NCBI RefSeq assembly: GCF_032051675.1
Contig: NZ_CP116968.1
Coordinates: forward strand, 1,426,001-1,490,000
DNA length: 64,000 nucleotides
Reading direction: 5' to 3'
Origin: Candidatus Nitrospira neomarina
Lineage (GTDB): Bacteria; Nitrospirota; Nitrospiria; Nitrospirales; UBA8639
In this document: positions 1-64,000 of the stretch, piece by piece
How positions within the stretch are numbered: the stretch's first letter is position 1
Layout: each line of letters begins with the position of its first letter
Made by a program: the position numbers and the translations under genes
The notes under the pieces: generated by a model
The model's input: the letters and a program-made list of their open reading frames with translations, nothing else
What the model was told of the DNA's origin: nothing
Databases searched by the model: none

Positions 1-1
1 T

Positions 2-2707
2 CGGAATGGCGTCATCAAGATTGCTAACGAATATCTTGAAGCCAAAACTCAGCCGTTGAGGGCCCATCCATTGGCCGCATTTATCCGTGATGCACTACCC
101 AAGGAAATCGGGCATGCGGTCAATAGGACAGGGGATGAACAGCAGCTTATCGTGCAGGGGACGAAACTCCCTGGCAATTGGGCTTCGGTCCCCTGGATTG
201 GGATTATGGATACCCGTCTTACGGACAGCATTCAACGAGGGATTTATGTCGTTCTGTTGTTTGCTGAAGATATGCGCACCGTCTTCTTCAGCCTTGCAAT
301 GGGTGTGCAGAATACCTCTCGGAGGACGCAAGCCTCGTGGCTTCGCCAGATTCCAAATGATTTTCCTCCGCCGGAGGGGTTTGCCACAGGTCCATTACCT
401 TCTGGGTCACTTGCGGCACAAGGAATCGGCGCCCGCTATGAGCAAGCTGTCGTTTACTTCAAGAAATACCCCCGCACCGAACTGCCGGATGAGATTAAGC
501 TGGAGGCAGATCTCCTCGTCATTTGCAATCTACTCCGGCGTATTGGTGATAGCGGACAATACCGAATTGCCAATGCCGACGAACAACCCGAAGTAATATC
601 TATTACCATTCAGGGCCGTGATTTTCAATTCTCAGCAGATGACGTTGAGCACGCCTTTGCAAAGACGACGGAACCGCAATGGAAAGACAGACCCGGGGTT
701 GAACCGTATTGGCATGTCATCGTTGGTGATGAGAGCAAGCCTGTCAAAGCTGTTTTTCGCAATCTCCCCGGTGTGTCAGAGGGCTTCGACTTCACAAAAG
801 ACGCCGCAGCACGGGCTTTCGAGCGCTTGAGTTTTGAAATTATCAATATCAAACAGGATCCGATGGTAGGCGAGCTCTGTCTACTCGGCACGTGGACTGA
901 CGTTGATGAAGAGGATGCAGTCCAGGTTAGAGCCGCTATTGCCTCCAAAAGCGCATGGGCTAGCTGGTGGAGTTTCCCGATTCGGGAGGAGTTCCACTCA
1001 AAGCTTCAACAACCGTTCTACTTTTACGTCAACGCTGGCAAGCAGAGCTTCCCTTTTCGTATGAAAGTTGAGCAATTTCAGACAAGCCGCGGTAATGAGG
1101 GGATGGCAAGCCCATGGCCAGAGATCACTGACGCTGAGTGTGTCGGTAAGTTACGGGCCGGACCCAAGAACTCCGAAGTCTTCAAAACATGGCTCTATGT
1201 GACGGAATTTGAATCGCTGGCCCCGCCGCTCACGTTGGATAGCTTTGACCCTGCGCTAGGGTCGAAGCGAACGGCACTTTTAAACCAGAGTGCATTTGGT
1301 TACGCATATCGGAAAAACTCTGTCGCTAACGAATTGGCACAACACCCACAGATCCCTCTCAATTTAATCCTCTATGGCCCGCCGGGCACTGGCAAAACAC
1401 ACTGGATGCGCCAGAAGTTCGCTGACTATACCAATGAACCAAGCGATGTGGACCACGAAACTTGGATCCAGGAATTACTCACCAACTATGGATGGCGTCC
1501 CGTGATTGCCGCATCGCTCGCCGAACTCAAGCATCCAGCACGGGTACCAGAGATTCGCGACCACCCCTGGGTACAAGCTAAGACGAAGCAACGTGGCCGA
1601 ACCGCGGCAGCGGTTCATGCCACGCTTTGGGGCTACCTGCAGGAACACACGCCCGAGACAGTTCCTGCGGTAAAAACCAGCATTCGCCGCCCCCCTTTCA
1701 TCTTCTCGAAGCGCGGCTCTGGTGAGTGGGAGTTGCAACCAGACTGGCAAGAGCTCGACGAGGAATCTGCCGAGCTCGCGCGCTTACTACAGGCAGGGCC
1801 TAGCGGAGCAATGGAGCCAATCCGTCGCTACCGCGTGGTGACATTTCATCCTTCCTTTAGCTACGAGGACTTCATTCGAGGGATTCGCCCTGTTGCGACT
1901 ACGGAGGATGGCTCGACCCAATTTCGTATAGTCGATGGGGTGTTCAAGCAGATCTGTGATGAGGCTCGCGCAAATCCGTCCAAACGCTATGCTCTCTTTA
2001 TCGACGAAATCAATCGTTCCAATATTGCCAAGGTATTTGGCGAATTGATCACCTTGATCGAGCCAGACAAACGGGCCGTCTTTGATGCGAAAGGGCGGCT
2101 GATAAAGGGAATGACGGTTCAACTGCCAGGGAGCGAGGGCGCGGATGTTGCTGAACCCCCTTTTGGCGTGCCAGCCAACCTAGATATCTTTGGCACTATG
2201 AACACAGCGGATCGGTCGATCGCATTACTTGATATCGCGTTGCGCCGACGTTTCGATTTCCAAGAGATGGAGCCCAACTACACTGTACTCGATCGGCTGG
2301 TTGGAAATGTGCATTTGGGTGCCTTACTGAGACGACTTAATGATCGGTTGGAATACCTACTTGATCGCGACCACCGCATTGGGCACGCATACCTCATCCC
2401 AGTGGATTCATTGGCTAATCTCCGTCGGGCGTTCAGTATGCAAATTATCCCGTTACTGCAGGAATATTTTTTCGACGACATGGGACGCGTAGCCATGATC
2501 TTGGCAACTAGCCCAAAGACCCCTCCCTTTGTCGAGTATGAGCGCCTCAGTCATGGCCAGCTGTTTCCGGGGACTCGTGCTAAGGGGCTCCCGCTCGAGC
2601 GGTCCCGTTACCTCGTAGGATTGGAATCGTCGTGGACGGAGGAAAGCTTTCTGGGCGTTTATGAATTACCAGCTGGTAGCGTCGAAGAAGAGGGAGAGCC
2701 TGCCTAG
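2..2707 (+). CDS. mcrB: McrB-like AAA+ motor of a type IV (modification-dependent) restriction system, 5'-truncated by window edge
   Basis: The frame is open to the left edge, so the true start lies outside; a TTG at 56 is only an internal candidate. The first visible residues (NGVIKIANEYLEAKTQPL, then HPLAAFIR) resemble the MrcB/DUF3578-type N-terminal domain. A middle part near visible residues 310-390, with WASWWSFP and FPFRMKVEQF, may be a modified-base reader of EVE/PUA type (inference). The C-terminal half is a McrB GTPase/AAA domain: Walker A GPPGTGKT near 459, Walker B followed by DEINRSN near 667, and the family signature GTMNTADRS near 731. McrB hydrolyses GTP to drive cleavage by McrC at methylated DNA. 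The nuclease gene follows after 3 bases, so the two form an operon. Confidence 0.9.
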   Translation, partial: RNGVIKIANEYLEAKTQPLRAHPLAAFIRDALPKEIGHAVNRTGDEQQLIVQGTKLPGNWASVPWIGIMDTRLTDSIQRGIYVVLLFAEDMRTVFFSLAMGVQNTSRRTQASWLRQIPNDFPPPEGFATGPLPSGSLAAQGIGARYEQAVVYFKKYPRTELPDEIKLEADLLVICNLLRRIGDSGQYRIANADEQPEVISITIQGRDFQFSADDVEHAFAKTTEPQWKDRPGVEPYWHVIVGDESKPVKAVFRNLPGVSEGFDFTKDAAARAFERLSFEIINIKQDPMVGELCLLGTWTDVDEEDAVQVRAAIASKSAWASWWSFPIREEFHSKLQQPFYFYVNAGKQSFPFRMKVEQFQTSRGNEGMASPWPEITDAECVGKLRAGPKNSEVFKTWLYVTEFESLAPPLTLDSFDPALGSKRTALLNQSAFGYAYRKNSVANELAQHPQIPLNLILYGPPGTGKTHWMRQKFADYTNEPSDVDHETWIQELLTNYGWRPVIAASLAELKHPARVPEIRDHPWVQAKTKQRGRTAAAVHATLWGYLQEHTPETVPAVKTSIRRPPFIFSKRGSGEWELQPDWQELDEESAELARLLQAGPSGAMEPIRRYRVVTFHPSFSYEDFIRGIRPVATTEDGSTQFRIVDGVFKQICDEARANPSKRYALFIDEINRSNIAKVFGELITLIEPDKRAVFDAKGRLIKGMTVQLPGSEGADVAEPPFGVPANLDIFGTMNTADRSIALLDIALRRRFDFQEMEPNYTVLDRLVGNVHLGALLRRLNDRLEYLLDRDHRIGHAYLIPVDSLANLRRAFSMQIIPLLQEYFFDDMGRVAMILATSPKTPPFVEYERLSHGQLFPGTRAKGLPLERSRYLVGLESSWTEESFLGVYELPAGSVEEEGEPA

Positions 2708-2710
2708 GCG

Positions 2711-4021
2711 GTGAGACCAGGCATGGCGTCCACTTATCTGACAGCCTTTGAGCATCAGCCTCTCACCGTGGGGTCCACCGACATCTGTGCAGATTTGACG
2801 ACGGGTGAGGCGGAACAACTTATTTTTCTTGGGGAGTTACGCCCTGGGTTTTGCAAACGGAGCTACCAGGCCATTTCCCTGGCGCAGTACTGCGGGCTAG
2901 TGGCGCTCGGCAACCGATCCCTTGAGATTCTTCCGAAAATCGACGATGACAACCGGCCGGATGAGTGTCGTGGGCTATTACTACGCATGCTACGAGAAGC
3001 AGCCGACATGTCGATCTTTCGTCATGTTGCCGTCGGTCACAATCTTCGACATGCCCCACTACTGGAAGTGTTTATTTCAGCATTCTTCGATATTGTGGCC
3101 TCGCTTGTTCGCGGTGGCTTGCTTCGGCAATATCAGGAACATGCGGAAGATCTTCGGGTGGTTCGTGGGCACATCATTACAAACCGCCAGTTCTCAGTCC
3201 ATGCCAACCGTCCGGATATTGTTGCATGTCGATTCGACGAACTGACAAGTGACAATCTCTGGAACCGTCTGCTCAAGGTTGCCTTACAAACGGTTGGGCC
3301 GTGGATTAGTAACACCGAATTGTATCGACGGTGGATAGAACTTAAGCTCGCATTCGATGAGGTTGCGGATATACATGCGAACGTGCAGATGTTGAATCGG
3401 CTCGTCTTCGACCGCCAGGCAACACGCTATCGGTTAGCCATCGACTGGGTAAGATGGATTCTCTCGCTCCTCTCCCCCGATCTTAGGGCCGGAGACAACG
3501 CCGCGCCCGGATTACTATTCGATATGAATGTGCTTTTTGAATCCGTCCTTGCTGCCTTGATAGGGCGAAATGCTATAGGTGCAGGTCTAACCTTGTTCGC
3601 CCAAGAAACTGAAAAGTATCTGGTAACCGTCCAAGAAAGTGGTGGGCACCGCGCGTTCGGCTTGAGACCGGATCTTGTTATCCGTCGTTCCGAGCAAGTG
3701 ATTGCAATTGGAGACACGAAATGGAAACGGCTCGTGGTCAGAAAAGACGGATATCTGTTACCACCCACCCAGGATCTCTATCAAATGCAAGCCTATGCCG
3801 CAGCATATAGCTGCGAGAACCTTGCCTTGATTTATCCATGGCATAGCGGATTGGCAGGTTCAAAAGAAACTGCATTTGAGTTACCACGTGTTGGTGAGAT
3901 GCAGCCAGTTGTCCACATCCTCTGTATCGACTTGCACAGTGACCCATTTGTATTAATCCGCGGCCTGAACATGTCGGAACTTGTTAAACTGCTGCCACGA
4001 GGCCGGGCTTCCAAGGCTTGA
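2711..4021 (+). CDS. mcrC: McrC-like nuclease subunit of the McrBC system
   Basis: 436 residues from GTG at 2711; an in-frame ATG at 2723 (MASTYL) is an equally good start. The N-terminal half matches the McrC fold that docks on the McrB ring. The C-terminal half has a PD-(D/E)xK nuclease core: LRPDLVI near 317-323, then GDTKWK near 333-338, giving the Asp and the DxK pair. It starts 3 bases after the McrB stop, consistent with translational coupling. Known role of the family: DNA cleavage between two modified recognition sites after McrB translocation. No truncation is visible, so the pair looks functional apart from the window cut in McrB. Confidence 0.88.
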   Translation: MRPGMASTYLTAFEHQPLTVGSTDICADLTTGEAEQLIFLGELRPGFCKRSYQAISLAQYCGLVALGNRSLEILPKIDDDNRPDECRGLLLRMLREAADMSIFRHVAVGHNLRHAPLLEVFISAFFDIVASLVRGGLLRQYQEHAEDLRVVRGHIITNRQFSVHANRPDIVACRFDELTSDNLWNRLLKVALQTVGPWISNTELYRRWIELKLAFDEVADIHANVQMLNRLVFDRQATRYRLAIDWVRWILSLLSPDLRAGDNAAPGLLFDMNVLFESVLAALIGRNAIGAGLTLFAQETEKYLVTVQESGGHRAFGLRPDLVIRRSEQVIAIGDTKWKRLVVRKDGYLLPPTQDLYQMQAYAAAYSCENLALIYPWHSGLAGSKETAFELPRVGEMQPVVHILCIDLHSDPFVLIRGLNMSELVKLLPRGRASKA

Positions 4022-4075
4022 ACAATACTTATCATTTTACCTCAATACAATAATGATAAAGCAGCCTTCGATGTC

Positions 4076-4399
4076 ATGCCTGTTTTACCTGGCAAAAAAG
4101 ATATGGGGAAACTTAATAAGAGCACGCAACAGAACATGACCCACGATAATTATATGCGCCTGGCCATGGCCATGGCTCAGAAGGTCCCCCGATATCCCTT
4201 CGTCGCCGTGATCGTCCGACGGGCAACCGGGAGATATCGGCAAAGTTTTGACCGGCTTCCAGAAGTAACTCTAACAACCTCAAGCCGTGGCATGAAAACA
4301 ATCCAGGAATTCTATTGGCTAGTGGATGAACGCACACAAAGAGTGGTCAGTTGGAAGACTGAGGACCCCCAGGCAATGAAAGATGGACCTTTGCCATGA
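4076..4399 (+). pseudogene. Chimeric ORF carrying a duplicated N-terminal fragment of the downstream deaminase
   Basis: Residues 20-54 (NMTHDNYMRLAMAMAQK and onward to RRATG) closely match the start of the intact deaminase at 5203; the DNA identity covers about 4133-4235 and stops abruptly before the zinc-binding residues. The rest is unrelated: from an internal ATG at 4292 it reads MKTIQEFYWLVDERTQRVV and ends MKDGPLP. No deaminase activity is possible because the HxE and PCxxC motifs are absent. The stop overlaps the ATG of the next gene (ATGA at 4396-4399), so the 3' part may be a leftover small gene that was once coupled to the DUF6883 gene. Confidence 0.6.
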
Positions 4400-4728
4400 A
4401 ACTCTCAAATACCGCCAGGGCTATTGTGGATGTCAGAAAGCTTCGCGACTATTGTCTCAGCCGTGAACATCCGCGAGGTCAACACAAAGCCCGTGTCTTT
4501 CAGAGCGCCTTGGGATGGACTGCGGCCTCGGCAGAAGAGGTTCGTCGAAGGCTACTTGAAGTCGTACAGAAGGAAGAAGCCACTTTCCTCGGTTCAGATG
4601 ACTATGGAAAGCGGTATGCGCTAGACTTTTCAGTACACGGCCCCGCTGGGCCAGTAACCGTTCGGAGCTTGTGGATCGTCCGCCGTGCTGAGGACTTTCC
4701 ACGATTCGCCTCATGCTATATCCTATAG
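4396..4728 (+). CDS. DUF6883 domain protein
   Basis: 110 residues. The pattern KLRDYCLSREHPRGQHKARV followed by FQSALGW is typical of DUF6883, a small family of unknown biochemistry that often sits directly before a DUF4926 gene, as here. It begins inside the stop of the preceding ORF (ATGA overlap) and ends 15 bases before the DUF4926 start. The pairing of two short coupled genes in an accessory region recalls toxin-antitoxin or effector-immunity modules, but that is inference; no catalytic motif is recognised. Confidence 0.7.
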   Translation: MKLSNTARAIVDVRKLRDYCLSREHPRGQHKARVFQSALGWTAASAEEVRRRLLEVVQKEEATFLGSDDYGKRYALDFSVHGPAGPVTVRSLWIVRRAEDFPRFASCYIL

Positions 4729-4743
4729 GAAGGAGATTACCTC

Positions 4744-4953
4744 ATGATTCAAGATATTCGTGTCCTGGATGTGGTCGCCTTGACTAAGGATATTCCTGAG
4801 AGCAGCTTGCTGCGAGGACAAGTGGGGACCGTGGTGGAATCCCTTGGACCAGATATGTTTGAAGTGGAATTTGTGGATAATGACGGCCGAACCTACGCGA
4901 CGCTCCCCCTGAATTCCAGCCAACTCCTCGTGCTGCATTACCAACCTGCGTGA
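4744..4953 (+). CDS. DUF4926 domain protein, partner of the DUF6883 gene
   Basis: 69 residues, compact all-beta SH3-like pattern (DVVALTKDIPE, GQVGTVVE, FEVEFVD) that defines DUF4926. A strong ribosome site (aaggag, 4730-4735) precedes the ATG. It follows the DUF6883 gene by 15 bases and is probably co-transcribed. A diverged paralogue without a DUF6883 partner lies at 8241. The function is not known; an antitoxin or immunity role is a guess from the gene pairing. Confidence 0.75.
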   Translation: MIQDIRVLDVVALTKDIPESSLLRGQVGTVVESLGPDMFEVEFVDNDGRTYATLPLNSSQLLVLHYQPA

Positions 4954-5202
4954 CCGTATGTAGAAATGGCCTCCATTGTCGTCGTCGGGGTTAGGTCCTG
5001 CATTCACACATGATCTACCTTGCCCCTAGCCCTTCACTTCCTTCTCCATTACCAAATTTTTCTTAGCTGCACCGTGTTGAAGTGGGAGGGACTTTTTCTT
5101 TTCGTTTTCCTTCGGTTTTGATCGGATGAGAGAAAAGAATCGGGCAACGGCAGAGATGGATTTCAGAAAATACAGAAACAAACAGTGGTCTTTCCTTAGA
5201 GC

Positions 5203-5676
5203 ATGCAAAAAACTAAAAAGAACATGAGTCCCGATGAGTATATGCGCCTGGCCATTGCCATGGCACAGAAGATCCCCCGGTATCCCTTCGGCGCCGTGAT
5301 CGTTCGACGGACAACCGGAGAGGTCCTCGCGAAAGGGTATAACCGTTCTTCCCGCAACCCTACCCTCCACGGCGAAATCGATGTGATCAATCGTTGTGCG
5401 GCCAAACATGGACCTGTGGATTGGACGGAACTGGACTTGTATACAACCGCCGAACCGTGTCCCATGTGTCAGAGTGCGATCGAGTGGGCGGGCATTGCTA
5501 CCGTGTACTTTGGGACGTCGATTCCGTTTCTCCAACAACTTGGTTTTCGGCAAATTGATATTCGAGCCGAAGAGGTGGCGCGACGAACTCCTTTTCGGAA
5601 CACGAGAGTGATTGGGGGGATTCTAGAGCAGGAGTGTAATGCGTTGTTTGAGGAGGTGCAGCGCGAGGACATTTAG
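5203..5676 (+). CDS. Nucleoside/tRNA-adenosine deaminase family protein (cytidine deaminase fold)
   Basis: 157 residues. Zinc-site motifs are complete: His56 and catalytic Glu58 in HGEIDVI, and the PCPMC motif with Cys86 and Cys89. The C-terminal FGTSIPFLQQLGF and VIGGILEQEC segments resemble GuaD/TadA-like free-base or nucleoside deaminases more than TadA proper, so the substrate is uncertain. The start is ATG 5203; ATG 5224 (MSPDEYM) is an alternative, and neither has a strong ribosome site. A truncated copy of its first third lies upstream at 4076. A structured repeat begins one base after its stop codon. Confidence 0.85.
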   Translation: MQKTKKNMSPDEYMRLAIAMAQKIPRYPFGAVIVRRTTGEVLAKGYNRSSRNPTLHGEIDVINRCAAKHGPVDWTELDLYTTAEPCPMCQSAIEWAGIATVYFGTSIPFLQQLGFRQIDIRAEEVARRTPFRNTRVIGGILEQECNALFEEVQREDI

Positions 5677-5677
5677 A

Positions 5678-5870
5678 TGCCGGGTTTCGACCCCGGACGA
5701 CGAGCCACTTTTGTTTCGGCAAAAGTGACCAAAACCATTGACGCCCCGTCTGGCTTTTTTGAAGAGGAGGGACGCGAACTTTTTGAAGAGCGGCCCAACT
5801 CGCATGGCTCAAACAAGGGCCGCTACCTGCGAAGAGCGTCCCTCCCGGGGGCCAGCCGGCAGGCGTCGGA
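5678..5870 (+). repeat. Structured repeat, copy 1
   Basis: Full copy of the dispersed family. First hairpin CCGGG/CCCGG around a TTTCGA loop. Second hairpin has arms CACTTTTG and CAAAAGTG around TTTCGG, so the stem sequence differs from most copies (GGTCCTTTTG/CAAAAGGACC) but still pairs, apart from one mispair at its base. Long-range arms GGAGGGACGC and GCGTCCCTCC are intact. It begins one base after the deaminase stop. Confidence 0.9.
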
Positions 5871-5879
5871 ACAAAATGA

Positions 5880-6064
5880 AAGCGTATTGAGGCAAACCCA
5901 CGGACGGTGGTCCAACTCGCGGAGTTTGTCCTGAGCCAACGCCGAAGGGCTCAAACAGTGCCCGCCTTTTTCCCGGTACCGTTTGCACTGCTTGGCCATG
6001 CCACCAGGCCAGGGAGCCTAGCGGGGAAGGTGAATGAAAAGGCCACCAGATCAGCCGACAGGCG
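5880..6064 (+). repeat. Variant (type B) repeat unit following copy 1
   Basis: Lacks the two 5' hairpins but ends like the family (cagccgacaggcgtcgga). Its middle matches the variant middle of the copy at 10438: ggctcaaaca, then tgcccgcc, then the gccatgccaccaggccag segment. This implies an alternative module of the same element. Confidence 0.65.
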
Positions 6065-6093
6065 TCGGACTACAGACGAAAAGTTCATGCTTG

Positions 6094-6195
6094 AGGTCCC
6101 GCCTTGCATTCACAGTTACTTCCAACCCCCTTCCAACCTTCCGCAAAATTTAGAATAGTTAACTTTTCTCTGCGGGTTCTTCTGAGGGAAAAGTT
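6094..6195. repeat. Diverged low-copy repeat (one of three)
   Basis: Resembles 7356-7457: shared ggtcc-gcctt-cattcaca start, a pyrimidine-rich centre and a tctgcggg(t/c)tctt 3' part. The first 25 bases or so also occur at 4993-5017 (aggtcctgcattcacaca). Each lies just outside a gene or repeat. Origin unknown. Confidence 0.45.
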
Positions 6196-6297
6196 TGACC
6201 CCTTCGGCATGCCTCAGGCCAGGCATCGCGAGTTTGGTCGCCCCACTTCATTGCACTCCTGGATAATGGTCATGGGGTCACCCATGAGCAGGCTGTC

Positions 6298-7047
6298 TTA
6301 GGCCAGATTGTTCATTAATCCCAAACCGCTGATGAGGACGAGCATTCCTCCTATGACCTGCTTGAACCACTGATCGTTTTTCAAAATCGCATCATGAAAT
6401 TTGAGTCCGATCACATGGCCGATGGCTGCGATGGGAAGGAGCGTCAGGGCGGTGAGCAGATGCAGCTCGACTCCGAGTATCACGAAGGTACTCATTTTAA
6501 TCGTGACGATGGTAAACCAGAGAACGTACAACGTGTTACGTAGTTGATTGGTCGCGACATTTTTCATGGTGACCGCAACCATCAGTGGTCCACCGGTCAG
6601 TGACGTTCCCGCCACATACCCACCAAGCGCAAGCAACAGCCTGTCGCTCCAGCTCTTTTTGCTATTGATGGAAAGATTCAAGAGCCACATCAATCCATAC
6701 GCGAGTGAGATGGAATAAATAAAGATGAGCAGCCACTCAGTCGGCAACGTAACCAGGCCAAACACACCAATCAAGGTCGTGGGGATGACAAACAGCGTGG
6801 CGTGCCCCAAATAGGGCCAATCGACATCGTGAATACCGGTACGTAAGGTCAGAGCCGAAAAAAACAGGAGATGCGATCCGATGACCGGCAACCAAAATAG
6901 TGGTTGGTCATAGAGAAACAGCATGAGTGGTAGTCCAAGCGCAGCACCACCGAACCCAAGCCCGCTGCGTACAAACCCTGTCCAGATAAACAGGACTCCC
7001 ACGAGGAGTAGCTGAGTGATCGTGAAGTCAAGGAGGATGTTCGTCAT
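6298..7047 (-). CDS. TauE/SafE family membrane permease
   Basis: 249 residues from the chosen ATG at 7047 (MTNILLDFTITQ); an upstream start at 7128 would add a charged, non-homologous leader. About eight hydrophobic segments. The first helix with GFGGAALGLPLM and the internal repeat SLTGGPLMVA fit the TauE/SafE (DUF81) fold. Members export sulfite, sulfoacetate or related organic anions, or are of unknown substrate; the substrate here cannot be told. It stands alone between repeat units with no partner gene, so it is probably a mobile accessory gene. Confidence 0.8.
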   Translation of the reverse strand: MTNILLDFTITQLLLVGVLFIWTGFVRSGLGFGGAALGLPLMLFLYDQPLFWLPVIGSHLLFFSALTLRTGIHDVDWPYLGHATLFVIPTTLIGVFGLVTLPTEWLLIFIYSISLAYGLMWLLNLSINSKKSWSDRLLLALGGYVAGTSLTGGPLMVAVTMKNVATNQLRNTLYVLWFTIVTIKMSTFVILGVELHLLTALTLLPIAAIGHVIGLKFHDAILKNDQWFKQVIGGMLVLISGLGLMNNLA

Positions 7048-7842
7048 GGATCGTGCGTTTGCTGAACAAAGCCGCCAACGGCGTTCCCGGCCTTCACGCT
7101 CGCCGCTGAAGCCAGCTTTGGCGCGCAAGCGGCCGAAGCCGCCGCGCCCAGGTCGGTTGCCAATTTTGAGTTCCCACGTACTGTCCGGAAGACGGTTTAA
7201 GTCAGTGTATACAGGTTATATCATGCAACACATCACTAATTTTCGCTGCAAAACTTCTCAACGTACCATTTCTCTCACAGTCAGATCTGTTTTAAAGAAT
7301 TATCTATCCCCTACAGGCAAAGCTGGCCACATAAATTTGAAGTGTTACAGGTCTGGGGGTCCGGCCTTTCATTCACACATACTCCCAGCTCCCTTCCCAC
7401 ATTCCGACCTGTTCAGAATGATTCACTGTTTTCTGCGGGCTCTTGGGGGAGAGGTTCTACACAGCGAAGATGGATGCCCGCTGAAAAATGGCGGGCATGA
7501 CGGAGTAAGAGGAAGAACCAGGCTAAAGAGTTTGGGGCTGGATTGAGGATGTCACGCCTTGGCTAGATCCTTCGCCGCTGGCTCAGGATGACAACTTCTT
7601 CCAGGACGTGCTCCATGTAATCCCCTGCGGGATTCCTAGGACATCACGAAAAAAATGATGGAGGTCTGGTGTTGGGTGGCGCCATGATGGAGCAGAGAAA
7701 GATTATTCTTCCCGCTTCTTGAATAGTTTTTTTCTTTGCATGCGTACGCTATGATGGACGTATGTCTTCCCCCTTTACCGGTACGGATTTGATTCAATGA
7801 AGGATTTCTGTTCCATCTTGATGCCGCACTGATTCATTGAGG
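7048..7842. other. Gene-poor stretch upstream of the permease
   Basis: Open frames here have no protein-like character. It contains the diverged low-copy repeat at 7356-7457 and, at 7568-7594, the phrase atccttcgccgctggctcag(gatgac), which recurs in slightly different form at 9099-9121. Otherwise nothing recognisable. Confidence 0.5.
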
Positions 7843-7941
7843 ATGGATTTCCTTTCCACCAAAGAGGATTTTCTAGCGGTGATTACCGTCTATCTCCCCC
7901 AACCCGATCAGTGGTCGCCCGACTATCGAAGGAGGCGTTAG
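7843..7941 (+). pseudogene. Remnant of a DUF4258-type toxin (C-terminal tail only)
   Basis: The frame ends VITVYLPQPDQWSPDYRRRR, which is the characteristic tail of DUF4258 proteins (VxTVYxPxxxxWxxDxRRR) encoded directly before YgiT-type antitoxins. Only 32 codons remain from an ATG at 7843, so the body of the toxin is lost. The stop (7939-7941) is 2 bases before the antitoxin ATG, the usual spacing of an intact pair. Confidence 0.7.
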
Positions 7942-7943
7942 TT

Positions 7944-8177
7944 ATGGAATGTGTCCATTGCAAAGGCCGGATGGTCCGAGGGACCGCCCCATTCAGTTTG
8001 GATCGAAATGGTTATCATGTGTCCTGGGATGCTGTTCCTGCGTGGGTCTGCTCCCAATGCGGCGAGCCCTACTTCGAAACACGTGAAGTTGAACTAATTC
8101 AGAAGGCTTTGTCTGGCCTCGACCGTGAAAGCTCGGCGTTGGCTGCGTCCGGCTCCTCTCCATCACCGTCGAAGTGA
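7944..8177 (+). CDS. YgiT-type zinc finger protein, antitoxin of a DUF4258 pair
   Basis: 77 residues from ATG 7944, with ribosome site aggagg at 7930-7935 inside the toxin remnant. Two CxxC knuckles (Cys3/Cys6 in CVHC and Cys36/Cys39 in CSQC) bind one zinc, as in the N-terminal domain of MqsA/YgiT antitoxins. The helix-turn-helix half of MqsA is absent, which is normal for this short subfamily. With the toxin reduced to a tail, this antitoxin appears to be orphaned. Confidence 0.8.
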   Translation: MECVHCKGRMVRGTAPFSLDRNGYHVSWDAVPAWVCSQCGEPYFETREVELIQKALSGLDRESSALAASGSSPSPSK

Positions 8178-8240
8178 AAGACCATTGAGCGTGAAACCTC
8201 GGTTGGTGACGGCCTATCCACGAGAACAGGAGTCTTGACC

Positions 8241-8471
8241 ATGATCAAAGAACATGACCGGGTTGTTTTAGCTGTTGACGTTCCCTCTGAAGGCCTTGTG
8301 GCCGGAGATGTCGGGACGATCGTTCATGTCTTTCGAGACAATCAGGCCTATGAGGTGGAATTTGCTACCCTGGAAGGAAAAACCGCTGCAGTCGTGACAT
8401 TGGAGGTTCTTCAGGTTCGTCCGGTTGGCAAACGCGAGATCACTCACGCTCGTGAGTTGGCTTCTCGATAA
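8241..8471 (+). CDS. Orphan DUF4926 domain protein
   Basis: 76 residues from ATG 8241, with ribosome site aggag at 8228-8232. DUF4926 pattern HDRVVLAVDVPSEGL, AGDVGTIVHVF and YEVEFATLEG. It is a diverged paralogue of the protein at 4744, but no DUF6883 gene is adjacent; the upstream neighbour is the YgiT-type antitoxin 63 bases away. Function unknown. Confidence 0.75.
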   Translation: MIKEHDRVVLAVDVPSEGLVAGDVGTIVHVFRDNQAYEVEFATLEGKTAAVVTLEVLQVRPVGKREITHARELASR

Positions 8472-8595
8472 AATCCTCAAGCTGCGTCACCGATCTGCTC
8501 CTCGGAACGTTGAGTTTCGCTTATCTCTCTTTTTACAGCCGAACAGTCGCAAGATAAATTTCACAGAAGCCGGCTGGAAAAAGTAGGAGGACCGT

Positions 8596-8809
8596 ATGCG
8601 ATATGCCATTGTGATTGAAAAATCGCCCGCAAACTTTGCAGCGTATGTGCCTGATTTACCTGGGTGTGTGGCAACCGGGGCGACCCTGGATGAAGAGGAA
8701 ACACTTATACGAGAAGCGATTGCATTCCCATCTCGAAGGACTACAGGCGGATGGCCAACCCCTCCCACCTCCAAGTTGCCAGGTCGAAAACGTGGAGGTT
8801 TCAGTCTAA
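8596..8809 (+). pseudogene. hicB: HicB-family antitoxin with a single-base frameshift
   Basis: Begins MRYAIVIEKSPANFAAYVPD, then LPGCVATGATLDE, the HicB fold, with a good ribosome site (taggagg) before ATG 8596. After IREAIAF the frame is lost: one extra C in ttcccat (8728-8731) shifts it. In the next frame the protein resumes as HLEGLQADGQPLPPPS and ends VENVEVSV, with stop at 8807-8809, so the restored protein is about 70 residues. No hicA toxin lies beside it. The unshifted frame runs on into the adjacent repeat. It could be a sequencing error, but decay fits the neighbouring loci. Confidence 0.75.
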
Positions 8810-8837
8810 CTCCACTTACCACGGTGCCCCTTTCATA

Positions 8838-9029
8838 CCGGGGTTTCGACCCCGGACGACGAGGTCCTTTTCTTTCGGGAAAAGGACCCAAAACCATTGA
8901 CGCCCCGCCTAGCCTCATTGAAGAGGAGGGACGCTAACTTTTTGAAGAGCGGCCCAACTCGCAAGGCTCACCCAAGGGCCGCCAGATGCGAAGAGCCTCC
9001 CTCCCTGGGGCCAGCCGGCAGGCGTCGGA
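8838..9029 (+). repeat. Structured repeat, copy 2
   Basis: Full copy. The second hairpin reads GGTCCTTTTC/GAAAAGGACC: compared with the usual GGTCCTTTTG/CAAAAGGACC, both members of the loop-closing pair have changed together. The GGAGGGACGC arm is intact; its partner has one mismatch (GCCTCCCTCC). Starts 28 bases after the HicB stop. Confidence 0.9.
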
Positions 9030-9238
9030 ACAAAAGGTGTGGTGTAGGGTGAGAAGGCGTGTTGTGAAACTGGCGTGAAGTGGTTAGGGCACAGATCCTT
9101 CGCTGCCGCTCAGGATGACAACCTGGAGAGAAAGGGTTGCCAACAATATGCGGGATATGGGAGCGGGAGAAGAGAGAGACTGGATTGCCTATATTCGGAA
9201 TGACGCCTCGTGATTGAAGATCAAGCGAGGCGGCCTGC

Positions 9239-10177
9239 TTATCTTTTATTTTGTGAGACCGTCTGTCGGGTGGTGCGGCTCCTTCCCTGTGGTTTCCTCC
9301 GGTGTTTATTGCCTCGTAGTATTTTGTTGTTGACCCATTCCTGTAACGCTATCCATACGGTATCTGGTTCGCTGCCGTCGCGGCTTGCCTCTTGCGCACA
9401 TATCAGAATCTCTTGGTACGACCGCACGTGGAACTGGACCTGATCCTGTCTGATCGTCCGGGTGAATTCGCTCCATTCCGGGGCTTTGACCTTTTGAGCC
9501 ATGGGCAGATCGGGGCTGTCCGCATAGACGATGACCACCGCCGGTTGCTTATTTTTCTGCCGCGCCAGCTTATAGGCCACGACGAGATTGCGCATCCATT
9601 GGTAGGCCGGTCCCGCGAATGGACAGGGGTGGTAATCGGTTTGGGCATCGAGGTGAAAGACTTTCGGAATGATGTCCCAATACTGAATGTCTTTTTCGCT
9701 TAAGGCGCAGCGACTGGTCATGTCGATGACGCGCTTGGCTTGCTGCGCATAGTTTCCATTGCACGGGACGGAGCCATTGCGCCGCACCGTTTGCGAGCAT
9801 GCCCCTCCATCCTGCTCCGTAAATTTACATTCAAACATGATCACGGAATGGGGATTTTCCGCATAGACATCCACTTGGGTCGGACAAGGTTCATTGAGCA
9901 ATGATGCGCGCGCGCGCCATTCCAGGATGATCTCCCAGGGACCGCCGGGCGGCACCCCCAGGTTGGTTGCCAGGGCATCGAGAATCGCCTCGCATTCAGA
10001 GGAGGTTTTGATGGTGCCGAAGACATCAATCGCGAGCGCTTGGGATGAATGCGTGAAATGGGTATCGATGGCTCCTCCCCGGCCTGTGTGCCACGGAAAA
10101 GTATCCCATGGTACACAGGCTTGATGCGCGTGGGGAAAGATATTACGTTCGAGGCGTGTTCTAGTGGCATGGTCCAT
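9239..10177 (-). CDS. Putative PD-(D/E)xK endonuclease-like protein (PGN_0703-type)
   Basis: 312 residues, start ATG 10177. A nuclease-like core is visible: Glu86 (WEIILEWRA), Asp103 (TQVDVYAEN), then FECKF with Glu116 and Lys118, the D...ExK spacing of the PD-(D/E)xK superfamily. Many cysteines (CKFTEQDGGACSQ, NGSVPCNG) may bind a metal. It resembles proteins annotated as PGN_0703-family putative restriction endonucleases; this is recalled, not searched. No methylase or partner gene is beside it. It sits alone between two repeat copies. Confidence 0.6.
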   Translation of the reverse strand: MDHATRTRLERNIFPHAHQACVPWDTFPWHTGRGGAIDTHFTHSSQALAIDVFGTIKTSSECEAILDALATNLGVPPGGPWEIILEWRARASLLNEPCPTQVDVYAENPHSVIMFECKFTEQDGGACSQTVRRNGSVPCNGNYAQQAKRVIDMTSRCALSEKDIQYWDIIPKVFHLDAQTDYHPCPFAGPAYQWMRNLVVAYKLARQKNKQPAVVIVYADSPDLPMAQKVKAPEWSEFTRTIRQDQVQFHVRSYQEILICAQEASRDGSEPDTVWIALQEWVNNKILRGNKHRRKPQGRSRTTRQTVSQNKR

Positions 10178-10437
10178 AGGTGTTGGCCTTCAAAGTGAGC
10201 ATAGGAATTGGAATGTGGTGTTTATTTCTTTATCGGTGAATGAGGGATGAAGCTGAATGAGGGAGGAAAATGTTGGATGGATATAGGGATGGGGAGTTTC
10301 ATATTGAATACGTGAATGCATTGGAAGATTGGCTGGGGCTTGGGCATGGCCGGGGTGATCGATTGAACTCTCGGAAGGGGGAGACGATAGGTGCCCGGTG
10401 GTAAATGTCGTGAGGGATGCGAGCGTGCCCTTGAGAC

Positions 10438-10730
10438 CGGGGTTTCGGCCCCGGACGACGAGGTCCTTTTGTTTTGGCAAAAGGACCCAAAACCATGTTG
10501 GCCGTGCCATGGCCCTTCGGGTGTCCTCCGCGGTTCACCGGCCCCGGCGGCGGGCAAACTCGCCTGGCTCAAACACTGCCCGCCTTTTCTCCGGGGCCGG
10601 TTGCACTGCTCGGCCATGCCACCAGGCCAGGGGACCCTAGAGGCCAAGGTGAATGAATTTGCAGAGATCCAACACGGGTCGGAAACTTTTTGAAGAGCGT
10701 CCCTCCTTGGGCCAGCCGGCAGGCGTCGGA
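10438..10730 (+). repeat. Structured repeat, copy 3 (long, type B middle)
   Basis: Both 5' hairpins and the 3' end are those of the family. The middle is replaced by a longer module with its own nested stems: arms ACCGGCCCCGG and CCGGGGCCGGT enclosing GGCGGGCA and TGCCCGCC. The apical loop (aactcgcctggctcaaaca) is nearly the same as in standard copies, although the stem holding it is different. Confidence 0.85.
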
Positions 10731-10897
10731 TAAAGTAAAAGAGAAGGAGGGTTGAGAATGAGGGTGAGGGAACAAGGTGGAGTCGAGGAAGATCGTGCCC
10801 TTGTTCCCTTCCGCCGTACATTTTTACCGCAATCCTCTGTGCAAATTCTCGACTGGGGAGTCGAACGGCCGGCAATCGCCATGCCGGACGATTCGCA

Positions 10898-13767
<2,870 letters not shown>

Positions 13768-14613
13768 TCAGTCGTGGCGAGGCGTGACCTCTGCCTCATC
13801 TGTCTGCCAGGTGGGATACTTTCCCGGTTTTCCCAAGAAGGGTAAGGCCATGAGCCGCCACCAGGTGAGCTGAGTTGCGTCCCGGTATTCCTCCAGGCCA
13901 ATCTCCATCCGTTTATGGCCCTGGATGGGGTCACGCCAGTAGGTGCCGAGCAACCGATCCCACCACGGCAGGTTAAATCCGAAGTTCCGATTGGTTTCCC
14001 ATGGGATCACCGAATGATGGATGCGATGCATATCCGGCGTCACGAGAAACCATCTGAGCAGACGATCCACCGTCCAGGGAATGCGCACATTGCTATGATT
14101 AAACATGGAGGTGGCATTGAGCAGGACTTCAAAGGCGACCACCGCGCCGGGTGAGGCGCCGAGTAAGAGCACCGCGCTAATTTTGATGACCATGGAAAGA
14201 AGGATTTCAAGTGGATGAAACCGCACGCCGGTGGTGACGTCAAAATCTACATCGGTGTGATGCACCATGTGCAGACGCCAGAGCAGCGGCACCGCATGCA
14301 TAAGCACATGTTGAAAATAGACGACCAGATCTAACAGGATGACGACCAGGGTGAATTCCCCCCACCAGGGCCAATCCACTTGATTAAAGAACCCCACTTC
14401 CCCCTGCGCGGCCAGGACCGCTGCGCCCACCGCTCCTGATGCCGTGAGCATGCGGATGAACACCGTGTTCCCAACGCCCATGGCCAGGTTGATTCCCCAG
14501 CGGGTGGACCGGGACGCGGACCATGCACGACGGGGTGACAGCCATTCCCACACGGCCATGATGGCGAAGATGCCGATAAACGCGCTGAGGCGAATGATGA
14601 TGTCGGAGTTCAT
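13768..14613 (-). CDS. Sterol desaturase/fatty acid hydroxylase superfamily membrane protein
   Basis: 281 residues, start ATG 14613. The eight-histidine di-iron signature is complete: H102/H106 (HVLMH), H115/H118/H119 (HMVHH), H173 (FNHSN) and H196/H199/H200 (HRIHH). Four or five hydrophobic segments surround them. Such integral membrane di-iron enzymes use O2 to hydroxylate or desaturate lipids or carotenoids; the substrate is unknown here. It follows katG upstream on the same strand but 443 bases away, so it is probably a separate unit. Confidence 0.85.
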   Translation of the reverse strand: MNSDIIIRLSAFIGIFAIMAVWEWLSPRRAWSASRSTRWGINLAMGVGNTVFIRMLTASGAVGAAVLAAQGEVGFFNQVDWPWWGEFTLVVILLDLVVYFQHVLMHAVPLLWRLHMVHHTDVDFDVTTGVRFHPLEILLSMVIKISAVLLLGASPGAVVAFEVLLNATSMFNHSNVRIPWTVDRLLRWFLVTPDMHRIHHSVIPWETNRNFGFNLPWWDRLLGTYWRDPIQGHKRMEIGLEEYRDATQLTWWRLMALPFLGKPGKYPTWQTDEAEVTPRHD

Positions 14614-14820
14614 AGAATCTGTTCAGGGTTTTTCCCACTCTACCCCACCTGTGCATACCGGACAAAGAAAAAAAGCGGGAATCCTTCTACAGCCGACGGG
14701 GCAGGATACAGGAATGCGTATTCATGTAAGTGGGGTCATGTAGGAGAGGGGCAGGATGAGAGGAAGAAGGAAAGGATGGATGTTCGCTTAAACATTTGAT
14801 GAATGATCTAAGATTTTTTT

Positions 14821-15073
14821 GCCGGGGTTCGGCCCGGCAGCCGAGTGTTTGCGTGGGGCGTCTTTTCCTTTTTGAGGTCTTCCGGGGTTTCGACCCCGGA
14901 CGACGAGGTCCTTTTGTTTCGGCAAAAGGACCCAAAACCATTGACGCCCCGTCTGGCCTTATTGAAGTGGAGGGACGCGAACTCTTTGAAGAGCGGCCCA
15001 ACTCGCAAGGCTCAAACAAGGGCCGCCAGATGCGAAGAGCGTCCCTCCTTAGGACCAGCCGGCAGGCGTCGGA
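14821..15073 (+). repeat. Structured repeat, copy 4 with leader hairpin
   Basis: Starts with a leader: hairpin GCCGGG/CCCGGC and about 40 further bases, then the core from 14882 with all stems intact. First member of an array continuing to 16158. A linker of 107 bases (15074-15180, type L1) connects it to copy 5. Confidence 0.92.
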
Positions 15074-15180
15074 TTCACTGTCTGCATGCTGATTGGTGCG
15101 GCGGCCCGAGTGACTGACCTGCAGGTGGTGCGTGGGAAGTCTGATTATTATTATCCGAAAGCTGGGAAAGTTTTGAGATC

Positions 15181-15371
15181 CCGGGGTTTCGCCCCCGAAC
15201 GACGAGGTCCTTTTGTTTCGGCAAAAGTGGCCAAAACCAGTGACGCCCCGTCTGGTCTCATTGAAGTGGAGGGACGCGAACTTTTTGAAGAGCGGCCCAA
15301 CTCGCCGGGCTCAAACAAGGGCCGCCAGATGCAAAGAGCGTCCCTCCTTGGGCCAGCCGGCAGGCGTCGGA
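15181..15371 (+). repeat. Structured repeat, copy 5
   Basis: Core copy without leader. The second hairpin is imperfect here (GGTCCTTTTG against CAAAAGTGGCC), looking like a hybrid of two stem versions. Long-range and inner stems are intact. A type L2 linker (15372-15453) follows. Confidence 0.92.
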
Positions 15372-15453
15372 CAAAGTAGGAGAGGAACCTTTATGGGATT
15401 CCCATGCAAGCGGGAGAAGTGCAGGAAGGACAGTGAAGGGAAGGGAAGAAAGA

Positions 15454-15706
15454 AGCCGGGGTTCGGCCCGGCAGCCGGGTGCTTGCGTGATGCGTCTCTT
15501 CCTTTTGAGGTCTTCCGGAGTTTCGGCCCCGGACGACGAGGTCCTTTTGTTTCGGCAAAAGGACCCAAAACCATTGACGCCCCGCCTGGTCTCATTGAAA
15601 TGAAGGGACGCGAACTTTTTGAAGAGCGGCCCAACTCGCCGGGCTCAAACAAGGTCCGCCAGATGCAAAGAGCGTCCCTCCTTAGGACCAGCCGGAAGGC
15701 GTCGGA
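15454..15706 (+). repeat. Structured repeat, copy 6 with leader hairpin
   Basis: Leader hairpin plus core from 15515. The first core hairpin has one mismatch (CCGGAG/CCCCGG), the outer arm reads GAAGGGACGC, and the inner right arm reads GGTCCGC. Followed by another L2 linker (15707-15784) about 80 per cent or more identical to the one after copy 5. Confidence 0.92.
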
Positions 15707-15784
15707 CAAAGTAGGAGAGGAACCTTTATGGAATTCCCACGCAAATGGAAGAAGCGCAGGAAGGACAGTGAAGGGAAGAAAGAA

Positions 15785-15974
15785 GCCGGGGTTCGGCCCG
15801 GCAGCCGAGGTCCTTTTGTTTCGGCAAAAGGACCCAAAACCATTGCCGCCCCGTCTGGCCTCATTGAAGAGGAGGGACGCTAATCCGGAGAAGAGCGGCC
15901 CAACTCGCAAGGCTCAAACAAGGGCCACCAGATGCGAAGAGCGTCCCTCCTTGGGCCAGCCGGCAGGCGTCGGA
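15785..15974 (+). repeat. Structured repeat, copy 7 (leader hairpin joined directly to second hairpin)
   Basis: The leader hairpin is fused to the GGTCCTTTTG hairpin, deleting the intervening first core hairpin; recombination between the two similar GC hairpins explains this. Other stems are present apart from small changes (gggccac). An L1 linker (15975-16080) follows. Confidence 0.9.
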
Positions 15975-16080
15975 TCAATAATCTGCTTGGTGTTTCGCGC
16001 GATGTCCCAGGAGGTCGACTTACAGCTGGTGCCATAGAAGTTTGATTAATATTGTCGGAAAGATGAAAAGGAATTTGGAT

Positions 16081-16158
16081 GCCGGGGTTTCGGCCCGCGA
16101 CGACAAGCCACTCTGGTTTCGGTCAAAGTGGCCAAAACCATTGACGCCCCGTCTGGCA
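16081..16158 (+). repeat. Structured repeat, copy 8 (5' half only)
   Basis: Contains the first two hairpins and then stops after gacgccccgtctggc, giving way to unrelated sequence. The second hairpin is CCACTCTGG against TCAAAGTGG around TTTCGG, an alternative stem version. The truncation ends the array. Confidence 0.85.
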
Positions 16159-16404
16159 GCCACACTGCTCTCGTTCACCCCTGCTAAAACGACAGGCACG
16201 CCCTCTCCCCCGAGGGATTCATGAATGTAATTCGAATCCGTGACCTGCTTAAGCCACATGGTCCGGCCGTGGAAGGTGAAGTCAGCAGTGACTTCACCTA
16301 TCCAGACCCGAACCTGATCTCAGGAACTGCCGGGTATGCGCCCATCCTGAATTCAAAACTCACAATGGGCCATCGCGCCGGGTTCGCTATCCCGTACTAC
16401 AAGC

Positions 16405-16689
16405 CTATTCGTCAGTTTTGACCTTTCCGGTCTTGGCGTCTACATACACTTCATGGCTTTCATCGGCATCCACCATCTCAATTTTATAAATGACGCGGTC
16501 GTCCTCTTTTCCCATGCTGACTTCCACGGGTTTACCGGAATGCGCCTTCTGAGCAGCCTGAATGGCCTCGACCATACTCACCGTGGCTTCCTTGGTGAGG
16601 GTCCGATCCGATTCGAACAGTGCCCACGCAGGAACACCCGTCACCATGAAAAGGCCCACTAACCCGACTGCCATAATTGTCTTTTTCAT
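16405..16689 (-). CDS. Exported PepSY-domain protein
   Basis: 94 residues. The start is ATG 16689 because aggagg at 16697-16702 is 7 bases upstream; the in-frame ATG at 16695 is too close to it. Signal peptide MKKTIMAVGLVGLFMVTGV with cleavage near PAWA. The mature part has one PepSY-like unit: ATVSMVEAIQAAQ, VIYKIEMVDADE, YVDAKTGKV. PepSY proteins are small periplasmic domains, often thought to inhibit proteases or bind ligands; the partner is unknown. Confidence 0.8.
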   Translation of the reverse strand: MKKTIMAVGLVGLFMVTGVPAWALFESDRTLTKEATVSMVEAIQAAQKAHSGKPVEVSMGKEDDRVIYKIEMVDADESHEVYVDAKTGKVKTDE

Positions 16690-16776
16690 ACCCATTCCTC
16701 CTAAATGATTAAAATAAAAATGCAAGATGTATGTGAAATCCTTTCGCTTCTCTTTCTCACGCGGCGAGAGAACCCG

Positions 16777-17205
16777 CTACGAATCCTTGTTCACTTCATT
16801 CCCTCCTTTCTCGCAATTCTCCCGCAAACCATCCAGCAACTCAGTCACAATGTTCCGGAGGTTTGTCGGGGAAAATTCGCGAATAGCATCTTTATACAGG
16901 CCGCAGTTCTCTTTAGCTTTTATGGGAGTGTCCTCATACTTTTGAAGACACGTCCGATAGACCTTGACCAGTTCGGCCATTTCCCGGTCCATAGCCGATT
17001 CTGTCACGTTGTTGGATGCTTCAGAGGCAGTCGACCCATTGCTTCCAAAACTGAAAGGAACCGCAGTCCCAATGAGGACCACGACCACTATGATAATCCG
17101 GGAATAATGTCTCCATTTGCCGCATGCTATCAGTCCTGTGAACTTCACCTGTTCTCGTCCACCGTTTGCGGTTGCCATATTTTTTCTCCCAATTCCCGGA
17201 GTCAT
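16777..17205 (-). CDS. Small exported or membrane-anchored hypothetical protein
   Basis: Up to 142 residues; an internal ATG (MATANGG, 17178) may be the true start. One hydrophobic stretch (IIIVVVVLIGTAVPFSFG) preceded by basic residues suggests a signal anchor or signal peptide. The remainder is soluble with three cysteines (YRTCLQKYE, KENCGLYKD, LRENCEKG). No family recognised. It lies 88 bases upstream of the PepSY gene on the same strand, so the two may be co-transcribed. Confidence 0.6.
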   Translation of the reverse strand: MTPGIGRKNMATANGGREQVKFTGLIACGKWRHYSRIIIVVVVLIGTAVPFSFGSNGSTASEASNNVTESAMDREMAELVKVYRTCLQKYEDTPIKAKENCGLYKDAIREFSPTNLRNIVTELLDGLRENCEKGGNEVNKDS

Positions 17206-17540
17206 CTTCCTGGAAAGGTGCCTTAACGAATAAATGATAGGTCCACCTTTTCCTCACATCTATAGCAGGTCACTTTCCATTCGACCAATGTATAAAAACG
17301 GGGTGGTCGCTGACCTTTTGTTCAAAGGGTTTTCTTCACCAAACCTGCCGGAAAAATCTTATTTTCTTATGGTCTTGCCCATATCGGAAGAACTCTAAAG
17401 CGCCTAGGTCCACTGCCTTCATTTTTTCTCTACTGATTGAAGATTTTTATGTATGTGCATTTTTTAATTTTGCCTCTCAATGAGGGAGAAAAGATGAATG
17501 GCCGACCACCAATACCGGACATGATTGAAAAGGTTTGATG
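17206..17540. other. Intergenic, nothing recognised
   Basis: A-T rich stretch between the exported protein gene and repeat copy 9. No gene, hairpin terminator or known element was seen. Confidence 0.4.
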
Positions 17541-17676
17541 GATGCCCGAGGGTTCCGCCTCCGGACAACGAGGTCCTTTTTGTTTTGACAAATGGACCTA
17601 AAACCATCCACGTCCCGTCTACGGGTCTGCCAAATGCGAAGGGTGCCCCTCCTTGGGCCAGCCGACAGGCGTCGGA
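17541..17676 (+). repeat. Structured repeat, copy 9 (degenerate, internally deleted)
   Basis: Recognisable 5' hairpins with several mismatches and an intact 3' end, but the central long-range stem region is mostly deleted. Followed by a 42-base linker (17677-17718) identical but for one base to that at 18632-18673. Confidence 0.8.
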
Positions 17677-17718
17677 TGTCTGATCAACAATGTCAGCATG
17701 GTGGGAAATTTTTTGGAT

Positions 17719-17909
17719 GCCGGGGTTCGGCCCGGCAGCCGAGCCACTTTGGTTTCGGTCAAAGTGGCCAAACCCATTGACGCCCCGTCTGGTCTCTCTG
17801 AAGTGGAGGGACGCGAACTTTTTAAAGAGCGGCCCAACTCGCCGGGCTCAAACAAGGTCCGCCAGATGCGAAGAGCGTCCCTCCGTTGGGCCAGCTGGCA
17901 GACGTCGGA
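17719..17909 (+). repeat. Structured repeat, copy 10, truncating a toxin gene
   Basis: Begins with the leader hairpin fused to a CCACTTTGG/TCAAAGTGG hairpin around TTTCGG. Compared with the GGTCCTTTTG/CAAAAGGACC version, most pairs are changed on both sides. Its 3' flank (tgtctgatcaa) replaces the end of the DUF5615 gene and supplies a stop codon. Confidence 0.92.
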
Positions 17910-17916
17910 TGTCTGA

Positions 17917-18184
17917 TCAAAACGAGATCTGCTCTACTGGGGATTGTCCGCCCGGACGAAACAAGACTATGCCGGGAGCAGGCTGTTGCCGACAACACCA
18001 GTTCGCCAAAATCACGATCGAAAGTCAGCAACACACGAGATTGAGTTACGGCTTCGCGCAACACCTCCTCATCGGAAGCCGCTATCAGTGACTCCGCTGC
18101 ATACAGGACGTCGTGGCCGTGCGTTCGAAGTAATTTGACGATTGAAGCAGGAAAATTTTCGTCGGCAAGATACCGTTCACTCAT
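17917..18184 (-). pseudogene. DUF5615 PIN-like toxin, frameshifted and truncated by repeat copy 10
   Basis: Starts MSERYLADENFPASIVKLL with PIN-like acidic residues (ADEN, ASDEEV, TFDRDFGEL). After GELV the frame breaks: removing one base near 17993 restores FRQQPAPGIVLFRPGG, the expected family continuation, then SPVEQISF. The restored protein of about 89 residues lacks the usual last 25 or so, because the repeat flank begins there and gives TGA at 17917-17919. It is the partner of the DUF433 gene 8 bases upstream. Both defects suggest a dead toxin. Confidence 0.8.
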
Positions 18185-18192
18185 GCGGACGT

Positions 18193-18435
18193 TCAGGTCG
18201 GCGGCAGCAAATAGAACCGTTCCTCCCGGAAGATTTCCGCAGCATACGCCAGCACAGCACGAAGGCGATCCTCAGTCAGGTTGGGGTAATTGTCACATAA
18301 CGCAGTTTGGTCCCATCCAGCCGCCAGCAAATCAAGCACGAACTCCACAGACAGACGGGTTCCCTTGAGAGCTGGTTTTCCACCCAAAATTGCTGGATCG
18401 GACACAATGTAGTCTCGCCAATTAATGGCGGGCAT
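18193..18435 (-). CDS. DUF433 (VapB45-like) antitoxin
   Basis: 80 residues, start ATG 18435, ribosome site aaggag upstream. Classic DUF433 pattern: INWRDYIVSDPAILGGKPAL, KGTRLSVEFVLDLLAAG, then YPNLTEDRLRAVLAYA. These winged-helix-like proteins are antitoxins to DUF5615 PIN-like nucleases. The toxin gene follows 8 bases downstream but is broken, leaving this protein without an active target. Confidence 0.88.
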   Translation of the reverse strand: MPAINWRDYIVSDPAILGGKPALKGTRLSVEFVLDLLAAGWDQTALCDNYPNLTEDRLRAVLAYAAEIFREERFYLLPPT

Positions 18436-18606
18436 GATGCTTCTCCTTAACCTAATCTTTCGGCAATAGGATGCGTGAGATTAAAAGTATAGCCACGACC
18501 CTATGAGAAGTCACCAATCCAATTCCTTCCATCCCAGGCTCCCGCCTTTAATTGTAGCCATGAATCCGGGTTGCAAGATTGAGGGTGAAGAGGGAGTGTG
18601 TTATTT

Positions 18607-18631
18607 CCGGGGTTTCGGCCCCGGCGTCGGA
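18607..18631 (+). repeat. Structured repeat, copy 11 (first hairpin fused to terminal bases)
   Basis: Perfect CCGGGG/CCCCGG hairpin joined directly to the terminal cgtcgga; everything between is deleted. The same 42-base linker as after copy 9 follows, leading into copy 12. Confidence 0.8.
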
Positions 18632-18673
18632 TGTCTGATCAACAATGTCAGCATGGTGGGAAAGTTTTTGGAT

Positions 18674-18866
18674 GCCGGGGTTTCGACCCCGGACGACGAG
18701 GTCCTTTTCTTTCGGGAAAAGGACCCAAAACCATTGACGCCCCGTCTGGTCTCATTGAAGTGGAGGGACGCGAACTTTTTGAAGAGCGGCCCAACTCGCA
18801 AGGCTCAAACAAGGTCCGCCAGATGCGTAGAGCGTCCCTCCTTAGGACCAGCCGGCAGGCGTCGGA
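18674..18866 (+). repeat. Structured repeat, copy 12
   Basis: Full core. The second hairpin is the GGTCCTTTTC/GAAAAGGACC version also seen in copy 2. Long-range stem intact. Followed by the start of an L2 linker (aaagtaggagaggaacctttt) that diverges after about 25 bases. Confidence 0.92.
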
Positions 18867-18991
18867 TAAAGTAGGAGAGGAACCTTTTATTGATGACCAC
18901 GAAAGAGGGAGGAGTGCAGACCTGACTAAAAATTGGAAAGATTTGTTATGGGAAGAAGAGAGGCTCTATCCGCTTTTCTTTTCAAGCCCAC

Positions 18992-19702
18992 TCACCACAT
19001 GACCTCAAGCACTTCATGGTTTTGGTGGGGCTCCGCAAGGGCGGCCAACCCTTGTCCGTCGGTGCTTTGGCCGTCGCGCACACACCACGCGAGCCCCTTG
19101 CCCTCTAACTTGATGACGAACACCCCGCCCAGGAAATAATTCACGAGCCAGGCGAACGTGGGAGTCCCGCCGGTTGTCGACGCCGACCAATAGTTGGCCG
19201 ACTGCACGTTTTGAAACGGATGCCCATCCGGCAAACAGAGTCCCCCGCCTACGCACAGGATCGAATTGATATCCATGAGACTCGATAGTTGTTCACGCAT
19301 TGGCAGTGCCCAGCCTTTTCGTCCTCCCACCTCGCGGGTGGTGCAATGGCTGATGGCCCCGGCCCAGTTAAAGAAGGTCACGGCCGGGGAGGTTTCCCAC
19401 ACGACGCCCGTTTCCCGGTCACAATAGGCAACGCCATACAGGACAGGGACAAACCGGTCTGCACCGGAGAATGTCTGTCCCCCCATCTTTGAAACACCAC
19501 ACGGACCGATCGCGCCGGTGTCGGAGGTCGTAGACATGATGTCGTTCACCATCTCAAGGTGCGCGTGCATGTCAGTAATCGGTTGGTTGGGGGTGTTCTC
19601 TGGTTGTGGCTGTTTGGCCCAGGTCACCCCTGATAGCGCCAGACACATCGCCAGCATCGCCCCCACCCCTACACCCGCAATGATTGCTCGTCGAGCAGAC
19701 AT
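18992..19702 (-). CDS. Secreted DUF1566 (Lcl C-terminal) domain protein
   Basis: 236 residues from ATG 19702, chosen for the ggagg 7 bases upstream; a longer frame exists. Signal peptide MSARRAIIAGVGVGAMLAMC with ALSGVTWA. The C-terminal half has the DUF1566 pattern GRKGWALPMREQLSSLMDI, NYWSAST, WLVNYFLGGVFV and WCVRDGQ, a C-type-lectin-like beta domain found in many exported proteins of unknown role. Several cysteines fit an extracytoplasmic location. Flanked on both sides by repeats. Confidence 0.8.
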   Translation of the reverse strand: MSARRAIIAGVGVGAMLAMCLALSGVTWAKQPQPENTPNQPITDMHAHLEMVNDIMSTTSDTGAIGPCGVSKMGGQTFSGADRFVPVLYGVAYCDRETGVVWETSPAVTFFNWAGAISHCTTREVGGRKGWALPMREQLSSLMDINSILCVGGGLCLPDGHPFQNVQSANYWSASTTGGTPTFAWLVNYFLGGVFVIKLEGKGLAWCVRDGQSTDGQGLAALAEPHQNHEVLEVMW

Positions 19703-20062
19703 TCCGTACCTCCATGAATTCCGTATACCGGCAACCCTGCTCATGCGTCCCACTGGTAGCGAACGGGAACGCCATATAGGCTTCTATAATATACTGGAGG
19801 AGCCGTACGAATACTATCTGGTACAACCGGCACGCAATAACAATAACACTGAAATGTGGCGAGCAGCCAGACCGAGGAGAGAACCGGACAGTCTGAAACT
19901 TTTTGCTTTGGAATAAAGGGTCACAAGAAGGGAGTGTCGTACTCTGATGGGTAGAGAGGTTGGATGAGTGTGTGAGATGAGGAGTGACTTTCTTTGTTGA
20001 CGTTGGTTGATATCGATCAATGGAGAGAATTTTTGTGATCCGGATTTTTCGCAAGTATCCAT
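19703..20062. other. Intergenic, nothing recognised
   Basis: Upstream region of the DUF1566 gene up to repeat copy 13. Short open frames lack protein character. No known element seen. Confidence 0.4.
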
Positions 20063-20315
20063 GACGGGTTTCGGCCCGGGAGCCGAGCGCTTGCGTGGAG
20101 CCTCTTTTCCTTTTTGAGGTCTTCCGGGGTTTCGGCCCCGGACGACGAGGTCCTTTTGTTTCGGCAAAAGGACCCAAAACCATTGACGCCCCGTCTGGCT
20201 TTATTGAAGAGGAGGGACGCGAACTCTTTGGAGAGCGGCCCAACTCGCCGGGCTCAAACAAGGGCCGCCAGATGCAAAGAGCGCCCCTCCTTAGGACCAG
20301 CCGGCAGGCGTCAGA
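20063..20315 (+). repeat. Structured repeat, copy 13 with leader
   Basis: Leader hairpin with mismatches, core from 20123, all core stems intact except small end changes (cgtcaga). An L1 linker (20316-20421) with the same length as those after copies 4 and 7 follows. Confidence 0.9.
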
Positions 20316-20421
20316 TCAAAAGGCTAACTGGTGTTTGTTGCGATGTCCCGATTGGCCGACCTGCAGCTGGTGCATGGCATGTCTGGTGAACATTGTCGGA
20401 AGATGGGAATGTTTAATAGAT

Positions 20422-20671
20422 GCCGGGGTTCGGCCCGGCAGCCAAGGTTTTGCCTGATGCCTCTTTTTCTTTTCCGAGCCTCCGGGGTTTCGGCCCCGGA
20501 CGACGAGGTCCTTTTGTTTCGGCAAAAGGACCCAAAACCATTGACGCCCCGTCTGGCTTTATTGAAGAGGAGGGACGCGAACTCTTTGGAGAGCGGCCCA
20601 ACTCGCGGGGCTCAGACAAGGGCCGCTAAATGCAAAGAGCGTCCCTCCTTGGGCCAGCCGGCAGGCGTCGG
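20422..20671 (+). repeat. Structured repeat, copy 14 with leader
   Basis: Leader and core complete. The inner stem GCGGCCC/GGGCCGC and the outer GGAGGGACGC/GCGTCCCTCC are perfect. An L2 linker (20672-20751) follows, closely matching those after copies 5 and 6. Confidence 0.92.
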
Positions 20672-20751
20672 ACAAAGTAGGAGAGGAACCTTTATGCGAT
20701 TCCCATGCAAGTGGGAGAAGTGCAGGAAGGACAGTGAGAGGAAGAACGATG

Positions 20752-20837
20752 CGGGGTTTCGGCCTGGCAGCCGAGGTCATGTTCTTTCGTTCTTTGGAGA
20801 AAAGAACCAAACACAACGGTTTCGCTCTTCGAGACGA
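20752..20837 (+). repeat. Structured repeat, copy 15 (degenerate)
   Basis: Leader-like hairpin gcggggtttcggcctggc, then a strongly diverged second hairpin region. No long-range stems. It closes the right-hand array and is followed by a terminator-like hairpin. Confidence 0.6.
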
Positions 20838-20877
20838 CCCAGGCCCACTTTTGGAGGTGGACCTGGGACCCTTTTTT
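20838..20877 (+). terminator. Intrinsic terminator on the plus strand, after the last repeat
   Basis: Arms CCCAGG and CCTGGG plus CCAC and GTGG around an eight-base loop, then a T run (20872-20877). No plus-strand gene precedes it, only the repeat array. On the minus strand it also lies directly after the stop of the stress-protein gene. Confidence 0.6.
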
Positions 20878-21397
20878 AGGATTTGACCGAGGCCTCATCC
20901 GAGGTGGCAATATCCTCGGCACCCTCATTTTTGAAGATTGTTCTGGCGCGGTCCGTCGTATCGGTATTTTCTGAATGTACCGAGATCAGGATTTTGCCTT
21001 CTTTAATCTTTCCTTCATAAAGCTTGGCTTCATACTCCGGGATGCCCATGCCGACCAGTCCGCCGGTCAGGCCTCCCACCGTAGCTCCAACTGCCGCACC
21101 GCCCAGCGCGGCCATAATCGGGCCGGCAGCCACAAACGGACCAATGCCGGGAAGTGCCAAGGCCCCGATACCCACCAGCCAGCCAAGGGCTCCACCCAAC
21201 ACCCCACCCGCTCCGGCTCCGGTGACGGCTCCCTCCGGAGCCTTCGAGTGCTTTTCATGCGCTAAATCTTTGGCCCCATGGGTGTCCGGAAAGAGCACCG
21301 AGATATCGTTACTGGAGAAACCCGCAACCTTGAGATTGTCGACGATTTGCTCGGCCTGCAAAAAAGTTGTCGCAATACAAAAAACGGCTTTAGCCAT
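20876..21397 (-). CDS. Glycine-zipper stress protein (YflT-like N-terminus)
   Basis: 173 residues, start ATG 21397, with ribosome site ggag close upstream. The N-terminus MAKAVFCIATTFLQAEQIVD, then LKVAGFSSNDISVLF, resembles the YflT/general-stress domain. A long glycine- and alanine-rich segment (about 60-120) can form a membrane-inserting glycine zipper. The tail (KEGKILISVHSEN, then AEDIATSDEA) is soluble. Similar proteins are common in Nitrospira-like and proteobacterial genomes and are linked to stress; the exact function is unknown. Confidence 0.7.
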   Translation of the reverse strand: MAKAVFCIATTFLQAEQIVDNLKVAGFSSNDISVLFPDTHGAKDLAHEKHSKAPEGAVTGAGAGGVLGGALGWLVGIGALALPGIGPFVAAGPIMAALGGAAVGATVGGLTGGLVGMGIPEYEAKLYEGKIKEGKILISVHSENTDTTDRARTIFKNEGAEDIATSDEASVKS

Positions 21398-21431
21398 CTG
21401 GCACTCCTTTTCCGGGGGATAACGAGGGTAG

Positions 21432-21854
21432 TTATTCTTTTACAACTTCTAGCAGGTTGATGACATTGTTCAGACCGACAACTAACGTGGCCATGTTCAA
21501 AATCCGCCTTCGCTCATCATGCGTCTCCACCGGTCCCCGTAACGTGGCTTTTCCATTCAGGGTCACGATCTTAATATTATGGGCGTTCAGGGATAGGGTC
21601 TTATCGGCCATCAGTGACTGTCGAATACGACGGGTCATTTCCACATCCTCCTCACTCCCCTTGGACTGGTCGAAGGGAGTCAGTGTGGTGCCCTCACTGT
21701 CCCGCAGGTTTTGTTGAGAATTTTCAACTTCGGCGGACGCGACTTCGAAAGCGGCCGGGAGTCTTTGACCAGAAACGGAGGAGGTTTCCAAAATCCCTGC
21801 CAGAGACAGACAGCCCAGCACTATCAGACAACCTGTTAGGTGCTTCAAAATCAT
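21432..21854 (-). CDS. BON-domain protein, exported
   Basis: 140 residues, start ATG 21854. Signal-like N-terminus (HLTGCLIVLGCLSLAGIL). BON domain in the C-terminal half: DVEMTRRIRQSLMADKTLS, KIVTLNGKATLRGPV, ERRRILNMATLVVGLNNVIN. BON domains bind phospholipid or envelope components and occur in OsmY-type stress proteins. It precedes the glycine-zipper gene by 34 bases on the same strand; an envelope-stress operon is likely. Confidence 0.85.
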   Translation of the reverse strand: MILKHLTGCLIVLGCLSLAGILETSSVSGQRLPAAFEVASAEVENSQQNLRDSEGTTLTPFDQSKGSEEDVEMTRRIRQSLMADKTLSLNAHNIKIVTLNGKATLRGPVETHDERRRILNMATLVVGLNNVINLLEVVKE

Positions 21855-22327
21855 TCCGTCATGAGGTGCAGAGAGTGGACATTAAAAGTTGGTCAACCGG
21901 GTCCGATCCCGTTGATGGACAAATTGCTCATTTTCCTCATTTGCCCTCTCACCATGGGCCTAGATTACCCGACCTCTTCCAAAATGTCACCATGTTGGCG
22001 GCAGGAAAATAGCCGGTTATAGAAGCACGAAAGATGATCCATGGGGGAAGAAAGCACCGACATTGAATGCTCTTTCCGGATGGGAAGTTCAGGAGTCAAT
22101 ATGCCCTTGGAAATTAGTATTATTCAGCCATCCCTATCTCGTTGCGGTCCCCTATATCTGTGTCTCTATCCACTGTGACCTGTAGAGCGGAATGGCTTTC
22201 TATCGCGGTTGGCCATTCATCGCGACGTCCTTGTAGGAGTCGATGAGTCCGGCTTTTTTGGGTCGGCTCACCGTGGTCATCACGCATATTGAAGATTTTC
22301 CATTCCTCGATTGCTATACTTCCAGCC
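21855..22327. other. Intergenic between divergent BON and kelch genes
   Basis: No gene. A TATACT -10-like box at 22315-22320 lies 7 bases before the kelch ATG, so its mRNA may be leaderless. Nothing else recognised. Confidence 0.45.
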
Positions 22328-23398
22328 ATGCGACACCAGGTCATCCCGTCGATCCTCCGCCCTGTGCCTTTGGTTAGCCCTATCCTGATGTTTCTTCCGT
22401 TCTTCATTGCGCTCTGTCTCATCGTGCCGCCAGTATCTGCTCAATCAATGCAGACGGAGGCGGATCAGGGGGTATGGCAGACGGCCAAGCCTGCACCAAC
22501 GATGCGGACTGAGGTGGCCGCCGCGACCTTGAACGGCAAAATTTACGTCGTAGGCGGGTTTGAGCAACCCGCCTTCGGCAATATCATGAATCTCGGGATT
22601 ACGCCATCCCTCCAGGAATATAATCCCACCACCGACCGATGGACGTCCAGAGCGCCAATGCCGGTGGGCCTGCACCATGTGGGTATCGGAGTGGCAGACG
22701 GCAAACTGTTTGTCATTGGTGGCTACAGGCAATCGGGACTCAGCATCTGGCATCCCGTTGCCACCGTCTATGTCTACAATCCAGCCAACGACACCTGGGC
22801 CGAGCGCGCACCGATGCCGACCCCTCGCGGGGCCTTGTCGGTGGCACAGCACGACGGGAAGCTCTATGCCATCGGCGGCTACGACCGGGAGGCCAATAGC
22901 GCGGCAGTCGAAGCCTTCGATCCGGAGCGCAATGCCTGGACGGTGCGAGCGCCGCTGCCGACCCCTCGCGATCATCTTGCGACCGCAACCGTGTCGGGGA
23001 ACATTTACGCCATCGGCGGACGCCTGAACGGCGACTATGAACAGAATCTCGCTGTCACGGAAGTCTACGATCCTCTCACCGACCGCTGGTCGCGAGTGGC
23101 AGATCTTCCGACTGCCCGCAGTGGTATCACCGCGTCCAGTGTGAGTAATCGGATGTATGTGTTCGGCGGCGAAAATGAAGAAGGAACATTCCGTGAAAAC
23201 GAGGCGTATGATCCGGCGCGTGACGCCTGGCAGACCATGGCACCCATGCCGACGGGACGCCACGGCCTCGGGTCAGCGGTAGTGAATGACCGCATTTACG
23301 TCATTAGTGGCGGGCCGACGCCGGGAGGCTCTTTTAGTGATGTGAACGAGGTGTTTACTCCGCCGCAATCCGTCACCTCTCCGCTCCCCAAGCCATGA
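22328..23398 (+). CDS. Secreted kelch-repeat beta-propeller protein
   Basis: 356 residues from ATG 22328; an in-frame start at 22289 would leave the signal peptide internal. Signal peptide with PILMFLPFFIALCLIVPP and VSAQ. Six kelch units are visible through their GG motifs: IYVVGGF, LFVIGGY, LYAIGGY, IYAIGGR, MYVFGGE, IYVISGG, each followed by a YxP...W element. This gives a six-bladed propeller, probably periplasmic or extracellular. Ligand unknown. Confidence 0.9.
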   Translation: MRHQVIPSILRPVPLVSPILMFLPFFIALCLIVPPVSAQSMQTEADQGVWQTAKPAPTMRTEVAAATLNGKIYVVGGFEQPAFGNIMNLGITPSLQEYNPTTDRWTSRAPMPVGLHHVGIGVADGKLFVIGGYRQSGLSIWHPVATVYVYNPANDTWAERAPMPTPRGALSVAQHDGKLYAIGGYDREANSAAVEAFDPERNAWTVRAPLPTPRDHLATATVSGNIYAIGGRLNGDYEQNLAVTEVYDPLTDRWSRVADLPTARSGITASSVSNRMYVFGGENEEGTFRENEAYDPARDAWQTMAPMPTGRHGLGSAVVNDRIYVISGGPTPGGSFSDVNEVFTPPQSVTSPLPKP

Positions 23399-23537
23399 GG
23401 TGGATCCCAAACAGCTGTGGGCTGGCCGTCATGAAATTCGAGATGACATTTTTTCCCAGCGCATCATATAATTTGCCGATAAAACGCGAAGTGCCTCTGT
23501 TTAACGGATTGCGAAGAAGGGTTTGAAAGGAGAACGT

Positions 23538-23816
23538 ATGGAGTGGAGAGCCAGTCATATACTCGTGAAGGAAAAGGGATTGGCCGATGACCTGAGGAAA
23601 CGTCTGAAAACCGGAGCCAAGTTTGCCGATCTGGCGAAGGAGTTTTCAACCTGTCCCAGCGGTTCCAAAAGTGGTGATCTGGGGTGGTTTGGTCCCGGCA
23701 AAATGGTGAAAGCCTTTGAAGATGCGGTCAAACGCCTGGGACATGGCAGTCTGAGTCCGGTCGTCAAAACCCAATTCGGGTACCACATCATTAAAAAAAC
23801 GGGTCAGAAGGAATAG
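23538..23816 (+). CDS. ppiC: Parvulin-type peptidyl-prolyl isomerase
   Basis: 92 residues from ATG 23538, with aaggag 5 bases upstream. A stand-alone rotamase domain: WRASHILVKEKG, FADLAKEFSTCPSGSKSGDL, GWFGPGKMV, FGYHIIKKTG. Length and lack of a signal match cytoplasmic PpiC of E. coli (93 residues). It catalyses cis-trans isomerisation of Xaa-Pro bonds. Confidence 0.95.
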   Translation: MEWRASHILVKEKGLADDLRKRLKTGAKFADLAKEFSTCPSGSKSGDLGWFGPGKMVKAFEDAVKRLGHGSLSPVVKTQFGYHIIKKTGQKE

Positions 23817-23925
23817 CCTTTCTGACTGAGACCTTTTCTGCGATCCTCAACGATCATTTCGAACAGATGTCTTGAGAATTTCTTTGCCGTACATGTTCGC
23901 GGATCATTCCCAGCAAGGAGGCGAA

Positions 23926-24579
23926 ATGAAACAGAGACTTTGTGCGCAAGTGATCATGGCGATTGTCGTTTCCGGCCTGGCACCGGTCCACGCATGGGCC
24001 GAGGCCATCGTCATTGGGCCGGTCAGTAAAAGTCCGTTGTCCGGCTCGGCTCCCGGCGGAACAAGCACACTCGATGTCAAAACTCTCGCACCCGATGCTT
24101 TTGCGACGACGTCCGCAAATCAGTGGGCACTCGGCGGCCTCGTCTTTTATGAGCGGAGCGACGAGGCGTGCTATATCGGCACACTGCGCACGAGTTTAAA
24201 TGGACGCCATACCGCAGAAACCACGTCGAACAAATCCACCAGGCCGCCGTGCACGGGTAAAAATGTTCACGACAAACAGACGATTAAATTCAACAAGGCC
24301 GATCATGTTATTCAGTCCATCCAGGTCTGCACCACGGACAAGAAAAAGAAAGACGACAAGATTAAGGGGGCGGAGATCTGGGCTGTGCGTGTGGGCCAAA
24401 ATGGAACCCTCTTCGAAGCCAGCCTCAGTGACAAGTTCAGGCGTCCAAACTGTGAACGCTGGCGCGAGAAGGTGTCCTGCCCGAGCAACCAAATTGCCAT
24501 TGGCATCGAGGCCACCTGGGGCGATGGCGGTTTTGCCGGCGTGCGGCTTCGTTGTAAAGCCGTCGGGACGATGGAGTGA
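23926..24579 (+). CDS. Exported hypothetical protein
   Basis: 217 residues from ATG 23926, chosen for aaggagg 5 bases upstream. Signal peptide MKQRLCAQVIMAIVVSGLAP with cleavage near AWAEA. The mature part has six cysteines (ACYIG, PPCTG, VCTTD, NCERW, VSCPS, RCKAV) likely in disulfides, and a C-terminal pattern (GIEATWGDGGFAGVRLRCKAV) repeated in type earlier. No family recognised. Confidence 0.65.
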   Translation: MKQRLCAQVIMAIVVSGLAPVHAWAEAIVIGPVSKSPLSGSAPGGTSTLDVKTLAPDAFATTSANQWALGGLVFYERSDEACYIGTLRTSLNGRHTAETTSNKSTRPPCTGKNVHDKQTIKFNKADHVIQSIQVCTTDKKKKDDKIKGAEIWAVRVGQNGTLFEASLSDKFRRPNCERWREKVSCPSNQIAIGIEATWGDGGFAGVRLRCKAVGTME

Positions 24580-24974
24580 CCAGCGGGGATGCGACGGTCA
24601 AGCCTGCGCCTTGCGAATGTCGATAAGGGTTTGACGTGTCTGCGTATCTGGTCGACGATGACATCCCCAATACATGCTTCTTGAATGTATACATACCGGA
24701 TGAGATCACCCGGCGAATTGTGGAATGATCACCAACGTTCTTCCTATGAAAATGCAGAGAGTCCGTTCCTTCAACGAATGACAGGATCACGTGTCTGATT
24801 GGATACAGGGTCGTATCTGATTGGATACGTCATCGACCACTCAACACCTAGACCGTTTTCCATCGGCGTTCCTTTTGTTTCATTCTTTTTCTTTCATTCC
24901 GGGGGTTTATCATTCGTTCTCTCAGTAGCGAGAGAGTCATCCGCTGCGCTCGCATGAATCTTGAGTTTCCTTTA
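24580..24974. other. Intergenic with a short direct repeat
   Basis: No credible gene. The phrase tctgattggatac occurs twice at 24795-24829. The rest is unremarkable up to the inverted-repeat element at 24975. Confidence 0.4.
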
Positions 24975-25220
24975 GGGGAGTGTTGAATAAAACCAATTTC
25001 CAAGGGCATATTGCCCCACAGGCACGTTGCATATTAGATGTCTCAGGGCGGTTCAAAAAAGTCCTTCCAGTCCTGCCCTGAGTCATGCCGAAGGGAAGGC
25101 CGCAAATTGCCTGCCGTGTCCAAAAGGGCACTACTTTTGTTTTGCGCGCAGAGCGTACTTCCAGTACGTGAGCACGGAAAAATGGCGAGAATGCGGCCGG
25201 CGGCTTTTTTCAACAGCCCC
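24975..25220. mobile_element. MITE-like element with terminal inverted repeats
   Basis: About 246 bases bounded by imperfect inverted termini: ggggagtgttgaataaaa on the left and ttttttcaacagcccc on the right, matching at most positions after reverse complementing. Inside are a small hairpin (gggcatattgccc) and no conserved protein. Size and termini fit a non-autonomous element; no transposase is in the window. No target-site duplication was confirmed. Confidence 0.55.
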
Positions 25221-25374
25221 TGTAGGTGATGAATCGCACCGTGTCCGGCAGTTGGATCATGGTCCATCTTGAATTATTCACCCAAATATATTTCTTTCCC
25301 CATCAGCAATGAGATGAAGCTGAACAACCATATCCGGCAGGCATCCGGTTCCAGGGAACATTCGCGAGTGACGC

Positions 25375-28300
25375 ATGGCCTCTGACAAAAGCGACGATTT
25401 TAAAATTCCTGTGACGGGGTTATTAATTCTGCTCACCGTGCTGGGTGGAATTTTGTTTTACCAACAACCCTTTAAAAGTGATCGGCCCGTTCATGAACAA
25501 CAAAGCCAGGCGGTGATCGTTGGTGACAAGCGAGTACAAAGCCGTCTGTGGCAGGACCCTTTCGCATCGGTAAAAGCTCATAAACAGGCCGAACCCAACA
25601 CCAATCAGTCTCAGACTGTGGCTCCGTCACCCCAAGGTGCTCTCAATGGTTCAGAGACCAAGGACCACCATAATTTACGCCTTCAGTTAGGTGAGATCAC
25701 GAGAGCGATAGGGGCACACACACCTACATTCAAGGCCCTGATTGTCGTCACAGAAGGCACTCCCTTTGCTTCCGGAACGGAATACCGGTTACGACATCGT
25801 TATGCGGTGGTGTCCGCTCTTGGAGAGGCGGGGTATATCCCAGAGGAAGGAGAATTTTTCAGATATTTTTCGTGGAACCGCACAAAGCTTCAGGGAAAAG
25901 ACACCTGCTGGGATGAAAGCTGTCCCGGCATGGATGTGCCTCTCGAATGGTTTAAACCGGACAACCCCGAAAAAGACCACGTGCTGGTCTTCTGGGTCAA
26001 GGATCAAGATCTTGAGAAAAATCCATTGGCGTCCCTGGAAGACCTCGTGGCCTTTGTGAACGAGTCGGTATCCGACTCTCCACAGGAACGACGTCGTCAC
26101 GATTTTGTTGATGTCACAATGTCGTTTACAGTGTTAGGCCCGTTTCATTCCGGAACCTTACGCGCCATGATCAGTGAAATACTGGGAAGACATCGAATGG
26201 CGTCATCCTCACATACACCCATCCAGGATTCAACCGCTATTCAGTATCTTTCCTATTCGGCCACCGCCTCTGAGGCGGTCCTGTTTGAAGGCCTTACTAT
26301 TGATGAGGAACAGTGTTCCAGCGAAGCTGAGTGCTGGAACTATATGAAGTCCCTGGGTTTTGATGTGCATCGCGTCATAGGGACGGACGAAGAACTGGCC
26401 AGGGAACTGGCAGAGGAATTACACAAACGAAACGTAGATTTTACCGACGAACCAGATCACATTGCTTTGATCGGGGAATGGGATACGCTTTACGGGCGAA
26501 AACTGCCACTGACCTTTCTTGAAGTGACTCATCGTTCTCGGGATCTTGATCTTGTCACCAAGATCAGGAATTTGGGAGACGTGGACTGGCCTGATTGGGC
26601 CCATCGCTTTAGTTACCTTCGTGGAATTGACGGTGAGCTTCCTCAGAGTATGAATGCCTCCGGCGGAAAATCCGAGAGTGTCGGAACCCTTTCCCAGAAC
26701 CTTTTTAAAATCAATAAGGGTCTTGAACGACCGGAAGGCCCGGCCCAATTCGATTATTTGAGACGGTTGGCCTTGCAAATACAAGCTGAGGACCGGAGGA
26801 TTCGAGAAGAGTGTCTGGACAATGTTGGAGAAGGATCATGGCCAACCTGCCCCGGCTTTAAGGCCATAGGCATTCTGGCTGGAGATGTTTACGACAAACT
26901 GCTCCTCCTCCAAGCCTTGCGAAAAGAATTTCCCGGAGTTCTTTTCTTTACCACCGATCTTGATGCCCGCCTCTTACATCCGGGCCAATACCAATGGACT
27001 CGAAACCTTCTCATTGCCTCTCATTTCGGCCTTCGTCTTGATGACAAGGTGCAAAAATCAATTCCCCCGTTTCGCGATGCCTATCAAACCTCATTGTTTC
27101 TGTCCACGTTGCTGGCCATTGACCCCGACGCCGTGTGTCACTCGGCTTCAGGATTGTTTGCCCATGGGATATGCGACAACTCACCAGACCAACCCTCCCT
27201 TCATCGAACGCCAAGAATCTTCGAGGTCGGACTCACGGGTGCATACGACCTGAGTGACGGCACCCGCTCCATCCATGTTTCACGACCGGATTTTGAACAT
27301 GGAGAGCCGGCGCCCCCCATAGGTTTACGAACATTCATCCTGCTGGGATGTATTTTATTGAGTAGTTGGCTGATTTATGCGGCCATGAGCCGGAAAGCGG
27401 TGTTTCTTGCCGGAGCGGCGGCCAAGTCTCCCATGTTCTGGGCTTTCTTGTTGGCCGTCGTTGGTAGCTATTCCTGGCTGTTTGTGTCCATCACCAGCCA
27501 ACTCGAGGATGGAGAACCCTTTGTCTGGCTGGAAGGTATCAGTGTCTGGCCAACGGAAATACTCAGATTGGCGGCGTTCTTTTTGAGTCTTTGCTTTCTG
27601 TGCCGGGGATACAGGACCCTGCAGGCCAAATTTCGTCAACTTGAGGCAGATTTCGATCTTTCTCCAGGAGAATGTTCCTTATGCTTCGAATGGAAAAAGT
27701 GGATGGAATTCGGTCCTGATTATTCAAAGGGCAGCACACCCCCCAAACATACGATGCGTGAAACATGGCGCATCTATACGTCATTAATGGGTCTACGGTG
27801 CGCAGGGTCCCGTGTTGTCGTCCAGACGGCTGTCTACCTGATTCTTTTTGCCTTCCCGATCTTCATGCTCATCGGATTTCCCACCACCCCCTGCCGGGGT
27901 GAGACGTGCTTCAATTTGGATAAGGTGATTCTTATTCTGAGTGTGGTCACCATGTGGCTCCTGGTATTTTTTGTGGTATATGTCACACGGCTTTGTGCCA
28001 GGATGGTGAAGTGGGTGTTACAACCCGGCGTGGTATGGCCACCTCGGGATAGGGCACGCGAACCCTGGTTCCATAGTCCAATGAAGGATGCGCTGGACAA
28101 CATTCAACACGGTCTGTGGTTTTGTGGTCAGCTCACAGAAGTAGTCGGGACCCTAATCTATTATCCCTTTATCATTGTCTTGGTCATGATTGTGTCACGT
28201 TTCTCATTTTTTGATGACTGGGATCTCCCGATCAGTCTTCTTATCGTGATAGGAAGCAACATCGGGCTGGCCATTTTTTCAGCCTTTCATTTCCGACAAA

Positions 28301-28524
28301 CGGCTGAACACGCCAGGGGACGTGTTCTCAATGAGCTGACGTCCATGTTGAGCACGAGTTCAGGCTCTACACGAAAAGCTCAAATACAGAAGGTCATCAG
28401 CGAGGTGCAGAACTTCAGAAAAGGGGCGTTTTGCCCGTTTGCCGAACAACCCATTTTCAAGGCCTTTGCTATTCCTTCCGGTGGCTATGTCCTCATGCTG
28501 TTCATTGAATATCTTGGCAGGTGA
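25375..28524 (+). CDS. Large membrane protein of unknown function
   Basis: 1049 residues, start ATG 25375. One N-terminal membrane helix (VTGLLILLTVLGGILFYQ), a soluble part of about 600 residues probably outside the cytoplasm, then about seven hydrophobic segments between residues 650 and 975. The soluble part has two similar alpha/beta-like halves: FKALIVVTEGTPFASG with RHRYAVVSALGEAGY early, and IGILAGDVYDKLLLLQALRK with LFFTTDLDARLL later, suggesting a periplasmic-binding-protein-like sensor fold (inference). No kinase, cyclase or transporter domain is recognised. Between ordinary core genes, it stands alone. Confidence 0.7.
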   Translation: MASDKSDDFKIPVTGLLILLTVLGGILFYQQPFKSDRPVHEQQSQAVIVGDKRVQSRLWQDPFASVKAHKQAEPNTNQSQTVAPSPQGALNGSETKDHHNLRLQLGEITRAIGAHTPTFKALIVVTEGTPFASGTEYRLRHRYAVVSALGEAGYIPEEGEFFRYFSWNRTKLQGKDTCWDESCPGMDVPLEWFKPDNPEKDHVLVFWVKDQDLEKNPLASLEDLVAFVNESVSDSPQERRRHDFVDVTMSFTVLGPFHSGTLRAMISEILGRHRMASSSHTPIQDSTAIQYLSYSATASEAVLFEGLTIDEEQCSSEAECWNYMKSLGFDVHRVIGTDEELARELAEELHKRNVDFTDEPDHIALIGEWDTLYGRKLPLTFLEVTHRSRDLDLVTKIRNLGDVDWPDWAHRFSYLRGIDGELPQSMNASGGKSESVGTLSQNLFKINKGLERPEGPAQFDYLRRLALQIQAEDRRIREECLDNVGEGSWPTCPGFKAIGILAGDVYDKLLLLQALRKEFPGVLFFTTDLDARLLHPGQYQWTRNLLIASHFGLRLDDKVQKSIPPFRDAYQTSLFLSTLLAIDPDAVCHSASGLFAHGICDNSPDQPSLHRTPRIFEVGLTGAYDLSDGTRSIHVSRPDFEHGEPAPPIGLRTFILLGCILLSSWLIYAAMSRKAVFLAGAAAKSPMFWAFLLAVVGSYSWLFVSITSQLEDGEPFVWLEGISVWPTEILRLAAFFLSLCFLCRGYRTLQAKFRQLEADFDLSPGECSLCFEWKKWMEFGPDYSKGSTPPKHTMRETWRIYTSLMGLRCAGSRVVVQTAVYLILFAFPIFMLIGFPTTPCRGETCFNLDKVILILSVVTMWLLVFFVVYVTRLCARMVKWVLQPGVVWPPRDRAREPWFHSPMKDALDNIQHGLWFCGQLTEVVGTLIYYPFIIVLVMIVSRFSFFDDWDLPISLLIVIGSNIGLAIFSAFHFRQTAEHARGRVLNELTSMLSTSSGSTRKAQIQKVISEVQNFRKGAFCPFAEQPIFKAFAIPSGGYVLMLFIEYLGR

Positions 28525-28549
28525 TTGGACGGGAATTCGTTGAGAAGGG

Positions 28550-28592
28550 CAATTCAACGGGGAGCACCACGATTAATCTCCCCGTTGAATTG
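28550..28592. terminator. Long perfect hairpin between convergent genes
   Basis: Fifteen-base arms CAATTCAACGGGGAG and CTCCCCGTTGAATTG with a 13-base loop, between the unknown membrane protein gene and the clpB stop. No T run on either side, so it may act as a bidirectional terminator or mRNA-end stabiliser. Confidence 0.6.
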
Positions 28593-28603
28593 ATGGAATG
28601 GCG

Positions 28604-31204
28604 TTAGGCCTCTACATTTTCCTGGGCGGTGAGGACGAACTTGCCGTCAATCAGATCGCCCACAATGCGTTGGCCATCCACCGCTTTGCCCTGGATGATC
28701 AGCCGGGAAAGCGGCGTTTCGATTTCCTGTTGAAGCAGGCGTTTCAACGGCCGTGCTCCATAGACCTGGTCGTAGCCCCGCGCGGCCAAATCGGCGACGG
28801 CCGCCGGGGAGAGCTCCAGGGACATCCGCCGGTCCGCCAATCTGACCCTGAGCCGTTCCAATTGTATTTCGACGATTTGCGCCAGTTCCTCCCGTTTCAA
28901 GGGATGGAAGACGACAATTTCATCAACCCGGTTTAAGAATTCGGGACGGAAATGCTGTTGGATTTCTTTGAGCACTAAGGCGCGAATGGCTTCATAGTCC
29001 ATATTCCGTTGCTGGGCTTCCAAAATATCCTGACTGCCCAGATTCGAAGTCATGATGAGCACCGTGTTTTTGAAGTCCACCGTTCGGCCTTGTGAGTCGG
29101 TTAACCGCCCGTCATCTAAAACTTGAAGGAGGACGTTAAAGACATCATGATGCGCCTTTTCGATTTCATCGAAGAGGATGACCGAGAAGGGTCTGCGCCG
29201 CACCGCTTCGGTTAACTGCCCGCCTTCTTCATAGCCCACATACCCTGGAGGGGCGCCGATCAATCGGGCCACCGTATGTTTTTCCATATACTCCGACATA
29301 TCGATACGCACCATATTGGCTTCGTTATCGAAGAGGGTATGCGCCAGGGCCCGTGCCAACTCGGTTTTGCCGACGCCGGTCGGTCCCAGGAAGAGAAACG
29401 ACCCGATGGGGCGATTGGGATCTTTGATGCCGGACCGGGCACGCAACACGGCTTCGGCCACCGCTTTGACGGCTTCATCCTGACCGATCACGCGTTTGTG
29501 TAACCATTCATCGAGGTGCAGCAGTTTTTCCACTTCGCCTTGGAGTAACCGGCTCACAGGAATGCCCGTCCACCGGCTGACTACTTCGGCAATGTCATCT
29601 TCATCAACCTCTTCTTTGAGCAGACGACTGGTGCCTTGCTGATTGGCCAGCCGCTCTTCCTCCTCTTTCATGGATTTTTCCAGTTTAGGCAAAGTGCCAT
29701 AGCGCAACTCCGCCACGCGATTCAGGTCATACTGCCGCTCGGCCTGTTCGATTTGCTGTTTGACGCCTTCGATCTCCTGCCGGATCGTTTGTAATTTCCC
29801 GACCGACGATTTCTCCGCATCCCATTGGGTTTTCAAGTCATTTAACCCTGCCTGTTTGGCTTTCAACTCTTCCTCAATATGGGTTAACCGGGTGCGGCTG
29901 GCAGCATCGGTTTCTTTCTTTAAGGCTTCCCGTTCAATTTCCAACTGCAGGACTTTTCGGGAGATCTCATCCATTTCGGCGGGCATGCTGTCGATTTCGG
30001 TTCGCAATCGCGCGCTGGCTTCGTCGATGAGGTCAATCGCTTTATCTGGCAGGAACCGGTCACCGATGTAGCGATTGGATAGACGTGAGGCTGCCACTAA
30101 TGCCGAGTCTTTGATGCGCACCCCATGATGGACTTCATACCGCTCCTTTAATCCACGCAGAATGGAGATGGTATCTTCCACCGACGGCTGATCGACCACC
30201 ACCGGCTGGAACCGCCGCTCCAGGGCCGCATCTTTTTCAATATGTTTCCGGTATTCATCCAGCGTGGTGGCACCGATCAGATGGAGTTCCCCTCTGGCCA
30301 ACATCGGCTTCAGCAGGTTGGCGGCATCCATGGATCCCTCCGCCGCTCCGGCCCCCACGACCGTATGCAATTCATCGATAAACAAGAGGATCTGTCCCTG
30401 GGAGGATTGAATTTCTTTTAAGACGGCTTTTAACCGCTCTTCAAATTCCCCGCGAAATTTGGCACCCGCCACCAGGGCACCCATATCAAGCACGATCAAG
30501 CGTTTATTTTTCAGTCCCTCCGGCACATCCCCTTTGATGATCCGTTGTGCCAGGCCTTCGACAATGGCCGTTTTTCCCACACCCGGTTCTCCGATCAGGA
30601 CCGGATTGTTCTTGGTGCGGCGGGACAGGATCTGTACCACACGACGAATTTCTTCATCCCGGCCGATCACGGGATCCAATTTTCCCTGGCTGGCCAACCG
30701 GGTCAAATCCCGACCATATTTTTCTAATGCCTGATACGTGCCCTCGGGATCCTGGCTGGTCACACGCTGATTGCCCCGCACTTCCTGAAGGCCGGCGAGG
30801 ACCTTATCCCGCTTGAGTCCCATGGAGGTAAACACGCCCCCTTCCGCCACCATGGCCAGGATGACATGCTCGACACTCAAGAATTCGTCCCGGAGTTCCT
30901 TCATTTCCGCTTCCGCCTGATTGAGCACCTTTGCCAGTCGCGGAGAGAGATGCACCTGACCCGGAGGCGCCCCACTCCCCTGAACCTGTGGCACCTTCTG
31001 TAACGCTTGCTCTGCGGCATTTTTGACGGCGGTCGGAGAGACTCCCGTATGCTCTAAAATCGGGTGAGCCAATCCACCGGATTGCTCCAGCAACGCCAGC
31101 AGGAGATGTTCCACATCAATCCCTTGATGGCTTCGTCGCATCGCGATCCCCGAGGCAGCCTGCAAGGCTTCCTGTAATTTGATCGTCATTCGGTTAAGGT
31201 CCAT
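28604..31204 (-). CDS. clpB: ATP-dependent disaggregase ClpB
   Basis: 866 residues from ATG 31204 ([10 protein letters not shown]), with aggggga upstream. It has the N-domain repeat ([16 protein letters not shown]), first AAA domain with GEPGVGKT and VGAG, the coiled-coil M domain (about 400-530, rich in K/E/Q), and the second AAA domain with [31 protein letters not shown] and the GYVGYEEGG pore loop. No ClpP-binding IGF tripeptide was seen, as expected for ClpB. It works with DnaK to rescue aggregated proteins. Stands as a single gene; no HrcA/CIRCE palindrome was noticed upstream. Confidence 0.98.
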
Positions 31205-31389
31205 TGGCTTCCCCCTCAATCAAAAATGTATACGTCCGGTATTTGTCTCGCACTATAAAGATAATAATCCTCAGGGGGAATTCAACCCCTTAGAACGATT
31301 CACATTCGACATTCGTCCCCTTCCCTACACGCGACTGTCAAACGGAAGGCGAAAAAAAGGGATATAGTGAGAAAAAAAGCGTGGAGCAG

Positions 31390-33024
31390 CTAGGACGATG
31401 ACGAACACAGGATGCGTTCGTATAACTGATGCACGGTGGTGGTATGCCGGCGATAGTCCTTCAGGAACGTTTCCGTGGCCTGCCCCACGGTTCCCTGTTT
31501 GAAGTACCCCATTCTGACGGCACATTTGGCCATCTCGTCCGCCTTATTCGGAAGCAGATGCGTTTGAAATTCATGGACCATTTGAAGTTTGTGCTCAAGA
31601 TTTCTCAAAAACACATAAGACTCTTTCAGCAGGCGCGCCTCCTGTGCCGTGAGTTTTTCAATGTGCCTCAACTTCACCAATGCTTTGAGTGTTTGCCGGT
31701 CACGGATTTTAGGAAATGCCTGTCCCCAACGCAGTTGAAGGGCTTGCACAATAAATTCAATTTCCCGAATCCCTCCGATGCCCAGTTTGACATGCCGGTC
31801 GACTTCCCCTCGTCGAATCATCTTGGCCAGTATTTGTGACCGGAGTGAATGAATAGCCGGAAAGACCTGTCCTTCGTCTCCTTCATGCCCATACACAAAT
31901 GGTGTCAGCCCCTTGATTAAGGCCTGTCCCACACGGAGATTTCCGGCAATGGGCTTGGCTTTGAGAAAGGCCAGACGTTCCCATGTTCGTCCTCGGCCCG
32001 CATAATAATGCAGCGCATCTTCAAGGGACGAGGCCAGCGGCCCGACCATTCCTTCCGGACGGAGACGGAGATCGACTCGAAACAAAGCCCCTTCCGCTGT
32101 GGGCGTCGTTAAGACCGCCGTGAGTTCCCTCGCCAGAGTTTCACAATACAAGGTCCGCGCAATACTGGTTTGGCCCCTCCCCGCTTTAGTCTTTCCTTCG
32201 GGAGCATGGTACACATAAATCAGATCGACATCCGAGCTATAATTGAGCTCCCATCCTCCGAGTTTCCCCATGGCCAGTACGGAGAAACCGTCGTCCTTTT
32301 TCCCGGTCGATGTCCCCTCTCCAAAATCGCCAAACCTCTGCGTTAACTCCCGGTTCACCAGCTCATAGACCGCCTGAATCACGGCCGACGCCAGATCCGA
32401 TAACACCGTATAGGTTTCAACGGGCGTGGCGATACCCAATAAGTCGCGAATCCCGATCCGGAGCATTTCGCGCCGCTTCAGCCGTCGCAAGGCTTCACAT
32501 TTTGCCTCAAAACTCGTCACCGTACTGAGGGCAGCCTGCACGTTGGCCTCAAGAGCCACCCGCGTCATCCGCCGTCGCAGGACCCCATCATCTTCAATCC
32601 AATACACGAGTAACGGATCACGGATAAAGGTTTGCGCCATGGCCGGACTATTTCCGAATGCCGCTCCCAACACTTCAACCACATGCGGGACTATCGCTAA
32701 ATATTGAAACAGTTGGAGCCGTTGGATACCGGAATCGATATACCGTTCCCATTCATTCATGGCCTGATCCGGGTCGGCCGTTCGCCCTACGCTGCGCAAG
32801 ACCGCGGGCAGAATGATTGCCAGAGCTTTTCGGGTGACCGGTTCCCCGGCCATGGCCTGCAGATTCTGGTCGGCCCGTTTCCAATCCTGCAGGCCATGGG
32901 CCTTCAGAATGCGGGCCACCTCCTGGGAGGGAAGTCCTGAAGCCAGCAGTAAGGGCGTCGGATCGGGAAGAGACGCAGCGGGAGGATCACCCTCAGAAGC
33001 TGCGTGTGGTATGAAAGCGCTCAT
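31390..33024 (-). CDS. glnE: Glutamine-synthetase adenylyltransferase, N-terminal (deadenylylating) half as a separate gene
   Basis: 544 residues from ATG 33024. The nucleotidyltransferase core AMGKLGGWELNYSSDVDLIY near 250, followed by FRVDLRLRPEGMVGPL and WERLAFLKAKPIAGN, corresponds to the adenylyl-removase half of classical GlnE (about 950 residues). The trailing helical part (IREIEFIVQALQLRWG) also fits. The C-terminal adenylyltransferase half is not fused; it is the divergent gene at 33097. This half removes AMP from glutamine synthetase when nitrogen is short. Confidence 0.85.
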   Translation of the reverse strand: MSAFIPHAASEGDPPAASLPDPTPLLLASGLPSQEVARILKAHGLQDWKRADQNLQAMAGEPVTRKALAIILPAVLRSVGRTADPDQAMNEWERYIDSGIQRLQLFQYLAIVPHVVEVLGAAFGNSPAMAQTFIRDPLLVYWIEDDGVLRRRMTRVALEANVQAALSTVTSFEAKCEALRRLKRREMLRIGIRDLLGIATPVETYTVLSDLASAVIQAVYELVNRELTQRFGDFGEGTSTGKKDDGFSVLAMGKLGGWELNYSSDVDLIYVYHAPEGKTKAGRGQTSIARTLYCETLARELTAVLTTPTAEGALFRVDLRLRPEGMVGPLASSLEDALHYYAGRGRTWERLAFLKAKPIAGNLRVGQALIKGLTPFVYGHEGDEGQVFPAIHSLRSQILAKMIRRGEVDRHVKLGIGGIREIEFIVQALQLRWGQAFPKIRDRQTLKALVKLRHIEKLTAQEARLLKESYVFLRNLEHKLQMVHEFQTHLLPNKADEMAKCAVRMGYFKQGTVGQATETFLKDYRRHTTTVHQLYERILCSSSS

Positions 33025-33060
33025 CGTCAAAGGGAAAATTATACGGGAGCGCGGCAGACC

Positions 33061-33088
33061 TTACAATGCAACAATTTTTCAGTATACT
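33061..33088 (+). promoter_or_regulatory. Sigma-70-type promoter with leaderless start
   Basis: TTACAA (33061-33066), 16-base spacer, TATACT (33083-33088). Only 8 bases separate the -10 box from ATG 33097, so transcription would begin at or one or two bases before the start codon. It lies in the 72-base gap between the divergent GlnE halves. Confidence 0.5.
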
Positions 33089-33096
33089 CGGGCACC

Positions 33097-35343
33097 ATGC
33101 ACGAAGCCGAACGGATTCAATCGTATCAAACTCAATGTCCTGATCTTCGTCCGGCCTTGATTAGAGATTTTGTCCGGCAGATGGATCCGGATTATTTTGA
33201 CTGCTTTCCTCCCGCCGCTATCCTGGAACATTTAGCTCTGGCAAACCAGCTCACGTTTGAACGACCCTGTGCTATCTCGATCCGGACTCTCCCCGCCCGG
33301 CAATATCAACTGACCCTGGTGGGGTACGATTATTTTTCAGAATTTGCCATGTTCTGTGGCGTGTTATCGTCCTTTGGGTTGGACATTCGCGAAGCCACGA
33401 TTTTCACCTCGCTGGAGACCCCTTCCCCCACTTCCCTTTCCACGAAATCCACTCCGGGGCACCTACCCATGGGTGGGTCCTCACAAGGGACTCGAGGGTT
33501 GACCCGAAAAATTGTGGTGGATGTCTTTCACGTACAGGCGCTGGAAGACTTGAAATTTGAGGAACCCGAGCAACGTGAGCTTCAAGAGATGGTGACAGCC
33601 CTCCTCATCCTTCTTCAAAAGAATCAGATCCGGCAAGCCCGTCGCCAGGTGAATCGCCGGCTCATTGAAAATTTAGAAAACATGCGACAGAAACCGACGG
33701 AGATGGTCCATCCGGTGCACATCAGCTTTTCCAACCCGCGTGGCAGTCATGAAACCATCCTGGATATCAGCTCAACCGATACGCCGGCGTTTTTATACAC
33801 CTTTGCCAATGCCCTGGCCATGCGCGGCATCTATATTGTGAAAGCCAAGATTGAAGTCGCGAAGCATCGCGTCCGCAACCGTCTCTACGTCCGCGGGCGG
33901 CAAGGCGAAAAAATTCAGGGGAAAGCCGAACAACAGGAACTGCGAACGGCGGCCACCTTACTGAAAGAATTCACCCATTACCTGAGGTGGGCGCCGGATC
34001 CCGGGAAGGCGCTCGACCATTTTGATCAATTCCTGGATCAATGGTTAGAGCAGGCCAATTCCCCATCGCATCTCACCAAACTGAGCCAGGCTTCCACTCT
34101 GGAACGACTGGCGCAACTCTTTGGGAGCAGTGATTACCTGTGGGAGGACCTCCTTCGCCGGCAGCATAACAATTTGTTGCCCATGATGAATCAGTACCAA
34201 AAAGGTCCATTGATCCGGTCGAAGGCTATACTCAGCAAGGCGATCGAGCCGATATTGCTCAAAGCCAAAACTTCCGACGACAAAAAGCAGCGCTTGAATC
34301 AATGGAAAGATGAAGAACTGTTTCGAATCGACATGCGTCATCTCCTGGAGAATAGTCCACTCCCGCAGTTTTCCCAGGCCCTGACCAATCTCGCTGACGT
34401 CATTCTCAATCAGGCCCTTTTGCATTCTCAACAGGCGATCAATCCAAAAGCCTCCCTCACCGCTCCGCCGTCGATGGCAATCTTTGGATTAGGGAAACTC
34501 GGGGGAGGCGAATTAGGGTATGCCTCCGATATCGAGATTCTGTTCGTCTATCACATGCCGGGCAAACCATCGCGCGGTCAGACCGCGCGGGTATCCTCGG
34601 ATTATTTTGAACGTTGGGCGCAGGAATTTCTCCAATGGATTGAAGCCAAACAGGAAGGCATTTTCCATCTGGATACCCGCCTTCGGCCACATGGAGAAAA
34701 AGGGCTCCTCGCCAATTCCCTGGAAGAAATTCGGCGGTATTATACGTCAGAGGGCGGAGCCGCCCCCTTTGAACGACAAGCCCTTATCAAGCTCCGGTTT
34801 CTTGCCGGCAATCGTGCGGTCGGAAAAGCCGTTGAGCAACATCGTGACCATTTTGTCTATGCTCCCGACCCATGGGACTTGCAGACCGCCCTCCACCTTC
34901 GTGAACGGCAGACCAAGGAATTAGTCCGGCCGGGAACCACGCATGTCAAATACGGAGCGGGTGGCCTCCTTGATGTGGAGTATACCGTGCAATATCTTCA
35001 ACTCATGCACGGCCACGACCATCCCTCCATTCGTTCTCCCAACACCCTCGAGGCCATCGATCACCTGAGCGGAGAAGGCCTGTTCAGTCTTGAGGAAGGG
35101 GCACAACTCAAAGACCACTATCTGTATTTCCGGCAACTCATTGATGGACTGAGAATTGTCCGTGGCCATGCCCAGGACCTTGTTCTGCCCCCATCCGGTT
35201 CTGATGAAATGGTGTTTCTCGCTCGCCGGCTCGGGATGCTCACCACCAACTGGCTTCAAGGGGCCGACGATCTGGAGCATGCTATCCACTCCAGGATGAA
35301 AAAAATTCACGAACAATTTCTTCGACGGTTTCCCAAACGCTAA
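33097..35343 (+). CDS. glnE: Glutamine-synthetase adenylyltransferase, C-terminal half fused to ACT-like domains
   Basis: 748 residues from ATG 33097; an upstream in-frame ATG at 33004 would overlap the divergent gene and lacks a ribosome site. Residues about 50-115 (YQLTLVGYDYFSEFAMFCGV, then LDIREATIFTS) and about 210-275 (DTPAFLYTFANALAMRGIYI) look like two ACT-type regulatory domains, as in GlnD. The nucleotidyltransferase core GLGKLGGGELGYASDIEILF is near 464-484, followed by HLDTRLRPHGEKGLL and YGAGGLLDVEYTVQYLQL. This half would adenylylate glutamine synthetase, perhaps sensing glutamine directly through ACT domains (inference). Confidence 0.8.
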   Translation: MHEAERIQSYQTQCPDLRPALIRDFVRQMDPDYFDCFPPAAILEHLALANQLTFERPCAISIRTLPARQYQLTLVGYDYFSEFAMFCGVLSSFGLDIREATIFTSLETPSPTSLSTKSTPGHLPMGGSSQGTRGLTRKIVVDVFHVQALEDLKFEEPEQRELQEMVTALLILLQKNQIRQARRQVNRRLIENLENMRQKPTEMVHPVHISFSNPRGSHETILDISSTDTPAFLYTFANALAMRGIYIVKAKIEVAKHRVRNRLYVRGRQGEKIQGKAEQQELRTAATLLKEFTHYLRWAPDPGKALDHFDQFLDQWLEQANSPSHLTKLSQASTLERLAQLFGSSDYLWEDLLRRQHNNLLPMMNQYQKGPLIRSKAILSKAIEPILLKAKTSDDKKQRLNQWKDEELFRIDMRHLLENSPLPQFSQALTNLADVILNQALLHSQQAINPKASLTAPPSMAIFGLGKLGGGELGYASDIEILFVYHMPGKPSRGQTARVSSDYFERWAQEFLQWIEAKQEGIFHLDTRLRPHGEKGLLANSLEEIRRYYTSEGGAAPFERQALIKLRFLAGNRAVGKAVEQHRDHFVYAPDPWDLQTALHLRERQTKELVRPGTTHVKYGAGGLLDVEYTVQYLQLMHGHDHPSIRSPNTLEAIDHLSGEGLFSLEEGAQLKDHYLYFRQLIDGLRIVRGHAQDLVLPPSGSDEMVFLARRLGMLTTNWLQGADDLEHAIHSRMKKIHEQFLRRFPKR

Positions 35344-35397
35344 CGCCCGGGCATCCGAAGGCATGACGTCATCCCTTCATTGAATACCCGGGCGTTA
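35341..35397. terminator. Hairpin between convergent glnE (C-terminal half) and glnA
   Basis: Arms TAACGCCCGGG (35341-35351) and CCCGGGCGTTA (35387-35397), 35-base loop; it includes the stop codon of the left gene. No T run. Probably a bidirectional terminator or mRNA-end element. Confidence 0.6.
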
Positions 35398-35448
35398 GGA
35401 AACCCACTGACCTTTCCCGCAGACAGGCGAAAGGTTCACATTCAATGC

Positions 35449-36858
35449 TTACACATCATAGTACATGAAGTATTCATACGGGTGTGGCCTGACTCGAATG
35501 GCATCGATTTCATTAGACCGTTTATAGGCGATCCAGGCTTCAAGCAGGTCCTCGGAAAACACTCCGCCTTTCAAAAGAAATTCATGGTCATCCTCAAGCG
35601 CCTTTAAGGCCTGGTCCAGACTCGAAGGCAATGAAGGAATATTCCCTAACTCCTCCGGTTCTAAATCATAAAGATTTTTATCCATGGCTTCGCCTGGATG
35701 GATTTTATTTTGAATCCCGTCCAATCCGGCCATCAGCATGGCACTGAACGCCAAATACATGTTGCAGGAAGGATCAGGGAATCGAACCTCAATGCGCTTG
35801 GCCTTGGGACTCGGAGAATACATGGGAATCCGGATGCCGGCCGATCGGTTCCGGCTGGAATAGGCCAGCAACACCGGTGCTTCAAAGCCCGGTGTCAGGC
35901 GTTTGTACGAATTCGTAATCGGATTAGTGAGCGCGGCTAGGGCCGGACCATGTTTGAGTATCCCGCCGATATAATATAAGCACATCTGCGAGACACCCGC
36001 ATATTCCTTCCCGGCAAACAGAGGCTTTCCGTCTTTCCAAATACTCTGATGCGTATGCATTCCGGTGCCATTATCCCCATAGAGCGGCTTGGGCATGAAG
36101 GTCACGGTTTTGTTATGCCGCCGCGCGACATTGCGCACAATATATTTGTACATCATCATCTGATCGGCCATCTTGACCAGAGTATCGAATCGAAGATCGA
36201 TTTCGGCCTGGCCCGCTGTGGCTACTTCATGATGATGCTTTTCCACCCTGATTCCGGCTTTTTCCATTTCCCGGCACATCTCCGACCGGATATCCTGTTG
36301 CGAATCGACGGGGGCCACGGGGAAATAGCCCTCCTTGTGGCGCGGTCGTGACCCGAGGTTGACTCCATCTTTTCCGGAATTCCAGATGCCCTCTTCTGAA
36401 TCAACAAAGTAGTAACCGGAGTGACTGTTTTGATCAAACGACACATGGTCAAAAATAAAAAATTCGGCTTCAGGGCCCCAGTAGGAAATATCTCCGATTT
36501 TCGTGCTCTTGAGATATTGTTCCGCTCGAAGTGCCACTCCACGGGGATCCCGCTCGTAGATGGTCCGGGTAATCGGATCTTGCACGTCGGCAATCAGGCT
36601 TAACGTCGGAATTTCCATAAATGGATCCATGCAGGCGGTATTCGGGTCAGGCACCACCAACATGTCGCTATTTTGGATCATGCGCCAGCCACGAATAGAC
36701 GATCCATCAAATCCAGAGCCTTCTTTAAAGAGGTCTAACGTTAACTCTGATGTCGGAATCGAAAAATGCTGCCAGGTCCCCATGAGATCGACAAACTTCA
36801 CGTCGACCATTTCCACCTTGTTCTTTTTCGCAAAATCCAACACTTCTTTCGCGGTCAT
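35449..36858 (-). CDS. glnA: Glutamine synthetase type I
   Basis: 469 residues, start ATG 36858, preceded by aaggagg. Catalytic signatures include the latch [12 protein letters not shown], metal- and substrate-site regions ([34 protein letters not shown]) and NRSAGIRIP. The adenylylation loop has NLYDLEPEE with the target Tyr near 398, matching the GlnE halves encoded next door. It makes glutamine from glutamate and ammonia in the cytoplasm as a dodecamer. It lies downstream of amtB and glnK on the same strand, 139 bases after amtB. Confidence 0.98.
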
Positions 36859-36997
36859 TCAATACCTCCTTCGCCAGCACAACTGTTTATAAAAGTAACA
36901 ACACCCTCATCTCCTCAACTGATAGCACGCATGCATCCGACGTGGATCGGAGGCCAGTCCCGTTCCACCCCATCGTGCCTGAACCCACACCTCCATG

Positions 36998-38311
36998 TTA
37001 GGAATAAGCCCGTTCGTTGTGTTGACTGAGGTCCAACCCCATTTCCTCGTCCTGGGCGGAGACTCTCAGCCCCACTGTCACATCCACGATTTTAAGAATG
37101 AGATAGGTCCCGATGACAGAAAACGCCAAGGTTACCAAAGCCAATACCACTTGTATACCAAACTGTCCTGGATTTCCAAAAAAGAAACCCTGGGCTCCGA
37201 TGGAGGCAAACAACCCTGTCGCTAATATGCCCATAAATCCGCCCACGCCATGAATGCCCACGACATCAAGCGAATCATCATAGCCGAGCCGCATTTTCCA
37301 CACGACCGCGATATAACACACGGTGCCGGCAACCAGACCAATCAGAAGGGCTGCCATCGGCCCGATAAATCCTGCAGCGGGCGTCACCGTGGCCAAACCC
37401 GCGACCACTCCACTGGCGACCCCTAACGTGGTTGGTTTTCCCCTATGGACCCATTCGGCTACCATCCAACTGAGTCCCCCGGCCGAGGCGGCCGTATGAG
37501 TGGCAAGAAACGCCGCCGCGGCCACGCCATTGGCTCCTAACGCACTCCCCGCGTTAAAGCCGAACCACCCGAACCAGAGGAGGCCGGCACCAAGGACGGT
37601 CATCGGCAAATCATGTGGAGGCATCGGCTCTGCACCAAATCCCTTGCGCTTCCCAAGCATCACGGCACAGACCAGGGCTCCGAATCCGGAAGAGATATGG
37701 ACGACCGCCCCTCCGGCAAAATCCAAAGCGCCAAGCTTGGCCAACCACCCGCCCCCCCATACCCAATGGGCCAAGGGGGCATAGATCAGAAGGGACCATA
37801 AGACGGCAAACATAAGTAACGCTTTAAATTTCATCCGCTCGGCCACACTGCCGGTAATCAGAGCGACGGTGATGGCGGCAAACATGAGCTGGAAGAACAT
37901 AAAGACTTGATGGGGCACCGTCGACGCATATACCGGACTGGGATCCAATCCCACACCATTCAGACCCACCCATGCCAGGCTGCCAATGACCCCTCCAACA
38001 TCAGGACCGAAGGCTAAACTGTATCCGCACAGCACCCAAACCAGGCTAATGACACACAGAATCACCATCGTATGCATGATGGTTCCGAGCACATTTTTTT
38101 TGCGAACCAGTCCGCCGTAGAATAAGGCCAGACCGGGAAGCGTCATACACAACACCAGCGCCGAAGACATTAAGAGCCAGGCCGTATCCCCCGTATCAAT
38201 TTTCGGCAAACCCTCTTCACCTGCCCAAACAGCAAAGGGTTGAGTGAAACTCAGGCCAACCACCAGTCCGGTCAATCTTCCCATCGTTGAGCGTGGAATC
38301 AACAGATTCAT
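36998..38311 (-). CDS. amtB: Ammonium transporter (first copy)
   Basis: 437 residues from ATG 38311, with a gaggagggg ribosome site; a longer frame starts at 38332. A signal-like N-terminus then eleven hydrophobic segments. Amt hallmarks are DTAWLLMSSALVLCMTLPGL, FYGGLVR, the APLAHWVWGGGWL region, GALDFAGGAVVHISSG and DSLDVVGIHGVGG with the twin histidines of the pore. It moves ammonium across the inner membrane and is blocked by GlnK, whose gene lies 44 bases upstream. Confidence 0.96.
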   Translation of the reverse strand: MNLLIPRSTMGRLTGLVVGLSFTQPFAVWAGEEGLPKIDTGDTAWLLMSSALVLCMTLPGLALFYGGLVRKKNVLGTIMHTMVILCVISLVWVLCGYSLAFGPDVGGVIGSLAWVGLNGVGLDPSPVYASTVPHQVFMFFQLMFAAITVALITGSVAERMKFKALLMFAVLWSLLIYAPLAHWVWGGGWLAKLGALDFAGGAVVHISSGFGALVCAVMLGKRKGFGAEPMPPHDLPMTVLGAGLLWFGWFGFNAGSALGANGVAAAAFLATHTAASAGGLSWMVAEWVHRGKPTTLGVASGVVAGLATVTPAAGFIGPMAALLIGLVAGTVCYIAVVWKMRLGYDDSLDVVGIHGVGGFMGILATGLFASIGAQGFFFGNPGQFGIQVVLALVTLAFSVIGTYLILKIVDVTVGLRVSAQDEEMGLDLSQHNERAYS

Positions 38312-38355
38312 TTCCCCTCCTCGAGTAAACACGTGATGTGGTCTGGTGCCAATGG

Positions 38356-38715
<360 letters not shown>

Positions 38716-38809
38716 TTAAGACACTCTGAATATCGCCTTCCGTCGTCCCAGGCAACGGACTCTCCCGACCGCTCTTGCTCTCGAAACCAACACATCTCTT
38801 GTGTATGAA

Positions 38810-40123
38810 TTACCCATAGGCCCGTTCCCGGTGTTGGGTCAGATCACAGCCGAGCACCTCATCTTCTCGAGTGACACGTAACCCGATCGTGCCCTCAACC
38901 AGTTTGAGGATGAGATAGGTGCCGACAAATGAGAACGCCCATGTTGCGCCCACTCCAATGACTTGGATGATGACCTGGGAGGGGTTTCCGAAAAAGAGCC
39001 CGGTGCCTCCACCCATGCTCGCAAATAAGCCGGTGGCCACGGCCCCCCAGGTTCCTCCGATCCCATGGATGCCAAGCACGTCCAAGGCATCATCATAGCC
39101 CAGTCTATGTTTTAAAAATACTCCGAGATAACACACCACGCCTCCTCCAAACCCAATCACAAGCGCCCCGATGGGCCCCACATATCCGGCGGCTGGTGTG
39201 ATAGACACCAGACCTGCAACGGCACCGCTGGCCGCGCCCAACACAGTCGCTCTTCCTCGATAGAGTCCCTCCACGCCAACCCAGGCTAACGCTCCGGCAG
39301 CCGTCGCCACATGAGTGGCCACAAAGGCACTCGCCGCAATTCCATTGGCCGCGAGGGCACTTCCTGCGTTAAATCCAAACCACCCGACCCACAACAAACT
39401 GGCCCCGATGACCGTAAACGGCAGGTTATGGGGGCTCATATTTTCGGTACCATATCCGTGGCGTTTTCCCAAGACAAGCGCGCAGGCTAACGCAGCCACC
39501 CCCGAACTGATGTGGACCACCGTCCCACCGGCAAAATCCAAATCACCCAATTCTGCGAGCCACCCACCTCCCCAAACCCAATGAGCCAGAGGCGCATAAA
39601 TGAAGGTGACCCACAACACGGCAAACAAAGCAAAGGCACTAAATTTCATTCGCTCCGCAATGGCTCCACTGATGAGCGCCACGGTAATCGCCGCAAACAT
39701 GAGCTGAAACACCATGAAGGCCAAATGAGGAATCGTGGAACCTTCAAGCGGTTCTGGTCCCACCCCTATCAATCCCAACCAGTCGAGTCCGCCAATGACG
39801 CCTCCCACATCCGGCGCAAACGCGAGGCTATACCCCCAAAACACCCACACCACACTGACGAGACAGACGGCAATAAAACTATGCATCATTGTGCTTAACA
39901 CGTTTTTACTCCGGACCATCCCGCCATAAAACAACGCCAATCCGGGTATGATCATGGCCAACACCAGGGCCGAGGACATCAACACCCAAGCCGTGTCGCC
40001 GGCACTGAGATCTGACGTGCCTCCATCTTGAGCCCACACGGATGAGCCCAACCCGTTCAAGACCAAAACAGACAGGACTGCCGAAAATATGGTTCTCCTG
40101 GCTTTGTGAATATAGACCTTCAT
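38810..40123 (-). CDS. amtB: Ammonium transporter (second copy)
   Basis: 437 residues, start ATG 40123, with ribosome site aagga upstream. Signal-like N-terminus ending SVWAQ, then eleven membrane segments with the same Amt signatures as the neighbour (DTAWVLMSSALVLAMIIPGL, FYGGMVRSKN, DALDVLGIHGIGGTWG). The two are paralogues of equal length flanking glnK, probably a tandem duplication or a pair of differing affinity. It starts 26 bases after the porin stop, so they form an operon. Confidence 0.96.
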   Translation of the reverse strand: MKVYIHKARRTIFSAVLSVLVLNGLGSSVWAQDGGTSDLSAGDTAWVLMSSALVLAMIIPGLALFYGGMVRSKNVLSTMMHSFIAVCLVSVVWVFWGYSLAFAPDVGGVIGGLDWLGLIGVGPEPLEGSTIPHLAFMVFQLMFAAITVALISGAIAERMKFSAFALFAVLWVTFIYAPLAHWVWGGGWLAELGDLDFAGGTVVHISSGVAALACALVLGKRHGYGTENMSPHNLPFTVIGASLLWVGWFGFNAGSALAANGIAASAFVATHVATAAGALAWVGVEGLYRGRATVLGAASGAVAGLVSITPAAGYVGPIGALVIGFGGGVVCYLGVFLKHRLGYDDALDVLGIHGIGGTWGAVATGLFASMGGGTGLFFGNPSQVIIQVIGVGATWAFSFVGTYLILKLVEGTIGLRVTREDEVLGCDLTQHRERAYG

Positions 40124-40149
40124 CGTCTTTTGCTCCTTGGACCTCTTCT

Positions 40150-41373
40150 TTAAAAGAGGAAAATGGCTTCAACCGCCAGTGTCTGTTGGTTATTAGTCAG
40201 AGTATTTCTTCCATCTAGAAAGACATTTTGATTTGATTTGTCATAGCGAAATTCCAATCGGGTGATCAGCGACGGAGTCGGCTTATATTGAAGGGTCACC
40301 GTGTTCTCCCAAAGGGTTTGTGCGATCGGAGCTGACACAGCACAGACATTCGCATTTCCACCGGATCCGGCCGTCCCCAAACAACTCAGATCGCCTCCGG
40401 CGTCCTCCCAAATTTCTCCACGAAAACGGAGACCCCATTGTTCATTGAAATCATAAATGACGTATCCCGCGACACCATCCCAACGAGCATTGCGACCCGA
40501 GCTGATGGCACTCCCATTTTCCTGATTGGCATAATACGCTTCCACCACAAAACCCAATTGATCAGTAGCCTGGAAGGTCGCATACCCACCGATAAGAACC
40601 CGTGTGCCAGAACCCGATCGCGTATTAGAACTTTCCTTTCCAACAATGCCATACACATTCAATCCAAGCGCTTCCGTGGGGCGATAGGACACTAACCCTT
40701 CCACAGATTTCGCCGTATTATTGTCTTCCGTCAAGCCGGTAAATGAACTGATCACGCCCGCAGCCACCGACAGCTTTTCGGTGAAAGGATAGAACAGCCG
40801 AATCCCGGTGGTGGTAAATGGCTGTCCCAATCCAAACAGCCACGATCGGGAATAATTAAGATTAAAGGGACTCTCAATGACTTCATACCCCACCAAGGTA
40901 TTCATGCGGCCGAGCCGAATATCGAGCCCATTTCCGATCGGGGCGACATACTGGACATACAGTTCCTGGAAATCAACGTCATCACCAGTTCGCCCACCGA
41001 TAAATTGAGCGTCTTCCCCAAAATCTAATTTTATTCGAAAGCCGGCACGTTCGACGACATTGCTGGCGTTGGTGCCTTCCTTTTCAAAGACCAATTGCGC
41101 CATATTGGGTCTGAAAGAATTGGCATCCCCGTCAAAGATGCGCAATTGATTCGCATTGGCCCCAGAATTTTTTGGATAATTGAAATTTTGTGTGTAGGAA
41201 GCCGCCACATACCCATAGAGTTTGAAATCCTCCTTGGTTAACACCGCCGCCTCACTCACGCTCGTGCCGCCGGCCACCACAAGCAGCGCAAAACCAAGGC
41301 CCAATAACCCTCCACGGCTATGGGCCTTCTGTGAATGGTGAAAGGTGATTCCAGGTATTAGGTCTCCAATCAT
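40150..41373 (-). CDS. Outer-membrane beta-barrel porin (BBP2-like)
   Basis: 407 residues, start ATG 41373, with ggaggg upstream. Signal peptide (GLLGLGFALLVVAGGTS, then VSEAA). The mature part starts FKLYGYVAASYTQNFNYP and is made of alternating beta strands ending in a C-terminal aromatic (AVEAIFLF), as required for outer-membrane insertion. It resembles the BBP2/OmpL-like porin family. Being first in a run with amtB and glnK, it may let ammonium or small nitrogen compounds through the outer membrane (inference). Confidence 0.8.
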   Translation of the reverse strand: MIGDLIPGITFHHSQKAHSRGGLLGLGFALLVVAGGTSVSEAAVLTKEDFKLYGYVAASYTQNFNYPKNSGANANQLRIFDGDANSFRPNMAQLVFEKEGTNASNVVERAGFRIKLDFGEDAQFIGGRTGDDVDFQELYVQYVAPIGNGLDIRLGRMNTLVGYEVIESPFNLNYSRSWLFGLGQPFTTTGIRLFYPFTEKLSVAAGVISSFTGLTEDNNTAKSVEGLVSYRPTEALGLNVYGIVGKESSNTRSGSGTRVLIGGYATFQATDQLGFVVEAYYANQENGSAISSGRNARWDGVAGYVIYDFNEQWGLRFRGEIWEDAGGDLSCLGTAGSGGNANVCAVSAPIAQTLWENTVTLQYKPTPSLITRLEFRYDKSNQNVFLDGRNTLTNNQQTLAVEAIFLF

Positions 41374-41523
41374 GTAGCCCTCCGTGTTTTTGAGGTCGCA
41401 CTCGCCATCCCACGACCAGAATTTTCCGACGCCACCTTCCCCGATAATGATCAGCCACGCTTCATTGACGAGACTCTATTAGGTTTCCCCAGGAACAACG
41501 AACGGGCATGAGGTCAAAAAGGC

Positions 41524-41638
41524 AAAAAAAAATCCCCAACCAATTTCCTTGGCTGAGGACTTCATTGTCCGCGTTCTATTGTATGGGAGGTCGCCCATGG
41601 GACTTCGTTGTCCTTGGCGACCTATTGGGGATTTTTTA
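41524..41638. ncRNA. Structured intergenic element with nested hairpins
   Basis: Terminal arms AAAAAATCCCCAA and TTGGGGATTTTTT enclose two inner hairpins: GGAC/GTCC around TTCATT, and GGTCGCC/GGCGACC enclosing another GGAC/GTCC around TTCGTT. T-rich 3' ends are present on both strands, so it may be a bidirectional terminator, a regulatory leader of the porin operon or a small RNA. The ACGA loop on the minus strand recalls guanidine-II hairpins, but the second loop (ATGA) and stem lengths do not fit that class. Confidence 0.5.
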
Positions 41639-41911
41639 CCACCCAAGTTACCATGTGTCAAGGGAGAGACATCAAAATAAGCCCTAGGTTGATGAAAAAA
41701 CGGCGCCTCGCAAAAATTCTTCAGCTGATTTCTTTCTCACCTACTTCAGCCGGGATATGAGAAACATGCCAACCTCTCCTTTCCGTGCTTGCCAATACTC
41801 CATTCCCTTGAAAGAATAGGCCTTCTACTCTGGCTCAGCTCCTTCATTGGCCTGGGTTGATCCAAGCCTTCAAGGAACCGGCTATTTTCTTTCTCTTTAA
41901 GGAGGTCATAA

Positions 41912-42841
41912 ATGGATTCGTTTGCTTTTGAAAAGCTTACTCCTTTTCTCACAGCCAAGTCGCTGGTCATGATGGAAGCCACCTTACGGCTTCTTCTTAT
42001 CGGAGTTGTCGCATACATCGGAATCCGCGCCGTTCGTTTCGGCCTCCACAAACTTGAACGCATTTTACTCACTGTGAGGGAAAACGATGAGAAGAATCTG
42101 TTAGCCGCTGAAAAACGGGTGAAAACGCTCATCGGCTTGCTTATGACCATTGGCCTCACGTTGGTCTGGGTCGTCGCCGTGGTGATGGGATTGGATCAGA
42201 TAGGGTTGGATATTACACCCATTATCGCCAGTGCGGGCATCGTGGGACTGGCTGTCGGCTTTGGCGCACAAAATCTGGTCCGGGATATCATCAATGGATT
42301 TTTTATGATCTTAGAAAATCAGGTACGGGTTGGAGATGTGGCCGTGGTGAATGGAACCGGTGGCTTAGTCGAAGCCATCAGTTTCCGGACCATTACCCTA
42401 CGCGACCTGTCAGGAACGGTTCATATTTTTCCGAATGGCACCGTCACGACCCTCGCCAACATGAGCAAAGACTGGTCATACTATGTCATGAATATCGGTG
42501 TAGCCTATAAAGAAGATACCGATCGGGTATCTTCCGTCATGAAGGAGGTAGGCCGGGATTTACAAGCCGACCCGGAGATAGGACCAAACATTCTCGAACC
42601 CATTGAAATATTGGGAGTAGACGACTTCGGCGAATCGGAAGTCGTCATTAAAGCCAGATTGAAAACGCTACCCATCAAGCAATGGATGGTCGGGAGAGAA
42701 TATCGGCGACGCCTGAAAAAAGCCTTCGACCAAAATGGAATTGAAATTCCCTTTCCCCATCGCACGCTCTATATGGGAGAGGCCAGCCCCCCATTTTTAG
42801 TCAAAAACACTACGTCCCAGGTGGAGAGGCCAACGCCTTAA
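41912..42841 (+). CDS. mscS: MscS-family mechanosensitive channel
   Basis: 309 residues, start ATG 41912, with aaggagg 7 bases upstream. Membrane helices near 25-45, 70-90 and the pore helix with GIVGLAVGFGAQNLVRDIIN, the glycine/alanine-rich TM3 of MscS. The beta domain follows (QVRVGDVAVVNGTGGLVEAI, VHIFPNGTV). It releases osmolytes on hypo-osmotic shock. It is divergent from the porin operon, with the structured element between. Confidence 0.95.
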   Translation: MDSFAFEKLTPFLTAKSLVMMEATLRLLLIGVVAYIGIRAVRFGLHKLERILLTVRENDEKNLLAAEKRVKTLIGLLMTIGLTLVWVVAVVMGLDQIGLDITPIIASAGIVGLAVGFGAQNLVRDIINGFFMILENQVRVGDVAVVNGTGGLVEAISFRTITLRDLSGTVHIFPNGTVTTLANMSKDWSYYVMNIGVAYKEDTDRVSSVMKEVGRDLQADPEIGPNILEPIEILGVDDFGESEVVIKARLKTLPIKQWMVGREYRRRLKKAFDQNGIEIPFPHRTLYMGEASPPFLVKNTTSQVERPTP

Positions 42842-42848
42842 CCGACAA

Positions 42849-43271
42849 TTAGGGCATCGACTCTTTACTCTCTGGAGGAGAGGATGGTGTATTTGGGGAG
42901 GGAAAGGCTTTCCAATAACCTCTTGCCAACAGGCCCCACCCCACAAGAAAACACAACCCTCCAAAAGGAGTGATCATCCCTAATCCACGTACACCCGATA
43001 GGGACATGACATACAGGCTTCCTGAAAACAACACGATGCCCAGGGAAAAGGCCCAACCGGCCCACCTGAACTGGCGAAGGGGAACATAGACCAAACTCAA
43101 GCCGGCACTGAGCATGCCAAGGGCATGGATCAAATGATACCGCACACCGGTTTCAAAGACCCCCAACATCTGTTCAGAAAGAAACGGCTTGAGTCCATGT
43201 GCGCCAAATGCGCCAATCGCAACACCAAGGAACGCCATCAGCGCCCCACTCAGCAGTATTTGCCGTGCCAT
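42849..43271 (-). CDS. DUF423 small membrane protein
   Basis: 140 residues from ATG 43271 (MARQILLSGALMAFLGVAIG); a longer frame from 43346 would overlap the neighbour and lacks homology. Four hydrophobic segments and the family pattern GAFGAHGLK, TGVRYHLIHALGM, FSGSLYVMSLSG. Widespread inner-membrane family (YgdD type), function unknown. Confidence 0.9.
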   Translation of the reverse strand: MARQILLSGALMAFLGVAIGAFGAHGLKPFLSEQMLGVFETGVRYHLIHALGMLSAGLSLVYVPLRQFRWAGWAFSLGIVLFSGSLYVMSLSGVRGLGMITPFGGLCFLVGWGLLARGYWKAFPSPNTPSSPPESKESMP

Positions 43272-43284
43272 ACTTTGTATCCTT

Positions 43285-43506
43285 TTATGGTGAACTGGTT
43301 GTGGGATAGATCCGTCCCCATTGAATTTTTTGCCAGACTCGCTCATGAAGCCAATATAAAAAAATTTTCGTGACCAATTCCGTTAATCCCACCGAAGCGG
43401 CAAGAAGGAGTTCTCCAGAAAAAATAAACACCAAAAGGGTGGTATCCAACGTCCCAACTGCCCGCCAACTCACACCCTTCACCACACTACGCCAATGAGT
43501 TTCCAT
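43285..43506 (-). CDS. DUF2061 small membrane protein
   Basis: 73 residues, start ATG 43506. Two hydrophobic segments; pattern RSVVKGVSWRAVGTLDTTLL, YWLHERVWQKIQWGR typical of DUF2061. Lies 13 bases before the DUF423 start on the same strand, likely co-transcribed. Function unknown; in other bacteria such genes are often near sulfur-assimilation or cysteine genes, which are not seen here. Confidence 0.88.
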   Translation of the reverse strand: METHWRSVVKGVSWRAVGTLDTTLLVFIFSGELLLAASVGLTELVTKIFLYWLHERVWQKIQWGRIYPTTSSP

Positions 43507-43556
43507 AGGTTCCTCTTATCGTTGACCATGCCGCATGAGAACAGCAAAAAGATTGA

Positions 43557-44066
43557 CTAAGATGATTTTCCCGACGACTTTTTTTTCTTCTGTGTTGCAC
43601 CTGGTACCGGTTGTATTTTCATATTGGAAACTCCCCCTCCCTGCTGGGGGAATACAAAATCTTCAAGAGTATAATGATCAAGGACCGATGCAATGGCATT
43701 CCGCACATCCAGCATGATGCGCTGAATCGGACACGTCGTCGTAGCGGCATGAGGACAATCCTGGCATTTTTGATACGCCGTCTGACTCACACAGGCGATC
43801 GGTGCGAGAGGGCCATCCAGAAGGCGAATAATCTGACCCAAGGTGACTTCACGGGGCGACTTAATTAAATACACCCCGCCATGGGCGCCACGACGACTCC
43901 CAATCAATCCTGCGTTTTTTAAGGACAACAAAATCATTTCCAGAAAACCCAATGGAATATTCTGCCGCTCCGCCAGGGATTTCCGTTGCACAAGTCCCTT
44001 CCCGAACTCCTGAGTCAGTTCCATCATGGCCCGCAAGGCGTATTCGCTTTTTTTAGAAAATCGCAT
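43557..44066 (-). CDS. Rrf2-family transcriptional regulator, probably Fe-S binding
   Basis: 169 residues, start ATG 44066. N-terminal winged helix (MRFSKKSEYALRAMMELTQE, then IPLGFLEMILLSLKNAGLI, SRRGAHGGVYL). Four cysteines C92, C101, C104 and C112 (CxxC spacing in KCQDC) can hold an iron-sulfur cluster, more than the usual three of IscR/NsrR. The tail is lysine-rich. It probably represses nearby genes in response to redox or Fe-S state; the upstream 44067-44110 AT-rich palindromic stretch (taactaatattatgcacaattaac) may be an operator. Confidence 0.88.
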   Translation of the reverse strand: MRFSKKSEYALRAMMELTQEFGKGLVQRKSLAERQNIPLGFLEMILLSLKNAGLIGSRRGAHGGVYLIKSPREVTLGQIIRLLDGPLAPIACVSQTAYQKCQDCPHAATTTCPIQRIMLDVRNAIASVLDHYTLEDFVFPQQGGGVSNMKIQPVPGATQKKKKSSGKSS

Positions 44067-44246
44067 AATACTACATAAAGTTAACTAATATTATGCACAA
44101 TTAACATAAATTGGGTTAGGTTTCTAGACCACACTCAGCGATTTTATGATGGAAAGTGGGAAGCGGGAAGAAATATTGGCCTCAATGGCATCCGCACAAG
44201 TCTACAGTTAGGAAAAGGATCTCTATCTCATCGAGATTCATGCAGC

Positions 44247-45929
44247 TCAGCTCCGCTTCCGGTGGATAGCATAATTCAAATCTCCTACTCTGAACCAGCG
44301 GTACCCGTACGATTCAAGTGCCATTTTATGGATGCCGGAAGGAGGACTGTGACTTTCTTCCTCTGCCAGAAGATTGACTAACCGATCTCCGCCTTCCACT
44401 CCAGGTCGAATCCGGACTTCTTGCGGTTTGTCATCGAAATTATGCAGCACCACCAGGGAATTGCCCCCCCAATCATATCGCATGCCAAGCACTTTCTTGG
44501 AACCTGTTTGAAGTATGTTCCACGTGCCCCAGCCGATTTCCGGACATTCTTTGCGTAAACGAATTATCCGTGCCATCCAATTCAGTAAAGAGCCGGGATC
44601 CCGTCGTTGCGCTTCAACATTAATCTGTTTGTAACTATACATACCGGATTCAATGACAGGAAGAATCGGGTGTTCCGCTGTGGAAAACCCAGCCTGGGCC
44701 TCATCAGACCATTGCATAGGGGTGCGCACAGCCGCACGTTCTTTTAAGGTCAAATCATCGCCCATGCCAATCTCATCTCCGTATCGGATCACGGGCGTGC
44801 CAGGCAGAGAGAAGAGCAGGCTATGAGCAAGCTCAATCTGCCGTCGGTCTCCCAGCATGGGCGCTAAACGTCGCCGGATACCACGATTGTACAGTTGCAT
44901 GCGTTTTTCAGGTCCGAATCTCGCATATACTTTCGCTCTCTGCTCAGTAGTCAGCCGGCCTAGATCGAGTTCGTCATGATTACGGAGAAACTGGCCCCAT
45001 TGTGCGGTGGGCGGAAGATCCTGCGTGGCTTTCAGCGCATGAACAAGAGGAGCAATATCCGATGTCGCCATAGCATAAAACAGATATTGGTTCACATAAA
45101 AATTGAACATCATGTGGATGCCCTCAGCATTCTTCCCGAAATATCGCTGATTTTGCTTGGGCAGGACATTAGCCTCACCCAAGAGGATGGCATCACCACA
45201 GCGCCACTGCAGAAAGTTCCGCATCTCACTGAGGTATTCGTACCGCATCACCGGTTTCTTTTTTCCGGGCGCCGGTGTTTCAATGATGAACGGCACCGCG
45301 TCGACACGAAATCCCGCCACGCCTAATTCCAACCAATATCCCATAATCCGCCTGATCTCCGTACGGACTTCTGGATTTCCCATATTCAAATCTGGTTGAA
45401 AATTATAAAAACGATGAAAGTAGTATTCCTGGACCTTCTTTTCATAGGTCCACGTTCCTTTTTGGACCCCGGGGAACACCATGCCTTGATTCCAGTCCGA
45501 CGGACGCTTTTTCGACCAGACATACCAGTCGAAATAGGAGGAGTTTTTATCCTTGCAAGCCTGCTGAAACCATCGGTGTTGATTGGACGTATGATTCACC
45601 ACGAGGTCCATGATGACCTTGATGCCGCGCTTTTTTGTTTGGTGCATGAACTCCACAAAGTCGCCGCTCGACCCATGACGAGGATCGACTCCATAGTAAT
45701 CAGAAATGTCATACCCATTATCACGGTTTGGTGAAGGTTGAAACGGGGAGAGCCAAATCGTCCCGATTCCTAAGGCATGCAAATAGTCCAGTCTTCTCGT
45801 CAGACCCTCAAAGTCCCCTACCCCATCCCCGTCGGTGTCCATAAACGTTTCGAGGTCGAGACTATAGATCACATTATTTTTATACCAAAGATCTTCAATC
45901 ACGGTACCGGATGTGTCCTTCTTGCCCAT
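44247..45929 (-). CDS. treS: GH13 alpha-amylase family, trehalose-synthase-like
   Basis: 560 residues, start ATG 45929. Catalytic domain signatures: DGDGVGDFEGLTRRLDYLHA, MDLVVNHTS, nucleophile in GFRVDAVPF, acid/base Glu in LLGEANVLP and the transition-state Asp in RNHDELDLGRL. DNGYDISDYYGVDPRHG and overall length fit maltose alpha-glucosyltransferase (TreS) or a close sucrose-hydrolase relative. No fused maltokinase domain. It would interconvert maltose and trehalose, an osmolyte; the substrate is not certain. Confidence 0.8.
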   Translation of the reverse strand: MGKKDTSGTVIEDLWYKNNVIYSLDLETFMDTDGDGVGDFEGLTRRLDYLHALGIGTIWLSPFQPSPNRDNGYDISDYYGVDPRHGSSGDFVEFMHQTKKRGIKVIMDLVVNHTSNQHRWFQQACKDKNSSYFDWYVWSKKRPSDWNQGMVFPGVQKGTWTYEKKVQEYYFHRFYNFQPDLNMGNPEVRTEIRRIMGYWLELGVAGFRVDAVPFIIETPAPGKKKPVMRYEYLSEMRNFLQWRCGDAILLGEANVLPKQNQRYFGKNAEGIHMMFNFYVNQYLFYAMATSDIAPLVHALKATQDLPPTAQWGQFLRNHDELDLGRLTTEQRAKVYARFGPEKRMQLYNRGIRRRLAPMLGDRRQIELAHSLLFSLPGTPVIRYGDEIGMGDDLTLKERAAVRTPMQWSDEAQAGFSTAEHPILPVIESGMYSYKQINVEAQRRDPGSLLNWMARIIRLRKECPEIGWGTWNILQTGSKKVLGMRYDWGGNSLVVLHNFDDKPQEVRIRPGVEGGDRLVNLLAEEESHSPPSGIHKMALESYGYRWFRVGDLNYAIHRKRS

Positions 45930-46535
45930 CTGATTCCCTCAACTTTCACCACCCTTCAGATACACATTCAAGGATGTGGAATTTTTATTGGACCAACAGA
46001 GAATAAAATATTAACGATTTAACCACTTCCAGCCTCGTTGAACAATGCCGGAGGAAGAAATGAAAAAAATCATTTTTGATGACGGAAAGTCAATGACATG
46101 AAATGCCATTCACTTAATTTGAAGGCTCTTAAAAATTCTGGCCAGAAATCTGAAGATGCATTCGCATTCCTATATAGCCAGTTTTCTCCATCAGTTATTT
46201 CAGATGGGGAATGCACACGAGATTTCTTTTTATTGAGTGCACCATCAGTAGCCTTCACCTGGGCAAACCTGTCTGATCTCAGTAGGACCGAAAGCAAGGC
46301 CCATAGAAGAAAACGCGCGGAGACTATTAAAGATCCCACCTAACAAACGGATTCACTTCCCCTCATTCACCATACCATTCTACAATTTTGGGAAATTATC
46401 AATAGCCTTGACAGAAATTCGAAATGAGTAGAATCTAACTACTCCGCGTTGGAAACTTGATAACAAGTTATACCTTTATCCGGAATTGGTGAAGGAAAAC
46501 AGGATTCTATTTTGTAAAAGCGGAGAGAACTCCTC
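45930..46535. other. Intergenic with a possible promoter
   Basis: No credible gene. TTGACA at 46408-46413 and TAGAAT at 46429-46434 (15-base spacer) could be a promoter for the TIR remnant. A palindrome aacttg/caagtt lies at 46454-46469. Confidence 0.4.
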
Positions 46536-46688
46536 ATGAACGGTGACCAGCAAACGCCGATGAAAGTGTTCTCCTCCTATGCCCATGAGGATGAATCCTT
46601 AAGAGACGAACTGGCAAAACACTTAGCAATTCTCAAACGACATGGCCTCATATCCTCCTGGCACGATCGAGAGGCATCACAGAATTGA
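46536..46688 (+). pseudogene. TIR-domain protein remnant (N-terminal fragment)
   Basis: 50 codons from ATG 46536. It reads MKVFSSYAHEDESLRDELAK, then HLAILKRHGLISSWHDRE, the first third of bacterial TIR-domain proteins (usual form VFISYAHEDE...LISxWHDR). It stops at 46688 before the conserved catalytic Glu region. Such genes often encode NADase effectors of immunity systems; this one is dead. A promoter-like sequence and the rest of an unrelated small gene flank it. Confidence 0.65.
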
Positions 46689-46746
46689 CCAATTTCACAA
46701 CGATCTTTCTGCTGAGAATTCAACTCAGTACAAGAAAGAGGGCTTC

Positions 46747-47010
46747 ATGAACAAAGCCTATTTTATTGTCGGAGTTACTTGTCTTTTTGTGGGATGTATT
46801 GGGGGCCATTGGGCCAAAGAAGGGACATCTCCCGAAACCGTCCAACAAGACTACCGCGAATGCCAAACGATGGGAATAGTTCAAGAACCGCAACCGGCTA
46901 CACTGGGCGATAAAATTGGCGCCAATCCCGACATGAGCGGCCGGGCTATTGAACAATGCATGCGAGGGAAAGGGTATCGGTGGGTTACCGAAAAGACGAC
47001 TAGCCCATAG
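46747..47010 (+). CDS. Small lipoprotein
   Basis: 87 residues from ATG 46747, with aagaaagagg upstream. Signal MNKAYFIVGVTCLFVGCIGG; LFVGC is a lipobox-like motif with Cys as the mature first residue. The mature part (QDYRECQTMGIV, AIEQCMRGKGYRW) has two cysteines and resembles small envelope lipoproteins with a CMxxKGY motif. Function unknown. Confidence 0.7.
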   Translation: MNKAYFIVGVTCLFVGCIGGHWAKEGTSPETVQQDYRECQTMGIVQEPQPATLGDKIGANPDMSGRAIEQCMRGKGYRWVTEKTTSP

Positions 47011-47164
47011 GAAAGGGAAACAACCTAGGCCTCCCTCTTCTACGTTTTTATCTTATTGGCAAATTGTCCGGATGGAACTATTTTGATTGCGGAAGGGGCC
47101 GACAATTAGCCTAAAAGTGAAGACCTGAATTTTTTCAAGCGTTAAGACCCTAAGTGTAAGTAAA

Positions 47165-47240
47165 TGGTGGAGGGCACGGGAGTTGAACCCGCGACCCCTA
47201 CGTTGCGAACGTAGTGCTCTCCCAACTGAGCTAGCCCCCC
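47165..47240 (-). tRNA. tRNA-Ala (anticodon CGC)
   Basis: 76 nt cloverleaf on the minus strand. Acceptor arms GGGGGGC and GCCCTCC (one G-U pair), anticodon stem CTACG/CGTAG around TTCGCAA, giving anticodon CGC. Discriminator A and an encoded CCA end. Confidence 0.96.
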
Positions 47241-47409
47241 ACACTTGGGATTCGTACGATGTGAAGCGTTGGAAAAAGAAGTCCTTATGAATTGAAAAAT
47301 ATCACAGGATTATAACTGACTGTTCGTCGAGTTGCCATCGCTGACATATTTTTTTGTTTGCCCGCAATCCCCTCACCGCCTATAAATCGTTGAAATCCGA
47401 CAATTCGTT

Positions 47410-48030
47410 CTAGGAAAGAATGTGGACCTTGCGTCCTTCAAGATGTACCCGTTTTTGTGCCATCAATTGAAGAGCCTGAGGATAGCATTCGTGCTCTTTT
47501 TCCAAAATGCGGGCGGATAAGGATTCAACCGTATCCCCCTCTAGGATAGGCACAGCGTCTTGCACAATGATAGGTCCTTCATCGACCCCTTCCGTCACCA
47601 GATGCACTGTGCAACCGCTGACTTTTACGCCCCACTCCAAGGCTTGACGTTGAGCATCGAGTCCTGGAAACGCCGGTAGAAGCGATGGATGGATATTCAA
47701 GATCTTCGATGGATACATTCGAATCAAGGCGGGGGTCACAATCCGCATATATCCCGCCAGGGCCACATATTCCACCCCATGTTGCTGGAGAAGGGCACCC
47801 ATTGCCAGATCATAGGCTTCACGCGGGTTGGCTTCCTGGGCAAAAGGTTTTGGATCCAGATAGACCGTGGGAAGCCCGCGTTCCTTCGCGCGCTCTAAGC
47901 CCGCGGCATTGGGCTTGTTGCTGGCTACGACCTTGAGAGTCGCATCCAACGAGCCACGATCAATGGCATCCAGAATGGCCACCAGATTTGATCCGCGGCC
48001 TGAGATTAAGACCCCAAGGGCAAGCGACAC
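47410..48030 (-). CDS. purN: Phosphoribosylglycinamide formyltransferase
   Basis: 206 residues, start ATG 48030. Formyltransferase fold: GVLISGRGSNLVAIL at the N-terminus, the catalytic Asn-His pair in ILNIHPSLLPAFPGLDAQRQ, and HLVTEGVDEGPII. It transfers a formyl group from 10-formyl-THF to GAR in purine synthesis. It follows purM by 12 bases on the same strand. Confidence 0.97.
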   Translation of the reverse strand: MSLALGVLISGRGSNLVAILDAIDRGSLDATLKVVASNKPNAAGLERAKERGLPTVYLDPKPFAQEANPREAYDLAMGALLQQHGVEYVALAGYMRIVTPALIRMYPSKILNIHPSLLPAFPGLDAQRQALEWGVKVSGCTVHLVTEGVDEGPIIVQDAVPILEGDTVESLSARILEKEHECYPQALQLMAQKRVHLEGRKVHILS

Positions 48031-48042
48031 AGTTTCAACCTC

Positions 48043-49080
48043 TTAATGCGAATAGAAAAGCTTTGGCTCAGAAGACGGACGATCTCGAACCTCTCCAATG
48101 ACACAGCCCCTCATCCCTTGTTCCTGAATAATGTCTAATATCCGGCTGGTTTCTTCAGAGGGCCCCACCACGACCAGACCAATTCCCATATTAAACACGC
48201 GAAACATTTCGTCTTGATCAATGGCTCCTGCTTCTTGAAGAACTGTGAACAACGAGAGTGGCGCCCACGTGCTTCGATCGATAACCGCTTGGCAGGACTC
48301 CGGAATGACTCGTGGCACATTCCCGGTAATTCCACCACCGGTGATATGTGCCAGGCCGTGTACTCGGCTCTGGGACAACAACGCTTTGACCAGTTTCACA
48401 TAAATAAGCGTCGGTATGAGTAATGCCTCCCCGACTGTGCCCGGCAAGCCGGGTACCCGGGTCTCAGGAGACCACTCTTTCAGCTCAAGAGCGACTTTTC
48501 GCGCCAGGGAGTATCCATTACTATGAAGTCCACTCGACCCGACTCCAATGAGCACATCTCCGTGTTTAATTTTTTCGGGGCCCAACATCTCCGACCGTTC
48601 CACCACCCCTACCGCAAAACCGGCCAGGTCGTATTCGCCCTGCGGGTAACATGAAGGCATTTCTGCGGTTTCTCCACCGATCAAGGCACATCCGGCTTGC
48701 CGACATCCCTCGGCAATTCCCTGAATAATCGCTTCTCCGACTTCGACTTCAAGATGACCCGTCGCGAGATAATCCAGAAAAAAGAGCGGCTCCGCCCCGC
48801 TGACAATAATATCGTTGACGCACATTGCGACCAAATCAATCCCGATCGAATCATGTCGATTCATTAAGGTGGCCATCTTGACCTTGGTCCCCACGCCATC
48901 CGTCCCGGACACCAGAATCGGCTCACGATAGCGGTCGGAAGGAAACCGAAAGAGGCCACCGAACCCTCCGATGTCTCCCATGACTTCAGGACGGAAGGTA
49001 GACCGAACCATGGGGCCGATTCGTTTGACAAAATCATCGCCTCGTTGAATATCAACTCCCGCTTCTCGATAGGTGGCCAT
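48043..49080 (-). CDS. purM: Phosphoribosylformylglycinamidine cyclo-ligase (AIR synthetase)
   Basis: 345 residues from ATG 49080 (MATYREAGVDIQRGDDFV); a TTG at 49113 would overlap the previous gene and is not needed. Signatures: VSGTDGVGTKVKMA, MCVNDIIVSGAEPLFFLDYL, GGETAEMPSCYPQGEYD, HITGGGITGNVPR. It forms the imidazole ring of AIR. Upstream of purN, 10 bases after the methyltransferase stop. Confidence 0.97.
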   Translation of the reverse strand: MATYREAGVDIQRGDDFVKRIGPMVRSTFRPEVMGDIGGFGGLFRFPSDRYREPILVSGTDGVGTKVKMATLMNRHDSIGIDLVAMCVNDIIVSGAEPLFFLDYLATGHLEVEVGEAIIQGIAEGCRQAGCALIGGETAEMPSCYPQGEYDLAGFAVGVVERSEMLGPEKIKHGDVLIGVGSSGLHSNGYSLARKVALELKEWSPETRVPGLPGTVGEALLIPTLIYVKLVKALLSQSRVHGLAHITGGGITGNVPRVIPESCQAVIDRSTWAPLSLFTVLQEAGAIDQDEMFRVFNMGIGLVVVGPSEETSRILDIIQEQGMRGCVIGEVRDRPSSEPKLFYSH

Positions 49081-49090
49081 GAGGGTATCC

Positions 49091-50506
49091 TTAATCTCCG
49101 TCGTTTGGTTCAAATGCTGAAAGCGTCAATTCGACCAATGTTTCAAGATGTGCCGTCTGAGGAAACATATCAAATGGTTGCATGCGCTGAACGGTATAGC
49201 CTTTTTCACATAACGCTTTGATATCCCGGGCCAATGACGGGGCGTCACAAGACAGATAGAACAGTTTCGGGACTTGTAAGATTCCCAAGCGGCCTATAAT
49301 TTGTGGATTGAGCCCCGCACGTGGAGGATCCAGAAGGATAACATCGTAGGCGCCGGATTTGACAGTCATGAGATAGGATTCGACTGAACTGATCCGCACA
49401 CGGCACCCTGTAATCACATTCATGCGTAACGACTCACGGGCATCGTGGATGGCAAACGGATTCCCTTCCACACAGGTTACCTGAGCACCATGGCTCGCGA
49501 GGCTGAGACCCAGGGGGCCGGTTCCGGCATACAACTCCAAAATCCGTTGCCCTCTCACATTTCCAAGCCATTCCTCAACCATCTTCCCCAACAATTGAAA
49601 GACGTCCCAGTTGGCCTGCATGAATGACCGAAACCCCATTTTCAAGCGCAACCCTCCAAAGGCTTCCCATACATGATCCGCTCCTCGCACAATCGGCTCA
49701 TGCCGCACACGGCGCCTCGAATCATGTTCTGGTGCTTCAGCGCGCTCATAAATCAACCCCTTGATGTTGGCGATCTCAGAACAGGCATGCATCAAACGTT
49801 CGACGTGTTCTTTAGTCAAAGCCCGACCGCGGAATACCAACAGACCGCCCTCCTCCAGTTGGGACCATCGGATTTCCACACTCTCCAAATTCATCCCCTC
49901 GATGACCAAGGAGCGAAGGCTGGAACGGACAGAGTCAATCACCGACCGCAACCTGTCGTCCACCAAAAAACATGTGTCAACCGGTAGCAGTTGTTGAGTT
50001 CCTGATTCGAAAAAACCCAAAAATAACCCGTCGGGCCCCTCTCCGATTCCCATTCGAAGAACTTGCCGATAGCCATAGGGCCTTGGAGACGGGATCACCG
50101 GAGAAATCAGCACATCGGAAATTTTTCCAATCCGACGAAGGGTATCTTCCAGAATCAATCGTTTTTGAGAAAGTTGGGCTTCGTATTGGATATGCTGAAG
50201 CTGGCATCCTCCACATCGCCCGACAACCGGGCAGAGGGGAACGACCCGGCTGTCAGCCGGATCCTGGACCTGGAGGATTTTCCCATGACTCACGCCTTTG
50301 CGCCGACTGAGAATCTCCACCTGAAGAGCTTCCCCGGGAATGCCGCCGCCACACAACACCACCTGACCATTCACTCGTCCGAGACCGAATCCGCCAGCCA
50401 CCAATTTTTCAAGGTGGAGGGGATGTGAAGAGCCGGGAGATAACGTTTCAGTAGAAGAGGGTGAAGGAGTCCTGCGAGGCTTAATGTTCGGGCCGGAGTT
50501 CAACAT
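49091..50506 (-). CDS. rlmD: 23S rRNA/tRNA uracil-C5 methyltransferase (RlmD/TrmA family)
   Basis: 471 residues, start ATG 50506, overlapping the NtrX gene by 26 bases. TRAM-like N-terminal beta domain, then a [4Fe-4S] site CPVVGRCGGCQLQH (C-x5-C-x2-C). The methyltransferase domain has LELYAGTGPLGLSLA for SAM, LLDPPRAGL and the nucleophilic Cys in YLSCDAPSLARD. Exact target base (U1939 of 23S rRNA or another) cannot be told from sequence. Confidence 0.85.
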   Translation of the reverse strand: MLNSGPNIKPRRTPSPSSTETLSPGSSHPLHLEKLVAGGFGLGRVNGQVVLCGGGIPGEALQVEILSRRKGVSHGKILQVQDPADSRVVPLCPVVGRCGGCQLQHIQYEAQLSQKRLILEDTLRRIGKISDVLISPVIPSPRPYGYRQVLRMGIGEGPDGLFLGFFESGTQQLLPVDTCFLVDDRLRSVIDSVRSSLRSLVIEGMNLESVEIRWSQLEEGGLLVFRGRALTKEHVERLMHACSEIANIKGLIYERAEAPEHDSRRRVRHEPIVRGADHVWEAFGGLRLKMGFRSFMQANWDVFQLLGKMVEEWLGNVRGQRILELYAGTGPLGLSLASHGAQVTCVEGNPFAIHDARESLRMNVITGCRVRISSVESYLMTVKSGAYDVILLDPPRAGLNPQIIGRLGILQVPKLFYLSCDAPSLARDIKALCEKGYTVQRMQPFDMFPQTAHLETLVELTLSAFEPNDGD

Positions 50507-51854
50507 GAAGTAACTTAATCTTTCTGTGTAAATGACTACGCTCGATTTTCAATTCATCAGCGGTTTTGGAAACATTCCAATTATTTTCCCTGAGTTTAAG
50601 AGATATGACTTCCCGCTCAAAGGCATTCCGGGCTTCCCGGAGCGAATCATAGTTGGTGCCCACGGCAAGGGAGGGCACCCCGCTTGGCGCCCGACCCTGA
50701 AGGAACATCTCAACATCTGCCGCCTCAATGATGGTCTTCGGCACCATGATTAATAAGCGTTCAATCAAATTCCGGAGTTCACGAATATTGCCCGGCCAAT
50801 CATGCCGCTGCAAGGCCTCCATGCCTTGCGGACTAAACTCTTTAGGTTTCATGCCCTGTTCTTCAGAATGCAGTCGCAAAAAATGCTGCGCGAGTTCAGG
50901 GATATCGTCTCGACGCTCCTTGAGTGTCGGAACCACAATCGGCAACACATTTAACCGGTAATACAGATCTTCACGGAACGTCCCTTTCCCAATCTCCTCC
51001 CCCAAATCTTTATTGGATGCGGCAATGACCCGGACCTGGACATTGATGAGTTTTGTTCCCCCAACCCGGGTAAATTGTTGTTCTTGAAGGGCACGCAACA
51101 CTTTGGCTTGCGTGGCCAGACTCATGTCCCCGATTTCATCCAAAAACAGGGTTCCTCCGTCCGCCAGCTCGAACTTGCCACGTTTCATAGAGCTGGCGCC
51201 ACTGAAGGCCCCTTTTTCATGCCCAAATAACTCACTCTCGATCAACGTTTCCGGAATCGCCGCACAATTGATTTCCACAAAGGAACGATTATGCCGGGGA
51301 CTCTGCAAATGTATCGCGCGGGCGACCAGTTCTTTTCCTGTCCCATTTGCCCCGGCAATTAACACACGACTATTGGCTGGAGCCGCCATCGCGATCAGTT
51401 CGCGAAGCCGCTCCATAGGAGGAGAAGAGCCCACCAATTCAAATCGTCGCTCCACCTGAATTCTAAGATTCAGGTTTTCCTCTTCCAGCTTGCGTTGATG
51501 CAACGCATTGCGCACTAATATGGTGACCTTTTCCAGGTCTAGGGGCTTTTCCAGATAATCATAGGCGCCCAATTTTGTGGATTTGACGGCGGTTTCAATG
51601 GATCCATGCCCCGACATCATCACGACCAGGATGTTGGGAAACTGGGTGCGCAATCGTTTCAATGTCTCCAGCCCATCCATCTCCGGCATCCAGATATCCA
51701 AAATGACTAAATCCGGCACCTCACTTCGGACAAGTTTGAGTGCCTCAAGGCCGCTCTTGGCCACCAGCACTTGATAGCCTTCATCCTCAAGAATGCTACT
51801 TAAGGTATTAAGAATGGCTGGTTCGTCATCAATCAGGCAAATGGTCTCGGCCAC
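50481..51854 (-). CDS. ntrX: Sigma-54 response regulator (NtrX-like)
   Basis: 457 residues, start ATG 51854. Receiver domain with Asp53 ([13 protein letters not shown]); AAA+ domain with [15 protein letters not shown] and the sigma-54 contact loop as GAFSGA (usually GAFTGA); C-terminal Fis-type HTH ([18 protein letters not shown]). It activates sigma-54 promoters when phosphorylated by the NtrY kinase encoded just upstream. The Ser in GAFSGA is a permitted variant. Confidence 0.93.
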
Positions 51855-51956
51855 AATACTCCCTCCATCAGGTATGGAATGAATGGTCCCTCACGTGTGT
51901 CACGCGAGACAACCCTTCCGGAGAAAAGACAGTCCAGCCACTGACGCTCCCCTCCC

Positions 51957-54275
51957 CTACAACGGCAATTCGAATGTAAATAACGCACCTTTTGGATGAT
52001 GATTCTCTGCATGAATGGTCCCATTGTGATCGGAGATTATACGATGCACAATGGCTAATCCCAAGCCTGTTCCCGTTCGCTTTTTTGAAAAATACGGCAC
52101 GAACAACATTTTGTGATCATCCGGCTGAATACCCATCCCTTCATCCGCCACCCTGACCACGGCCCGATGCCGCCGCCAATCGCACTCCGTCGTCACCCAG
52201 AGACGGCCATGATCGTTCATGGCCTGGATCGCGTTATCAAACAAATTAACCAACACCCGGTGCATCTGCTCCGGATCACAATTCAATGCCGGAAGGTCTT
52301 CATCAAATTCGACAATAAATTCAATGTCACGATGCGCCCCCGTATAGAGGTAGATCACTTTCTCGATAATGTCATGCAGGGATGCTTTCCGCATCTGGGG
52401 AAGCGGCATTCTGGCATATTTCGAAAACTCATCGACCATCCCTTTTAACCGGGTGACTTCGCTAATAATGACGCCGGTAGCCTGATCGAATATTTCATCA
52501 AATCCTGTAGACTTTTCTGCGTATTTTTTTCGCAACCGTTGGGCCGACAATTGAATCGGGGTTAAGGGATTCTTTATTTCATGAGCAATGCGTTGCGCCA
52601 CTTCCTGCCAGGCCGCCGTTTTTTGCGCCTTAATGAATTCCGTCCGATCTTCAAACACAAACACAAAACCCAGGTCCAACCCGGCATCGTTCTGCATTCT
52701 GGAAATATTGAGGCCTACGGTCAAGAGCCGGCCATTGGGTGTTTCCATCTGGCCATCCATGGACACACTTTCCGTCTGTTCCTGGAGCATCTGGTCATAG
52801 GCTTTCTGAAACAATTGCAGGTTGAAGGACTTGAACGCGTCATGAACCGGTCGTCCACGCAAGTCGTCACCCTTCACTCCGATAATCCGTTCAGCGGAGG
52901 GGTTAAATGTGGAAATCAGACCGGCCATATCGATCGATAGCACGCCGGCGGCAATGGTTTCCACCACCGCTTCGGTGTAGGCCCGACGTTGATCGATTTC
53001 CACATTGGATCGTACGAGCGACATATTCACTTCTTCCAAGCTGGATTTACTGGTGCGCAGATCGGCGGTCATGCGATTGAACGACTGGACCAAGGTTCCG
53101 ATTTCATCCGTGGCCTTGACGTCAATATTCACATCTAAATTCCCTTTGGCGACCGCTTCGGTTCCTTCAGCCAGTCGTTGGATGGGGACCGTAATCCCTC
53201 GGGCCACATAAAACCCGAACCACGTGGCGCCAAATAAAATCAGCACCGTTACCACGGCCACAAACAAATAGGCTCCACCCTTGATCGGATTTTTCATGGA
53301 AATGATCTGCCGGTATTCCTCAAATTGTTTGGCAATCCCATCCATTTTCATCACCAAGACTTCCGGCACATAGGACGACACCACCACAACGCCAAACACG
53401 CGGTCAGTTTGACCATTTCCCCGGATCGGCGCCGCTGCCCGGATTAGTTTCCCCACCGGAGCTTCCTGGGCCGAAGACATGGGCTGACCCGTATCCAGGA
53501 CATGGAGCACCAATTGTCCTACAGGAAGGCTCAACACCGCATCAGACAACTTGGGATCCATCATGCGGGCCAAGGTTTCCATTTTTGGCGAAAAGACCTC
53601 CACGCCCGCTAAATGATATTCCTGTTGCATGCGGGCCATAATGGCTTTCAATAATTCCCGATGTTCCGGGTTTAATATATCTTCTCGAAAAATTTCCTTG
53701 CTTATGGCGCGCGCCGTATCCGCTGTTAATGATTCGCGTTCCTCTTGATAGAGATGAGCGACTTCTTCCGAGTCCCGTAAGACCTGCATAATCTGATCAT
53801 TAAACCACACGTCAATGACTTCACTGATGACTCCGCTGGCCACCAAGGCAAGCAGCACCGTGGGAATCAGGGCAAAGCCGATAAAGGCGGCGACCAACTT
53901 TGACCGGAACCCCTTCCCCAACAGCTTATGACGCTTTTCGAAAAAGGCCCGAATCAAATTTCGAGACAGCAGAAGGGTGAGCGCCACCAATCCGACGCTA
54001 TCCAGGTACACCAGAAAAAGCACCAGGGCATAGCTGGGGCTTGGAAGTATCGAATCCGGTTGCAGGGGGCCTGATAAGCCATACCGGGCGTAATAGAGGG
54101 TAAGGGCCAGGCAGGGCAACAACAAAACCAAGACAATCCAGACAGGCCTATAATGATGCCGTTTCTGCTTCGAGGCGGAACTGTGGGAGGGAACACCCGG
54201 CTCGCTCGACGTGGACGGCAACCCCGTTCGAGGAAATTTCCGGGATTCAGTGGGCGATTCTGAGAGAAGGTTCAC
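51957..54275 (-). CDS. ntrY: Membrane sensor histidine kinase (NtrY-like)
   Basis: 772 residues. Three or four N-terminal membrane segments (about 40-165), a large extracytoplasmic part, another helix near 340-360 and a HAMP domain (ARGITVPIQRLAEGTEAVA). Then a PAS domain (AGVLSIDMAGLISTFNPSAE), the phospho-acceptor H-box AHEIKNPLTPIQLSAQRLRK, and an ATPase domain (LVNLFDNAIQAM, GTGLGLAIVHRI). The order and membrane topology match NtrY, the partner of NtrX in nitrogen or redox control. 102 bases before the ntrX gene. Confidence 0.93.
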   Translation of the reverse strand: MNLLSESPTESRKFPRTGLPSTSSEPGVPSHSSASKQKRHHYRPVWIVLVLLLPCLALTLYYARYGLSGPLQPDSILPSPSYALVLFLVYLDSVGLVALTLLLSRNLIRAFFEKRHKLLGKGFRSKLVAAFIGFALIPTVLLALVASGVISEVIDVWFNDQIMQVLRDSEEVAHLYQEERESLTADTARAISKEIFREDILNPEHRELLKAIMARMQQEYHLAGVEVFSPKMETLARMMDPKLSDAVLSLPVGQLVLHVLDTGQPMSSAQEAPVGKLIRAAAPIRGNGQTDRVFGVVVVSSYVPEVLVMKMDGIAKQFEEYRQIISMKNPIKGGAYLFVAVVTVLILFGATWFGFYVARGITVPIQRLAEGTEAVAKGNLDVNIDVKATDEIGTLVQSFNRMTADLRTSKSSLEEVNMSLVRSNVEIDQRRAYTEAVVETIAAGVLSIDMAGLISTFNPSAERIIGVKGDDLRGRPVHDAFKSFNLQLFQKAYDQMLQEQTESVSMDGQMETPNGRLLTVGLNISRMQNDAGLDLGFVFVFEDRTEFIKAQKTAAWQEVAQRIAHEIKNPLTPIQLSAQRLRKKYAEKSTGFDEIFDQATGVIISEVTRLKGMVDEFSKYARMPLPQMRKASLHDIIEKVIYLYTGAHRDIEFIVEFDEDLPALNCDPEQMHRVLVNLFDNAIQAMNDHGRLWVTTECDWRRHRAVVRVADEGMGIQPDDHKMLFVPYFSKKRTGTGLGLAIVHRIISDHNGTIHAENHHPKGALFTFELPL

Positions 54276-54452
54276 GGCGTGTCAGTGGGAGAATATCATC
54301 CAAGGGCCAGTCAACTATGATCATTATTGATCAAGAACAGGAACAGCGCAAGGCGCGACCATATCCCCACTATCGATTCGTCTGTCTGCCTATGGGCGAA
54401 ATGAGAAGCCCTTGCCTGGAAGCTTGCGGGAAGGAAGAGGATTCGCCAGGTA

Positions 54453-54854
54453 TCAGGGAGAAACCGTACTGCCCTTCCCTGACGTGACGCTGACATATTT
54501 CATCCGCAGGGTATAGAGCATATCTCCTAAGACGGACGCTTCCTCAGACGTAAGATTTCCTTTGGTCTTCTCTTCCAGCAAAGATAAGATATCAACAATT
54601 TCCTTGGCCTGGGGAAGATTCATGGGCGGTGCGGGCTGTTGAGGATCCAAAGACTCTCCCATCAGCATGAGAGATGAGGTTCCGAGGGAAAATACAAACG
54701 AGGAAAATGACAAGGGAGGATGAGGCGCATGAGATGATTCCGCCGAAGAATGGGGTTGCGCCATAGAGGGCTCTGGCGGTGGTGGAGTAGAGGCTTCTGG
54801 CTCCGATCGCCCTCGTTTATCCCGAATCACAAACCCTTGCTCTTCTTCGCTCAT
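54453..54854 (-). CDS. DUF1844 protein
   Basis: 133 residues from ATG 54854, chosen for aggaggtg upstream. A proline-rich N-terminus and a C-terminal helix bundle: FSSFVFSLGTSSLMLMGE, LPQAKEIVDILSLLEEKTKG, LTSEEASVLGDMLYTLR. This is the DUF1844 pattern, found in Nitrospirota, Acidobacteria and Deltaproteobacteria; function unknown. Confidence 0.85.
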   Translation of the reverse strand: MSEEEQGFVIRDKRGRSEPEASTPPPPEPSMAQPHSSAESSHAPHPPLSFSSFVFSLGTSSLMLMGESLDPQQPAPPMNLPQAKEIVDILSLLEEKTKGNLTSEEASVLGDMLYTLRMKYVSVTSGKGSTVSP

Positions 54855-54981
54855 CGGACACCTCCTGTAGTGGGAAAACAGTAGCACTAACCGATGGTCT
54901 CTATCAAGAATCCAGGACTTACACTGAGGGAGAAAACGGGTATAATGCCCTCGCACCCAACTCAAAATTTTTGACAGTCTC

Positions 54982-55902
54982 ATGAATCAACCATCTCCAG
55001 AATATTCCTCCTCCGCTTCTCCGACAACATGTTTGTCGGATTTACTGGCGATCATGTCCAAATTGCGTGGACCCGACGGCTGCCCTTGGGACCGTGAACA
55101 AACGAGTCAGTCCCTCAAACCTCATCTTCTTGAGGAAACATATGAGGTGCTGGAAGCCATAGATGCCGGTCAGCCTTCCGCCCTCAAGGAAGAATTGGGG
55201 GATCTCTTGCTACAGATTATGTTTCATACACAAATTGCCTCAGAACAGAATCAATTTTCATTCAATGACGTGGCCAACGGGTTAGCCGATAAACTGATTC
55301 GACGCCACCCCCATGTTTTTCAACAGACCACCGATGCTTCACCTGTCACAACAGCCCAAGATGTGAGCCGGCAATGGGATCGACTCAAACAACAAGAACA
55401 AGCCACGCAACCGGGACCTCAGTCACTGTTACAGGGGATTCCCAAAATCGCTCCAGCTCTCCAGCGTGCCTTTCAAGTCCAAAAACGGGCCTCGCGCGCA
55501 GGATTTGATTGGGAGACCATTGAGCCGGCCTTGGAAAAATTCAAAGAAGAATTGAATGAATTATATGCTGCCGCTGCGGAAAGTATTCCGTCGTCTTCGG
55601 AAGGGACTCCTCGACCAGAAAACCCGCCGGTTCAAAGCACCATTGAAGAAGAGTTGGGGGATGTGTTCTTTGCCTTAGTCAATGTCTCACGGTTCCTTCG
55701 AGTCAATCCTGAAGAGGCGTTACGCCGTGCCACCAATAAATTTATCTCCAGGTTTCATTTCGTTGAATCACAAGCTGCGTTGGAAGGGAAAGATCTTCGC
55801 GACTATACGCTTCCGCAACTCGATAAATGGTGGGATGCGGCCAAACATCTGGAGCGGCAACCACCACAAAATTCCAAAAGCATCGAAGGAGCCACAACGT
55901 GA
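54982..55902 (+). CDS. mazG: Nucleoside triphosphate pyrophosphohydrolase MazG
   Basis: 306 residues, start ATG 54982. Two MazG domains: the first with LRGPDGCPWDREQTSQSLKP, the metal motif EETYEVLEAID, then LGDLLLQIMFHTQIA; the second with IEEELGDVFFALVNVSRFL. A proline/serine-rich insert (about 205-218) makes it longer than the E. coli enzyme (263). It hydrolyses abnormal NTPs. Its stop overlaps the GTG start of the next gene. Confidence 0.96.
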   Translation: MNQPSPEYSSSASPTTCLSDLLAIMSKLRGPDGCPWDREQTSQSLKPHLLEETYEVLEAIDAGQPSALKEELGDLLLQIMFHTQIASEQNQFSFNDVANGLADKLIRRHPHVFQQTTDASPVTTAQDVSRQWDRLKQQEQATQPGPQSLLQGIPKIAPALQRAFQVQKRASRAGFDWETIEPALEKFKEELNELYAAAAESIPSSSEGTPRPENPPVQSTIEEELGDVFFALVNVSRFLRVNPEEALRRATNKFISRFHFVESQAALEGKDLRDYTLPQLDKWWDAAKHLERQPPQNSKSIEGATT

Positions 55903-56528
55903 GCCAGGAAGAAGAACCGACAGAGGGTCGACGGGTAGGCATCCACCCACTTATCGTGGTGTTTGGCGTCATTTTTGGTTTATGGCTGTTCATCACACTC
56001 ATCATTCCTAAATCCAAAAATTTGCCTAACCAGGGACCGGGAACCACGCCCAAGACCCCCGTGGGTCTCCACAACATCGTATCGACTGACCTCATTCCGA
56101 CATATGAGGCGACCGGAACCGTCGCGGATATGAAAGCCATCACCCTTCTGGTTCCTCCGGCCACCACAGATAGTCAGGTGGTCGCGCTGTTGCAATATTT
56201 CCAAAAAGCCCGACTGGATAATACGCTGGACACCCTTTTGCCACCCACCACACCGGGAGACAAACTCGGGGAATTCGCCATTGCCGACATCTATATTTTT
56301 TCAGAAGCCCAATACGGCGTGACCGAATCAGCCAAGGCCTTAGGCCGGGGAGCTCATGCTCCTGGGGAATTTTATCCCAGCTCCATTCCATACGAAGTGG
56401 CTATGGAAAATGTCCGCGGCCACTATGCGATTGACCTGTACAATAAAAACTCGCCGGAGCATGCATCCCTGGGATTTGGTGAGGACGAGACGGGGGTGTA
56501 TTCCAAACGGTATCAACGCGTCTTCTAA
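55899..56528 (+). CDS. Membrane-anchored hypothetical protein coupled to mazG
   Basis: 209 residues from GTG 55899, the start chosen because it overlaps the mazG stop (GTGA) and gives a clean N-terminus (MSQEEEPTEGRR). One membrane helix (IHPLIVVFGVIFGLWLFITL), then a periplasmic domain: ALLQYFQKARLDNTLDTLLP, YIFSEAQYGVTESAKA. No family recognised. Co-translation with mazG is likely. Confidence 0.75.
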   Translation: MSQEEEPTEGRRVGIHPLIVVFGVIFGLWLFITLIIPKSKNLPNQGPGTTPKTPVGLHNIVSTDLIPTYEATGTVADMKAITLLVPPATTDSQVVALLQYFQKARLDNTLDTLLPPTTPGDKLGEFAIADIYIFSEAQYGVTESAKALGRGAHAPGEFYPSSIPYEVAMENVRGHYAIDLYNKNSPEHASLGFGEDETGVYSKRYQRVF

Positions 56529-56604
56529 TACATTTGAGATGTGCGAAGGGGAGAAGGGTCTCATACCTCCCACTGAGATGCCCTCCCCAAAATTTCTGGG
56601 GCGC

Positions 56605-57012
56605 TCAGAGTCCCGTCTGATCGTGGATAGATTTCCGCAAAACAGCCTGTTCAGCCTTCATCCACTGATCCAATTCAGCAAACAGAGAAATGGAGTCGCC
56701 TGTAAAAGCCCCAATCATCACATCCAGACGATCAGCCAGCAATCCATCCGCGTCGGCAATCTCAAGTTTTTTATCTGCAATGGCTCGCGAAAGGATTTGA
56801 TTAATCCGAAGCTGTTGCCCAACTGATCCGCCCACGATCCCCAGAATCGAGTTTTTCAAATAGTCCAGCTCCAGTTCAATCGAGACCTTCACTCTGACTC
56901 CCTGTGCGGTTGCCCAATCAGGTCGCTGAACGGAATAATCATAGGAAAAGGCCGGCTCGCGTGGTTCCCGATAAGGACCCATCACATTCAAGACAATTAA
57001 ATCTGACTGCAT
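56605..57012 (-). CDS. Hypothetical protein
   Basis: 135 residues, start ATG 57012, ribosome site ggaat weak. A mixed alpha/beta sequence (SDLIVLNVMGPYREPREPAF, then QGVRVKVSIELELDYLK); no signal or membrane helix. It lies 32 bases after the rhodanese stop on the same strand and may share its transcript. No family recognised. Confidence 0.65.
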   Translation of the reverse strand: MQSDLIVLNVMGPYREPREPAFSYDYSVQRPDWATAQGVRVKVSIELELDYLKNSILGIVGGSVGQQLRINQILSRAIADKKLEIADADGLLADRLDVMIGAFTGDSISLFAELDQWMKAEQAVLRKSIHDQTGL

Positions 57013-57044
57013 AATTCCATTCCTTACACGATGAATACGTGGAT

Positions 57045-57668
57045 CTATTCTACAGAAGGTGAAGACGCCCGGGATTTAGACGAGATTTGAATGAGGGCTC
57101 CGCTCGAATTCCCTTCGAGAGGGCCCGTCCACCCTTGTAATCCATTTTTCAGAAGATAAATATTGGGATAATTATGTCGGCTCAGAAAATCGCAGGCAAG
57201 ACGACTCCGATCTCCACCCGCGCAATACACCAGGATTTTATCTGATTCAATCGGAAGTTCCGCCTGGTACCGTATTTCTAAATCCTCAACAGGAATTAAT
57301 GTCGCTCCCGGAATTCGCTGTTTGGCAAATTCGGCTTTGGTGCGGACATCCAACACGAAAACATTCGATAAAGAGGAAGATGGCACGAGCCATTTGGCTG
57401 CATCCCCGCAGGAAATTTCATGATACAGCAGGCCATTTCTAATCAACGTATCGGAGACGCGCTGACCTCGAGCCAAGAGTGCCGTCTGGATGCGTAAAGG
57501 CTCTACGGTTGATTCAATTTTTCCAGAAAGTGCGCCCAACTTTAGCTCAAGGTTATATTGCTCACGTTTCAGGCGTATAAGGTCCTGATGGAGTCGCCGA
57601 GCAGACCAGAGCGCCACACTCGCGAGACACAAACCGAGGCCGACGAAAATTATTCCTAGGGTATCCAT
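57045..57668 (-). CDS. Membrane-anchored rhodanese-domain protein
   Basis: 207 residues from ATG 57668 (MDTLGIIFVGLGLCLASVAL), a signal anchor followed by a coiled-coil-like region. The rhodanese domain begins with FVLDVRTKAEFAKQRIPGAT and has the active-site loop CAGGDRSR with the catalytic Cys, then NGLQGWTGPLEGN. It may transfer or bind sulfane sulfur; the CxGGxRS loop is a common functional variant. The cysteine side is predicted cytoplasmic or periplasmic depending on anchor orientation. Confidence 0.8.
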   Translation of the reverse strand: MDTLGIIFVGLGLCLASVALWSARRLHQDLIRLKREQYNLELKLGALSGKIESTVEPLRIQTALLARGQRVSDTLIRNGLLYHEISCGDAAKWLVPSSSLSNVFVLDVRTKAEFAKQRIPGATLIPVEDLEIRYQAELPIESDKILVYCAGGDRSRLACDFLSRHNYPNIYLLKNGLQGWTGPLEGNSSGALIQISSKSRASSPSVE

Positions 57669-57883
57669 CTGACCAATTTGTCTCTTTTTCTCAGAGACGG
57701 CCCCTCTCCATTCACGATTCACACATCGGTCATTGTGTAGTCTTGCCGCCCTAAAGAGATTTGTGCCTTACAGAACGAATGTCTCCCAAATATTTTTGGC
57801 GTGAGACACTCTCGCTGTTGATAGAATATGTAAAAAACAGAAAACCACTGTAGGAGAAAAACATTCAGTGGAATATTGATAAC

Positions 57884-57960
<77 letters not shown>

Positions 57961-57979
57961 ATCATTACGAGTCTACTGA

Positions 57980-59086
57980 TCAAGAAGGAAAAGGCTCATA
58001 CGGTAATCCATGAGCATCGGCAACGGCTTGGCATGTCACACGACTACTGAACACGTTCAATCCATTTCGTAAGCCAGGATGATTGCGCAGGGAACCTTCC
58101 AACCCTTCTTCGACCAGCTGGACTATAAAAGGTAGCGTGGCGTTGGTCAAGGCTAAAGTCGATGTATACGGCACAATTCCAGGAATATTTGCGACGGCAT
58201 AATGCAGGACTCCATCAACAACGTAGACCGGATCGCTATGCGTGGTCGGGTGGGTCGTCTCCGCACACCCACCCTGATCAACTGAAACATCGACCACCAC
58301 TGATCCCGGCTTCATGTCAGCAATCATGGATCTCGTGATCACCCGAGGCGTTCGTGCCGCAGGAAGATACACGGCTCCAATCACAAGATCCGCGCGCGAG
58401 AGAAAGTGGTGAATCATGGACTGGGTGGAAGCCACTGTGACGAGACGACCGGGATAGTGATCATCCAACATGCGTAACTGCCATAGATCCAGACTTAACA
58501 CCGTGACGTTGGCCCCCATCCCCACCGCAATCTTCACGGCAGAGGTCCCCACGACACCCGAGCCCAATACCACGACCTCCCCTGGCGGAACTCCCGGCAC
58601 CCCGCCTAACAAGACCCCAGAACCTCCACGTTGCTTTTCCAAATAATGTGCCCCAATTTGTACCGACATTCGTCCGGCAATTTCACTCATGGGACGCAAA
58701 AGAGGAAATTGTCCCTTTGCATCCTCAGTCGTCTCGTAGGCGATGGCTGCGCATCCGACACTCAGCAAAGCCTCTGTCAAGGCTTTGGAAGCCGCCAGGT
58801 GCAGGTAAGTAAAGACCACATGATCTTTCCTTAGAAAAATCCACTCTTCAGATTGCGGCTCCTTGACCTTCACAATGAGTTGAGCCTCTCCATACGTCGC
58901 TTCCATCGTTTGGGCCAGAACTGCACCGGCTTGCCGATAGAGGTCATCACTGAACCCACTCCCTTCTCCGGCTCCCTGTTGAATGACGACCCGATGCCCG
59001 CGACCACACAATTCCTTCACTCCATGAGGAGTCAGTGCCACACGAAATTCATGATCCTTAATTTCTTTTGGGATCCCAATCACCAT
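57980..59086 (-). CDS. ald: Alanine dehydrogenase
   Basis: 368 residues from ATG 59086, with aaaggggtt upstream. Signatures: [20 protein letters not shown], the catalytic region [18 protein letters not shown], the NAD-binding [20 protein letters not shown], and DVSVDQGGC. It interconverts L-alanine and pyruvate with ammonia and NAD(H), adding another ammonia-assimilating reaction to this window. Confidence 0.97.
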
Positions 59087-59288
59087 ATTCTTAACCCCTT
59101 TCACCTCTCTGTGGCCCTGATGTCGGCCCACATCCTATTCACCAACTATCTACGTTTTATCCAATAAATACGAGGACTTTCCAGCCGACCTGTTCCCGTG
59201 ACCTGGACAGGTTCCTGAAAACTCAGGTAAGATCGGCTCTTTATTTTCCCTTTGCTTTTTCGGGTATTTTCATGGGAATTTAACGAGT

Positions 59289-59633
59289 ATGAGTAAATTC
59301 ACGCATCATATTTTTGTGTGCATCAATGAACGGCCCAAGGGAGATCCACGAGGATGTTGCTCAGCCTTAGGATCTATCGGATTACATGCTTTTTTTAAAA
59401 AAGAAGTCGAGCGGTTAGGGTTAAAAGGAATTGTCCGCGCAAACAAAGCCGGCTGTCTGGACCAATGTGAGTACGGACCAAGTGTCGTCATCTATCCCGA
59501 AGGCGTTTGGTATTGGGTTGGCCAGGAAGCTGATGTCACCGAAATCATGGAGCGACATATCGGTAAAGGGGAAATTGTGGAACGGCTCTTGATGCCAGGG
59601 AAAAATGGTTCGTTACCCACAGTCAACTCCTAA
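59289..59633 (+). CDS. Thioredoxin-like [2Fe-2S] ferredoxin
   Basis: 114 residues, start ATG 59289. Cysteines C11, C23 or C24, C56 and C60 (HIFVCINERPKGDPRGCC, then NKAGCLDQCEYGPSVVIYPE) match the [2Fe-2S] site of the thioredoxin-fold ferredoxin family (Azotobacter FeSII/Clostridium type, NuoE-like). An electron carrier of unknown partner. Followed by an unknown gene and a 4Fe-4S ferredoxin on the same strand. Confidence 0.9.
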   Translation: MSKFTHHIFVCINERPKGDPRGCCSALGSIGLHAFFKKEVERLGLKGIVRANKAGCLDQCEYGPSVVIYPEGVWYWVGQEADVTEIMERHIGKGEIVERLLMPGKNGSLPTVNS

Positions 59634-59707
59634 TGCCTTGTCCTTTCACATACGGACCACTGGTCCCCTAAACCTGTCGCCACAACCTGGCGCATGGCCT
59701 TCATCTT

Positions 59708-60142
59708 ATGGGCAATGAAGAAAAATGGAAAGCCAACTTACGAAAAGTGGCCTTTTTAAAGTCCTTTCCCGGCTGGCTCTCCTCCTGGGAACAGGGGCTA
59801 GGAGCCTCCATTGAACAAGTCCTCCCGATTCCCGGGCATGCTCCCCATACCGTCCTCCTCCTATCAGAGGGCCGCTTTGTGGTTACTCCACCCGTTCATG
59901 ACGAACCGCAAATGGTGACAGCCGGACTCGTGGCCGCTCGTCCACATCTTGAATCCATTCATGCCAGCGCATTTACGGAATACGATCATCTGACACGCCT
60001 GGATCAGGAATTAGGACGCATGGCCAGGTTAGAAAATATTCTGAATGCCATTGATAACAACCTTGATCGAATTCCTGAACTCAAATCGCGCATTCAGGAT
60101 TTAGTCAAACAATGGGACAGGGAGAATCATCATTCACAATGA
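59708..60142 (+). CDS. Hypothetical protein coupled to a 4Fe-4S ferredoxin gene
   Basis: 144 residues, start ATG 59708, stop overlapping the next start (ATGA). N-terminal part NLRKVAFLKSFPGWLSSWEQ, a middle with HAPHTVLLLSEGRFVVTPPV, and helical C-terminus (LDQELGRMARLENILNAIDN). No cysteines or membrane helices. Coupled to the following ferredoxin gene; no family recognised. Confidence 0.7.
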   Translation: MGNEEKWKANLRKVAFLKSFPGWLSSWEQGLGASIEQVLPIPGHAPHTVLLLSEGRFVVTPPVHDEPQMVTAGLVAARPHLESIHASAFTEYDHLTRLDQELGRMARLENILNAIDNNLDRIPELKSRIQDLVKQWDRENHHSQ

Positions 60143-60417
60143 ATATGCTTGAAATGTTTTCCGGAGCCCTTTTTGAAGGAGTGAGCCCTATGATGGTGAG
60201 AAGAGACCACTTGGTCCGACATCCGGACCGTTGCACCCATAATGCGATCTGCATTCCAATTTGTCCGACAGGAGCCTGGCTTTCGACTCCTCCCTACAAA
60301 TTCGATTCGTCACGGTGCATGGAATCGTGCCGTCTCTGTCTGGATGCCTGCCCATCTCAGGCTATTTACGGAGTCTTCCGCAAAGGCGAAAAACTTCTCG
60401 TAGCGAAGCAAGAGTAA
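60139..60417 (+). CDS. 4Fe-4S ferredoxin-type protein
   Basis: 92 residues from ATG 60139 in the overlap with the preceding stop. Two cysteine clusters: CTHNAICIPICPTG (C-x5-C-x3-CP) and CMESCRLCLDACPSQ (C-x3-C-x2-C-x3-CP), so one complete and one shorter [4Fe-4S] site. A soluble electron carrier; partners are probably the preceding genes. Confidence 0.85.
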   Translation: MNMLEMFSGALFEGVSPMMVRRDHLVRHPDRCTHNAICIPICPTGAWLSTPPYKFDSSRCMESCRLCLDACPSQAIYGVFRKGEKLLVAKQE

Positions 60418-60418
60418 A

Positions 60419-61462
60419 TTAAATAATCCGCTTCCTCCAATATCCCCAATAGGCCGTACCCACGGTACCACAGCCACCGGTGAGTCCGGTTGATGCCACG
60501 ATTTGATAGACATCGCTCCGTGCAATTTTGATGGGTGAATGCGGACTCAGCACAAGCGGAGACACCGACAACTGTTGTAAGGTACGAATCCCGATCAAAA
60601 TCGGCCACATGCAAGCCAACCGCAGGCGAATCTCCATGCGGGGTATGGCCATTGTATAGCGCCATCCTTGATCTAAATGATCTCGCGCCTCCTGTATTAA
60701 TTTTCTGAAGAGGGGGCGAAATGCGGGTGCAGAGTTCTCATCGAGCAGTTGCTGGGGAGTAAGAGATACCTGATCCAGCAATACTGTCGGGATATAACAC
60801 CGCCCATTCCTCAAATCCCGTGGCAAATCCCTTAAAATATTGACCATTTGCAACCCCTTCCCATAGCGAATGGCAAGAGGAATCATACAGGCCTGATCCC
60901 ACCCTCGAAATCCCGGAAGGTGGCTGCATACCATCTTCGTCCAAAACTCTCCCACGCATCCCGCAACCGCATAGGTGTAATATTCAAAATCATGAATCGC
61001 CTGTAAGGCGCGTACCGCCTGCCTTTCCGATTTTTGGGGAAACTGATGGAGGTCAAACTCCATTCCTCCAATCAGCACAGACAGAACCTGCGCAATCTGA
61101 GACCGGTCGGTCGGAGTAAATTTTTGGTAAATTTGGAAACACCCCTCCAATTCTTCCAACAAGCGACGCTCATCAGGATTATTTTGTTTCGTGAGGACTT
61201 GCGTCTGGATTTGTTTGATCTGTGCCAAATCGGTGGTACTTCCCCATAGCTGCCCTTTTAACAGACGCAAACATTCCAGGCGGACCCCATCCTCTACTTC
61301 TCCCGTATCGGCGATCGTATCCGCAGCTCTGGCCAACAAATAGGCCAGACCAATTTGTGCACGAACCGCGCGAGGCAGAATAGCCAGGGTTAAATAAAAG
61401 GAGCGGGAAACCCGCTTGAGCACTTCACTGAGGAGGTGTTGATCCGGGGAAGAAAGGCGCAT
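60419..61462 (-). CDS. Squalene/phytoene synthase family protein
   Basis: 347 residues, start ATG 61462. Prenyl diphosphate-binding aspartates in ARAADTIADTGE (Asp48/Asp52) and a second site DLPRDLRNGRCYIP. SRSFYLTLAILP at the N-terminus is typical. It condenses two prenyl diphosphates head to head for squalene/hopanoid or carotenoid synthesis. It lies 3 bases after the cupredoxin stop on the same strand, so the two are co-transcribed. Confidence 0.9.
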   Translation of the reverse strand: MRLSSPDQHLLSEVLKRVSRSFYLTLAILPRAVRAQIGLAYLLARAADTIADTGEVEDGVRLECLRLLKGQLWGSTTDLAQIKQIQTQVLTKQNNPDERRLLEELEGCFQIYQKFTPTDRSQIAQVLSVLIGGMEFDLHQFPQKSERQAVRALQAIHDFEYYTYAVAGCVGEFWTKMVCSHLPGFRGWDQACMIPLAIRYGKGLQMVNILRDLPRDLRNGRCYIPTVLLDQVSLTPQQLLDENSAPAFRPLFRKLIQEARDHLDQGWRYTMAIPRMEIRLRLACMWPILIGIRTLQQLSVSPLVLSPHSPIKIARSDVYQIVASTGLTGGCGTVGTAYWGYWRKRII

Positions 61463-61465
61463 AAT

Positions 61466-61921
61466 CTAGCGAACGATGAGACGGCCTTCCATCCCTTGCT
61501 CACGATGCGTGGGAAAGAACAGAAGCTGTTTATCGCAATAAAAAGGATAGATGCCGGGCTCGGTCAACGTAAGGGTGACAGCTTTCGTATCGCCGCTGGA
61601 AATATCCAGGTCCACCAGACGAGTGCCGCTGGGGTCATCCAGCAAAAAATTATGAGGAACCAGAAAAGACTGATTACTCAGAGTCAGGGTCAGGGGTTTA
61701 CCCGCTTTCACCACCATTTCCGATGGCGTATAGGCATAACTTTCCATACTGATCATGACCTGTTGTCCGAAAGGTTCCTCCACTGGAGGCAAGGAAGACT
61801 CAGACGGTTGGGCGTATAGACGGTCGGAAAAACTCCCATAGCCCATCACCACGACGAGACTCAATATCAATCGTGTATAATAATTTACAGAAAAAATGTC
61901 TAGAATAAATGATCTCCTCAT
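61466..61921 (-). CDS. Exported cupredoxin
   Basis: 151 residues, start ATG 61921. Signal/anchor (LILSLVVVMGYGSF). A single cupredoxin domain with type 1 copper ligands: His in VPHNFLLDDP, then Cys, His and Met in FYCDKQLLFFPTHREQGME. The Cys-His spacing is nine residues, longer than in plastocyanin. A periplasmic electron carrier or copper-binding protein. Co-transcribed with the squalene/phytoene synthase. Confidence 0.85.
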   Translation of the reverse strand: MRRSFILDIFSVNYYTRLILSLVVVMGYGSFSDRLYAQPSESSLPPVEEPFGQQVMISMESYAYTPSEMVVKAGKPLTLTLSNQSFLVPHNFLLDDPSGTRLVDLDISSGDTKAVTLTLTEPGIYPFYCDKQLLFFPTHREQGMEGRLIVR

Positions 61922-62126
61922 CAGTCAAGATATCATAACGGTTTTCCAGACAAGGGTCACGCCTTTCCCTCTCTTGACTCTCAAGAAAAAGGTGTTATCT
62001 TCCAACATGTTGAAATCTAAAATCGCTTTTTAGGACACTGGTAAGGGGATCATTTAATCATTCATGAAGTCGAACATATTAGCGTGTTTCCACAAGCGGA
62101 TGTGAAACAATTAAGGGAGATTGTCT

Positions 62127-63011
62127 ATGAAAAAACTTAAAGGAATTGGTTTATTACTAATTGCCAATATCCTCATCTTTATCACCCTCTCAATCTCGTT
62201 CACCGTGTTGTCTGAGATGATTCTCCCGGCCTTCGGGATCGATCTCCGTGGATCAATCGCTCAAATGGATCTGTTATGGGCATTTGTCATCGGATTTGGT
62301 GGTGCATTTATCAGTTTGGCCTTTTCCAAACAAATGGCCAGGGCCTTTATAGACTGCACGCAAATCACAGAACCGCGAAACCAGGCGGAAAGAATCGTGT
62401 TTGACACAGTCCAAAAAATATCTGAAAAGTTAAGCATTTCCATGCCGGAAGTATGGATTTATGAATCGCCAGACCCCAATGCGTTTGCCACCGGACCCAC
62501 AAGAAACAACTCGATGGTGGCCGTATCAACCGGCCTGCTCAACAACCTTAATGAAGGTGAAGTGCGAGCCGTCCTGGCTCATGAAATGGGCCATGTCTAC
62601 AACGGCGATATGTTCACCACAACCGTGTTGGCAGGCCTGATGAATACTTTTGTCTACTTTATTAGCCGGTTTATTTACCGGCAGGTAGCGGAACGTAATG
62701 AAGCATTAGGATTTGGAGTCTATATCGTGTTGCAAATTGTTCTCTCCGTCCTGGCGATGATTCCCATTAGCTGGTGGTCCCGCCGTCGGGAATTTGCAGC
62801 CGACCGGTTCGCAGCCAACACCGTAGGCAAAGAACATATGATCTCTGCTCTGGAGGGCATTGATCGTTGGGTGCAACGCACCCAGTTTGAATATAGCACC
62901 CAAGATGCACTGGCTACGATGAAAATATCGGGGAAATCGCACAGTTTCATGCAGATATTTGCGACTCACCCGCCAATTGAAGCGAGGGTGACTGCGTTAC
63001 GGCAACTCTGA
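62127..63011 (+). CDS. htpX: Membrane zinc metalloprotease HtpX
   Basis: 294 residues from ATG 62127, with aagggaga upstream. Two N-terminal membrane helices, the zinc motif in LAHEMGHVYNGD, two more helices (TVLAGLMNTFVYFISR, YIVLQIVLSVLAMIPI), and REFAADRFAAN holding the third zinc ligand. It degrades misfolded membrane proteins. Ends before a strong terminator. Confidence 0.97.
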   Translation: MKKLKGIGLLLIANILIFITLSISFTVLSEMILPAFGIDLRGSIAQMDLLWAFVIGFGGAFISLAFSKQMARAFIDCTQITEPRNQAERIVFDTVQKISEKLSISMPEVWIYESPDPNAFATGPTRNNSMVAVSTGLLNNLNEGEVRAVLAHEMGHVYNGDMFTTTVLAGLMNTFVYFISRFIYRQVAERNEALGFGVYIVLQIVLSVLAMIPISWWSRRREFAADRFAANTVGKEHMISALEGIDRWVQRTQFEYSTQDALATMKISGKSHSFMQIFATHPPIEARVTALRQL

Positions 63012-63032
63012 CTCGTAAAATAGGCGTAATTC

Positions 63033-63070
63033 AAAAAAGGGACTTGGCATGGCCAGGTCCCTTTTTTTTT
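63033..63070 (+). terminator. Rho-independent terminator of htpX
   Basis: Stem AAAAAAGGGACTTGG/CCAGGTCCCTTTTTT with a short catgg loop and nine T bases after it, 22 bases after the htpX stop. A clear intrinsic terminator on the plus strand and, because of its A tract, possibly also for the minus strand. Confidence 0.92.
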
Positions 63071-63146
63071 ATCGTCTTTCCGCCAATCCGAATTGTTTCA
63101 AAACAAAAGGAGCGATTTGTTTGTCCACGGCCGGAGAAAATGCGAG

Positions 63147-63479
63147 TTAATTCAGCGTTCTGACATCGTATTCATGGGAACGGACTACTGGGAACTCCTT
63201 CATTCCATGCCGGCAAAGAACAGGAAGGAGCGAGGCGGGAGGTTGAACCAGTGCGACAGGAATACGTAATTGCTGAAGATGATAGAGCCCATACCCACAC
63301 AAAATCAGCCCCATCGGGCCCATGGATTCCACCTCAGAAAAATCAACGAGTACTTTTCGATAGTCCAGACCTATCGCTCGCGCTCCCGCCTTTTCAAACA
63401 TCTCCCCGAGAGAATGATCCGGCAAACCCAATATTCGAATAACTATGGCATCCGGTAAAACCCGAAGTCCCCATTGCAT
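63147..63479 (-). CDS. STAS-domain protein (anti-sigma antagonist type)
   Basis: 110 residues from ATG 63479, chosen for gaggagg 7 bases upstream; a longer frame starts at 63539. STAS fold: ALREWV is excluded, the domain begins MQWGLRVLPDAIVIRILG, with DYRKVLVDFSEVESMGPMGL as the phospho-site loop (Ser before MGPMG). It may regulate an anti-sigma factor or transporter; no kinase is adjacent. Confidence 0.75.
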   Translation of the reverse strand: MQWGLRVLPDAIVIRILGLPDHSLGEMFEKAGARAIGLDYRKVLVDFSEVESMGPMGLILCGYGLYHLQQLRIPVALVQPPASLLPVLCRHGMKEFPVVRSHEYDVRTLN

Positions 63480-63976
63480 TAGGAAATCCTCCTCAAGCCT
63501 GAATGATCGGTGTTGAGGCACCCACTCTCGTAGCGCCACCTATCCATACAGGATTGAGTGAACCCTTTGAGCCATACCCCTACAATTCCCTATTTGAACT
63601 AGCGTCGTCTTTTTGGACCGAGTCCTTCGCCAGGCCCACCTGCGATGACCGCGGGATTGCCCTGATCAGGCAGTTCTATTGTGAGAACAAGTGATTGAGC
63701 GCGTAGAAATGGTCGAGGGCATGAAATCAAAAAGTCTATCGTAGGGTGATTGGCAACATGGCCCAGACAGATGGCCTTGAAAGCATTGGATATCACAATG
63801 GGAGTGGAAAGCAGGATGAACTGTCTCGAGCGCAGAAATTAATTTCCCATGACAGCCTGGGCTGATTCTGGGCCGAATCCCAATCTCAACATTTTTCTGA
63901 ATTCCTTCCCGAGACAAAAGCCGGAAACATTCAGAACTCTATGCCCGAAGAAGATAAGGGAAGTGGTGGATTGAAT
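63480..63976. other. Intergenic up to the tRNA-Gly
   Basis: About 500 bases without a recognised gene. Short frames on both strands have no conserved character. Confidence 0.45.
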
Positions 63977-64000
63977 TGGAGCGGGCGAGGGGATTTGAAC
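63977..64000 (-). tRNA. tRNA-Gly, 3' end only (cut by window edge)
   Basis: On the minus strand the visible part is the T arm (TTCAAAT loop), acceptor CGCCCGC, discriminator T and encoded CCA. The GCGGGCG acceptor and U73 fit bacterial tRNA-Gly; the anticodon lies outside. Confidence 0.75.

Follow-up and report, generated by a model that had tools for sequence, protein, structure and literature searches.

How far can the stem of a hairpin be rewritten while its tip is kept? The window (the whole 64,000-nucleotide stretch analysed here, 1426001–1490000 of the single 4.80-Mb contig of Candidatus Nitrospira neomarina) contains a series of related repeats, one of which, copy 3, raises this question. 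The original prediction was that its stems had been exchanged while the apical loop was preserved, and that the loop is the functional contact site.

Organization of copy 3 and its neighbours

Copy 3 has a B-type middle between A-type ends, with the following parts.

10434–10730, + strand: copy 3, with B-type middle, A-type 5′ hairpins and A-type 3′ end (sequence; R1 covariance-model match at 10434–10633; repeats D2, D3, D4 and D8)
10437–10454, + strand: hairpin H1 (CCGGGG TTTCGG CCCCGG), followed by ACGACGAG (from sequence; the H1 motif also precedes the loop in further genera and phyla)
10462–10487, + strand: hairpin H2 (GGTCCTTTTG / CAAAAGGACC), followed by CAAAACC (both-sided changes in five of ten H2 pairs among 35 type-A copies; H2-like hairpin 5′ of the loop in other phyla)
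10537–10601, + strand: B-type outer stem, arms ACCGGCCCCGG (10537–10547) and CCGGGGCCGGT (10591–10601)
10549–10584, + strand: B-type inner stem, arms GGCGGGCA (10549–10556) and TGCCCGCC (10577–10584); DNA fold z −3.2
10557–10575, + strand: conserved 19-nt apical loop AACTCGCCTGGCTCAAACA (from sequence; occurrences across phyla)
10686–10730, + strand: A-type 3′ end (GAAGAGCGTCCCTCC..GGCCAGCCGGCAGGCGTCGGA; repeat families D3 and D5)

The description of this tip as held by stems with no relation to those in the other copies is exact in both arms and loop; type-A stems instead have GCGGCCC/GGGCCGC inside GGAGGGACGC/GCGTCCCTCC (e.g. 14993–14999/15020–15026 inside 14969–14978/15039–15048). At 5 of 20,000 random window positions, a 19-nt gap is bracketed by a perfect 8-bp stem. 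Folded as single-stranded DNA, the B hairpin is better than its shuffles on both strands (z −3.2 and −2.7), and the A hairpin likewise (z −3.9 and −3.6). A second B-type middle, claimed at 5880–6064, is only half present: the 3′ half matches (90% over 5948–6014), but the 5′ arm GGTGGTCC is unpaired with GTGCCCGCC and the loop (5914–5957) contains a 25-nt insert. The initial observation is thus sound and partly confirmed, with this one detail overstated.

The R1 covariance model (about 192 positions) has 14 matches in the window, all on the + strand. The copies other than copy 3 are as follows.

5677–5870, + strand: type-A copy (R1 215.5 bits)
5880–6069, + strand: degenerate B-type copy, loop 5914–5957 with the 25-nt insert (D8 90% over 5948–6014; D16; sequence)
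8835–9029, + strand: type-A copy (R1 208.1 bits)
14879–15073, + strand: type-A copy, used as reference (R1 224.6 bits)
15178–15371, + strand: type-A copy (R1 match)
15512–15706, + strand: type-A copy (R1 match)
15783–15974, + strand: type-A copy (R1 match)
16079–16156, + strand: partial copy, 5′ hairpins (R1 48.1 bits)
17543–17676, + strand: partial copy (R1 59.4 bits)
17717–17909, + strand: type-A copy (R1 match)
18672–18866, + strand: type-A copy (R1 match)
20121–20315, + strand: type-A copy (R1 match)
20479–20672, + strand: type-A copy (R1 match)
20749–20838, + strand: weak partial match (R1 21.4 bits, E 2e-4)

The junction that carries copy 3 is recognizable in two sister genomes. In G016 the left flank enters a complete type-A copy (L306), such that the stem module differs between lineages at one junction and the loop is the same; in G013 an A-type remnant lies beyond the same neighbouring gene, and next comes half of a B-type copy whose loop contains an insert. 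Copy 3 itself looks like an A/B recombinant. A REase-ARP family gene adjoins it (window 9239–10177), and both G013 and G016 have this gene at the site too.

Architecture and covariation within the genus

The complete element is a dispersed, non-coding unit of ~195 nt containing two small 5′ hairpins (H1 and H2) and one long hairpin (P3-P4-P5) with the conserved 19-nt loop AACTCGC NNN GCTCAAACA at its tip. Its stems stay paired as their sequence drifts. In 35 regular type-A copies (of 41 aligned; six that were truncated or carried insertions or deletions were set aside) 93.6% of the cells of a manually drawn 46-pair structure are paired, and both-sided changes occur in 20 of the 46 pairs compared with 9.0 after shuffling; none of 500 shuffles is as high, and the scores are 0.166 and 0.075 respectively. 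Sliding the partners by 1–3 columns of the alignment reduces pairing to 35–50%.

There are 76 R1 matches in the genome as a whole. Among 30 relatives they occur in 18, which are all 18 members of the genus (this genome included); the 12 relatives without a match belong to three further families of the order. Two similar copies (L029:1089–1297 and L029:4129–4313) have a 24-nt difference of the CCTGTCCTGAGCTTTGTCGAAGG type inside the loop, and the apex of this insert resembles the loop family (TTCGAC..GCTCAGGACA on the other strand), which suggests nested hairpins. In L190, two tandem H1-like hairpins precede H2 on the − strand, 5′ of position 1667, as if one module had been inserted into another. 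An empty-site search for the Nitrospirales element gave no clean empty site with a target duplication; it returned old orthologous copies (two elements at 84–87% identity) as well as another kind of repeat nearby. A second dispersed repeat of ~190 bp (L039:755–945) is 81–96% identical across the genus, and at this site a 295-bp segment around it is missing from G013. Of 223 occurrences of the loop in viral or named loci, a crude ORF caller puts 74 inside an ORF longer than 150 aa.

The loop outside the genus

The loop is kept as sequence well beyond the genus. The pattern AACTCGCNNNGCTCANACA, in which the middle triplet was left free, has 467 matches (summed over rows) in 31 of 395 genomes of the phylum, and the reversed pattern has three; two of the 31 genomes (G146 and G323) have a GAT middle and no stem, and resemble chance or coding matches. 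Among 84,980 species genomes, AACTCGCTNCGCTCARACA is present in at least 118 stretches, and those among the matches listed are assigned by title to the Pseudomonadota (46), Bacteroidota (29), Bacillota (23), Desulfobacterota or delta group (7), Nitrospirota (4), Patescibacteria (2), and Nitrospinota, Fusobacteriota and Gastranaerophilales (one each), with four unassigned; these counts are a sample, since the scan was by exact pattern, to which divergence of the loop outside the genus is invisible. The loop is also found in 87 viral stretches (L213–L299), among which several related phage groups recur, so that part of the viral matches may be chance or inherited.

Among the matches listed, 132 of 196 distinct non-genus occurrences (those within 60 nt of a locus end being excluded from stem tests) have a complementary inner stem, compared with 56 of 3,903 re-dealt flanks, and these stems include 105 that are distinct in their first six base pairs. 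By group, and again among the matches listed, the stem is present in 48/54 occurrences in Pseudomonadota, 25/29 in Bacteroidota, 15/21 in Bacillota, 7/7 in Desulfobacterota, 15/29 in other Nitrospirota, 19/47 distinct viral occurrences and 3/9 in the remaining small groups. Pairing in the non-genus stems is nearly all Watson-Crick (1,286 pairs and 18 mismatches).

These numbers strongly support the prediction that the loop is constrained independently of its stem. The check proposed with it, a motif search for the loop with any flanking complementarity, finds many different complementary stems beneath one loop. Far from being confined to the copies in the window by recent recombination, the loop is present in Pseudomonadota, Bacteroidota, Bacillota, Desulfobacterota and others, and its occurrence across phyla rules out recent recombination as the sole cause of the sharing. 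A role as functional contact site is a fair reading of this constraint.

The middle triplet is TNC in 191 of the 196 non-genus loops, most of which come from a scan that required TNC, and the complementary strand therefore reads GCGNAGC. GNA triloops of the form d(GCGNAGC) form unusually stable DNA mini-hairpins. For the loop on its own, a DNA energy model predicts no fold, and many loops in the element's own genus have NGG where TNC stands elsewhere, such that the GNA mini-hairpin is not universal.

Stem drift, upstream modules and inverted pairs

The genome of Clostridium sp. KNHs205 has 69 copies of the loop pattern. In the 21 examined, the loop caps a stem of roughly 51 bp, with more than one Watson-Crick type at 21 of the 51 pairs, and a stem block of six to seven bp varies between copies and is nearly always complementary. 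We read this as stem drift under pairing within one genome; the loop seems invariant here partly because the copies were selected by it.

The 5′ modules accompany the loop as well. An H2-like hairpin precedes the loop by no more than 300 nt in 36 of 176 occurrences, follows it in seven, and is found in 27 of 2,270 random stretches; the H1 motif precedes it in 11 of 183 (among them a Ralstonia and a Desulfuromonadales record), follows it in none, and is found in 18 of 4,580 random stretches. Module tests excluded occurrences within 200–300 nt of a locus end. The composite element, and not the loop alone, thus recurs in several phyla. In other phyla the H2 loop can pair over at least 6 bp with the segment just 3′ of its hairpin in 16 of 38 cases compared with 5.0 for re-dealt sequence (e.g. 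CTTGAC/GTCAAG, CTTGAT/ATCAAG and CTTGAA/TTCAAG), and a pseudoknot or alternative hairpin is possible.

Inverted pairs ~180–250 bp apart are present in Marinobacter, Haemophilus, Variovorax and Herminiimonas. In Parabacteroides massiliensis all ten copies are in inverted groups, in units with inverted H2 ends and no obvious target duplication.

Outward-facing arrays around defence islands

In this genus, arrays of the element face outwards around defence islands. Between 1403.6 and 1446.5 kb of this genome, the copies are divided by strand at the largest gap: the 11 on its left are all − and the 13 on its right all +. This gap contains a type I restriction system, an AAA protein and McrBC. The right part of the island (56–4021) and its border are in the window.

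56–2707, + strand: McrB-like gene, right part of the island between the arrays (Pfam MrcB_N 6.7e-28; AAA_5)
2711–4021, + strand: McrC-like gene, right part of the island (Pfam McrBC 1.2e-61)
5203–5676, + strand: deaminase gene at the right island border (Pfam dCMP_cyt_deam_1 8.2e-21), with a homologue at the same border in sister genomes

Window positions 4128–4230 and 5216–5318 are a direct repeat of 103 nt with 87% identity; as the latter overlaps the start of the deaminase gene, the former may be from a related gene or a remnant.

The syntenic site, recognized by the deaminase and other neighbours, contains a type I system and matches to the PDC-S06 and HEC-05 models in G013, and DISARM-like, HEC-06 and NERD-helicase matches in G016 (where four of five ORFs of at least 250 aa were scanned, leaving out one of 1705 aa). 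In both genomes the copies are again outward-facing. Island content was also predicted from copy orientation alone, and restriction or defence genes were present in three of three further gaps. The first (1617–1629.5 kb in this genome) has type I restriction genes, Septu PtuA/PtuB and an Mrr-like gene. The other two are in G276, a complete genome with 100 R1 matches: one at 3443.7–3454.7 kb has Schlafen-type helicase, HNH, SIR2 and DSR1 matches with the same deaminase border, and is the window's syntenic site with different cargo (counted within the three), and one at 3636.0–3641.6 kb has a C5-methyltransferase. A further G013 island has type I genes that had already been seen by homology match, and one flanking copy there faces the opposite way. 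As a control, six 11-kb stretches of G276 were picked arbitrarily, and their 46 ORFs had no matches beyond the mad2, mad3 and mad8 models; ten control ORFs were re-scanned and two matched. Inward-facing clusters (+ then −) also occur, one of three in each genome (G000:C1:1900186–1915623 in this genome and G276:C1:3932627–3946350); the centre of the former has two ORFs without a Pfam family.

The arrays could have arisen by tandem duplication in gene-poor, fast-changing islands, with nearness to defence genes reflecting a shared tolerance of insertion, a reading that we hold less likely than not. Defence islands are known to collect repeats, and the copies within an array are closely related, so their outward orientation is not independent for each copy. 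However, duplication alone gives no opposite orientation on the two sides, and orientation foretold all three centres before their genes were read.

Candidate partners

Candidates for a common partner were sought in copy-rich genomes. A Y1/RAYT transposase is ruled out, as Y1_Tnp has no match in G276 (75 loop copies), G106 (14), G090 (21), G226 (20) or G327 (18), and it is present in the copy-free genomes G162, G230, G158, G294 and G393. A reverse transcriptase (retron, group II or DGR) is likewise rejected, RVT_1 being absent from five of 12 genomes (this one, G276, G106, G226 and G327). An integron integrase is above the cut-off in one of the 12 (G150), the others having weaker tyrosine-recombinase matches, and is rejected too. 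This genome and G276 each have two weak long-frame integrase matches, to which G276 adds a short weak one; from their size these are taken for Xer recombinases. A gene shared beside the element is also ruled out, as no family beside the loop is common across the named genomes, and the largest recurring neighbour groups are from related viral contigs. A binding partner for the loop was not found among Y1/RAYT, reverse transcriptase and integron integrase.

It is somewhat doubtful, on these data, that the copies are the ends of non-autonomous transposons (MITE or REP-like) of a known transposase family. The dispersed, multi-copy distribution and the inverted pairs in the five genera named above are what such ends would give, but the distribution of Y1_Tnp is the reverse of that of the copies in the ten genomes listed, no gene is common to the loop neighbourhoods, and a target duplication was not found.

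DNA or RNA form

Stem mismatches show no bias towards one RNA strand. G.T and A.C mismatches number 29 and 34 in this genome, 52 and 44 in its relatives from the genus (73 distinct rows among the first 79, out of 106), and 5 and 11 in the 21 Clostridium copies, giving pooled totals of 86 and 89 (p 0.88). In 20 control tRNAs the counts are 42 and 0, although the program may bracket only accepted pairs. An RNA made from one strand should have many more G.U than A.C mismatches, and the structure is thus likely to be kept in DNA and not in RNA. A known Rfam RNA family is ruled out, since at the gathering threshold the element has no match in the window (two tRNAs only) or in 17 loci (none). The two tRNA genes are on the − strand at window positions 47168–47240 and 57887–57960.

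Complementarity at the DNA level may result from selection acting on hairpins that are extruded or single-stranded, or the palindrome may be restored by template switching during repair, and such repair of quasi-palindromes could generate stem complementarity without selection. The further proposal that template-switch correction keeps the stems complementary, that the loop is a stable DNA fold promoting extrusion, and that the element is a self-maintaining by-product with no dedicated protein, seems unlikely to us: it fits the near-perfect Watson-Crick stems outside the genus and the GCGNAGC complementary strand, but stability leaves the conserved AACTC and TCARACA beyond the seven-base core unexplained, as it does the upstream H1/H2 modules and the arrays at defence islands. 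A structured non-coding RNA (an sRNA, leader or RNA-stability element with a loop read by protein or RNA) is improbable, for while the structure covaries strongly and the H2 loop may pair with its downstream segment, G.T equals A.C where an RNA would tolerate G.U on one strand, and Rfam has no match.

A proposed model for loop recognition and island turnover

We favour, with moderate confidence, a reading in which the element is a non-autonomous DNA-hairpin site for recombination or mobility, read at its loop by a putative trans-acting protein. Such a function is the most likely one given the structure, distribution and context of the copies, and the mechanism, which we infer, would run as follows. 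The extruded hairpin would be read at the loop by a protein acting in trans (a recombinase, nuclease or other host factor). Cargo would be inserted onion-like between existing inverted copies, or exchanged by recombination between the flanking arrays; either process would put the − copies to the left of the cargo and the + copies to its right, and would allow defence modules to turn over at one site. The change from A-type to B-type in copy 3 would then be the replacement of a stem module with the recognized loop kept.

More speculatively, these sites may belong to an ancient, pan-bacterial class of DNA hairpins, recognized by the apical loop whatever the stem (complementary strand TGTYTGAGCGNAGCGAGTT, the GNA mini-hairpin), with a widespread putative recombination factor assembling and exchanging cargo such as defence islands; we regard this as conceivable and below an even chance.

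That a 19-nt loop persists in many bacterial groups above stems that are rewritten makes a natural experiment: it indicates that the loop is what is read and that paired DNA is the form in which this happens, and it offers hundreds of ready-made compensatory mutants. The outward-facing arrays are a sequence signature that found defence genes without looking at genes, and they make a concrete model of defence-island turnover testable.

Comparison with known systems

The accessible text of RepRanger (PMC12306157) gives palindrome counts for Nitrospira moscoviensis and, in that text, nothing on this element. A search of open-licence PMC full text for the loop and H2 strings and for the concept returned no relevant paper.

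HEARO and omega RNAs, and other structured repeats in Rfam, are dispersed, some without an adjacent protein. The element differs from them in having no Rfam match at the gathering threshold and a mismatch pattern that is not RNA-like.

Integron attC sites are recognized as folded single-stranded DNA with poorly conserved stems, and in this respect they resemble the element. They are read through extrahelical bases and box sequences (RYYYAAC / GTTRRRY) and require IntI, whereas an integron integrase exceeds the cut-off in one of the 12 genomes here.

The intergenic dyad sequences of Haemophilus influenzae, reportedly described by Karlin et al. in 1996, are candidate relatives of the element: two Haemophilus records (L164 and L210) have the loop on inverted or single hairpins. 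The nearest idea among the texts consulted is that these dyads are thought important for the mobility of gene loci (PMC4144887).

REP sequences and BIMEs with their RAYT (TnpA-REP) share with the element a palindromic form, a high copy number and, sometimes, an arrangement in inverted pairs, and perhaps an extragenic location. However, they are 20–40 nt long compared with ~195 nt and three hairpins, and several copy-rich genomes of the element are without a Y1 transposase. Here neither the stem nor a foot tetranucleotide is conserved but the loop is, and the stems vary with compensation.

Follow-up and report, generated by a model that had tools for sequence, protein, structure and literature searches.

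What are the tandem repeat copies at positions 14821-16158 of this stretch of the Candidatus Nitrospira neomarina chromosome, and how did they become joined by two kinds of conserved linker? We analysed the stretch at its full length of 64,000 nucleotides (the window) together with related genomes. A preliminary description had linked copies 4 to 8 in the order L1-L2-L2-L1, and this layout was borne out: the array comprises five copies of an approximately 190-nt element, which we call E, four of them full and one truncated, arranged as follows.

14880..15072, plus strand: E copy 4, full, followed by L1
15073..15180, plus strand: linker L1, equal to E tail class T2
15181..15370, plus strand: E copy 5, full
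15371..15512, plus strand: linker L2 (tail class T1, first approximately 80 nt), then a 5' leader with a second hairpin-1-like stem
15513..15705, plus strand: E copy 6, full
15706..15785, plus strand: linker L2 (T1)
15786..15973, plus strand: E copy 7, full
15974..16081, plus strand: linker L1 (T2)
16082..16157, plus strand: E copy 8, truncated, matching core positions 3-78

The first L2 stretch measures 142 nt, of which approximately 80 nt are L2 and the rest the second hairpin-1 leader, and copy 8 is cut at about core position 78-95, so that all it has left is hairpins 1 and 2 plus the beginning of the long hairpin. Successive copies start 299, 334, 269, and 298 nt apart; the periods near 299 and 270 that had been described are thus real, and the 334-nt period had been overlooked. 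Tandem Repeats Finder left the array at 14821-16158 unreported, probably because these periods are unequal. In alignments scored against 1000 shuffles per comparison, the recurrence of both linkers held up, with L1 copies 70-74% identical (scores of 36-42.5 versus shuffle maxima of 18.5-20.5) and L2 copies 87-95% identical (58-65 versus 21.5-23.5); L1 aligned to L2 did not outscore shuffles. The two short L1 stretches, which lie farther along the window, are identical to one another at 43 of 44 positions, but their supposed likeness to full L1 is weak, beating all shuffles for one copy (L1c) and not for another (L1b).

The suspicion that the array is an assembly artefact can be ruled out: it lies in a single 4.8-Mb chromosome contig, its copies differ by 5-18%, and relatives carry orthologous arrays of other lengths. 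The five copies here compare with three behind the same gene pair in one relative (G001) and with one to three per joint in another (G008). This variation in array length among genomes agrees with the earlier proposal of a composite element growing by unequal exchange, but neighbouring cores are not each other's closest kin. Copy 14880 is 95% identical to the copies at 18675 and 20122 but only 90-93% identical to its array neighbours. Simple local tandem duplication was rejected since the closest relatives of the cores are not their neighbours, and for the same reason we attribute the array to exchange with distant copies combined with local unequal crossing-over. The linkers do move together with the cores, in keeping with the idea that they belong to the amplified unit, but they were not made by this array. 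Among 119 full copies of E in four genomes, 34 carry tail T1 (equal to L2), 25 carry T2 (equal to L1), and 12 carry T3; because L1 and L2 are thus present across the genus, we regard them as tail classes of E. Nor is the unit isolated: the array is one joint within two large islands that reshuffle gene cassettes between E copies.

E is a dispersed, non-coding DNA repeat with a conserved core of approximately 190 nt that has sharp ends (45 copies aligned) and is followed by one of several 3' tails. Its 5' part contains stem-loop 1, CCGGGGTTTCGnCCCCGG, and stem-loop 2, GGTCCTTTTG-TTTCGG-CAAAAGGACC, followed by CCAAAACCATT; its 3' part is a long hairpin, GACGCC...GGCGTC, with the conserved apical loop CCAACTCGCnnGGCTCAAACAAGG. 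Besides the two small stem-loops and the long hairpin, a CCAAAACCATTGACGCC segment is conserved. Tail T3 (window 5876-5968 and other T3 tails) carries one more hairpin whose apical loop repeats this motif (CCAACTCGC...GGGCTCAAACA). At positions 3435382, 3442355, and 3462587 of G001 and at position 1409021 of this genome (G000), the same pair of small stem-loops is joined to a second long-hairpin type (GTTCAGCCATATTACAAGAGGC...), and a third version (TTGGCCATnCTGTGGCCCTTCGGG...) stands behind the same CAAAAGNNNCCAAAACCAT segment in G173, a UBA8639 assembly (for example, C9:2724-2809 and C131:1508-1593).

Across 51 copies, 13 of 37 base pairs in E changed on both sides, giving 94 covarying cells versus 36 in shuffles, and this covariation collapses in every slid register. 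Both strands fold far better than shuffles, with an RNA fold z of about -6. Such strong covariation and folding, along with the frequent position of E at gene 3' ends, would also suit a structured RNA or a 3'-end regulatory or terminator element, arrays arising because one is needed per gene. We give this reading very little credence. Mismatches in the stems are about equally G-T and A-C (82 versus 67, two column pairs left out), so that neither strand is favoured, and the conserved structure points to maintenance at the level of DNA rather than RNA. In addition, E lacks a T run and occurs in both orientations relative to genes, and a search of the window with Rfam at gathering cut-offs returned only two tRNAs and no family matching E. 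The absence of an Rfam match and of any strand preference among the mismatches led us to reject an RNA gene as the identity of E. In stem-loop 2 alone (alignment A1, columns 27-52), both arms change in concert, GGTCC/GGACC and GCCAC/GTGGC being the two main types, and the type is the same in only 60% of cases even for copies that have both flanks in common, which suggests frequent conversion or templated mutation. In some genomes, an unrelated short palindrome of the CCTGCCCTGAGCCAAGCCGAAGGGG type sits inside stem-loop 2 (L192, with E at G000:3399345-3399557; also L074), as if this stem-loop were an insertion target.

E has at least 45 matches in the 4.8-Mb G000 chromosome, and it is present in all 20 genus genomes. 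Among the genomes searched, full-length E occurs in this genus only. Two sister genera match its first 76-80 nt and then diverge into another long hairpin, similarly laid out, whose apical sequence is AACTCGCTTCGCTCAGACA. We describe the wider family by a two-part pattern, CAAAAGNNNCCAAAACC-N45-75-AACTCGC, which read backwards gave 0 matches in seven genomes. The pattern is also found in Pseudoxanthomonas, Xanthomonas, Lysobacter, Sedimenticola, and Nitrospinota MAGs; the copies examined outside the genus are dispersed rather than arrayed. An origin of E in plasmids or phages was rejected, as E had no match in either and the exact pattern of its stem-loop-2 segment gave 0 hits in viral contigs. 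We found no paper describing E in the literature searched, and family sequence strings had no match in the literature, where sequences are seldom printed in the text.

Within G000, E is clustered at 1.4036-1.4165 Mb (all minus strand), at 1.4317-1.4467 Mb (all plus strand; this window), at 1.611-1.617 Mb (minus), and at 1.6295-1.632 Mb (plus), with smaller groups besides. These clusters form two defence and toxin-antitoxin islands punctuated by E, each with two arms of opposite E orientation around a variable defence centre. In both large clusters of G000, McrBC or Mrr follows a type I restriction operon with an AAA_21 ATPase to make up the centre. Upstream of McrB, the block bordering the window's arm contains hsdR, hsdM, hsdS, the AAA_21 ATPase, and one uncharacterised gene. 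The window holds the end of that block and, outside the array, the following genes and E copies.

56..4021, plus strand: McrB (56-2707) and McrC (2711-4021), the part of the central defence block that reaches into the window
5682..5869, plus strand: E copy, the first of the right arm, beside the central defence genes, then tail T3
8838..9028, plus strand: E copy, recombinant relative to two separate G008 copies
9239..10177, minus strand: cassette gene with a REase-ARP domain; order differs in G001, G008, and G019
10437..10729, plus strand: disrupted E copy in two pieces
10898..14613, minus strand: cassette of a peroxidase (10898-13324) and a fatty-acid hydroxylase (13768-14613)
17550..17675, plus strand: E copy with an internal deletion
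17677..17719, plus strand: short L1
17720..17908, plus strand: E copy, full
17822..18435, minus strand: DUF5615 toxin-like ORF (17822-18184) and DUF433-type partner (18193-18435; partner assigned by sequence)
18632..18674, plus strand: short L1 behind a deleted E in which hairpin 1 directly joins the E 3' end
18675..18865, plus strand: E copy, full; the start of its 3' tail resembles L2
18992..19753, minus strand: cassette gene with an Lcl_C domain
20122..20312, plus strand: E copy, full, then L1
20481..20671, plus strand: E copy, full, then L2 (20672-20745)

Many of the small genes between E copies are of the toxin-antitoxin type, including HigB and HTH genes and DUF433/DUF5615 genes (Pfam); further genes of this type are assigned by sequence only. 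The DUF5615 toxin-like ORF at 17822-18184 terminates within the E copy at 17720-17908, so its C-terminus would be encoded by the repeat. At 4103-5676, beside the first E of the right arm, a deaminase-like gene is present in a full (5203-5676) and a truncated (4103-4399) form with a small gene between them, and relatives occupy the same joint in G001, G019, and G008. The two-armed layout recurs in the orthologous islands of G001 and G019, and in G008 the corresponding arms lie on two contigs. What fills the centre differs: G001 has Dsr1-like genes, G019 has type I restriction-modification subunits together with matches to PDC-S06 and HEC-05, and G008 has DISARM/DpdE/Druantia-like genes.

Comparison of gene order across genomes links the rearrangements to the repeat. 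Inside the arrays, adjacency of genes was kept in 45 of 55 cases without E between them versus 8 of 48 with E (Fisher p 1.7e-11, or 3.6e-7 with gaps >100 nt only), in a test that used a simple home-made gene finder and comparisons that are not fully independent. The REase-ARP and peroxidase/hydroxylase blocks, for example, stand in swapped order in G000 and G001; a 369-aa gene lies in the left arm in G019 and in the right arm in G008, in the same orientation relative to E; and at 1.8 Mb, one gene-plus-E unit of G000 is missing from G001. In 7021 pairwise comparisons of E copies, the 3' flank was shared in 231, the 5' flank in 137, and both in only 17, at a threshold that 0 of 3000 random pairings reached; the 5' and 3' flanks thus assort almost independently. 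In these Nitrospira-type bacteria, E stands at the joints where genes for toxin-antitoxin systems and phage defence are reshuffled.

Sharing of single flanks bears on whether E is a REP- or MITE-like miniature element copied in trans by a transposase such as the REP-associated Y1 enzyme, with the array arising by repeated insertion beside existing copies. The high copy number, intergenic position, and palindromic nature of E, together with its dispersal outside arrays in sister genera, would fit such an element, Y1 transposases score above cut-off in 18 of 20 genomes, and at one locus, six genomes have E and approximately 100-200 nt of flanking DNA that three more distant genomes lack. Pure insertion, however, predicts unrelated flanks, which the shared single flanks contradict, and neither a target-site duplication nor a sharp insertion boundary was found for E. 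A search at 3.399 Mb for a clean empty site with target duplication found none, and the locus at 4.61 Mb had merely short partial matches in other genomes. E also greatly exceeds REPs in size and does not have the single hairpin with GTAG/CGTC that characterises them. Finally, G001 is rich in E (52 matches) yet has no Y1 transposase (Y1_Tnp), on which ground we rejected mobility driven by RAYT; transposition as a whole we hold to be quite improbable.

The positions of exchange within E are informative as to mechanism. Copy pairs that share the 3' flank show excess identity from approximately position 80 on, and those that share the 5' flank only up to approximately position 50. This averaged profile, with its signal near 50-88, hinted at a single fixed exchange point, an idea we rejected because individual crossovers with both parents known disagree, falling in at least three zones, at approximately 34-47 (window copy 8838), 69-92 (G001 3435382), and 205-213, and because the triplet breakpoint signal within E is weak. 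A model of homologous recombination that needs 25 identical bases places approximately 70% of crossovers at 46-96. As the crossovers lie in several conserved tracts rather than at one point, homologous ectopic recombination fits best. Given the weak triplet signal, a site-specific enzyme followed by gene conversion could look similar, and the action of such an enzyme at E is possible but unproven.

We consider it probable that the joints arose by ordinary ectopic and unequal recombination between E copies with no dedicated enzyme. With dozens of mostly 80-96% identical copies lying between small genes in two islands, E would serve as an anchor for RecA-type exchange, and recombination between direct copies would delete, duplicate, or move the intervening gene cassettes and tails or stack them in tandem. 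The L1-L2-L2-L1 array would be one such stack, made of geneless cassettes that each consist of E plus a tail. We infer that the agent is RecA-type recombination and that the arrays persist through selection for turnover of defence genes. Homologous recombination leaves the first spread of E and its strongly conserved structure unexplained.

E arrays may work like cassette arrays, which raises the question of whether they derive from integrons, the long hairpin being attC-like and the cassettes being shuffled by an integrase since lost or by a recombinase in trans, be it XerC/XerD or another, as in a CALIN-like array. Several features speak for this: the arrays contain small, promiscuous toxin-antitoxin and defence genes, and of the 116 genes between like-oriented E copies, 83 are antisense to E and 33 same-sense; the long hairpin stays with the gene that turns its 3' end towards it; and its plan of outer stem, internal loop, second stem, and variable part resembles that of attC. 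Four genomes (G002, G004, G008, and G010) moreover retain decayed C-terminal pieces of integron integrases with TIGR02249 as best family (L066:3276-3431, L067:4419-4508, L068:7469-7555, L069:5997-6113, and L240:7663-7746), which we counted against the model of homologous recombination. No intact counterpart of these pieces was found, however, no integron integrase scores above cut-off in the 20 genomes, E is also present on only 3 of the examined contigs with remnants, and the tyrosine recombinases of G000 comprise only two intact proteins, both XerC/XerD-like, and one broken fragment. The repeat itself fits poorly: RYYYAAC...GTTRRRY at attC spacing occurs in 4 of 238 E strands, as against 4 in shuffles, the outer stem is GAC/GTC, the apical loop is highly conserved, unlike that of attC, and the breakpoints are not confined to one position. 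Canonical attC identity was rejected because the core motif is no commoner than in shuffles, and since E lacks this motif, we do not claim membership of the integrons; derivation from them, by decay or divergence, seems unlikely, although it is the leading alternative to recombination between copies. Distinctly unlikely, in our judgement, is that E is the recombination site of a cassette system related to but distinct from integrons and worked by XerC/XerD or another recombinase. The sites of such a system would be hairpins of approximately 130 nt, closed at the base by GAC/GTC and conserved in the apical loop, an architecture that would be scattered through Xanthomonadaceae and other phyla. 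If true, a distinct cassette system shuffles toxin-antitoxin and defence genes in Nitrospirota.

Reading E as an anchor of homologous recombination, we can set the islands beside known systems. Two CALIN have been reported for Nitrospira inopinata in the IntegronFinder 2.0 paper (PMC9024848). Like a CALIN or sedentary chromosomal integron (PMC9024848), the islands place small genes, many of them toxin-antitoxin genes, between co-oriented long hairpin sites, with gene order reshuffled and the integrase absent nearby. They differ in that E lacks the attC core motif, includes two accessory stem-loops and tails, shows crossovers at more than one base, has a conserved apical loop, and lies in two oppositely oriented arms that enclose a defence centre. 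The pdif sites of Acinetobacter are XerC/XerD binding sites on plasmids (PMC6449649), and there, too, gene modules including toxin-antitoxin pairs are bounded by short sites and moved between contexts; E, by contrast, is approximately 190 nt long, chromosomal, and not found on plasmids, and inspection of its consensus by eye revealed no dif-like 28-mer. REPs are single hairpins of 20-40 bp (PMC3733652, PMC2817692). E shares with REP and BIME repeats its intergenic, palindromic, many-copy nature and its occasional tandem occurrence with flanking DNA, but it has three hairpins, approximately 190 nt plus tails, and bounds gene cassettes. As in defence islands and hotspots, the central block exchanges whole defence systems between genomes; here, unlike there, the centre is flanked by two opposite-orientation arms of one repeat family.

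These findings indicate that a chromosome can reshuffle its toxin-antitoxin and phage-defence genes with no integrase or transposase close by, by way of a multi-copy structured repeat at each joint. The family, searchable by its two-part pattern, joins unexplained intergenic repeats of Nitrospirota and Xanthomonadaceae, and it makes testable the question of whether such arrays are defunct integrons or independent recombination scaffolds.
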